NCBI GenBank assembly: GCA_018666195.1
Contig: JABJAG010000204.1
Span: forward strand, 1-35,151
Direction of reading: 5' to 3'
Source: Alphaproteobacteria bacterium
GTDB taxonomy: Bacteria > Pseudomonadota > Alphaproteobacteria > UBA6615
Length of the DNA stretch: 35,151 bases
Positions within the stretch are counted from its first letter, which is position 1; every line of letters begins with the position of its first letter. The translations under genes were made by a program, and so were the position numbers. Shown here piece after piece: positions 1 to 35,151 of the stretch. The notes below the pieces were generated by a model. The model made no database searches, was not told where the DNA came from, and saw only the letters and a program-made list of their open reading frames with translations.

Positions 1-22
1 CGCCTGCCCGGAGTATATCCGA

Positions 23-217
23 TCAGTCCGTCACGCCGCACCGATGGGAAACGGCATACGAGATATGCGCTGACATCCGAGGCTGCGTGCCCGCCTCGAA
101 GCCGACCTTCAGGCCGGAGTTGATGACAAAGTCGTCAATCTCGCTTGTGAAAGGTGTTCTGCGGTCAGCCTGCTGGACCGGGGCGCTGCCCGGCGCTGGG
201 GCCGTGGCCTGCGGCAC
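23..217 (-). CDS. doubtful small hypothetical ORF
   Basis: This is a 64-codon frame opening with GTG just downstream of the other small minus-strand ORF. The N-terminal third is Ala/Pro-rich, and the rest (FTSEIDDFVINSGLKVGF) looks reasonably protein-like. I do not recognise a family, and no good Shine-Dalgarno precedes the GTG. It could be a small gene or the broken tail of a larger gene whose front is the neighbouring ORF in another frame. The first 22 bases of the window show nothing callable. Confidence 0.25.
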   Translation of the reverse strand: MPQATAPAPGSAPVQQADRRTPFTSEIDDFVINSGLKVGFEAGTQPRMSAHISYAVSHRCGVTD

Positions 218-220
218 CGG

Positions 221-466
221 CTAGCCATCTAAGCTCCAGCCGAAACCGGTACTGCTGTCGTGCATGGTGCCGTAGTCGTGCCCGGTCTTGGCATCCACAG
301 TATGGATCGTGCCATCAACTGTCTTGACGATGTTCACCGGCGTCAGGCTACCGCCAATGCGCACGCTCTGGCCTGCCAGATCTGCCGTGTCCACGATGCC
401 GCCGGCAGCGCCCGCGATCAGGATGCGGTGTCCGGACTGATCAATCCCGCGCGTGGCCTTGGTCAT
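221..466 (-). CDS. small hypothetical protein
   Basis: This predicts an 81-residue protein of unknown function. I chose the internal ATG (MTKATRG) over the ORF-track start 15 bases upstream because AGGA sits about 8 bases before it, while the upstream ATG has no ribosome-binding site. The sequence is glycine- and threonine-rich with short alternating hydrophobic stretches (IAGAAGGIVDTADLAG, VKTVDGTIHTVDAKTG), which suggests a small beta-rich protein. No signal peptide or membrane helix is evident. Third codon positions are GC-rich as in the neighbouring genes, which supports coding. It is divergent from the CoA-transferase gene on the plus strand. Confidence 0.45.
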   Translation of the reverse strand: MTKATRGIDQSGHRILIAGAAGGIVDTADLAGQSVRIGGSLTPVNIVKTVDGTIHTVDAKTGHDYGTMHDSSTGFGWSLDG

Positions 467-584
467 GGACGTGGTCCTCATGATGTTGCGATCGCGATGC
501 TAACTTCATGTGCTCTGCTTGGCCATTGCGCCACACAGGCTTTCACCGCAAATTGCGCGTGAATTTGCAGCAGAGGGAAAAACC

Positions 585-1760
585 ATGTCGAACGCATCTG
601 AAGAACGCAGCGGCCCGCTTGTTGGCCTGAAGGTCGTGGAACTGGCCGGGATCGGGCCGGGGCCATTTGCCGCCATGTTGCTGGCAGATCTGGGTGCCGA
701 TGTGGTGCGGATCGACCGGCCGGCAGATGCCGGTCTGGGTGTGCCGCGCGGCTATGAGTTTGATCTCGCCAGCCGGTCGCGTCCCTCCGTGGCGGTGGAT
801 CTGAAACATCCCGACGGCGTGGAAACGGTGCTCAAGCTGGTCGAAAGTGCCGATGTGCTGATCGAGCCATTTCGCCCGGGCGTCACCGAGAAGCTCGGGC
901 TTGGCCCGGATGACTGCCTCGCCCGAAACCCGAAGCTGGTCTATGCGCGCATGACCGGGTTTGGCGGCACCGGCCCGCTGGCGAAAACCGCCGGCCACGA
1001 CATCAACTACTGCGCGCTTTCGGGTGCGCTGCATGCCATCGGCCCGGCAGAGAAGCCGGTGCCGGCCCTGAACCTTGTCGGGGATTACGGCGGCGGTGCG
1101 CTCTACCTTGCGTTCGGAATCATGTCTGCGATCTATGAGACCCAGCGCAGCGGTCTGGGTCAGGTGATCGATGCGGGCATGGTCGATGGTGCGGCCAGCC
1201 TGATGATCCCGATCTATGGCCTGCACGCGGCGGGGTATTTCACCGATCAGCGTGCGAGCAACATCCTCGATGGTGGTGCGCCTTTCTATGACGCCTTCGA
1301 ATGTTCCGACGGAAAGTTCGTTTCCATTGGCTCCATCGAAAAGAAGTTCTATGCGCTGTTGCTCGAAAAGCTCGGCCTGCAGGATGCCGATCTGCCCGAC
1401 CAGATGGACCGGTCGCGCTGGCCGGAACTGCGCGCGCGGTTCGCCGAGGTCATCAAGGGCAAGACCCGCGACGAATGGGTCGCGATTATGGAAGGCAGTG
1501 ATGTCTGCTTTGCTCCGGTGATGGCCATGAACGAAGCCCACACCCATCCGCACAATGTGGCGCGGGAAAACTTTGTCGAGGTGGCCGGCGTGACCCAGCC
1601 GGCCCCGGCGCCGAAATTCTCTCGTACCCCGGGGCGGATTCATTCGGCCCCGTCCAATCCGGGCGAGCACACCGACAGCGCACTGGAAGCCTGGGGCTTC
1701 GCCGCGGACGATATCGTGGCGCTGAAGAAAAGCGGTGCGGTGGGCCGTAAGGAAAGCTGA
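585..1760 (+). CDS. CaiB/BaiF CoA-transferase family, alpha-methylacyl-CoA racemase type
   Basis: This is a 391-residue member of the class III CoA-transferase fold. Its motifs fit the alpha-methylacyl-CoA racemase branch, which epimerises 2-methylacyl-CoA thioesters so that branched acyl chains can enter beta-oxidation. The N-terminal [33 protein letters not shown] is the family nucleotide/CoA-binding signature. The racemase residues are visible as His138 in GHDINY, Asp167 in GDYGGG and Glu252 in SIEKKFY. I chose the ATG at 585, 75 bases inside the ORF-track frame, because AGAGGGA lies just upstream and the family homology starts here. It seems to be transcribed alone or with the metallo-hydrolase downstream, separated by a palindromic repeat. 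Exact substrate is not readable from sequence. Confidence 0.9.
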
Positions 1761-1780
1761 GAAAACACGCTTGAATCATC

Positions 1781-1862
1781 ATGCCCGCGCAGGCGGGCAT
1801 CCATAAACGCCGATGTTGATTGGGGTGCCGACGGAGATTGTGGGTTCCCGCCTGCGCGGGAA
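1781..1862. repeat. paired palindromic intergenic repeat (REP-like)
   Basis: Two hairpins lie in the gap between two genes. The first is ATGCCCGC-GCAG-GCGGGCAT (8-bp perfect stem) and the second is TTCCCGC-CTGC-GCGGGAA (7-bp perfect stem). Their 14-base cores, CCCGCGCAGGCGGG and CCCGCCTGCGCGGG, are exact reverse complements, so the two arms can also pair with each other across 49 bases. This matches the layout of dispersed extragenic palindromes common in alphaproteobacterial genomes. No coding frame or transposase is present. I see only this copy pair in the window. Confidence 0.75.
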
Positions 1863-1920
1863 CGACGCTTGGCAAGAGACCCACACCGGGCGCGACCGAA
1901 GTGAGCGAGGATAGAAAACC

Positions 1921-2808
1921 ATGGCCACCGAAATTCCCTACAACCGCGAGCTGGAGTTCGAGTACGGCAAGGCCGACCAGATTACGCCGCTGATCCGCCG
2001 AGTGATCGCCCGCAACCCCAGCGCCTTCACCTTTCACGGCACCGGCACTTACATTATCGGCACGGGGCAGGTGGCCATCGTCGACCCCGGACCTGATCTG
2101 GCCGAGCATGTGGATGCGCTGCTCGATGCCATTCGTGGTGAGACGGTCAGCCATATTCTTGTGACCCACACCCACACCGATCACTCGCCCGCAGTGAAGG
2201 CGGTGCAGGCCGCCACCGGCGCGCCGAGCTATGCCTATGGCCCCCATGGCACTCGCCCCGAAGACGGCGCCAGCGAGGGTGGTGGGGACTATGATTTCAT
2301 GCCGGACCACATTGTCGGCGATGGCGATGTGGTGACGGGCATCGGCTGGTCGGTCGAGGCACTGCACACACCGGGCCATTGCTCGAACCATTTGTGTTTC
2401 GCACTGCAGGAAGAGGACACGCTGCTCTGCGGCGACCACGTGATGGGTTGGTCCACCAGCATCGTCTCACCGCCTGATGGCGACATGGCCGCCTATATGG
2501 CCTCGCTGCAAAAGGTCGGTGACTTCGGCGCAGGCCGCTACATCCCGACTCATGGCGCGCCCATCGAAGACCCGGCACCTTATGTGAAAGCCCTGCTGGC
2601 CCACCGCCACGAACGCGAAGATCAGATCCTCGCCGAGTTGGCGGGCGGCCCCGCAACCATCACCGAGATGGTCCCGCGCATGTACGCCGCCGTCGATCCG
2701 AAGCTCTACCCGGCCGCCGCCCGCAGCGTGCTGGCCCACCTGATCCACATGGTGGAGACGGGGCGGGTGAAGGCGGATGGGGAAGTGTATCGGTTGGCTA
2801 AAAGTTAG
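1921..2808 (+). CDS. metallo-beta-lactamase-fold hydrolase (LACTB2-like)
   Basis: This is a 295-residue MBL-fold metallo-hydrolase. The zinc-binding motif is HTHTDH at residues 83-88, followed by HTPGH, a GDHVMGW aspartate loop and the distal PTHG histidine. About 70 C-terminal residues form the winged-helix-like extension seen in LACTB2-type proteins (LAHLIHMVETGRV). Human LACTB2 is an endoribonuclease, but bacterial members of this branch are mostly uncharacterised and may hydrolyse thioesters or RNA. The ATG follows GAGGAT at suitable spacing. Expression may be joined with the upstream racemase, 160 bases away, but the palindromic repeat lies between them. Confidence 0.85.
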   Translation: MATEIPYNRELEFEYGKADQITPLIRRVIARNPSAFTFHGTGTYIIGTGQVAIVDPGPDLAEHVDALLDAIRGETVSHILVTHTHTDHSPAVKAVQAATGAPSYAYGPHGTRPEDGASEGGGDYDFMPDHIVGDGDVVTGIGWSVEALHTPGHCSNHLCFALQEEDTLLCGDHVMGWSTSIVSPPDGDMAAYMASLQKVGDFGAGRYIPTHGAPIEDPAPYVKALLAHRHEREDQILAELAGGPATITEMVPRMYAAVDPKLYPAAARSVLAHLIHMVETGRVKADGEVYRLAKS

Positions 2809-2829
2809 GCCGGCCAAGAACTAAGGAGC

Positions 2830-2961
2830 TTATTCTTGATCTTCCAACAGTCTCGTGCGTGGTGGTACGCGAGGCATGACCGGCAGAATCGCGGTCGGGA
2901 AAATCATGCCCGTCGAGATTAACTGAAGCAGGGTCAGGAGTGCGATCACCCGGCGGATCAT
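2830..2961 (-). CDS. small putative membrane or secreted peptide (43 aa)
   Basis: This ORF is too short for the ORF track. Its ATG lies two bases after the NUDIX stop codon, and GGA in CCGGAATAAGC precedes it at about 7 bases, so translational coupling is likely. The product begins MIRRVIALLTLLQLISTGMIFPTA, a positively charged start followed by one hydrophobic helix, then a proline- and arginine-containing tail ending in acidic residues. It could be a single-pass membrane peptide or the remains of a signal peptide. I recognise no family. It is third in the NIPSNAP-NUDIX transcription unit. Confidence 0.4.
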   Translation of the reverse strand: MIRRVIALLTLLQLISTGMIFPTAILPVMPRVPPRTRLLEDQE

Positions 2962-2963
2962 GC

Positions 2964-3620
2964 TTATTCCGGTGTGATGTAATATCGCCCACGAACAAAC
3001 TTCGAGAGTGGGACGACCCGTTCGGGGTCTGGCTCGTGCGGTTGCGCGATCCAGCGTTCGAATTCGGCCAGCGCGATCCGGGTGATGCCGGCGATGTCGA
3101 GCGCACGGGTGTCGTCCAGCGAACGGAATTCTACGTCCAGCAATTCGCCGTCGCCGGTGCCGATCTCGCCGGTCAGGTCGGCGGCTTCGGCCACCAGGAA
3201 ACGCGCATCGAAGCGACGCGGCCGGCCGGGTGGTGTGATCGCACGGAAGAAATAATCGAGGGTGCCGAGATGTGGGCGGTAGCCGCCCGGTGCGTCCGTG
3301 TCTTCGGCCCCCAGCAACAATCCGGTTTCCTCGTAAGTCTCGCGCACGGCGGCGGCCGCGATGGCGCGCGCCCGGGTCGGGTTGGCGCCGCGTTGCAGCC
3401 GCGCATCCACATCCGCGGGCAGGGCGCTGGCGGGCTGCAGCGTGTTGTCGGCTCGGTCGACGCGCCCGCCGGGAAACACATAGGCGTGCGGCATGAACAC
3501 ATGTTTGCGGTGGCGCCGCCCCATCAGAACCTCGAGGGTCCCGCTGCGGCGGCGGCGCCAGAGCACCATGGTCGCGGCGTCGACGGGGCGCAGCGATTTC
3601 TTTCGGGTCGGCGGCGTCAC
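2964..3620 (-). CDS. NUDIX hydrolase (NUDT7/8/19-like, split NUDIX box)
   Basis: This predicts a 218-residue NUDIX pyrophosphatase, a family that hydrolyses nucleoside diphosphates linked to another moiety (X), releasing NMP plus phospho-X. The catalytic helix is clear as AVRETYEETGLLLG (about residues 91-104), with Glu residues for Mg2+ binding. The preceding glycine part (FPGGRVDRAD, about 49-57) is separated by an insertion of about 30 residues. That arrangement is typical of the CoA-diphosphatase-like NUDT7/8/19 branch rather than the compact MutT type. A CoA or acyl-CoA substrate is inferred, not shown. The start is a GTG whose G is the last base of the NIPSNAP TAG, so the two genes overlap by one base and are probably co-translated. 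Confidence 0.85.
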   Translation of the reverse strand: MTPPTRKKSLRPVDAATMVLWRRRRSGTLEVLMGRRHRKHVFMPHAYVFPGGRVDRADNTLQPASALPADVDARLQRGANPTRARAIAAAAVRETYEETGLLLGAEDTDAPGGYRPHLGTLDYFFRAITPPGRPRRFDARFLVAEAADLTGEIGTGDGELLDVEFRSLDDTRALDIAGITRIALAEFERWIAQPHEPDPERVVPLSKFVRGRYYITPE

Positions 3621-4273
3621 TATTTGATCGGCGAGAACGACGTTGGCACCAGATAGCGGTTCTGCTGGTCGACGACCCGGTGACCATTGCCGGCCTGATA
3701 GATCTGCCAGCGCGGATCGGTGACCGCCTTCATCTGGCGTTCCTCGCGCTGAGCCTGACTGTCCCAGTACCAGAGATGCACCACCTGGTTGATCTTGCCG
3801 GTGATCGAGGAGAAGTAGCCGATCAGCTGCCAGCCGGCATCGTCGACAACCGGCTTGGCCAGCGCCTTGGTGACGGCAACATAGTTGGGCACCTGGGCGT
3901 ATTGAATGGTGTAGGTGCGCTCGTCGACGAAGCCCTTGGCGCTGCCATTTCCCATGAAGGAGAAGGGTTCGACCACGTCGGTGGCCTGCAGCAGGCGGTT
4001 CTGCTGGGAGACCAGCTTGTCGGAGCTGCCATTGCGATAGTCAGTCCATTCCGGGTCATTGTAGAGCGAAGCCCGGCAGTCCTGCCGCACCTGCGCGTTT
4101 TCCCATTTCCAGTAATGGACGACGGAATTGATGGCCCCGGTTTCGACGGTGAAATAGCCTGCCGGTTCGAAGCCGTGCTTGCGCTGCAGCGGCTGGCCGA
4201 CCTCTTCGACATTCTTCAGGAATGCCGGCATCTGGCCCGGCTGGATGGCGTAGGTGCGCGCGTCGACGATCAT
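3620..4273 (-). CDS. NIPSNAP family protein, tandem domain
   Basis: This is a 217-residue protein with two NIPSNAP/dimeric alpha-beta-barrel units. Each begins with a DxRTYxIQxxQ strand (residues 3-13 and about 116-126). Each also has a VVHxWxW segment (VVHYWKWEN, VVHLWYWDS) followed by an arginine-rich helix and a DPxW motif. Bacterial NIPSNAP proteins are small barrel proteins of unclear biochemical role. The ATG at 4273 is chosen because GGGAGA lies just upstream and the first barrel strand starts there, which removes 53 residues of the track ORF. It is first in the NIPSNAP-NUDIX-small peptide unit and is divergent from the SMP-30 gene, sharing a gap of about 130 bases that must contain both promoters. 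Confidence 0.85.
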   Translation of the reverse strand: MIVDARTYAIQPGQMPAFLKNVEEVGQPLQRKHGFEPAGYFTVETGAINSVVHYWKWENAQVRQDCRASLYNDPEWTDYRNGSSDKLVSQQNRLLQATDVVEPFSFMGNGSAKGFVDERTYTIQYAQVPNYVAVTKALAKPVVDDAGWQLIGYFSSITGKINQVVHLWYWDSQAQREERQMKAVTDPRWQIYQAGNGHRVVDQQNRYLVPTSFSPIK

Positions 4274-4403
4274 GGCGCTGTCTCCCCGTATGTTTTTGTT
4301 GTTCCGCGCGATGGTTTCGCCCGGCTTTGTATGTGTATCGTGACACGGCTTGATGTCGCGGGAAAGACAGGTCAGCAAAGACAGATGAAAGGGAATGCAA
4401 CCC

Positions 4404-5312
4404 ATGGAAGACGCCAATATTCTGCAGGTCATCGAGACCGGCGCGATTCTGGGCGAGAGCCCGGTCTGGTCGGTGGACGAACAGGTGCTCTACTGGATCG
4501 ATATCAAGGCGCCGGCGCTGCATCGCTATGATCCTGCCACCGGTAGGGATGAGGCCTGGCCGGTCTCTCAGGAAATCGGTTCGATCGTGCTGCGAAAGGG
4601 CGGCGGGCTGGTCGGTGGGCTGCGGGACGGGTTTGCGTATCTGACACCCGGCGTGGACCGGCTGGAGTGGATCGCAAACCCCGAACCCGATCATCCAGAA
4701 AGCCGTCTCAATGATGGTCGAGCGGACCGGCAAGGACGTTTCTGGGCCGGATCGATGCATGATCCCGAGGGACCGCCCGAAAGTTATTTCGAGCGAGAAC
4801 CAGTGGGCGCGTTCTATCGGCTGGATGGAGACGGGTCGATTCACCGCATGATCGACGGGGTTCTGGTCTCCAACGGGCTCTGCTGGTCGCCCGATGGCAC
4901 GCGTATGTATGCTGCGGATTCTCCCACACGTACGATACGTACATGGAATTATGACCCGGAAACCGGCGACATATCCCACGAAGAGGTTTTTGCCCGGCTT
5001 CCCGACGAACCGGGTCGTGGCACGCCTGATGGTGCGATTGTCGATGCCGAAGGAGGTCTGTGGGTCGCAGAATTCCGGGGTTCGCGGATCACCCGCTTCA
5101 ACCCCGATGGCACCGAGGATCGAATGGTCGCACTGCCTGTATCACGTCCCACCTGTCCCATGTTTGGCGGGCCGGACCTGCGTACACTCTATGTCACCTC
5201 GGCGAAGATCATGCTGTCGACCGACGAGCTTGCCCGAGAACCCCTGGCTGGCGCGCTGTTTGCGTTGGATGTCGGTGTTGCGGGGCTGCCCGAGGCTGCA
5301 TTTCCGGGCTAA
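4404..5312 (+). CDS. SMP-30/gluconolactonase family protein
   Basis: This predicts a 302-residue six-bladed beta-propeller of the SMP-30/regucalcin/gluconolactonase family. These are metal-dependent enzymes that open aldonolactones in sugar catabolism. Metal-ligand regions are recognisable as ILGESPVW (Glu), SRLNDGRADRQGRFWAGSM (Asn/Asp region), SNGLCWSPDGTRMYAADS and PDGAIVDAEGGLWVAEF. I prefer the second ATG (MEDANIL) because AAAGGGA is about 10 bases upstream of it, whereas it abuts the first ATG at 4395. No signal peptide is present, so it is cytoplasmic. The specific lactone cannot be deduced, and no sugar dehydrogenase or transporter lies beside it. Confidence 0.85.
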   Translation: MEDANILQVIETGAILGESPVWSVDEQVLYWIDIKAPALHRYDPATGRDEAWPVSQEIGSIVLRKGGGLVGGLRDGFAYLTPGVDRLEWIANPEPDHPESRLNDGRADRQGRFWAGSMHDPEGPPESYFEREPVGAFYRLDGDGSIHRMIDGVLVSNGLCWSPDGTRMYAADSPTRTIRTWNYDPETGDISHEEVFARLPDEPGRGTPDGAIVDAEGGLWVAEFRGSRITRFNPDGTEDRMVALPVSRPTCPMFGGPDLRTLYVTSAKIMLSTDELAREPLAGALFALDVGVAGLPEAAFPG

Positions 5313-5402
5313 ATAGACGTTCTCGGAATTGCCTTATTCCAGCCCTGCCGTCGCCCCGTTGGTCTCGCATCATACTTTTAGCCCTGTCAGGGAGGAGAGA
5401 CG

Positions 5403-5798
5403 ATGCGTGGACTTGCACTGGTAGCCTTACTTTTGGGTGGATTGCCCATCGCGACTTTTGTTGCGACGCTCGTCCTGAGTGATGGCGCGCCATTGCAGTC
5501 GCCATTCCACGTAACGTTTGCAGGGTCAGGGATGTCGGCTGTGGTGCACGTGACGCCGGACTTGAAGCCAGGGCAACCGGCGCAAAAAGCACATGCCGAC
5601 ATCCCCAACCCTATTGCAGCCTCACCGGCGTTGGCGTGGCAGCCGCCGGACCCATACCGGTTGGCCCGCCACCGGACCGATGCGGCCTGGGATCGTCTGG
5701 ATCGACTTGCAGCGGATGGCAATCGTGACGCTCTGATGTTTCGGACCTTGATGCAGTCAGCTGAATTCATCAGGCCGATGAAGGCCAGCAGCCCTTGA
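5403..5798 (+). CDS. hypothetical secreted or membrane-anchored protein
   Basis: This is a 131-residue protein I do not recognise. The N-terminus MRGLALVALLLGGLPIATFVATLVLS is one hydrophobic helix, either a signal peptide or a membrane anchor. The remainder is hydrophilic, Pro- and Ala-rich in the middle (PNPIAASPALAWQPPDPY), with a C-terminal helical stretch (DAAWDRLDRLAADGNRDALMFRTLMQSAEF). The ATG has an excellent GGGAGGAG ribosome-binding site about 6 bases upstream, which strongly supports translation. It lies between the SMP-30 gene (90 bases upstream) and the heat-shock operon. Confidence 0.65.
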   Translation: MRGLALVALLLGGLPIATFVATLVLSDGAPLQSPFHVTFAGSGMSAVVHVTPDLKPGQPAQKAHADIPNPIAASPALAWQPPDPYRLARHRTDAAWDRLDRLAADGNRDALMFRTLMQSAEFIRPMKASSP

Positions 5799-5927
5799 AA
5801 TTTACCGTTTCGGAACCAAATGCAGTGCATCGTCGGAGGCTCAATTGAGCTTCGGCCTGAAAATCATCGGGTGCCAGTCTAGGGCCCGGCAGGACCGCAA
5901 CGGTGCAGATAGTGCTGTGCTGGCGCG

Positions 5928-5961
5928 GCCCGTAACTCGCTCATCAAGGAGGAGTGACGGC
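5928..5961 (+). promoter_or_regulatory. ROSE-like RNA thermometer hairpin over the hsp20 Shine-Dalgarno
   Basis: Just before the hsp20 ATG, CTCGCT (5936-5941) can pair with AGGAG (5947-5951) of the Shine-Dalgarno around a CATCA loop. The G in UCGCU is unpaired or opposite G. The stem extends as GCCCGT (5928-5933) with ACGGC (5957-5961), with one bulged C and a small internal loop. A U(U/C)GCU motif facing the AGGAG with an odd G is the hallmark of ROSE thermometers, which control small heat-shock genes in alphaproteobacteria. The folding was done by eye. The whole 5799-5961 leader has further GC-rich inverted segments. Confidence 0.6.
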
Positions 5962-6420
5962 ATGAATCGCTTGTCTCCACTAAGAAACCCGCTGTTGCTC
6001 GGATTCGATGAATTCGAACGGACGCTGGAACGCATTACCAAAGCCTCTTCGGATGGCTATCCGCCCTACAATATCGAACGCACTGGTGAGACGCGTTTGC
6101 GGATCACCCTGGCCGTCGCCGGCTTTACCCGTGACGATCTGGACATCCAGCTTGAGGACAATCAGTTGACGGTCTCGGGTCAGCAGGCAGCGGAAGATGA
6201 TCGTGAGTATCTGCATCGTGGGATCGCGACGCGGATGTTCAGGCGCAGCTTTGTGCTGGCCGACGGGGTCGAAGTATCCGCCGCATCGTTGGACAATGGA
6301 TTGCTCAATATTGATGTCGTCCTGCCGCAGCCCGAACGCAATATCCGAAAGATCGAAATCGGTGGCGACACCGGCGAAGCGTCCGGGGTTACCGTCGATA
6401 CAAAAGGAGAGGTTCAGTGA
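5962..6420 (+). CDS. small heat-shock protein, Hsp20/alpha-crystallin family
   Basis: This is a 152-residue ATP-independent holdase chaperone that binds unfolding proteins as large oligomers in the cytoplasm. The alpha-crystallin domain spans roughly residues 35-130: YNIERTGETRLRITLAVAGFTRDDLDIQLEDNQLTVSG, then a heat-shock-type strand FRRSFVLADGVEVSAASLDNGLLNIDVVLP. The short N-terminal arm (LLLGFDEFERTLERI) resembles IbpA-class proteins. The track start at 5845 is rejected because the ATG at 5962 has a full AAGGAGGAG ribosome-binding site and fits the family start. The ribosome-binding site lies inside a hairpin listed separately, suggesting temperature-controlled translation. The downstream DUF1150 gene overlaps its stop codon. 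Confidence 0.92.
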   Translation: MNRLSPLRNPLLLGFDEFERTLERITKASSDGYPPYNIERTGETRLRITLAVAGFTRDDLDIQLEDNQLTVSGQQAAEDDREYLHRGIATRMFRRSFVLADGVEVSAASLDNGLLNIDVVLPQPERNIRKIEIGGDTGEASGVTVDTKGEVQ

Positions 6421-6641
6421 ACAACGAAACCCCTGAGAAGCTGATTGAGGAAATCTCGCCTGAGCAGTTTGCTGAGCTTGGTCTGGACCGTGTGGCCTAT
6501 GTGCGTCCCGCCGTGGTGGAGGGACAGAAGGTCTATGCCATTCACAGTGCTGATGGCAGTGAGATCGGCATGATGGCAGGTCGTGATGTGGCCTTTGCCG
6601 CAGTCAAGCAACATGACATGGAGCCCGTCAGCGTTCACTGA
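6417..6641 (+). CDS. DUF1150 family protein
   Basis: This predicts a 74-residue cytoplasmic protein matching the alphaproteobacterial DUF1150 family, of unknown biochemical role. Its usual place is right after an Hsp20 gene, as here. The start is GTG overlapping the Hsp20 stop as GTGA, with AAAGGAGAGG upstream, so it is translationally coupled to the chaperone and likely heat-induced with it. Recognisable family features are an acidic N-terminal helix (PEKLIEEISPEQFAELGLDRVAYVRP) and the compact core KVYAIHSADGSEIGMMAGRDVAFAAVKQHDMEPVSVH. No membrane segment is present. Confidence 0.88.
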   Translation: MNNETPEKLIEEISPEQFAELGLDRVAYVRPAVVEGQKVYAIHSADGSEIGMMAGRDVAFAAVKQHDMEPVSVH

Positions 6642-6680
6642 GGGTTTGGCGTTTGTGTCGAATGATTGGGGTCCGGGACC

Positions 6681-7163
6681 CTAGCTCGCCGCTCGGAACT
6701 GATCGGGAGTTGAGTTGCCGGCTTCCACCAGCAACGCAAAGATCGCATCTGGGTTGTCTGAACCACGCAATTTTTCACAGAACGCCCGGTCGCGCAGGAT
6801 GCGGGACACCCGGGCCAGCGCTTTCAGGTGGTCCGCACCTGAACCTTCCGGCGCCAGGAGCAGGAAGACGAGATCGATGGGTTCGTCATCAATGGCGTCG
6901 AATTCGACGGGCTTCTCAAGCCGTACGAACAGGCCGTGCAGCCCTTTGAGTTTTGGCAACTTGCCATGCGGAATTGCCAGTCCTGAGCCCACGCCAGTGG
7001 AGCCCAGACGTTCGCGTTCCAACAGGATATCGAACACCTGCCGTGAATCCAGATCAAATGCGCTCGCCGCAGCTTTCGAGAGTTCCTGAAGGAGCTGCTT
7101 CTTGCTGGTGGCGCGCAGACTGGCGATCACCGCGTTGCGCTGGAGGATGTCTTCGATTTCCAT
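6681..7163 (-). CDS. ptsN: PTS IIA-like nitrogen regulatory protein PtsN (EIIA-Ntr)
   Basis: This is a 160-residue EIIA of the regulatory PTS-Ntr phosphorelay. In this family phosphate passes from EI-Ntr via NPr to a histidine on EIIA, and the protein then regulates potassium, phosphate or nitrogen responses instead of transporting sugar. The phospho-acceptor is His66 in GLAIPHGKLP. Flanking family motifs are LLERERLGSTGVGSG, the PIDLVFLLLAPEGSGADHLKALARVSRILRD segment and a C-terminal helix. Length is normal for PtsN. It follows hpf by 9 bases on the same strand, so it is the promoter-distal gene of an hpf-ptsN unit in the rpoN neighbourhood. Confidence 0.95.
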   Translation of the reverse strand: MEIEDILQRNAVIASLRATSKKQLLQELSKAAASAFDLDSRQVFDILLERERLGSTGVGSGLAIPHGKLPKLKGLHGLFVRLEKPVEFDAIDDEPIDLVFLLLAPEGSGADHLKALARVSRILRDRAFCEKLRGSDNPDAIFALLVEAGNSTPDQFRAAS

Positions 7164-7172
7164 GGGCGCCTG

Positions 7173-7757
7173 TCAGGCCTCGGTTTCCGGTGTGTCGATC
7201 CAGCCTATATTTCCGTCATTGCGGCGGTAGACCACGCTCAGACCGCTATGTTTGGCATTGCGGAACACAAAGGCGGATGTGTCTGCCAGATCAAGCCGCA
7301 TGACCGCTTCCGAAACCGTCAGGCTTTCAATGGTCGTCTGGTTTTCTGCAATGATGATGGGATTGTCGGGGGCCATAGTGCCGTCCGAAGTCTCGTCTTC
7401 TTCGTTCTGTGGCGCCAGAATATATTCCGGTGCATTGGCAGGTGCGCTCTGCACGTCGCGATTGTGATGATCGCGCAGGCGTCGTTTGTTGCGCCGCAGG
7501 CGTTTTGCAAGATGGGCCAGCGCAACATCAAAGGCCGCATAGGCCTCATCCGCTTCTTCGTGGGCGCGGACGTGGATTCCGCGGCCGACATGCATGCTGA
7601 TCGTCGCGCGAATGCGGAAGCTTTCGCGAGATATGACAACGGTGGCGTCGATCGCGTCCGAGAAATACTTATCGGTTGTGGCTTCGATCGCATCCTCGAT
7701 ATGGAGGCGGAGCGCTTCACCCACGTCGATCTGTTGTCCTGTGACGGTAATCTGCAA
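7173..7757 (-). CDS. hpf: ribosome hibernation promoting factor (long form HPF)
   Basis: This is a 194-residue long-form HPF/RaiA. The N-terminal domain (about 1-105, MQITVTGQQIDVGEALRLHIEDAIEATTDKYF ... VALAHLAKRLRRNKRRLRDH) binds the decoding site of the 30S subunit. A variable acidic linker (about 115-140) follows. The C-terminal dimerisation domain (about 140-194, NPIIIAENQTTIESLTVSEAVMRLDLADTSAFVFRNAKHSGLSVVYRRNDGNIGWIDTP) lets two 70S ribosomes pair in stationary phase. It sits downstream of rpoN, but a 280-base gap with its own TTGACA promoter suggests independent expression, followed by ptsN. Confidence 0.95.
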   Translation of the reverse strand: MQITVTGQQIDVGEALRLHIEDAIEATTDKYFSDAIDATVVISRESFRIRATISMHVGRGIHVRAHEEADEAYAAFDVALAHLAKRLRRNKRRLRDHHNRDVQSAPANAPEYILAPQNEEDETSDGTMAPDNPIIIAENQTTIESLTVSEAVMRLDLADTSAFVFRNAKHSGLSVVYRRNDGNIGWIDTPETEA

Positions 7758-7932
7758 GGTTCAAACCCACTTTGGTTGTTGAAACTGAGAGCGCCGGATT
7801 GGACCATCCGGGGCGTGGAACTGTCGTCGCTATGTCTGTCTGACCTCGTCCCGGACGAATTCCCGGGCCACCCATCCTTCTTTGATCGGTCTGTGGCGAC
7901 CATTCGTGGGGCGGTGATGTGGTGCGGCGCGG

Positions 7933-7961
7933 AACTTAGTCACGGCCCCAAGCCCTGTCAA
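7933..7961 (-). promoter_or_regulatory. predicted sigma-70 promoter for hpf-ptsN
   Basis: On the minus strand a perfect TTGACA (7956-7961) is followed after exactly 17 bases by TAAGTT (7933-7938), in the 280-base gap between rpoN and hpf. Transcription would begin near 7926 and leave a leader of about 170 bases before the hpf ATG. I found no sigma-54 GG/GC element in this gap. The rest of the gap holds no convincing ORF or RNA gene. Confidence 0.5.
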
Positions 7962-8037
7962 TACCGCGAAAACCCACATCTTTCAGATGGTGCGCGCGGC
8001 TGAAACTTCAAGGCGGGCGCGGGTTTGCAGGTCATAT

Positions 8038-9513
8038 TCAGCCGGCGGCGCGTTTCATTCGACGGCGTTCCACAGAGGATGGAATCTTCAATGAATCCCG
8101 GTACTTGGCGACGGTTCGTCGGGCAATCTCAACACCATCGTCACGTAGGATCTTCACGATTTTGTCGTCAGACAGGATCGACTTTGAAGATTCGTTGTCG
8201 ATCATCAATTTGATTTTGTGACGCACGGCCTCTGCTGAATGCTGATCACCACCTTCGCTGCTGTTGATGGCAGTGGTGAAGAAGTATTTCAGTTCGAACA
8301 ATCCACGTGGTGTCGCCATGTACTTGTTGGTCGTGACCCGGCTGATTGTGCTTTCGTGAAGTTTCACAGCAGCTGCGATATCGGCGAGCACAAGTGGCTT
8401 GAGGTGGCTAACTCCATGGCGAAAGAAGGCATCCTGCTGGCGGATGATTTCAGTCGCCACTTTCAGGATGGTCCGTGCTCGCTGATCGAGGGCGCGAACG
8501 AGCCAGTTCGCGGACTGAAATTTCTCCTGAACGAAAGCCTTGTCATCTTTCTCCTGCGCCAGATCATTGATTTCCGCGTAGTAGGCGCGATTCACGAGGA
8601 CACGGGGCAATGTGTCGTTGTTCAGTTCGATTTCCCAGCCGCCGCCCTGTTTGGTGCGCATCATCACATCTGCGGTGACATACTCCACGGCGCCTTCGTC
8701 GAACGCGGAGCCTGGCTTGGGGTCGAGCGTCCGCAACTCGGCAAGCATATCGGTTAGGTCTTCTTCGTCGACCCCGCAAATGCGTCGCAATCCAGGCAGG
8801 TCATGTTTTGTCAGATAGTCCAGGTTCTGGAGCATGGCCGCCATCGCCGGATCCAGGCGGTTGCGTTCGGCAAGTTGCAGGGAAAAGCATTCAATGAGGT
8901 CCCGCGCGAACACCCCGGTGGGCTCAAACGTCTGGAGGGTTATCAGGACAGTTTCGACCAGCTTGATTTCACAACCTAGCTGTTCGGATAATTCCTCGGT
9001 TGAGGTGATCAGATATCCGCGCTCATCAATGGAATCTATCATCGCGCGTCCGATCAGGCGCTGTGTGGCATCACCAATGGAAAGATCGAGCTGCTCGGTC
9101 AGGTGCTCGCGCAGTGTAACTTCACTGGCCATGGTCTGATCAATGCCGGGCATTGAATCACTGTCGCCACGGGCGGCTGGCGCCGTGCCGCCTGCGGGAC
9201 GGAATGGGTCATCGGGGTAGACATTGGTGTAGTCGCTATCAAGAGGCGCTTCCGTAGACGGAAGTTCCTCGCGTTCTGAAAGAGTCGCCGCATCGCCATC
9301 GTCGCTCCGCGTGGGTTCAGGGGCATCCGACGGCTCGGCATTGGCAATAAGAGACTCTTCCCGCTCAAGCAGGGGATTTTCTTCGAGTTCACCTTCAACG
9401 AAGGCAGCCAGTTCAAGATTGGACAGTTGCAGCAGCTTTATGGCCTGCTGTAACTGCGGCGTCATGACCGGCGCCTGCGTCTGGCGGAAGTCGAGACGCG
9501 GTGTCAGAGCCAT
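8038..9513 (-). CDS. rpoN: RNA polymerase sigma-54 factor RpoN
   Basis: This is the 491-residue sigma factor that directs RNA polymerase to GG-N10-GC promoters and needs AAA+ activators. Region I is at the N-terminus (LDFRQTQAPVMTPQLQQAIKLLQLSNLELAAFVEGELEENPLLE, glutamine/leucine-rich). An acidic region II of about 80 residues follows, then the core-binding region and a helix-turn-helix (LADIAAAVKLHESTISRVTTNKYMATPRG). The RpoN box is ARRTVAKYRD at about residues 464-473, close to the C-terminus. All domains are present and length is normal. It follows lptB by 12 bases, the common alphaproteobacterial order, so the lpt block and rpoN probably share transcripts. Confidence 0.97.
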   Translation of the reverse strand: MALTPRLDFRQTQAPVMTPQLQQAIKLLQLSNLELAAFVEGELEENPLLEREESLIANAEPSDAPEPTRSDDGDAATLSEREELPSTEAPLDSDYTNVYPDDPFRPAGGTAPAARGDSDSMPGIDQTMASEVTLREHLTEQLDLSIGDATQRLIGRAMIDSIDERGYLITSTEELSEQLGCEIKLVETVLITLQTFEPTGVFARDLIECFSLQLAERNRLDPAMAAMLQNLDYLTKHDLPGLRRICGVDEEDLTDMLAELRTLDPKPGSAFDEGAVEYVTADVMMRTKQGGGWEIELNNDTLPRVLVNRAYYAEINDLAQEKDDKAFVQEKFQSANWLVRALDQRARTILKVATEIIRQQDAFFRHGVSHLKPLVLADIAAAVKLHESTISRVTTNKYMATPRGLFELKYFFTTAINSSEGGDQHSAEAVRHKIKLMIDNESSKSILSDDKIVKILRDDGVEIARRTVAKYRDSLKIPSSVERRRMKRAAG

Positions 9514-9525
9514 GGTTAAGGACTT

Positions 9526-10311
9526 CTACAGACTGAATCTTTCGCCCAAGTAAACACGCCGGACGTCCGAATGAGACACAATTTCCGACGGGTCACCACT
9601 CATTAGCACCGAACCTTCATGCAAGATATAGGCCCGGTCAACAATATCGAGTGTTTCCCGGACGTTATGATCGGTGATCAGGACGCCAATACCGCGATTT
9701 TTCAGGTGTTTCACAAGGTCGCGAATGTCGGAGACGGCAATCGGATCAATTCCGGCAAGTGGTTCGTCGAGCAGCATGAAATGGGGCTGACTTGCGAGTG
9801 CGCGGGCGATTTCCACACGTCGGCGTTCACCACCTGACAAGGCCAGTGCGGGCGTTCGGCGAAGATGGGAAATCGAAAATTCAGCCAGCAAATCATCAAG
9901 CATGGCTTCACGGCGATCACGCTGAGGCTCGATCACCTCCAGCACTGAGCGGATGTTCTGTTCCACTGAGAGACCCCGAAAAATCGAAGCTTCCTGCGGC
10001 AGATAGCCAACACCGAGGCGGGCGCGGCGGTACATGGGCAATTCGGTGATGTCGTGGCCATCAAGCGAGATGGAACCTGCGTCCGGGGTGAGTAGGCCGG
10101 TGATGATGTAGAAGCAGGTTGTCTTGCCAGCACCATTTGGGCCCAGAAGTCCGACAGCTTCTCCCTGGCGGACCTGAAGCGATACGTCTCTAATAACAGG
10201 ACGCTTGCGAAACCGCTTGCCGAGGTTTTTGGCAACGAGGCCCGGGTTATCGGCCACCAGGCGCGGCGCGCCGTTATCTTCGGTCTTTCTGGTCAATCGC
10301 GGTTCGTTCAT
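9526..10311 (-). CDS. lptB: LPS export ABC transporter ATP-binding protein LptB
   Basis: This is the 261-residue cytoplasmic ATPase of the LptB2FGC complex, which extracts lipopolysaccharide from the inner membrane and drives it along the Lpt bridge. Walker A is GPNGAGKTT, the Q-loop region is LPQEASIFRG, the ABC signature is LSGGERRRVEIARAL and Walker B is MLLDEPLAGIDP, followed by the H-loop ITDHNVRETL. A non-conserved tail of about 28 residues precedes the ABC core. The start ATG overlaps the lptA stop by four bases (ATGA), indicating translational coupling. rpoN follows. Confidence 0.96.
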   Translation of the reverse strand: MNEPRLTRKTEDNGAPRLVADNPGLVAKNLGKRFRKRPVIRDVSLQVRQGEAVGLLGPNGAGKTTCFYIITGLLTPDAGSISLDGHDITELPMYRRARLGVGYLPQEASIFRGLSVEQNIRSVLEVIEPQRDRREAMLDDLLAEFSISHLRRTPALALSGGERRRVEIARALASQPHFMLLDEPLAGIDPIAVSDIRDLVKHLKNRGIGVLITDHNVRETLDIVDRAYILHEGSVLMSGDPSEIVSHSDVRRVYLGERFSL

Positions 10312-11156
10312 GGTTTCCCAGTCGTGCCAGTGTTGGAATTTGGCCCTGCGCCGTTACCGGAACTGGACTTGGGTAAAAACAATCCGCGTACCCGTTCACC
10401 GGGACGCGAAGAGAGAAGTCGGCTTTCACCGGACTTCAAGTTAACCTCTGCGCGTTCGCCGTTCAATTGTGTCTCTCCGCGCGTAATCTTCACATTCCCG
10501 GTGAGCGTTGCCAGCCCCCGATCGGGATTGTAGTCACCCTTTTCGGCGCGCACGATGTCGGTGGGTGTCGAGACAAGAACATTGCCGAGTGCCTCGATAC
10601 GCTCCATCGATGCCTGGCGTCCGCCTTCGCCGAAATGCGCTGTCAGGGTATCGGCGCGAAGTCGGCGATCATCGCGAATGGCGAGTGCATCGCCGCGCGC
10701 GACTGCCAACTGGCGCTGCTCGTAATATTCCAGGCTGTCGCGTGCGATGATGGTGTCTTCGGCCGTGTCGAGGCGGACCGTGTCGCCGGTCAGAAACAGG
10801 ACGCCCCCATCGATGTCATAGACAGCCTTGTCGGATTGCGCGACTTCCGTTTCAGAAATGATGCGGACATTTCCATTGGCGTCGATGCGATAGATTTCGT
10901 TTTCACCCTCGGCATTGGGTCTGTAGTGAGCGATCAGTTCATCCCCTTCAACCACGACACCGCCCTGACTCGCTTTGGCGTTGCCGCGCGCAAGGTAGAG
11001 TTGCTTTGAACGTTGCCATTCAATGCCATCATCAGCCTCGATGTGGATCGGGCCATCGCCGCCCTGACTAAAGCCCAGGGTCTGGGCATGACTGCTTTGT
11101 GGTCCGAGCAGCCATATAAATCCGGCGAGAAGGAACAAACTGAGCAGGCGGATCAT
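10308..11156 (-). CDS. lptA: LPS transport periplasmic protein LptA
   Basis: This is a 282-residue OstA/LptA-type beta-jellyroll protein that forms the periplasmic bridge carrying LPS from LptC to LptD. A signal peptide is visible (MIRLLSLFLLAGFIWLLGPQSSHAQT, cleavage after AHA or AQ). The OstA repeats follow: IHIEADDGIEWQRSKQLYLARGNAKASQGGVVVEGDELIAHY, VRIISETEVAQSDKAVYDIDGGVLFLTG and PTDIVRAEKGDYNPDRGLATLTGNVKITRGETQLNGERAEVNLKSGESRL. The C-terminal tail of about 45 residues is low-complexity (Ser, Gly, Asn). It overlaps lptC by four bases upstream and lptB downstream, so lptC-lptA-lptB are co-translated. Confidence 0.93.
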   Translation of the reverse strand: MIRLLSLFLLAGFIWLLGPQSSHAQTLGFSQGGDGPIHIEADDGIEWQRSKQLYLARGNAKASQGGVVVEGDELIAHYRPNAEGENEIYRIDANGNVRIISETEVAQSDKAVYDIDGGVLFLTGDTVRLDTAEDTIIARDSLEYYEQRQLAVARGDALAIRDDRRLRADTLTAHFGEGGRQASMERIEALGNVLVSTPTDIVRAEKGDYNPDRGLATLTGNVKITRGETQLNGERAEVNLKSGESRLLSSRPGERVRGLFLPKSSSGNGAGPNSNTGTTGKP

Positions 11157-11854
11157 TGCGGCGGCGCTCCTTCAAAAACAGTCAGCGTGGCAGGTCCGAT
11201 GAAGATTATCCGGTCTCCTGATTCGAGGACGCGAAATCCCTCCGCCTTCAGGATTCCGAACGGGCCTTGCCCGTCAACATGTTCGTCTCCTGATGCGGTG
11301 CTGTCATCCATATTGACCCGAGCTGTTGTGGTCTGGAATTCATATCCTTCGTCGTGAAACAGGTTCACGTTCCCGGCCAGATAGAGTGTATTGGAGTTGG
11401 ACTCGAACCGCCCGTCATTTGCATTCAACGCGACCCAGGTACCGTCTTTGAGAACAATATCGGCTTTTGGATTGGTCAGGTCATAGATCTCTTCGCCGCC
11501 CTCATTCTGGCTGCGTGCGCCGAGATCGGCAGTGATCTGAAACGGCCGTTGCTCCGAATCCATTCCCTGGAGGCGCGGATTGAGAACCTGAGGTTTGCTT
11601 CCACCGGTTGGGCCGACTGCAGCCAGATCAATGCGGAATCGATCTTCGTCGGGGAGCAGGCGAGGCCAGACCGCCACCAGCACCAGCATGGCAAATGCCA
11701 GCCCGGGAAGTAGATATTTCATGGTTGCGACGATGCGTGAGCGGCCAAACCCGCTGCGGCGCGATCTTGGTGCCTCGCTCATGCGCCTGCGTCGGGTAAG
11801 TTGCGTCTCGCCCGAAGGGATGTTGGGGTCTGCCGTGATCTCAGGTTCACTCAT
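11153..11854 (-). CDS. lptC: LPS export ABC transporter periplasmic protein LptC
   Basis: This predicts a 233-residue bitopic inner-membrane protein that receives LPS from LptB2FG and passes it to LptA. An Arg-rich cytoplasmic segment (RRRRMSEAPRSRRSGFGRSRI) precedes one membrane helix (KYLLPGLAFAMLVLVAVW). The periplasmic jellyroll follows, with PFQITADLGARSQNEGGEEIYDLTNPKADIVLKDGTW and LYLAGNVNLFHDEGYEFQTTTARVNMDDS. The start is uncertain. I chose the ATG 7 bases after the kdsD stop, but an internal ATG (MSEAPRS, at 11782) would give a more usual length of 209. The unusually long N-terminus before the helix is a minor oddity. Confidence 0.9.
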   Translation of the reverse strand: MSEPEITADPNIPSGETQLTRRRRMSEAPRSRRSGFGRSRIVATMKYLLPGLAFAMLVLVAVWPRLLPDEDRFRIDLAAVGPTGGSKPQVLNPRLQGMDSEQRPFQITADLGARSQNEGGEEIYDLTNPKADIVLKDGTWVALNANDGRFESNSNTLYLAGNVNLFHDEGYEFQTTTARVNMDDSTASGDEHVDGQGPFGILKAEGFRVLESGDRIIFIGPATLTVFEGAPPQ

Positions 11855-11861
11855 ACCGCTG

Positions 11862-12878
11862 TCAGGCGAGTCCCGCGCGCAAACAGTCATGGATGTGCAA
11901 AATACCAACCGGTGACCGATCATTCGCCACGAAGAGGCTCGTGATCTTGGTGGCATTCATCAAGCCGAGCGCTTCGGACGCGAGGGCCTGACTGCGGATG
12001 GTTTTCAGGTTTGCTGTCATGATCTCGCCACAGCTTAGGCTTACCAATGTGTTCGACATGTGGCGCCGTAAGTCGCCATCAGTGATGATTCCGATCAGGT
12101 CACCCTGATCATCGACCACGCCAGCACAGCCAAAGCCCTTGTTGGTCATCAGGAACAGGGCATCTGAAACACGGCCGTCGATTGCGATCAGAGGCAAGTC
12201 TTCACCGTCATGCATCAAATCCTCAACCCGCAGCAGGTTCTGGCCGAGTTTTCCGCCGGGGTGCAGCACCTGAAAGTCCTCAGCTGTGAAGCCACGACGG
12301 TCGAGCAGTGCGACGGCCAGCGCATCGCCCATGGCAAGCATGGCGGTCGTTGAGGTTGTTGGGGCCAGACCCATCGGGCAGGCCTCAGCAACGGGGGGTA
12401 GAACAAGCGTGCAGTCGCTGTTGTCAGCGAGAGTGCTTTCCATCCGCGCAGTGATCGAGATCAATGGAACCTTGAAGCGCCGGCAATAGTTGAGCACGTC
12501 GCTGAGTTCGCGTGTTTCGCCGGAGTTCGAGAGGGCCAGTGCGACATCGTCCGGTGTGATCATACCCAGATCGCCGTGACTGGCTTCACCGGGATGTACA
12601 AAGAAGGACGGCGTTCCGGTGCTCGACAGTGTCGAGGATATCTTGCGTGCGATATGTCCGCTCTTGCCCATGCCGGTCACGACGGTTCGGCCCTTGGCAT
12701 TGTGAATCAGATCAACGGCATGGACGAATGTTGCGTCCAGACCATCACCCATAATGCGAAGGGCTTCAGCTTCAAGCCGAAATACGCGTTGAGCAGCGTC
12801 TATATCGCTGGTCGATGCAGGCGCGTTCGCTGGTTTTAGTGTTGGTTTTTCGGTCCCGGTCACGGGTCTATCGATCAT
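11862..12878 (-). CDS. kdsD: arabinose-5-phosphate isomerase KdsD/KpsF
   Basis: This is a 338-residue SIS-CBS protein that converts D-ribulose 5-phosphate to D-arabinose 5-phosphate, the first step of Kdo synthesis for LPS. The SIS domain (about 45-190) carries GMGKSGHIARKISSTLSSTGTPSFFVHPGEASHGDLGMI and LSNSGETRELSDVLN. Two CBS domains fill about 220-338 (MTNKGFGCAGVVDDQGDLIGIITDGDLRRHM, TKITSLFVANDRSPVGILHIHDCLR). It begins the kdsD-lptC-lptA-lptB-rpoN run, in keeping with its supply role for LPS. I see no kdsC phosphatase gene between it and lptC. The ribosome-binding site before the ATG is weak. A candidate promoter lies about 65 bases upstream. Confidence 0.95.
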   Translation of the reverse strand: MIDRPVTGTEKPTLKPANAPASTSDIDAAQRVFRLEAEALRIMGDGLDATFVHAVDLIHNAKGRTVVTGMGKSGHIARKISSTLSSTGTPSFFVHPGEASHGDLGMITPDDVALALSNSGETRELSDVLNYCRRFKVPLISITARMESTLADNSDCTLVLPPVAEACPMGLAPTTSTTAMLAMGDALAVALLDRRGFTAEDFQVLHPGGKLGQNLLRVEDLMHDGEDLPLIAIDGRVSDALFLMTNKGFGCAGVVDDQGDLIGIITDGDLRRHMSNTLVSLSCGEIMTANLKTIRSQALASEALGLMNATKITSLFVANDRSPVGILHIHDCLRAGLA

Positions 12879-12941
12879 TTTGTTGCAGCGCTGAGCGGAC
12901 GCGTCGGATCGGGAAGAAACCTACGCGAATCAATCAGTTGC

Positions 12942-12970
12942 AGTATGGGTTGAATGCTGTGAATCGTCAA
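12942..12970 (-). promoter_or_regulatory. predicted sigma-70 promoter for the kdsD-lptCAB-rpoN block
   Basis: On the minus strand TTGACG (12965-12970) and CATACT (12942-12947) are separated by exactly 17 bases, in the 128-base gap between rnd and kdsD. The -35 matches five of six consensus bases and the -10 four of six. It would start transcription near 12936, about 58 bases before the kdsD ATG. Confidence 0.4.
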
Positions 12971-13006
12971 ACTTCACACCGATTCACGTCAGTCCGGATC
13001 CGTGGT

Positions 13007-13639
13007 TTAGCTGTGGGCGAGCAAATCGATATCCGGCCAGCCAGCAAGATCGAGCGCGGCACGTGCGGGCAGGAAATCAAAACAGGCCTGGGCCAGATGG
13101 ACGCGATCATGGCGTTCGAGCATCACGTCGAGGCGTGTTTTCAGCTCGTGCAGAAAGAACACGTCATTGGCGGCATATTCCTGCTGTTCGCGGCTCAATT
13201 TGTCAGCACCCCAGTCGGAGCTCTGTTGCTGCTTGGAAATCTCGACACCGAGCATTTCGCGGCAGAGATCCTTCAATCCATGTCGGTCGGTGAAGGTGCG
13301 AATGAGGCGGGAGGCTGTGCGGGTGCAATAGGCCGGGGAGGCATCAACATCCAGATATCGCTTGATGGCCGCGAGATCGAACCGGGCGAAATGATAGAGT
13401 TTCAGTCGGTTTCTGTCTGCCAGGAGCGCCTTCAGGTTGGGGGCGTCGTAGGAATCGCCTTCACTGGCCGGGAACTGGACCAGATGGGCGACCCCGTCGC
13501 CAGCGGATAGCTGGACCAGGCAAAGCCGGTCGCGCAGCAGGTTGAGCCCCATGGTTTCGGTGTCGACAGCAATGGTGTCGCCGAGATCGAGGCCGTCGGG
13601 CAAGTCGTGCTGGTGAAGTTCGATATCCAAAACGCGCAT
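13007..13639 (-). CDS. rnd: ribonuclease D family 3'-5' exonuclease
   Basis: This is a 210-residue DEDDy exonuclease. The three exonuclease motifs are visible: Exo I DTETMGL, Exo II in LYHFARFDLAAIKRYL, and Exo III EYAANDVFFLHEL with its catalytic Tyr. It is about half the length of E. coli RNase D because it lacks the HRDC domains. This short form is common in alphaproteobacteria, where it takes part in 3' trimming of tRNA and other RNAs. It is divergent from the NDUFA9-like gene and lies just upstream of kdsD, separated by 128 bases that hold a candidate promoter. The ribosome-binding site before the ATG is not strong. Confidence 0.9.
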   Translation of the reverse strand: MRVLDIELHQHDLPDGLDLGDTIAVDTETMGLNLLRDRLCLVQLSAGDGVAHLVQFPASEGDSYDAPNLKALLADRNRLKLYHFARFDLAAIKRYLDVDASPAYCTRTASRLIRTFTDRHGLKDLCREMLGVEISKQQQSSDWGADKLSREQQEYAANDVFFLHELKTRLDVMLERHDRVHLAQACFDFLPARAALDLAGWPDIDLLAHS

Positions 13640-13720
13640 CCGGGTTGTGAGGGCACAGATCGCATGCCAAGCGGGCGGTTGCTAACGCCTAGCACTTGCC
13701 TGTGTCAACAACTCCTGTGC

Positions 13721-13750
13721 TTGGCAGAGCGGGTAACCCGGCGCTATACA
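13721..13750 (+). promoter_or_regulatory. predicted sigma-70 promoter for the NDUFA9-like gene
   Basis: TTGGCA (13721-13726) and TATACA (13745-13750) are spaced by 18 bases in the intergenic region between rnd and the NAD(P)-binding protein. The predicted transcript would have a leader of about 30 bases to the ATG at 13789. Confidence 0.4.
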
Positions 13751-13788
13751 GCGGTTCAGTCCGCAATGGGCAGGATGGGAGCAGCGTG

Positions 13789-14739
13789 ATGAAATTTCGA
13801 CGGATAACGGTTTTTGGTGGTTCGGGCTTCCTGGGTCGCTATGTGGTCGAGCGGTTGGCGGATCGCGATATTGTGGTCCAGGTCGCTGTGCGAGACCCGG
13901 AAGGCGCCAAACATCTCAAAACCCTTGGTCAGGTAAGTCAGGTGACCCCGGTTGCCTGCGACATCAAGGACGAGGCTGCCATTCGTCGTGTGGTTGCGGG
14001 CTCGGATGCCGTGATTAATCTGGTTGGCATACTTGCCCAACGAAAGAAGCAGACTTTTAAAGCCCTGCATGTGGATGCCGCCGAGGCGGTTGCCCGGGCG
14101 GCGACAGATGCCGGCTGCAAGGCTCTGGTGCATGTATCGGCGATTGGCGCATCAAAAATTGCGTTGTCCGAGTATTCCCGCTCCAAGGCAGCTGGCGAAA
14201 CCGCAGTTCGCGACGCATTCCCGGCTGCGACCATCGTCCGCCCCTCAGTGATCTTCGGGCAGGAAGACGGGTTCTTCAATCTGTTTGGTGGTATGGCGCG
14301 TATGTTGCCGGCCTTGCCTCTGTTTGGCGGCGGCAAAACCCGTTTTCAGCCCGTTTATGTGGCTGACGTGGCTGACGCGATCATGGCCACACTTCTGGAT
14401 GACGGCGCGGCTGGCCAGACCTATGAACTTGGCGGACCTGAGGTTGCGAGTTATGCGGATCTCATGGAATTGATGCTGCATGAAGTCCGTCGCAAACGTT
14501 TCCTGGTGCCGGTTCCCTTTTTTATTGGTGATATCCAGGCGACCTTTGCAGGATTGTTACCAAACCCTCCCGTGACGCGCGATTCGATGAAGTCGCTTCG
14601 TGAAGACAATGTCGTTTCAGATGACGCAAACACGTTGGCTGATCTGGGCGTGCAGGCGACCGCGATGCGCACGATCCTGCCGACGTATCTTCACCGATAC
14701 CGCAAGGGAGGACGGATCGGGCGCGCCTCGATGTCGTGA
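13789..14739 (+). CDS. complex I NDUFA9 subunit-like NAD(P)-binding protein
   Basis: This predicts a 316-residue atypical short-chain dehydrogenase of the NDUFA9/NDUFA9-like group. In mitochondria NDUFA9 is an accessory subunit of complex I that holds an NADPH, and alphaproteobacterial relatives are annotated as complex I-associated. The Rossmann motif is ITVFGGSGFLGRYVVERL, followed by VRDPEGAKHL and INLVGILA, a YSRSKAAGE segment, and FGQEDGFFNLFGGMARMLPALPLFGGGKTRFQPVYVADVADAI, which is highly typical of this group. The ATG at 13789 after GGGAGC is chosen over the track start because the nucleotide-binding strand starts there. The gene is convergent with uppP, whose stop codon lies one base away. 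Confidence 0.88.
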   Translation: MKFRRITVFGGSGFLGRYVVERLADRDIVVQVAVRDPEGAKHLKTLGQVSQVTPVACDIKDEAAIRRVVAGSDAVINLVGILAQRKKQTFKALHVDAAEAVARAATDAGCKALVHVSAIGASKIALSEYSRSKAAGETAVRDAFPAATIVRPSVIFGQEDGFFNLFGGMARMLPALPLFGGGKTRFQPVYVADVADAIMATLLDDGAAGQTYELGGPEVASYADLMELMLHEVRRKRFLVPVPFFIGDIQATFAGLLPNPPVTRDSMKSLREDNVVSDDANTLADLGVQATAMRTILPTYLHRYRKGGRIGRASMS

Positions 14740-14740
14740 A

Positions 14741-15544
14741 TTAGAAGGCACCGTATGTCCATGCGAGCAGCACGCCGCCGATCGCAATGCGATAAATTAC
14801 GAATGGGCCAAACCCGGCAAAACGCAGCCAGCGCAGAAATAGCGCGATAGCAGCCAGGGCCGTTACAAAGGAAAGCGCAGCCGCGATCAGTGCGTCGCGG
14901 GTGAGCAGCGCATTTTCGCTTTCGAGAAGCTGTAAGCCGATCAGCAGGCCAGCGCCGGCAATCGCCGGGATGGACAGCAGCATTGAGAACCGGGCGGCAT
15001 CGGTCCGGTCATAGCCTAGAAACCGCGCAGCGGTGATCGTGATTCCCGATCGACTGGTGCCGGGAATGAGTGCGAGTACCTGCGCCACACCGATAATTAC
15101 GGCATTGGGAAGGTTCATGTGTTCAAGCCGCAGGATCCGCATGCCGCTGCGGTCGGCCAGAAACAGCAGCACGCCGAACCCGATTGTGGTCCAGCCGACA
15201 ATTTCCACCGTGCGCAATGTGTTCTCGATCAGGGCTTGTCCGAAAAATCCGGCGAGCACGACGGGGATTGTGGCAACCACCAGAAATCCGGCCAGCCGCC
15301 CGCCCTCGTGTTTTCGTCCGCGTGCTGTTGCGCCAAGCCCCGCGAGCATCATCACCAGGTCACGCCAGAAATACAGCATCACCGCAAACAGTGTGCCCAC
15401 ATGTACGGCCACATCCATGACCAGCGTGTTTTCGGACAGGCCCAGAATGTCGGACGTGATGCGCAGATGTCCCGAGGAGCTCACCGGCAGAAACTCGGTG
15501 ATGCCCTGAACGGCGGCAAGAACGAAGATTTCGAAAAGCGGCAT
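14741..15544 (-). CDS. uppP: undecaprenyl-diphosphatase UppP (BacA)
   Basis: This is a 267-residue polytopic inner-membrane enzyme that dephosphorylates undecaprenyl diphosphate to the monophosphate carrier used for peptidoglycan and other envelope glycans. The two catalytic signatures are present: AAVQGITEFLPVSSSGHL near the N-terminus (Glu-rich motif) and ALIPGTSRSGITITAARFLG in the middle (PGxSRSG). About seven to eight hydrophobic segments are seen and the length is normal. It is convergent with the NDUFA9-like gene with a one-base gap, and 131 bases separate its start from the divergent MARKLE membrane-protein pair. Confidence 0.96.
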   Translation of the reverse strand: MPLFEIFVLAAVQGITEFLPVSSSGHLRITSDILGLSENTLVMDVAVHVGTLFAVMLYFWRDLVMMLAGLGATARGRKHEGGRLAGFLVVATIPVVLAGFFGQALIENTLRTVEIVGWTTIGFGVLLFLADRSGMRILRLEHMNLPNAVIIGVAQVLALIPGTSRSGITITAARFLGYDRTDAARFSMLLSIPAIAGAGLLIGLQLLESENALLTRDALIAAALSFVTALAAIALFLRWLRFAGFGPFVIYRIAIGGVLLAWTYGAF

Positions 15545-15675
15545 CGTATTCAGCCTGAAGACAGAGAAGATGGCTGCTTATAACACTGCGTTCACGGGTC
15601 GCTGAAACACTTCAATGCTGGCGTTTTCGCGATAAATGATATGGTTGCGGCAGGAACATTGTTTGGTTCGGTGTT

Positions 15676-16284
15676 ATGGCGCGAAAGCTCGAAACGACTG
15701 TTCAGCGAGCGGGACTCCTGGCGTGGCTCTCTCGGCGGAGGTTGAAGGTACAAGGTGCGGTTGAAGCCCCGCCGTCGGAGCGACATCCTCCGCCAGTTCG
15801 GAATCTGCGGTCTTCTGACTTCACGCCAAAGAGCACCTGGACGCGATTCTGGGATCGTGTGAACAAACTTGTTCCCGAGAACGAAGATGAAAAGCTGGCG
15901 CGGGAGTTATCGTATTTCCGGGACGAGATTGCCCGTCTTCCCGATGACGCACGTGCGCAATATGACAGGAAGCTCGCGGTTGCGAAGCAGGCCGAGATGC
16001 AGGCCAGGATGGAAGACACCATTCGCGCCTGGCTGGTCGGTATAACCTTTCTGGTTCACCTTATTGTTGTGCCTTTGGCATTCCAGAATGCACCTCTGAT
16101 CGAGCTGATTGTTGTTGGCACGATTATCGTGAACTCGGTGGCATGGTGGTTAGCCACCCGCACCGACTGGGATACAAGTAGCCGGGTTGTTACCTTGTTG
16201 AAGTTTGTTGTTTTGCCGTCAGTCCTGCTGATGTTTGGTTTGTTCGGCGGGTACGCCTTTCGACAAGGCGCGGGCGTCTCCTAG
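15676..16284 (+). CDS. hypothetical three-helix membrane protein, MARKLE N-terminal module (copy 1)
   Basis: This predicts a 202-residue inner-membrane protein I do not recognise. The N-terminus MARKLETTVQRAGLLAWLSRR is almost the same as in the next gene. A hydrophilic Pro/Ser-rich linker (about 25-60) and a charged helical, possibly coiled-coil, region (about 68-115) follow. Three membrane helices lie at about 118-136, 141-160 and 171-195. No good Shine-Dalgarno precedes the ATG, and both copies share GGTGTT before ATG. It lies upstream of its partner in the same direction with a 37-base gap. Its position next to uppP suggests an envelope role but does not prove it. Confidence 0.7.
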   Translation: MARKLETTVQRAGLLAWLSRRRLKVQGAVEAPPSERHPPPVRNLRSSDFTPKSTWTRFWDRVNKLVPENEDEKLARELSYFRDEIARLPDDARAQYDRKLAVAKQAEMQARMEDTIRAWLVGITFLVHLIVVPLAFQNAPLIELIVVGTIIVNSVAWWLATRTDWDTSSRVVTLLKFVVLPSVLLMFGLFGGYAFRQGAGVS

Positions 16285-16321
16285 ACAGGCTCAAACTATT
16301 TAGTGATTGGGTCGTGGTGTT

Positions 16322-16753
16322 ATGGCGCGGAAGCTCGAAAGGACTGTTCAAAGAGCCGGGTTCGGAGCCTGGCTCTCGCGGCGCGTGACGGGCCTGTTTG
16401 GCAAAACACGAGCCGTGTTGCCTGCGCGCGAGCGCCGGTCTGTCGCAGTTGATCTACACACCGATCAATTGCGTGACTCCGCCGAAACCGAGGAAGAGAA
16501 TTCCGTATTGGGGTTCTATTTCAGTATGGTGTTTGTTGGCGCGCTCCTGTTTGGATACCTCGCCGGGACGGATAGCGTGTTGGCGAAAGGCGCGGCAGTT
16601 GTTGCCGTTTTTGCAAATCTTTCGGTGTTTGTTCTCTTGTTTCCGAAGGGCTGGGAGCGCGATTTGCGGTTCTCTGCGTTTCTTCTGTCGGTCGTCGCGC
16701 CGACGGCCTATGTGACGGCTTCACTATTCGGGTTTTTGCCCAAATTTGGGTAG
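16322..16753 (+). CDS. hypothetical three-helix membrane protein, MARKLE N-terminal module (copy 2)
   Basis: This predicts a 143-residue protein sharing MARKLExTVQRAGxxAWLSRR with copy 1. After this the sequence diverges: a basic stretch (KTRAVLPARERR), an acidic stretch (DSAETEEEN) and three membrane helices at about 61-82, 88-108 and 117-139. The overall plan matches copy 1 (shared amphipathic N-terminus, cytosolic linker, three helices), but the membrane parts are not obviously similar. I chose the ATG at 16322 rather than the track start because it aligns with copy 1 and has the same GGTGTT before it. Function unknown. Confidence 0.68.
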   Translation: MARKLERTVQRAGFGAWLSRRVTGLFGKTRAVLPARERRSVAVDLHTDQLRDSAETEEENSVLGFYFSMVFVGALLFGYLAGTDSVLAKGAAVVAVFANLSVFVLLFPKGWERDLRFSAFLLSVVAPTAYVTASLFGFLPKFG

Positions 16754-16822
16754 CCAACGCAAACATTGCTGGTTTTGACGCCGCGGCTGGGTTAACCGAT
16801 ACCCAAATACAGGGAGCAGACC

Positions 16823-17797
16823 ATGCCGAGTGAAACAGCCAACAATCCCCATGCATTGATCGATCCACAACAAGCAGAGGCTCTGGCGCGGAATGCCGAG
16901 ATCGTGGCCGACCTGGGCGGGCCGGGCGAAACGATCGCCGAGAATCGCGAACGTGCCGAAGCGGCACGAACCGTCTGGAATCAGGGGGGTCCGGTCATGG
17001 CCGTGAACGAAGCCCGAACGATTCCCGGTCCGTTTCGTGATGTGCCAGTGCAGTTCTACAAGCCCGACGATGAAGGCGATCTCCCGGTTTTTGTGTACCT
17101 ACATGGCGGCGGGTTCCGCATTGGCGGCCCGCGCACCAATGATTTGCAGATGCGGCAATTGGCCGACGACTGGCGCGGTGCGGTGATCAGCGCTGACTAT
17201 CTTCATGTGCCCGAACACACATTTCCCGATCCGGTTGATGAGATCGTTGCGGTGCTCGAATGGATTGCCGCGAACGGCGCCAAGTGGGGACTGGATGGAA
17301 CGCGCATCGCCGTGGGCGGTGCATCTGCCGGTGCCAGTGTGGCACTCGGGTCCGCACTTACGCTGCGGGACAAAGGACGCGGCGATTTGCTGCGCGCCGT
17401 GGCGTCGCTCTACGGGGTGCTCGATTATAATCTGGAATCAGACTCCATGAACGAATTGGGTGGCGGCGATTTCATGCTGACCAATGCCTATACCCAGATG
17501 GTCTATGACGGTTATGTCACCGACCCGGCGGATCGTGCGGACCCGCGTGCCTTTGCCATCCATGCTGACCCTGCCGGCCTTCCGCCTATTTTGATTGAGG
17601 CCGCCCAGCTCGACCCGATCCGGGATGATTCACTGAATTTTGCAAAGATGCTGACCGAGGCCGGTCATCCTCACGAGCTGGAAGTTTATGCCGGCGTGCT
17701 GCACGCCTATTTTGGATATTCCGGGGTCATTGATGAAGCCCGACGGAGTGTTGCCGATCTTGCGGTCTTTCTCGATAAGCATCTCGGAGGGCGCTGA
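16823..17797 (+). CDS. alpha/beta hydrolase fold-3 esterase (hormone-sensitive-lipase family)
   Basis: This is a 324-residue serine carboxylesterase of the HSL group. The oxyanion-hole motif is HGGGF (94-98), the nucleophile is Ser168 in GGASAG, the acid is probably Asp264 in AAQLDP and the base is His294 in GVLHAYFGYS. No signal peptide is seen, so it is cytoplasmic. The ATG follows CAGGGAGCAG. A weak TTGACG-17-GATACC promoter candidate is about 20 bases upstream of the start. The small membrane-peptide ORF begins two bases after its stop, and a short-acyl ester substrate is inferred from family only. Confidence 0.9.
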   Translation: MPSETANNPHALIDPQQAEALARNAEIVADLGGPGETIAENRERAEAARTVWNQGGPVMAVNEARTIPGPFRDVPVQFYKPDDEGDLPVFVYLHGGGFRIGGPRTNDLQMRQLADDWRGAVISADYLHVPEHTFPDPVDEIVAVLEWIAANGAKWGLDGTRIAVGGASAGASVALGSALTLRDKGRGDLLRAVASLYGVLDYNLESDSMNELGGGDFMLTNAYTQMVYDGYVTDPADRADPRAFAIHADPAGLPPILIEAAQLDPIRDDSLNFAKMLTEAGHPHELEVYAGVLHAYFGYSGVIDEARRSVADLAVFLDKHLGGR

Positions 17798-17799
17798 CC

Positions 17800-17967
17800 A
17801 TGGCTGTCGCGCTAGCTGCGTTCTTTGTGTCGATTGTTTTGATTTTTGTTGTGCCGCCGGTCGGAATTATTGCCCTGCCGTTGACCTTCATCTGGGTCAT
17901 CATTGCGTTTTGCGTAAGCATTCTGGGCTGGGGTTTCCGGGGTGGAAAGAGAAAGTCTGACGATTAG
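17800..17967 (+). CDS. small hydrophobic membrane protein (55 aa)
   Basis: This ORF is below the track cutoff. The ATG lies two bases after the esterase stop, with TCGGAGGGCG about 10 bases upstream as ribosome-binding site inside the end of the esterase gene. The product MAVALAAFFVSIVLIFVVPPVGIIALPLTFIWVIIAFCVSILGWGFRGGKRKSDD has two hydrophobic helices joined by a PP turn and a basic tail. It resembles small two-helix membrane proteins but I recognise no family. Its TAG overlaps the stop of the convergent deacetylase by two bases. Confidence 0.6.
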   Translation: MAVALAAFFVSIVLIFVVPPVGIIALPLTFIWVIIAFCVSILGWGFRGGKRKSDD

Positions 17968-18635
17968 GCTTCGAACGCCCGGAGCAGCATGAACGCTTCG
18001 GCGGCGATGCAACCGGCTTCACCTCCACGTATTGTTGCCAACGCCCGGACGCCGTCTTCGCTACGCGGAAACGGGTGGGGGGCAAACTCATCTCCATAGA
18101 GCGAGAGAGCAGTGACCTTGCCTTCGAGATGCTCCGTGATATCGACATAGTGGTTGGCCTGGAAGGCCTGAACACTTGGATCGATCCCAAAGCGGGTTTC
18201 CGACAAGGTTTCGTAGGCAAAAACCTGACGGATTGAGTTGTATCGGAACCACTTTGTGCAGGCAGCCGCCGCTTCGAATGTAATGCGATGGTCACTATGG
18301 CTGTCTGATGGGTGTGGCAGATATATCCGCTGGGGCGCGACCTCTGACATGATTTGGGAGAAACCTGTGACCAGTTCCGAACGGGGCAACTGATCGAGGT
18401 TTGCCGCTGTGAACCCAAGCCTGTGTATCTCCGAAAAACCATAATGGGCAGATACGGCCTGGATTGTTTTCTCACGATCCTCGATCTGAGCTACCGAATA
18501 GCCAGCGGATTCCTGCATGGTCGTCACGATGCACCAATGCACGTCATCTCCCTGGGCAATGTGGCGAAGCATCGTGCCGCCACACCCAAGGGTTTCATCA
18601 TCAGGGTGAGGGGCAACAACAAGGATTGTGCTCAT
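17964..18635 (-). CDS. PIG-L family deacetylase (LmbE-like)
   Basis: This is a 223-residue zinc-dependent deacetylase of the PIG-L/LmbE family, which removes N-acetyl groups from GlcNAc-type sugars or related conjugates. The zinc and catalytic motif is APHPDDETLGCGG (His10, Asp13) and the third-ligand region is HPSDSHSDH. Other conserved parts are ETL and the terminal AFMLLR. It overlaps the formyltransferase stop by four bases, so both are translated from one mRNA. This context suggests deacetylation followed by N-formylation of the same amino sugar. The stop codon overlaps the stop of the convergent small membrane-protein gene. Confidence 0.9.
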   Translation of the reverse strand: MSTILVVAPHPDDETLGCGGTMLRHIAQGDDVHWCIVTTMQESAGYSVAQIEDREKTIQAVSAHYGFSEIHRLGFTAANLDQLPRSELVTGFSQIMSEVAPQRIYLPHPSDSHSDHRITFEAAAACTKWFRYNSIRQVFAYETLSETRFGIDPSVQAFQANHYVDITEHLEGKVTALSLYGDEFAPHPFPRSEDGVRALATIRGGEAGCIAAEAFMLLRAFEA

Positions 18636-19516
18636 AGATAACGTCCTGCCTGCGGGAGTGTATCAAAGTCATGTTCGAGAATGCGGACGGCGCAGTCGCC
18701 GCATTTCACCAAAATTCCCGAGGACCCAGCTTCGAGAATTTTGCCGGGCTCCAGATTTTGTGAGGTCTCGGCGACAATTTCGACCTTGTGAATGACCACG
18801 TCACGTCCGTCCTGCTGGCAGGTTGCGCCGGGATACGGTGGTGCCAGTGCGCGCACCAGATTGCGAATATCCACAGCAGACATGCGCCAGTCTATCCGGC
18901 CGTCTTCGGCGCTGCGTTTGCGCCAGTTATTGCCAGTTTCGGGGTTCTGAGGTTTTGGGATCAGCGTGCCGTCGAGCAGTTTGGGAACGAATCTCTGCAA
19001 CTGAGCCGGGGCCATGTCTTGTAACCGTGCATAGAGCATTCCGGCGTCATCATCTTCGCCAATTGGCACGGGCTCTTGATCGACAATGGCGCCTGTATCT
19101 GCGCCTTCGTCCATGAGAAAAAATGTCGAGGCTGTTTGTGGGAGCCCACGAGCAAGGGCCCAGATAATTGGATGACGCCCGCGGTTGTGGGGCAGCGCAG
19201 CGGGGTGATAACCGATCACGCCGTTGGTCGGGATTTCAAGAATCTCCACCGGCAAAATCCGGTTCCATCCAACACAGAAGATCACGTCGGGCGCATATTT
19301 TCCGATCCAACGGGATAATTCATCGGTCCCGGTGTCATCAGCCTCAAGGCATGGCACGCGCATCGTTTCAGCTATGTCGGTCAAGGAAGTGAAATCGCTG
19401 CCATGAGGGGAACTGCTGCGGGTCACGATACCTGTGATCTCTATTCCCGACAGGTCTCTTAGTGTTGTCAGCACCGTACGGCTGAACAAAACCGATCCGA
19501 TAAAGACGACGCGCAT
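18632..19516 (-). CDS. formyltransferase family protein (sugar N-formyltransferase-like)
   Basis: This predicts a 294-residue protein with the fold of methionyl-tRNA/ArnA/sugar formyltransferases: an N10-formyl-THF-binding Rossmann domain (1-190) and a small Fmt-C-like domain (about 200-294). The active-site loop reads GVIGYHPAALPHNRGRHPIIWA and the aspartate loop DEGADTGAIV. His104 and Asp140 are in place, but the expected catalytic Asn two residues before the His is Gly102. It is short and divergent for a true Fmt. Gene order and the overlap with the PIG-L deacetylase point to an amino-sugar substrate. The ATG at 19516 is preferred over the track start by homology, with GGAAAC upstream. Confidence 0.82.
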   Translation of the reverse strand: MRVVFIGSVLFSRTVLTTLRDLSGIEITGIVTRSSSPHGSDFTSLTDIAETMRVPCLEADDTGTDELSRWIGKYAPDVIFCVGWNRILPVEILEIPTNGVIGYHPAALPHNRGRHPIIWALARGLPQTASTFFLMDEGADTGAIVDQEPVPIGEDDDAGMLYARLQDMAPAQLQRFVPKLLDGTLIPKPQNPETGNNWRKRSAEDGRIDWRMSAVDIRNLVRALAPPYPGATCQQDGRDVVIHKVEIVAETSQNLEPGKILEAGSSGILVKCGDCAVRILEHDFDTLPQAGRYL

Positions 19517-19679
19517 ATCGATGTTTCCGTTGGACGGGCCGACATGGTCCAGTCGTTGGGTTTGCAATTTTGCAAGTGTCACATTCTCACGATGACTGGC
19601 GATTCGGCACTTTGGCATTATGTGGATGTGTCCGAGGCGCTTCCCCTGAATCGTGGTGCTCGGTTAGGGTTCCGGCGAA

Positions 19680-20363
19680 ATGCGAACCCTCTATCATCTT
19701 TGGCTCTGCCCCTTTGCGCGCAAGGTTCGCATTGTGCTCGGCGAAAAGAAGCTTCCCTTCGAACTGGAGCTTGAAAAAGTCTGGGAGCGGCGGGACGAAT
19801 TTCTTGCGCTCAACCCGGCTGGCGAAGTTCCGGTGTTGATCGAAGCGGGTCTGGATGAGAACCCGCCATTGGTGATCGCCGAGTCCACGGCCATCTGTGA
19901 GTATCTCGAAGAGACAACACCGACCCCTGAATTGTTGGGTAACAACGCTCAGGAACGTGCAGAGATCAGACGGCTGACGGCTTGGTTCGATCTCAAGTTT
20001 CAGCGCGAGGTGACGGTCAACCTCGTGGATGAGAAGGTCAACAAACGTTTCCTCGGGCTCGGCGCACCGTCATCTTCTGCGATCCGTGCCGGGCATGCGA
20101 ATATCGCGACTCACCTGTCCTATATCGAGTTTTTGATAGAGCGACGGAATTGGCTTGGTGGCGAGAGCTTCTCCATGGCCGATATCGCCGCTGCGGCACA
20201 GATTTCCTCTGTCGACTATGTTGGAGACGTTCCGTGGGAATATTTTCCGGAAGCCAAATCCTGGTATGCGCGTGTGAAATCGAGACCCAGCATGCGACCC
20301 ATTCTGGCGGACCATATTCCGGGCATTCCGCCACCCAAGCACTACGCCAACCCGGATTTTTGA
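19680..20363 (+). CDS. glutathione S-transferase family protein
   Basis: This is a 227-residue GST-fold protein. The thioredoxin-like N-terminal domain (1-80) has LYHLWLCPFARKVRIVLGEK, with a catalytic-position CPF motif, then NPAGEVPVLIE (cis-Pro) and ESTAICEYLEE for glutathione gamma-glutamyl binding. An all-helical domain follows (about 95-225), with the FSMADIAAA N-capping box. It looks like the stand-alone bacterial GST often found beside an epoxyqueuosine reductase in alphaproteobacteria, but no such gene is here. The start ATG has only a weak ribosome-binding site. It is divergent from the formyltransferase and convergent with the TPR gene. Confidence 0.9.
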   Translation: MRTLYHLWLCPFARKVRIVLGEKKLPFELELEKVWERRDEFLALNPAGEVPVLIEAGLDENPPLVIAESTAICEYLEETTPTPELLGNNAQERAEIRRLTAWFDLKFQREVTVNLVDEKVNKRFLGLGAPSSSAIRAGHANIATHLSYIEFLIERRNWLGGESFSMADIAAAAQISSVDYVGDVPWEYFPEAKSWYARVKSRPSMRPILADHIPGIPPPKHYANPDF

Positions 20364-20382
20364 CCCGGGCGCGGCGGGCGGC

Positions 20383-21171
20383 TTATTCGACCTTCACGTC
20401 TATCTGTTCGAGGCCGCTGCGCGCTGCCTGAGCTGCGGGAGAATTGGGCGCAAGTGAAAGCACCTGAATCCAGACAGCTCGTGCATCGTCCAGGGCGCCA
20501 CTCTTGGCATAGAGCGCGCCGAGCTCAACAAGTGCATCGGGATGTTCGGGGGCGATATCGAGCACCCGGTCGATATCGTCTCGTGCCAGATCGTCGACAT
20601 TGATCAGGCGATAGGCCGCAGCCCGAAAGATGAAAGCGTCAACATGGCCGGGTGCGCGATCCAGAGCGGTGGAAAAATCATCAATGGCGTCCCAGAATTT
20701 CTGGCTCCGGGCCAGAACTTCGCCGCGATCGATCCAGAGCTCGGGATCGTTGCCATCGAGCTGCAGCGATTTGCTCAGGACTGTATGTGCCTGGTCCAGC
20801 TCGCGGAGTTGCAGCCAGACCCGGCCGGCCTGCCCCAGAACGGAAGCCCGCTCGGCATCCGAAGCCTCCGGCATTTTGTCGGCAAGCGCTTCGAGTCGTT
20901 TTGCCGCTTCATCAAGCTGTCCCATGTCGAACAAGGCGAGTGCGACACAATGCATTGCCGGCGGACCGCCGCCTTCATCACGCCACGCAATGGCTGCTTC
21001 AAAACCGACTTCGGTATCCTTCTGCGTTTCAAGGATACAGGTGCGGTAGGCCTCGGTCGTGGGCAGCTCGGACAATCGTGTCTGAGCATGCGCTGGTCCG
21101 AGTGTGACCACGGTGAACCCGAGCAGGGCCGCGACAAGCTTCGCGACGGGGATTGATGGACGGCGCAACAT
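20383..21171 (-). CDS. secreted tetratricopeptide-repeat protein
   Basis: This predicts a 262-residue periplasmic protein. The signal peptide is MLRRPSIPVAKLVAALLGFTVVTLGPAHAQT, with cleavage around AHA-Q. The mature part contains TPR-type helix pairs from about residue 70 to 250 (ALALFDMGQLDEAAKRLEAL, VWLQLRELDQAHTVLSKSLQLDGNDPELWIDRGEVLARSQKFWDAIDDFSTALDRAP, LVELGALYAKSGALDDARAVWIQVLSLAPNSPAA). TPRs mediate protein-protein contacts, and a binding partner is not evident from the neighbours. The gene is convergent with the GST gene and divergent from the epimerase. Confidence 0.85.
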   Translation of the reverse strand: MLRRPSIPVAKLVAALLGFTVVTLGPAHAQTRLSELPTTEAYRTCILETQKDTEVGFEAAIAWRDEGGGPPAMHCVALALFDMGQLDEAAKRLEALADKMPEASDAERASVLGQAGRVWLQLRELDQAHTVLSKSLQLDGNDPELWIDRGEVLARSQKFWDAIDDFSTALDRAPGHVDAFIFRAAAYRLINVDDLARDDIDRVLDIAPEHPDALVELGALYAKSGALDDARAVWIQVLSLAPNSPAAQAARSGLEQIDVKVE

Positions 21172-21250
21172 GCAGGCTCCTATTGTACAGGAAAGGGTCT
21201 AGCAGCGCGGTGGAGTCTGCGCAAAATCATGTCTGGGAGCGGGGCACAAA

Positions 21251-22123
21251 ATGTCTGCGAATGTTCTGTTTGTCTTTGGTCTTGGTTTCAGTGCGCGAAC
21301 CCTTGCAAAGCAGCTTCTGGCGCGGGGCTGGACGGTACGCGGAACCACGCGCAGTCCTGAGAAGGCTGAACTTTTGCGCGAATCCGGGATTGAGGCGTGT
21401 CTTTTTGATTCTGCCTCACCATTGGCGGATTTGGCTGTGCTTGATGGCGTGACCCATCTTTTGAGTTCCGCGCCTCCGGGGCCGGCTGGTGATCCGGTGC
21501 TCGATCTTCATGCCGCCGATATTGCCGCGCGCGCCAGACAAATTGTGTGGGCGGGTTATCTTTCAACGACCGGTGTTTATGGCGATAGGGGTGGTGACTG
21601 GGTCGATGAAAGCGCGACTCCAGACCCGGCGACGGAACGCGGTGCGCGGCGCGTTGCGGCAGAAGCAGGCTGGCGCGCGCTGGGTCGCGAACATGGATTG
21701 CCGATACACTTTTTCCGTCTTGCAGGGATCTATGGTTCGGGCCGCAATGCGCTCGAAACCGTACGGCAGGGGAAAGCACGTCGCATCATCAAGGAGGGTC
21801 AGGTCTTCAGCCGAACCCATGTGGAAGACATAGCGGCTGTTCTGGAGGCCTCTATCGCGCGGCCCGAACCGGGCGCGGCCTATAATGTTTGTGACGACGA
21901 TCCGGCCCCGCCGCAGGATGTTGTTCTGCATGCCTGCGAATTGCTGGGTGTTTCGCCGCCGCCAGAAATTCCAATTGCCGAAGCTGAGCTTTCTGCAATG
22001 GCGCGAAGTTTCTATGCGGAATCCAAGAAAGTCTCGAACGCACGCATCAAGCGGGAACTGGGCGTTGTTCTCAAATATCCGGATTATCGCGCCGGCCTGG
22101 CGGCGTTGCTTGCAGATAGCTGA
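21251..22123 (+). CDS. NAD(P)-dependent epimerase/dehydratase-like protein (YeeZ-type SDR)
   Basis: This is a 290-residue extended-SDR Rossmann protein. The N-terminal motif FVFGLGFSARTLAKQLLARGWTVRGTTR is a GxGxxA variant. YLSTTGVYGDRGGDWVDESA and FRLAGIYGSGRNALE are characteristic of the small SDR group that includes E. coli YeeZ, of unknown substrate. The Tyr-Lys catalytic pair is not in its usual form, so an oxidoreductase activity is uncertain. The ATG follows GGGAGCGGGG. The 3' end overlaps the convergent alpha/beta hydrolase by 40 bases. Confidence 0.85.
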   Translation: MSANVLFVFGLGFSARTLAKQLLARGWTVRGTTRSPEKAELLRESGIEACLFDSASPLADLAVLDGVTHLLSSAPPGPAGDPVLDLHAADIAARARQIVWAGYLSTTGVYGDRGGDWVDESATPDPATERGARRVAAEAGWRALGREHGLPIHFFRLAGIYGSGRNALETVRQGKARRIIKEGQVFSRTHVEDIAAVLEASIARPEPGAAYNVCDDDPAPPQDVVLHACELLGVSPPPEIPIAEAELSAMARSFYAESKKVSNARIKRELGVVLKYPDYRAGLAALLADS

Positions 22124-22923
22124 TCACAAAGTTGCGCCACCACATATGTCATCCGTTCTAAATCTGCCGGCTCTGACAGACGGTGGTCACCATCCTTGAT
22201 TATGTGCAGCTCGACATCCTGGGATGTCAGCGCATCCATAAGTTTCTGGGACTGGGTCCAGGGTACGTCCGGATCAGCGCTTCCGTGAAGCAAGCGCACC
22301 GGAATGTTGAGGGGCAAATCTCCGTTCAGGACAAGGTGGTTTCTGCCTTCTTCGAGAAGCTCACGGGTGATCACATAAGGGCCGCTGGCATATTGCGACG
22401 GCGCTTCAAACAGACCGGTCTCTTGGATTATTGCCAACGCCTCCGGGCCCAGCCGCGATGGCAAAAGATCCTGGGTGAAATCCGCCGCCGCGGCGATGGT
22501 GACCAATCCAGCTACGCGCTGATCACAGCTATGTTCTTCGAGTTCCTGCGCGATGCGGGTGGCGATCCATCCGCCCATCGAGGAACCAACCAGAACCAGA
22601 TCCTCTCCCATGCCGTCGACGGTTGAACCGACATGCCGGATGATGGAAATCGCGTCAGATAGCCAACGGCCAATCGTCCCATCACGGAACGCACCACCCG
22701 AGGCACCATAGCCAGAATAGTCGAGACGCAGAAAGCCACGACCGCTTTTCTGCGCCCAGGTCTCCAAAACGGTTGCCTTCTGGCCCGTCATGTCAGACAT
22801 AAAGCCACCAAGGAATACAACACCGGGTCCCGCATCGGGATACGTCGCTGCTGTGGCGCAGAAGGCCAGTTGAGTGCCATCCTCGGCCGTAATGAATTCA
22901 GGTGAGATGTTGTTGGGAACCAT
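22084..22923 (-). CDS. alpha/beta hydrolase (ABHD10-like serine hydrolase)
   Basis: This predicts a 279-residue cytoplasmic serine hydrolase. The nucleophile elbow is GSSMGGW with Ser115, the oxyanion region is VVFLGGFMSDMTGQKA, and LRLDYSGYGASGG is typical of the ABHD10-like branch. The acid is in HGSADPDVPW and the base in IKDGDHRLS. The track ORF extends 149 codons further upstream, but that part lies antisense to the glycosyltransferase and lacks homology. The ATG at 22923 is the best start, though I see no Shine-Dalgarno. Its start and the divergent GT4 start are only 21 bases apart. Confidence 0.85.
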   Translation of the reverse strand: MVPNNISPEFITAEDGTQLAFCATAATYPDAGPGVVFLGGFMSDMTGQKATVLETWAQKSGRGFLRLDYSGYGASGGAFRDGTIGRWLSDAISIIRHVGSTVDGMGEDLVLVGSSMGGWIATRIAQELEEHSCDQRVAGLVTIAAAADFTQDLLPSRLGPEALAIIQETGLFEAPSQYASGPYVITRELLEEGRNHLVLNGDLPLNIPVRLLHGSADPDVPWTQSQKLMDALTSQDVELHIIKDGDHRLSEPADLERMTYVVAQLCDQLSASNAARPAR

Positions 22924-22944
22924 CGGAACAGGAATGCAGACTTG

Positions 22945-24198
22945 ATGAACGAGGTTTCCGACTCTAGCACCACGCCGGATGCCGAGCGACAGGCCGAAGC
23001 CGCGCGCCTGGACACTGCCGCCCGGTTGCCTGTTGTGCTGCAGGTCCTCCCCTCGCTTGATATCGGTGGCGGCGGTGTGGAGCGGAGTGCCATTGATGTT
23101 GCCGAGGCGCTGGTGCTGGCTGGCAAACCAGCAATCGTGGCATCCGAGGGCGGACGTCAGGTCGTCGAGCTTGAGCGTCGTGGCGCACGCCATATCACGT
23201 TGCCGCTGGCTTCCAAGAACCCCATTGTAATCCGCCGTAACATCCGTCGGCTGTTGGATGTGATTGATCAGGAAGAGGTTGAGCTGGTACATGCCCGTTC
23301 GCGGGCGCCGGCTTGGAGTGCGCGTTCTGCGGCGCGGCAAGCGGGCCTGCCCTTCGTCACGACCTTTCATGGTACCTATAATTTCGGTGCCGGCCTGATG
23401 GGCGACCTGAAGAAACGTTACAACGCCGTGATGACCGATGCCGATGCTGTCATCGCCAATTCACAGTTCATTGCTGACCACATTGCCGCCAATTATGGGC
23501 TGGAAGGTCCAAAGGTTCACGTCGTGCCGCGAGGCGTGGACACGGCCAGTTTCGATGCCGAAGGTTTTAACCCGAACCGCATGGTCGACGTTGCCAGCAA
23601 ATGGCGCCTGCCTGATGACAGTACCGTTGTGCTGTTGCCCGGACGGCTCACCCGTTGGAAAGGGCAGTTGCTGTTTATCGAAGCGCTGGCCTGGTTGAAA
23701 TCACGCCGTGGGCCGGACAATTTCAATGTCACGGGGCTTCTTGTGGGCTCTGATCAGGGGCGCGAGGCCTACCGGCGTGAGTTGGAGGGCCGGGTCGAGG
23801 AGTTGGGGCTGGCCGGTAACGTGCAGATTGTTGGACATTGTGACGATATGCCCGCCGCCTACATGCTTTCCGATGTGGTGGTTTCAGCCTCCACCGACCC
23901 CGAGGCCTTCGGTCGCGTGGTCGCCGAGGCGCAGGCTATGGGGCGGCCGGTCGTGGTGGCTGATCATGGCGGTGCTGCTGAGCAGGTGATTGATGGGGTT
24001 ACCGGTTGGCGGTTTGTACCCGGAAACCCGGAGAAGTTCGCAGATGCCCTTGAAACGGCTCTGGCACTGAATACAGATGCGCGCGTTACACTGGCCCACA
24101 CGGCGTCTGAACACGCACGCAGCAAATACGCCAAGACCGGCATGTGTGCGTCGACCTTGCGGATATATGCGTCGGTCTTTGAAGGCGGCAAACATTGA
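22945..24198 (+). CDS. glycosyltransferase family 4 protein
   Basis: This is a 417-residue GT-B glycosyltransferase that transfers a sugar from a nucleotide-sugar, probably in envelope polysaccharide or LPS core synthesis. The acceptor domain starts with VVLQVLPSLDIGGGGVERSAIDVAEAL (glycine-rich loop). The middle contains FHGTYNFG, IANSQFIADHI and PRGVDTASFD. The donor domain has LLPGRLTRWKGQLLFIEAL and the E-x7-E motif DPEAFGRVVAEAQAMGRPVVVADHGGAAEQV. I use the ATG at 22945 rather than the TTG one codon upstream. AGGA lies about 11 bases before it. It overlaps the following GT9 gene and forms a two-gene operon with it. Confidence 0.92.
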   Translation: MNEVSDSSTTPDAERQAEAARLDTAARLPVVLQVLPSLDIGGGGVERSAIDVAEALVLAGKPAIVASEGGRQVVELERRGARHITLPLASKNPIVIRRNIRRLLDVIDQEEVELVHARSRAPAWSARSAARQAGLPFVTTFHGTYNFGAGLMGDLKKRYNAVMTDADAVIANSQFIADHIAANYGLEGPKVHVVPRGVDTASFDAEGFNPNRMVDVASKWRLPDDSTVVLLPGRLTRWKGQLLFIEALAWLKSRRGPDNFNVTGLLVGSDQGREAYRRELEGRVEELGLAGNVQIVGHCDDMPAAYMLSDVVVSASTDPEAFGRVVAEAQAMGRPVVVADHGGAAEQVIDGVTGWRFVPGNPEKFADALETALALNTDARVTLAHTASEHARSKYAKTGMCASTLRIYASVFEGGKH

Positions 24199-25127
24199 CC
24201 GTTCCTTCGGAGAACATCCTCGTCATCAAGCTTGGTGCGCTCGGTGACATTGTCCAGGCTACGGGACCGTTTGCTGCGATCCGCGCGCATCACAAGGATG
24301 CCCGAATCACGTTGTTGACCGGCCCTGCCTATGAAGGGTTTCTGAAAGATTCGAACTGGTTCGATGAGGTCTGGGTCGATGAGCGCCCCGGATGGAAAAA
24401 CTGGCGCGCATGGTTCCGATTGCGCCGGCGGCTGAAGCGAGGTGAGTTTGCCCGGGTCTATGACCTGCAAACCTCGGACCGCTCGAGTGGTTACTTTCAT
24501 CTGTTGCTGCCGGGTTCGCGCCCTGAATGGTCAGGCATCGCGCGCTTTGCCTCTCATCCCCACGCCAACAAGAAACGCGATGATATGCACACGGTCGATC
24601 GTCAGGCCGAGCAGTTGAATATGGCAGGAATCGAAGTTGTGCCGGCACCATCACTGAATTGGGTCAACACCGATGTTTCCCGTTTTGGTCTGGAAGCACC
24701 CTATGTGTTGCTGGTTCCCGGAGGTTCAGCTCATCGTCCTGAGAAACGCTGGCCGGTCGGTTCCTATACCGAGTTTGCACGCAGGCTCGTCGCACGGGGC
24801 GTTACGCCAGTTCTGATCGGTGCGGATGCGGACGCACATGCGACAGGCACCGTCGATTCCTTCTGTGAGGGAGCGCGCGACCTGACCGCGGAGACGAGCT
24901 TTGCTGAAATTGTGGGCTTGGCCCGCGGCGCAGCCGGCGCGGTTGGCAATGATACCGGGCCGATGCACATCATCGCGACGTCTGGCTGTCCGACGGTTGC
25001 GCTATACTCTTTTGCATCCGATCCTGCGCTTTGCGCGCAAAAGGGCTCTGATGTGACCATCTTGCGCCGTGATCTACTCACCGAACTTTCCGTCGACGAG
25101 GTTGAAGCGGCGCTCAAGCTGCATTAA
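24195..25127 (+). CDS. glycosyltransferase family 9 protein (heptosyltransferase-like)
   Basis: This is a 310-residue GT-B enzyme of the ADP-heptose:LPS heptosyltransferase family. Signatures are ILVIKLGALGDIVQATGPFAAIRAHHKDARITLLT at the N-terminus (the LGDxV motif), LLVPGGSAHRPEKRWP in the donor domain, and VGNDTGPMHIIATSGCPTVALYS, the family D-x-GxxH motif. The start is TTG overlapping the GT4 stop as TTGA, with GAAGGCGG upstream, so it is coupled to GT4. Together the pair probably extends the LPS core or a similar glycan. The acceptor is not defined by sequence. thrS starts 39 bases after its stop. Confidence 0.9.
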   Translation: MTVPSENILVIKLGALGDIVQATGPFAAIRAHHKDARITLLTGPAYEGFLKDSNWFDEVWVDERPGWKNWRAWFRLRRRLKRGEFARVYDLQTSDRSSGYFHLLLPGSRPEWSGIARFASHPHANKKRDDMHTVDRQAEQLNMAGIEVVPAPSLNWVNTDVSRFGLEAPYVLLVPGGSAHRPEKRWPVGSYTEFARRLVARGVTPVLIGADADAHATGTVDSFCEGARDLTAETSFAEIVGLARGAAGAVGNDTGPMHIIATSGCPTVALYSFASDPALCAQKGSDVTILRRDLLTELSVDEVEAALKLH

Positions 25128-25166
25128 ATCCCGCCTTCACGTTTTACCTTCTAGTATGGGGACGAT

Positions 25167-27122
25167 ATGTCCGAAGCTGAATCTGCCGACCAAATCACGA
25201 TCACGCTGCCTGATGGCAGCGCGCGCACGCATGCGCGCGGCGTGACCGGCGCGGAAATCGCGGCGGATATAGGCCCGGGACTGGCCAAGGCCGCGTTGGC
25301 GGTCAAGGTCGATGGAGAAATCCGCGATCTCGCCCGCCCGATCGACGCGGATGCCGCGCTTGCGATTATCACGATCAGGGATGATGACGCGCTGGAACTG
25401 ATTCGCCATGACGCGGCGCATGTTCTGGCCGAGGCGGTACAGGAGGTTTTCCCGGGCACGCAGATCACCTTTGGCCCGGCGACCGAGGATGGGTTTTATT
25501 ATGACTTCCATCGCGAGGAGCCGTTCTCGACCGAAGACTTTGAAACCATCGAGAAGAAGATGGAAGAGATCGTGGACCGTGATGAGGAGATCATTCGAGA
25601 GGTCTGGTCGCAGGACCAGGTGCGCGAATTTTTCACGGAACAGGGCGAGACCTTCAAGGCGGAATGGGTGGGCGAACTACCGGCCGATGACGAGATCACC
25701 ATGTATCGTCAGGGTGACTGGGTCGATTTGTGTCGTGGACCGCATCTTCCTTCGACGGGCAAGCTTCCGAAGGCGTTCAAGCTTATGAAGCTGGCTGGTG
25801 CCTATTGGCGCGGCGATGCGGCGAACCCGCAACTGCAGCGTATCTATGGGACGGCGTGGAGGAACGATAAAGAGCTCAAGGCTCACCTGACCATGATCGA
25901 GGAGGCCGAGAAACGTGACCATCGTCGCATCGGTCGCGAGATGAACTTGTTCCACATTCAGGAAGAGGCGGTGGGTTCGGTGTTCTGGCACGCCAATGGC
26001 TGGACCCTCTATCGGATTGCTGAGGACTATATGCGCGCGCGTCTTGACGATGCCGGCTATATCGAGGTCAAGACACCCCAGCTGGTCGATCGGGCATTGT
26101 GGGAACGTTCAGGTCATTGGGAGAAATTCCGCGAGCATATGTTCACCATTGATGCTGAGGATGAGCGTGTGCTCGCCGTCAAGCCGATGAATTGCCCGTG
26201 CCATGTGCAGATCTATAGCCATTCTGGGATGACCAGTTATCGCGATCTGCCAATCCGCATGGCTGAATTCGGCTCGTGCCATCGCTATGAGCCGTCAGGC
26301 GCTTTGCATGGCATCATGCGAGTGCGGGCCTTCACTCAGGACGATGCGCATATCTTCTGTCGTGAAGACCAGATCGTTGCCGAGACCAAAGCATTCTGTG
26401 AATTGTTGCAGTCGGTGTACCGCGATTTTGGCTTTGCCGAGGTTGCGGTGAAGTTCTCGGATCGCCCTGAAGTGCGTGCGGGCGATGATGCCACATGGGA
26501 TCGTGCCGAGAAGGCATTGATGGATGCGACCAAGGAAGCCGGTTTGGACTTCACGCTCAATCCGGGCGAGGGCGCGTTTTATGGTCCCAAGCTCGAATTT
26601 GTATTGCGTGATGCAATTGGCCGGGACTGGCAGTGCGGTACGCTGCAGGTGGATTTCGTGCTGCCCGAACGCCTCGACGCGACTTATATCGATGAAGAGG
26701 GTGAGAAGGCCCGACCGGTGATGTTGCATCGTGCGATCCTTGGATCTTTCGAGCGTTTCCTCGGCATTCTTATCGAAAACTATGCTGGACGGTTTCCGCT
26801 CTGGCTGGCACCTGTGCAGGCTGTGGTGGCTACGATCACCAGTGATGCTGATGACTATGCCGAAGAGGTGGTGGCTGCGTGTCGCGCCGCTGGTCTGCGG
26901 GTGGAAACCGATACGCGCAACGAGAAAATCAACTACAAGGTGCGCGAACACAGCCATTTGCATGTTCCGGCCATTCTTGTTGTCGGGCGTCGGGAAGCTG
27001 AAGAGGGCACTGTTGCCGTCCGACGTCTCGGCTCAAAAGATCAGGAAGTGCTTGCGTTGGCCGACGTGGTCGGCAAACTTAGCGCTGAAGCACAAAGTCC
27101 GGCGACCAAAGACGCTGCATGA
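25167..27122 (+). CDS. thrS: threonyl-tRNA synthetase
   Basis: This is a complete 651-residue class II synthetase that charges tRNA-Thr. Domains in order: TGS (about 8-70, [19 protein letters not shown]), the editing/SAD domain (about 75-230) with HDAAH and the DLCRGPH zinc/editing motif, the catalytic core (about 245-545) with [12 protein letters not shown] (Cys zinc ligand) and [17 protein letters not shown], and the C-terminal anticodon-binding domain (about 550-645, [12 protein letters not shown] ... [15 protein letters not shown]). The ATG follows GGGGAC at about 6 bases. infC follows 52 bases downstream. Confidence 0.98.
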
Positions 27123-27174
27123 TGTGCAAGGATGCAATTTCAAAGTCTGAACGAACCACAAAAGGAGAACGGTA

Positions 27175-27714
27175 ATCGCTAGACGTCCAGTAGATGTGAG
27201 CCCCCCAAAGCGCGAGGGCCCACGGATCAATGAGGAAATTCAGGTTTCCGAAGTCCGACTTGTTGCCGAAGATGCGGAACAACTCGGTGTAGTCTCTCTT
27301 GAAGCTGCTTTGCAGCGTGCGGCGGATGCCGGTCTCGACCTGGTTGAGGTTTCGCCCAATGCGTCCCCGCCGGTTTGCAAGATCATCGATTATGGCAAGC
27401 TGAAGTATCAGGAGCAAAAGAAGAAGAACGAGGCGCGAAAGAAGCAGAAGACGATCGACGTAAAGGAGATCAAGCTTCGCCCGAACATCGACACGCCTGA
27501 CTATGACGTGAAGATGCGCAACGCGCGCCGGTTCATCGACGATGGCGACAAGGTCAAAGTGACTCTTCGATTCCGTGGCCGTGAAATGGCCCATCAGGAT
27601 CTGGGTGCACAGGTTCTCGAACGTGTGCGTGGCGAACTCGATGAGATCGCCAAGGTCGAGCAAATGCCGAAAATGGAAGGCCGGCAGATGGTAATGGTGA
27701 TGTCACCACGCTAA
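27175..27714 (+). CDS. infC: translation initiation factor IF-3 (non-canonical ATC start)
   Basis: This is IF-3 (179 residues with the proposed start). It binds the 30S subunit, prevents subunit joining and rejects non-standard initiation codons. The N-domain has [35 protein letters not shown] and [36 protein letters not shown] (linker). The C-domain has [49 protein letters not shown] and ends [14 protein letters not shown]. The track starts at GTG 27196 with no ribosome-binding site. The in-frame ATC at 27175 has AAAGGAG with an ideal 7-base spacer and gives the family start [17 protein letters not shown]. A strong terminator follows. Confidence 0.93.
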
Positions 27715-27739
27715 TGGCGTCAGACGTTTATTCAAAACG

Positions 27740-27776
27740 AAAGCCCCGTGCGGACATCGCACGGGGCTTTTGCTTT
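27740..27776 (+). terminator. Rho-independent terminator after infC
   Basis: A perfect 13-bp stem (AAAGCCCCGTGCG with CGCACGGGGCTTT) around a GACAT loop is followed by TTTTGCTTT. It lies 25 bases after the infC stop. It ends the thrS-infC transcript and separates it from rpmI-rplT. Confidence 0.92.
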
Positions 27777-27815
27777 GCTGAGTCTCGCCGTTGAAAGACG
27801 GCTTGGTGCAGCAGG

Positions 27816-28295
27816 CTACTTGGCGCGCAACTGGCGTATTGCACCGGCCCAGTCCTCGACATGGTACGAGCGTATGATCTTTCCGCCTTCGATGGTGTGA
27901 ATGTCGATGGTCAGGATATCGAAGCCCTTGCCTTGGCCATCGACGCCGAACAACGGACCCTCCGGTGTCCCGGTGGCGCGGCTCCGCACGACGACCCGGT
28001 CTCCAGACTGAATCATTTCTTCAACGGCCCAGTTCAGGTCCGGGATCAGCTTGCCGAAGCCTCGGACCTGACCAAGGAACTGCTCGCGGGCTTTGTTCTT
28101 GCCGGAATAGTCGCCAATGCTCTCCCAGTTTTCGGAGGTTGCAGCCTTGAATTCGACGACATGGCTCTGGGACGTGGGATTGCTCAGAAGGTCATAGAAG
28201 TTCTGCACGACCGCCTTGTCATCCGCGATGGCGCTTGCGGTCATGGTTGAAACAAGAAGCGCGGTGGCCAATGCGAAAGTTCTGAATATTTTCAT
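27816..28295 (-). CDS. secreted SnoaL-like/ester cyclase (NTF2-fold) protein
   Basis: This predicts a 159-residue protein with a signal peptide (MKIFRTFALATALLVSTMTASAIADD) and an NTF2-like/SnoaL domain: VVQNFYDLLSNPTSQSHV, then FGKLIPDLNWAVEEMIQSGDRVVVRSRATGTPEGPLFGVDGQGKGFDILTIDIHTIEGGKIIRSYHVEDW. That pattern fits the SnoaL-type ester cyclase group, predicted here to be periplasmic. The enzymatic role is unknown in most bacterial members. It is divergent from a LysR regulator 133 bases away, the usual arrangement for a regulator and its target. Confidence 0.82.
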   Translation of the reverse strand: MKIFRTFALATALLVSTMTASAIADDKAVVQNFYDLLSNPTSQSHVVEFKAATSENWESIGDYSGKNKAREQFLGQVRGFGKLIPDLNWAVEEMIQSGDRVVVRSRATGTPEGPLFGVDGQGKGFDILTIDIHTIEGGKIIRSYHVEDWAGAIRQLRAK

Positions 28296-28368
28296 TTTCC
28301 GTTCTCCAGTTATGACGGCCGGTGGTTCAGTGCCAGCCTGTGGGGTGTGTCGAATGACGAATATGGAG

Positions 28369-28381
28369 ATACGGTGAGTAT
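28369..28381. promoter_or_regulatory. weak dyad, possible LysR-type operator
   Basis: ATAC-GGTGA-GTAT is a small inverted repeat with a total length of 13 bases in the gap between the divergent SnoaL-like and LysR genes. LysR-family sites are often T-N11-A dyads in such gaps. The arms are only 4 bases, so this is a suggestion only. Confidence 0.2.
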
Positions 28382-28428
28382 TCTATAATATGGTTGTAAT
28401 AAGTTTCATTGTTCGGATTATTTGCATA

Positions 28429-29337
28429 ATGATAGATCAACTGCGTCGCATGGCCATTTTTGCCGCCACAATCGATCACGGCTCGTTTCGTGCCGCCGCC
28501 CAAGCATTGCGGTTGTCCCCGTCTGTTGTGAGTCATCAAATTACCCAGCTCGAAGAAGAACTCGGAACAGCGCTTGTCTATCGCTCGACACGGAAACTGT
28601 CGTTGACCCCGGATGGTGAACGGATGCTCACAGCCGCGCGATCCATGATCGATGCCGCCGAAGCGGGCCTGCACGCTGTGAGCGACTACAATCAGGAGCC
28701 GGCCGGTCTATTGCGCGTGACCGCGCCCGCTGTTCTGGCGCAGTCTGTTTTTGTCGAGCGGCTTGCGGCCTATGCTCGCAACCACGCGAATGTGCAGATT
28801 TCACTCGACTGTTCGGATGACCGACGGGAGCTAATTGGTGATGGATTTGATGTTGCGATCCGGATGGGTCATCTCAAAGATAGTTCGCTCCTGATGAAAA
28901 AGCTTTTTGAAATGGGGCGACGACTTGTTGCCACACAAAGTTATCTTGGAACGCGACCCGAACCGTCATCGCCGGGTGATCTGAGCGACTGGGACTGGCT
29001 CGAACTGGCCCCTGTCTGGCCTGAACGGCCGGAGTTTCGAAAGAAAAATCAGCGCGTGGTGGTTTCCCGTCCACCGGCGCGGATCAGTGTGAACAATGCC
29101 CATGCGTTGTTTGGTCTGACCCGGTCCGGGGCGGGTCTGGCTGTGGTCCCGGAATTTCTCGCGGCGGCGGACATCGCTTCGGGGTGCATCGAGCATGTGC
29201 TTCCTGATTGGTCGTTAAGCTCTGTTGGTGTCTATGCGGTGTGGCCATCCAACGCGCCGAAGGACGGTTTGGTAAAACACTTCGTCGATTTTTTGGCCCA
29301 GTCTACGCTTGTCGCCGACGATGGAGACCGTGCCTGA
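28429..29337 (+). CDS. LysR family transcriptional regulator
   Basis: This predicts a 302-residue LysR-type regulator. The winged helix-turn-helix is at residues 1-62 (IDQLRRMAIFAATIDHGSFRAAAQALRLSPSVVSHQITQLEEELGTALVYRSTRKLSLTPDGE). The effector-binding domain follows from about residue 90 (GLLRVTAPAVLAQSVFVERLAAYARNHANVQISLDCSDDRRELIGDGFDVAIRMGHLKDSSL). The ATG at 28429 removes 13 unlikely residues of the track ORF and fits the family start. The likely targets are the divergent SnoaL-like gene or itself. The C-terminus overlaps the end of the convergent oxygenase frame by 35 bases. Confidence 0.92.
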   Translation: MIDQLRRMAIFAATIDHGSFRAAAQALRLSPSVVSHQITQLEEELGTALVYRSTRKLSLTPDGERMLTAARSMIDAAEAGLHAVSDYNQEPAGLLRVTAPAVLAQSVFVERLAAYARNHANVQISLDCSDDRRELIGDGFDVAIRMGHLKDSSLLMKKLFEMGRRLVATQSYLGTRPEPSSPGDLSDWDWLELAPVWPERPEFRKKNQRVVVSRPPARISVNNAHALFGLTRSGAGLAVVPEFLAAADIASGCIEHVLPDWSLSSVGVYAVWPSNAPKDGLVKHFVDFLAQSTLVADDGDRA

Positions 29338-30193
29338 TTTTGACGTTGCTCAGAGCGTCAGGAATACTCTGCCGCGATTTCGGACAGCATTGCTGCCAGT
29401 GGTTCCGGTGCGGGTTGGAAACAAACCGGTCATTGGTCCAGCGCATCATCAGGTCGCCGATATTAACCACAAAGGCATCGGCAGGCGTCGAAACGTTGAT
29501 CCACTCGCCATCGCGGGTATGAACCTGCAGCCCGCCGGGCCGGTTCTCGCTGAGCAGTAGCGTAAACGTGCCGTAATCGGTATGCGCGCCAGCGCGCAAC
29601 TGACCGGGCAGGGGCGTGGTCTCTGTCGGCGGGTAACGGATGATTCGCAACGCACCGATTTGCGCATCGGTGAACTCTCGAAAGAAATCCACTGGCAGAT
29701 TGAGGGCCAGCGCAAAGATTGCGTCAACGGTCTGGCCGAGCTTTTCCAAGCGCCTGTAATAGGTGGTTGCTGCGTCCCGAAAACTGTCTGGAGACGCCGG
29801 ATAGACATTCTCAATGAAGTGCCCGGCAGCCGTCTCGCGCGTGTGGTAATCGTCCTCCGGGAAATCAGGCGGCCCCATATGGAAGACCTCTTTCAGGTTC
29901 GGCGGGGTTTCCTCGCCTGAACCATACGCAAGGCCTTCATCGCCGATGGCGCGATAGCCGCGTGGCAAGGAAGGGTCGGCATGGTGAACGGTTTTCTTTT
30001 CATCGGGCGGACGTGTAAAAAATCCGCGCGCGTTGTTGCGCAGATTGTCGATGATCTTTGGCTCAACACCATGTCCAATGATGGTGAAGAACCCGACCTC
30101 CTCGCAGGCGGCGCGTACTTGCTCGACGACAAGGTCGCGTTCGCCTTTGAGGAATGGGGCGATATCAATGACCGGGACGGATTGCTCTGTTAT
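29303..30193 (-). pseudogene. isopenicillin N synthase-family 2OG-Fe(II) oxygenase, probably damaged
   Basis: The frame opens at a stop near 30205 and codes for a full family N-terminus, VPVIDIAPFLKGERDLVVEQVRAACEEVGFFTIIGHGVEPKIIDNLRNNARGFF, preceded by ATA ACA GAG CAA TCC. That looks like MTEQS with ATG changed to ATA, and no ATG, GTG or TTG lies before residue 76. The ORF track therefore starts at TTG 29968 and loses 75 residues. Iron ligands are present (His204 and Asp206 in HTD, His262 in NPHR), but after NPHR the usual VVNP ... FFHQPNYDA ... SGEH tail is replaced by about 34 unrelated residues. An RQS occurs at 274-276, roughly where the 2OG-binding RxS should be. Either an AUA start gives a truncated enzyme or it is a pseudogene. 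Confidence 0.6.
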
Positions 30194-30240
30194 TTGATGA
30201 TGCTAGCACCCTGGTCGGAGGCCGTCAGGATGAAAGCGCG

Positions 30241-31023
30241 TTACGCCCGCGCTGAACGTGAGTGCTGACCGCCATCGGCCATGATGATCGTGCCTGACAC
30301 CCAGGACGCACGGTCGCTGGCCAGATAAGCTGCGAGCCAGCCCATTTCCTCGGGGCGCCCGGCGCGTCCACCGGGCAGCGCCTTGTGAGTTTCACGCCAG
30401 CGCTCCTCGTCACCGAATTCCATGTCTGCATTGATCTTGGCTTGGCTGACAAGCCGGTCGGTTTCGACGGGTCCGGGATTGATGCCGACAACGCGCACGC
30501 CGTGATCATAGGACTCAGCCCCCAGCGCTCGGGTTAACTGCATCAGGGCGGCGTTGCCCATGGAGCCGGCGATGTAGGCGGCGCGCGGGCGTTCGCCGGC
30601 CATGCCGATAACATTGACGATCACACCGGACTTGCGTTCACACATCTGCGGATAGACCTCGCGGATCAGGCCGAGGAAACCGAAGACCTTCAGGTCCCAC
30701 GCGCTTTTGATTGTGGCGTTGTCGAGCCGCGTGATGTCACCGGCTGGGATAGACCCTGCGTTGTTGACCAGAATATCGCAATTGCCAGCGGCAGCGGCGA
30801 GCTTCTCCACATCAGCTTCCTGAGATAAATCGAGTGCGTGCACAGTGACCTGTGCGCCAAAGCGCTGGTTCAGGTCGTCACGCACCACGTTCAAGTCAGC
30901 TTCGGTGCGCGAGACGATGTGCAGTGAACAGCCTTCCTCGGCCAGGGCTTCGGCGACGGCGCGACCGATGCCCTTGCTGGCACCGGTGATAATGGCTGTT
31001 TTTCCAGCGAGTCCGAGATCCAT
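30241..31023 (-). CDS. SDR family oxidoreductase, atypical active site
   Basis: This predicts a 260-residue classical-length short-chain dehydrogenase. The cofactor motif is TGASKGIG with NNAG further on, and the C-terminal GGRAGRPEEMGWLAAYLASDRASWVSGTIIMADGG is typical. However, the active-site region reads VIVNVIGMAGERPRAAYIAGSMGNAALM. The usual catalytic Ser is not in place and YxxxK is YIAGS, so the lysine is replaced by Ser. A subgroup of SDRs with YxxGS is known to me from annotations of alpha- and beta-proteobacteria, with no defined substrate. The ATG at 31023 follows GGGGAAG. The damaged oxygenase is 47 bases downstream on the same strand. Confidence 0.88.
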   Translation of the reverse strand: MDLGLAGKTAIITGASKGIGRAVAEALAEEGCSLHIVSRTEADLNVVRDDLNQRFGAQVTVHALDLSQEADVEKLAAAAGNCDILVNNAGSIPAGDITRLDNATIKSAWDLKVFGFLGLIREVYPQMCERKSGVIVNVIGMAGERPRAAYIAGSMGNAALMQLTRALGAESYDHGVRVVGINPGPVETDRLVSQAKINADMEFGDEERWRETHKALPGGRAGRPEEMGWLAAYLASDRASWVSGTIIMADGGQHSRSARA

Positions 31024-31110
31024 AACGCTTCCCCAAAAATGTTCTAGTTTGTTGTGGGCGGACGCTACGACTGGTGTCTCCGAAAGGCAATGATTCCCGG
31101 GTGATAACGC

Positions 31111-31139
31111 TTGCCAGTCAGGCATGGCAGGGCTATAAC
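31111..31139 (+). promoter_or_regulatory. predicted sigma-70 promoter for rpmI-rplT-pheST
   Basis: TTGCCA (31111-31116) and TATAAC (31134-31139) are separated by exactly 17 bases. Transcription would begin near 31146 and give a structured leader of about 100 bases before rpmI. The SDR gene upstream is divergent, so this operon needs its own promoter. Confidence 0.6.
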
Positions 31140-31158
31140 CGCCGCCGTTTACCAATAC

Positions 31159-31207
31159 CAACGGTCTGGCAGGGTGAGTTGTAACACCCGGGGCAGCCTA
31201 GCCGTTG
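31159..31207 (+). promoter_or_regulatory. structured 5' leader of rpmI (possible ribosomal-protein autoregulatory element)
   Basis: CAACGG (31159-31164) pairs perfectly with CCGTTG (31202-31207), enclosing an inner hairpin GGGTG (31172-31176) with CACCC (31185-31189). This two-tier structure lies between the predicted promoter and the rpmI ATG. L20 commonly represses rpmI-rplT by binding leader RNA in other bacteria. Whether this structure is an L20 site is inference. Confidence 0.4.
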
Positions 31208-31248
31208 AATCACGCGCGCAAGCGTCAACCCGCACAAGCGAGGTCACA

Positions 31249-31455
31249 ATGCCCAAGATGAAGACCAAGTCGTCTGCCAAGAAGCGTTTCAGCTTTACGG
31301 CATCCGGCAGAATCAAAATGAAACCTGCTGGCATGCGCCATGGCATGCGCAAGCGCTCTCAGTCGATGAAGCGCAAGGCGCGTAAGATTGGCCTGATTGC
31401 TAAATCGGACGAGAAAATTCTCAAGCCGATGATGCCCTACCAGAGAAAGGGCTAA
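31249..31455 (+). CDS. rpmI: 50S ribosomal protein L35
   Basis: This is a 68-residue basic ribosomal protein of the large subunit. The family start [24 protein letters not shown] and the end [15 protein letters not shown] are clear. The ATG at 31249 is preferred over the track start because it begins the conserved MPKMKTKS and has AGGT upstream. rplT starts three bases after its stop codon, so the two are co-translated. It is unusual only in being separated from infC by four accessory genes. Confidence 0.96.
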
Positions 31456-31458
31456 TCC

Positions 31459-31824
31459 ATGTCACGCGCAAAAAGCACAGTTCAACGCCACGCACGGCGC
31501 AAAAAGATTCTGAAAGCCGCCAAGGGCTATCGGGGTCGTAATTCCAAAGTCTATCGCGTTGCGAAAGAGCGGGTCGAGAAGGGCCTGCAATACGCTTACC
31601 GCGATCGTCGGGTCAAAAAGCGTAACTTCCGTGCGCTCTGGATCCAGCGCATCAACGCCGGTGTTCGTGAGCATGGAATGACATATTCCCAGTTCATGCA
31701 CGGCATGAAGCAGGCTGGTATTGAGCTTGACCGCAAGGTTCTTTCCGATCTCGCTATTCGTGAGCCGGAAGCCTTCAAGGAAATTGTTGACCAGGCACAA
31801 AACGCCCTCAACGCATCTGCATAA
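31459..31824 (+). CDS. rplT: 50S ribosomal protein L20
   Basis: This is a 121-residue, strongly basic large-subunit assembly protein that binds 23S rRNA early. The conserved N-terminal helix is RVKSTV-like ([82 protein letters not shown]), with the C-terminal [24 protein letters not shown]. In E. coli and Bacillus it also represses its own operon by binding leader RNA. Length is normal. A strong hairpin without a T-tract follows before pheS. Confidence 0.97.
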
Positions 31825-31855
31825 AGCACTTTGGCCCGGCAACGGGCCAAAGGCT
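31825..31855 (+). promoter_or_regulatory. GNRA-capped hairpin between rplT and pheS
   Basis: CTTTGGCCCG and CGGGCCAAAG form a perfect 10-bp stem (31829-31852) closed by a GCAA tetraloop, extended by AGC/GCT past one bulged A. It begins right at the rplT stop. No U-tract follows, so it is not a simple intrinsic terminator. It could slow 3' decay of rplT mRNA, mark an RNase processing site, or partly attenuate pheST. Its role is not established. Confidence 0.6.
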
Positions 31856-31881
31856 GCTTGCGCAGAGCATATCGGTGAATC

Positions 31882-32970
31882 ATGACCGCGCCTGACACCT
31901 CTGAGTTGCAGGAGTCCCTGCTTGCCGAAGTTGCTTCGGCCGACAGCCTCGATGCGCTGGAAGCTGTACGCGTATCCGCGCTCGGCAAAAAGGGTGCGAT
32001 CACGGCCCAAATGAAAGGGCTAGGTCAGCTCGACGGCGAAGCCCGCAAGGAAGCTGGTCAGGCTCTCAATCGGGTTAAGGATGCGGTCCAGGCTGCTATT
32101 GGTGCGCGTCAGGCTTCACTCGATGCGACAGCGCTGGAAGCCCGGCTTGCCCATGAGACAGTTGATGTCACCTTGCCGCCACGCCCGCGCGTAGAGGGTC
32201 ATCTGCACCCGGTCAGTCAGGTCACTGAGGAATGTATCGCGATCTTCGGTGAGATGGGTTTTACCGTCGCTGAAGGCCCGGATATTGAGGACGATTTCCA
32301 CAACTTCACTGCGCTGAATATTCCGCCCGAGCATCCGGCCCGCCAGATGCACGACACGTTCTATCTGAATCCGTCAGAGGGGCGCCCGGCGCCCGTGCTG
32401 CGAACCCATACTTCGCCTGTTCAAATTCGCACGATGGAAACATCGAAACCGCCGATCCGTATCATTGCGCCGGGGCGGACCTACCGCAGCGATTCCGATG
32501 CCACCCACACGCCGATGTTCCATCAGATCGAAGCGCTGGTGATCGACGAGACAACGCATATGGGCCATCTCAAGGGCTGCATCATCGATTTCTGTCGGGC
32601 CTTCTTTGACATCCCGGATCTTCCGGTGCGGTTTCGGCCAAGCCATTTCCCGTTCACCGAGCCTTCGATGGAAGTCGATATCGGCTGTTCGCGCGAAGGC
32701 GGTGAGTTGCGCATCGGTAATTTTGGTGAGGGTGCAGATAACTGGCTGGAGATCATGGGGTCGGGCATGGTCCATCCCAAGGTTCTCGAATATGGCGGCA
32801 TCGATCCGACAAAGTATCAGGGTTTTGCCTTCGGGATGGGGATCGACCGGATCGCCATGTTGAAATACGGAATTCCTGACCTGCGCACCTTCTTTGACGC
32901 CGACATCCGCTGGCTGAAGCATTACGGCTTCGTGCCATTGGCTGTGCCGTCGATGGTCCGCGGGCTCTAG
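31882..32970 (+). CDS. pheS: phenylalanyl-tRNA synthetase alpha subunit
   Basis: This is the complete 362-residue catalytic subunit of the alpha2-beta2 synthetase. An N-terminal coiled-coil tRNA-binding arm spans about 1-95 ([61 protein letters not shown]). The class II core follows, with motif 1 region [54 protein letters not shown], motif 2 [10 protein letters not shown] ... [25 protein letters not shown] and motif 3 [22 protein letters not shown]. pheT begins nine bases after the stop, so both subunits come from one transcript. Confidence 0.98.
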
Positions 32971-32979
32971 GGGGCGGCG

Positions 32980-35151
32980 ATGAAGTTCACCCTCGGATGG
33001 CTGAAAGACCACCTCGACACCGAAGCGTCGGTCGGAGAGATCGTCGAAACTCTGATTCAGATCGGGCTGGAAGTCGACACGGTCGATGATCCGGCTGCCG
33101 AACTTTCGGCGTTTCGTGTGGCCCATGTGATTTCCGCCGAACAGCACCCGGATGCGGACCGTCTGCAGGTCTGTCAGGTCGATACCGGCGACGGCACCGT
33201 GCAGGTCGTTTGCGGCGCACCGAATGCGCGCGCGGGCATGAAAGGCGTGTTCGCACCGGTCGGCACCTGGGTGCCGGGGATCGAGGTTGAACTCAAAGCG
33301 GCCAAAATTCGCGGTGTTGAATCCAGCGGCATGCTGGTCTCCGAGCGCGAGATGGGCCTGTCCGACGAACATGACGGCATCATTGATCTGCCCGAAGACG
33401 CGCCTCTTGGTGTTCCCTTTGCCGAAGTGCTTGGCATCGACGATCCGGTGATCGACATTGAACTCACCCCGAACCGTCCGGACTGCACCGGTGTGCGCGG
33501 CATCGCGCGCGATCTGGCTGCAGCCGGTCTGGGGACTCTCAAGCCGTTTGACGCCGCCGCGCCGGTAAGCGGCAGCTATGACAGTCCGGTGAGTTGGGCC
33601 ATCGCAGAGGACGGCAATGCCTGTTCCTATGTGGTCGGACGGCACTTCAAGGGTGTGACCAACGGTCCGTCACCGAAATGGGTGCAGGACCGCCTGCGCG
33701 CGGTCGGTCTGCGCCCGATCTCGGCGCTGGTGGATGTGACCAACTATGTTTCCCTCGATCTGGGGCGACCACTGCATGTCTTTGATGCGGGCAAGCTGAA
33801 GAACAAGACCTTGACCATGCGCCGCGCGCGCAATGGCGAAGACTTCATGGCGCTGGTCGAACGCGAATACAAGCTCGATGCCGAGATGACGGTGATCGGC
33901 GATGGCGACACCGCCGAGGCGCTCGCCGGTGTCATGGGCGGGCTCGAATCCAGTTGCACCGAGGAGACCACGGACGTGTTCCTCGAAGTCGCGCTGTTCG
34001 ATCCGGTGTCGGTTGCCACGACCGGCCGCAAGCTGCAAATGGAATCCGATGCGCGCTATCGCTTTGAGCGCGGCGTTGATCCGGAATCTGCCGAATGGGG
34101 TGCTGAAGTCGCCGCGCGCCTGATCCTCGAATTCTGCGGTGGAGAAACCAGCACGCCGATTTCTGCCGGGGCCATGCCCGCGTGGCAGCGTTCGGTCGAA
34201 CTGCGCAATGATCGCGTCGCAACGCTGGGCGGCGTGGATGTGCCCGCCGACCGTCAGGCCGAAATTCTCGACGCGCTGGGTTTCGAAACTGAACGCCTGA
34301 ACGGCAAGATGAACGCCGCCGTCCCGTCATGGCGACCGGATATCGGTGGCGAAGCCGATCTGGTTGAGGAAATCACGCGGGTTCACGGCTTTGACCGGAT
34401 CGCGCCGGTCTCGCTGGATCGCGATGCGGCCCTGCCATCCGTGGCGATCACGCCGGAACAGCGCCGCACCAGCAATGTCCGCCGCGCGCTCGCCGCGCAA
34501 GGGCTCGACGAAGCGGTGACCTGGTCCTTCATGGGGCGCGAACACGCAGAACTGTTCAGCGATCTGCCTGAGACATTATTGTTGGCGAACCCGATTTCGA
34601 GTGAGCTGGACGCCATGCGTCCCTCGATCCTCGGCAATCTGTTGCTCGCCGCCGGTCGCAATGCCGACCGTGGCTTCACCGATGTCGGGTTGTTCGAACT
34701 GGGCCCGGCCTATCAGGATGCCTCGCCGGACGGCCAGCAACTCGTGGCGGCCGGTATCCGCCATGGCAACACAGAAACCGCCCACTGGTCGGGTAATGCC
34801 CGCGCTGCCGATGCGCTTGACGCGAAAGCCGATGCGCTGGCTGCGCTCGAAGCTGCGGGCGCGCCGGCAGGCAATGTGCAGGTCAGCCGCGATGCGCCGG
34901 ACTGGTACCATCCGGGCCGCTCGGGCGCGCTGCGTCTGGGCAAGAACGTGCTCGTGTATTTCGGCGAAATTCATCCCGGCGTGATGCGCGGCCTTGATGT
35001 GCGCGGGCCTGCAGTCGGCTTTGAGGTGTTCCTCGACAATCTGCCGCCGCGCAAGGACAAGGGATCATCCCGCCCACCGCTGCATCTGGAAAGCCTGCAG
35101 CCGGTCCGCCGTGATTTCGCGTTCCTCGTGGACGCCGATGTCCAGTCCGGC
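32980..35151 (+). CDS. pheT: phenylalanyl-tRNA synthetase beta subunit (3' end outside window)
   Basis: The frame is open to the window end, so it is missing from the ORF track. 724 codons are present out of a usual length near 800. Domains seen: an N-terminal EMAP/OB tRNA-binding domain (about 38-150, AELSAFRVAHVISAEQHPDADRLQVCQVDTG ... VVCGAPNARAGM), the B3/B4 editing domain (about 210-385, GLRPISALVDVTNYV, RPLHVFDAGKL), B5 (about 405-475, VPSWRPDIGGEADLVEEITRVHGFDRI) and the class II-like catalytic-fold domain (about 480-690). The C-terminal anticodon-binding FDX-ACB domain is only begun. The ATG follows TAGGGGGCGG. Confidence 0.98.
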   Translation, partial: MKFTLGWLKDHLDTEASVGEIVETLIQIGLEVDTVDDPAAELSAFRVAHVISAEQHPDADRLQVCQVDTGDGTVQVVCGAPNARAGMKGVFAPVGTWVPGIEVELKAAKIRGVESSGMLVSEREMGLSDEHDGIIDLPEDAPLGVPFAEVLGIDDPVIDIELTPNRPDCTGVRGIARDLAAAGLGTLKPFDAAAPVSGSYDSPVSWAIAEDGNACSYVVGRHFKGVTNGPSPKWVQDRLRAVGLRPISALVDVTNYVSLDLGRPLHVFDAGKLKNKTLTMRRARNGEDFMALVEREYKLDAEMTVIGDGDTAEALAGVMGGLESSCTEETTDVFLEVALFDPVSVATTGRKLQMESDARYRFERGVDPESAEWGAEVAARLILEFCGGETSTPISAGAMPAWQRSVELRNDRVATLGGVDVPADRQAEILDALGFETERLNGKMNAAVPSWRPDIGGEADLVEEITRVHGFDRIAPVSLDRDAALPSVAITPEQRRTSNVRRALAAQGLDEAVTWSFMGREHAELFSDLPETLLLANPISSELDAMRPSILGNLLLAAGRNADRGFTDVGLFELGPAYQDASPDGQQLVAAGIRHGNTETAHWSGNARAADALDAKADALAALEAAGAPAGNVQVSRDAPDWYHPGRSGALRLGKNVLVYFGEIHPGVMRGLDVRGPAVGFEVFLDNLPPRKDKGSSRPPLHLESLQPVRRDFAFLVDADVQSG

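Follow-up and report, generated by a model that had tools for sequence, protein, structure and literature searches.

The 5' leader of a small heat-shock gene, hsp20, in the alphaproteobacterial contig analysed here (the window, 35,151 nucleotides) is on sequence grounds probably, at about 0.88, a ROSE-type RNA thermometer (5867–5961) acting on the hsp20–larA mRNA. From position 5928 the leader reads GCCCGUAACUCGCUCAUCAAGGAGGAGUGACGGC-AUG. The hairpin that it is predicted to form here, hairpin III, covers the Shine–Dalgarno (SD) sequence in the 5' UTR of a PF00011 protein with its start at 5962. The features of the locus are collected in Table 1. Converging on hsp20–larA from the minus strand (6681–9513) are a ptsN-like PTS EIIA gene, a gene for a long hibernation-promoting factor and an rpoN-like ORF.

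Table 1. Positions in the window of the hsp20–larA genes and of the elements of the leader.
Feature	Position	Strand	Basis
Putative sigma-32-type heat-shock promoter, CTTGAAA-N15-CCAAATGC	5794..5823	+	Sequence; box kept in relatives
ROSE-like leader, whole RF00435 alignment	5867..5966	+	cmscan 19.5 bits, model 1–94 of 94, gathering threshold 45
Hairpin I, CGGGU-(G5873)-CC / GG-GCCCG, own bulged G	5868..5888	+	RF00435 alignment; recurrence and covariation
Middle hairpin, sequence-variable	5892..5930	+	MFE of 5867–5966 at 20–37 °C
Hairpin III, SD-sealing	5928..5961	+	Folds, covariance model R1, class-wide recurrence
U(U/C)GCU anti-SD motif (UCGCU) with bulged G5939	5937..5941	+	Sequence; CTCGCTC invariant in alignment A4
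Shine–Dalgarno sequence AGGAGG of hsp20	5947..5952	+	Sequence; 9 nt before ATG
hsp20, small heat-shock protein, 152 aa	5962..6420	+	Pfam PF00011, 6e-19
DUF1150 / larA homologue, C-terminus VSVH	6417..6641	+	Pfam PF06620, 2e-16

The hairpin over the Shine–Dalgarno sequence

Folding of 5928–5961 with ViennaRNA between 20 and 45 °C gives GCC.GU.ACUC.CUC[loop]GAGGAGU.AC.GGC, in which C5940-U5941-C5942 pair with G5949-A5950-G5951, A5935–C5938 continue the helix with G5952–U5955 on the far side of the bulged G5939, and A5947 and G5948 of the SD sequence are placed in the loop. The UCGCU motif is predicted to pair imperfectly with the SD sequence, with G5939 as the unpaired G opposite it, where ROSE elements have a conserved unpaired or syn G. 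In the initial annotation CTCGCT was described as facing the SD sequence with an odd G; both the sequence and its coordinates are correct, and G5939 stays unpaired throughout this temperature range. A second stem, GCCCGT/ACGGC, had been drawn up to the base before the ATG. Folding of 5928–5970 alone recovers it, with the outer stem extending to C5961 over the whole range of 20–45 °C. In the minimum free energy structure of the leader (5867–5966) at 20–37 °C its outermost GCC/GGC step is lost, because the hairpin upstream claims bases 5928–5930 and the stem around the SD sequence begins at 5931; that part of the description thus holds conditionally. Adding 59 nt of coding sequence introduces an alternative pairing of the SD sequence from 30 °C upward.

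Single-sequence folding is insufficient by itself to prove the hairpin. When SD occlusion was compared with shuffles sequence by sequence, the window leader ranked at the 23rd percentile and 22 of 87 leaders lay at or below 0.1, a weak test because GC-rich shuffles pair as well. We therefore used tests of the motif and of covariation in its place.

By comparison between relatives, the hairpin at 5928–5961 is real, beyond chance, because its bulged-G core (a pyrimidine, G and C, an inner helix of 3 bp and at least 3 outer bp) recurs in 72 leaders of 109 related hsp20 genes, our first sample, against 6.0 ± 2.2 when shuffling was confined to the bases 5' of the SD, and because R1, a family-level covariance model of the hairpin, matches this one site in the 2.9-Mb genome. 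The background frequency of the core is 4.5% of all 53-mers from the same loci. With selection restricted to the inner 3 bp, 95% of the 59 distinct hairpins have outer pair 3, against 54% after re-dealing of the arms, a control that like shuffling leaves the phylogenetic relatedness of the sequences in; the pair itself is C-G in 38, G-C in 13, A-U in four and G-U in one. Model R1 was built from ten close relatives; L022 and L019 were left out because MAFFT had aligned their CTCG or GAG repeats wrongly. It reaches few distant hsp20 leaders because it is too close to its seed.

The form of the core differs between lineages: those resembling Rhodospirillales have CUC(G)CUC/GAGGAG, Rhizobiales have GUC(G)CUU/AAGGAC, and Methylobacterium and Microvirga have GAAGU(G)CC/GGGCUUC. 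Across the class the two arms change jointly (CUC/GAG, GUC/GAC, GCC/GGC, AGU/GCU) and the bulged G is retained. In seven leaders from Methylobacterium and Microvirga (L067, L071, L077, L081, L084, L100 and L108; about −35 to −5 relative to hsp20) the canonical SD sequence is gone and both arms have changed in concert, with the bulged-G architecture GAAGU-G-CC / GGGCUUC kept.

A second sample was assembled by searching for DUF1150 in 142 genomes of the class and taking the best 29 new loci; a few genomes, G026 and G039 among them, are common to both samples. An hsp20 gene lies upstream of DUF1150 in 27 of the 29, and 25 of these 27 leaders carry the bulged-G core (1.9 ± 1.3 after shuffling), a count that includes L163, whose start codon is probably misassigned. 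Of 24 DUF1150-based leaders for which selection used the inner helix alone, 19 form the full set of three outer pairs, compared with 7.9 after re-dealing (p = 0.0002).

Relation to known ROSE elements

The remainder of the leader also has the layout of a ROSE element. Such elements have between two and four hairpins, a stable one lying upstream; here they are 5868–5888, 5892–5930 and hairpin III. The architecture of hairpin I is present in 47 of the 109 leaders (2.4 ± 1.6 after shuffling), with covariation at outer pairs 2–6, and the middle hairpin has no conservation in alignment A2. Hairpins I and III have a common bulged-G YGC(C/U) design, like repeats of one module.

No family passes its gathering threshold in an Rfam scan of the window. 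Once the threshold is relaxed, RF00435 (ROSE) comes out as the leader's best match, with all 94 model positions aligned and a score below the cut-off (19.5 against 45 bits). By the ROSE covariance-model check proposed in the initial annotation the leader formally fails at the cut-off, but the shortfall is uninformative as RF00435 misses nearly the whole class. The model is narrow, since it reaches its cut-off in none of 240 alphaproteobacterial genomes; at each of its five best sub-threshold loci in these genomes (37–42 bits) an hsp20 gene adjoins the match. For the same reason we rejected the missing Rfam match as a sign that ROSE is absent. As a positive control, ibpA of E. coli is found by the ROSE_2 model at 100 bits and passes the bulged-G core test too. 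The assignment to ROSE made in the initial annotation is borne out by UCGCU and the unpaired G at the SD sequence, by hairpin I, by the full-length sub-threshold alignment and by class-wide recurrence with compensatory changes.

With the RF00435 elements (Bradyrhizobium hspA ROSE1 and relatives) the leader shares a hairpin I with a bulged G and, before hsp20, a 3'-proximal U(U/C)GCU hairpin with an unpaired G at the SD sequence. It departs from them in having UCGCU where the Rfam consensus is UUGCU, in its GC-rich outer stem and divergent middle hairpin, and in its score. The likeness to ROSE_2 (RF01832; E. coli ibpA) lies in an SD-sealing core with a bulged G, which in E. coli is CUC-G-CUG / CAG-GAG, and is not evident beyond this core; the computed hairpin of E. 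coli ibpA is also much weaker. The short ROSE-like elements of Pseudomonas ibpA combine a stable first hairpin with a thermosensing SD hairpin, and sigma-32 transcription with translational control, as is predicted here, but they have two hairpins only and a monocistronic transcript without larA (PMC3669281). We regard the leader as another ROSE element of an already described type and not as a new kind of element, because more than 40 ROSE-type elements have been predicted upstream of alpha- and gammaproteobacterial sHsp genes (PMC3669281) and the annotation of Gluconobacter oxydans places an RF00435 element ahead of hsp20 (PMC5756330).

The same genome has a second hsp20 (contig C175, leader at about 1335–1375) with its own ROSE core, GUU(G)CUC-AACAG-GAGAAC, which was found by eye and is missed by R1. 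The core is present in all 18 paralogue leaders from this family. In one relative of the same genus (L139, G002:C122) hsp20 is split by in-frame stops and the anti-SD sequence, CUCGCCC, no longer fits, which might reflect decay or faulty assembly.

Thermal behaviour and alternative readings

The computed cost of opening the SD sequence in the leader falls only modestly with warming, and is 5.5 kcal/mol at 45 °C against 7.7 kcal/mol at 20 °C. Removing G5939 from the hairpin in silico raises the cost at 37 °C from 6.6 to 11.8 kcal/mol, which agrees with P. putida ibpA, whose delta-G variant is locked off (PMC3669281). Hairpin III is computed to be more stable at 37 °C (−13.4 kcal/mol) than the E. 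coli ibpA hairpin (−5.3 kcal/mol), and nearest-neighbour energies give no full melting at 45 °C, either here or in the other ROSE hairpins computed. Free MiniROSE RNA is itself still structured at 45 °C and melts once bound by the ribosome (PMC4288164). By analogy hairpin III is expected to open on heating.

The high computed stability and shallow temperature dependence would also suit a hairpin that damps hsp20 translation at every temperature, with heat induction left purely to transcription through sigma-32, for which a conserved promoter-like sequence is present upstream. We think this improbable: the leader conserves the bulged G and U(U/C)GCU motif that are features of known heat-labile ROSE elements (PMC3669281, PMC9450479), and a plain attenuator needs no bulge retained while the flanking pairs are swapped. 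The other possibility is that the RNA is unstructured here. The SD sequence and the pyrimidine-rich CUCGCUC would then be conserved for other reasons, such as a protein or sRNA site, with their pairing due to chance. Consistent with this, single-sequence folding is unremarkable and CTCGCTC is invariant in the close family (alignment A4), hence the inner helix shows no covariation there. Across the class, however, both arms co-vary and the bulged G is kept, so that this explanation is strongly disfavoured and barely credible.

A ROSE thermometer is therefore the reading that we carry forward, with a mechanism modelled on those of ROSE1 and of ibpA in E. coli and Pseudomonas (PMC3669281, PMC9450479). 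An mRNA for hsp20 and larA would be transcribed from the sigma-32-like promoter. At growth temperature hairpin III would pair the anti-SD sequence ACUC(G)CUC with the SD sequence GAGGAGU and block 30S binding, with hairpin I and the middle hairpin aiding folding. On heating, and probably with the help of the ribosome, hairpin III would open and hsp20 would be translated, the bulged G keeping the helix weak enough for this to occur. LarA would rise alongside Hsp20 through transcription and translational coupling, so that a chaperone and a Lon activator might be supplied jointly. Both heat opening and coupling of hsp20 to larA are steps that we infer.

Expression of hsp20 and larA

The promoter candidate (Table 1) is likened to a sigma-32 promoter on a consensus that we take from general knowledge. 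CTTGAA occurs at −153 to −179 in all of the close leaders L003–L015, followed in most by a box resembling CCATTTA/CCAAAT, and no sigma-70-type promoter site was found. Transcription from the putative sigma-32 promoter is predicted.

The downstream gene is the sole DUF1150 gene of the genome and has the marks of LarA: a PF06620 match, a C-terminal V-x-V-H and a position downstream of hsp20. LarA is an allosteric activator of Lon in Caulobacter, where it requires V86-x-V88-H89 (PMC10665427), and by analogy the larA product would activate Lon in this organism. The locus resembles the Caulobacter sHSP2–larA operon in having hsp20 followed by DUF1150/LarA, the same C-terminal motif and, putatively here, sigma-32 control; the Caulobacter paper names no RNA thermometer (PMC10665427). 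A paper linking LarA or DUF1150 with an RNA thermometer was not found in the open-licence literature searched.

The GTG start of larA overlaps the TGA stop of hsp20 by four bases (GTGA). The same 4-base overlap is present in nine of ten close relatives, and a larA homologue lies downstream of hsp20 on the same strand at 89 of 110 loci. The overlap and near-constant linkage suggest that the two genes are translationally coupled. The SD sequence of larA itself is nearly open, with a computed opening cost of 1.9 kcal/mol at 37 °C; control of larA by the thermometer would therefore act only via translational coupling at the stop/start overlap or via polarity. It is a real possibility, compatible with a ROSE element, that the hairpin governs hsp20 only and that larA has independent translation, served by an open SD sequence of its own, AAGGAGAGG, as the low opening cost would allow. 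Against so narrow a scope stand the overlap and linkage, which point to coupling and fall short of proof.

We consider the class-wide arrangement of ROSE, hsp20 and larA to be what is added to the known ROSE elements. It widens their range to lineages that the public Rfam model misses, and the compensatory changes argue for a single conserved device, the bulged-G hairpin, beneath differing SD sequences. There is perhaps a slightly less than even chance that throughout the Alphaproteobacteria a ROSE thermometer, besides sigma-32, sets the output of a proteostasis module made up of Hsp20, a holdase chaperone, and LarA, the effect of temperature on the level of both proteins being exerted by way of RNA. 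The arrangement leads to the prediction, absent from the LarA paper (PMC10665427), that LarA, the activator of Lon, may be controlled by an RNA thermometer.
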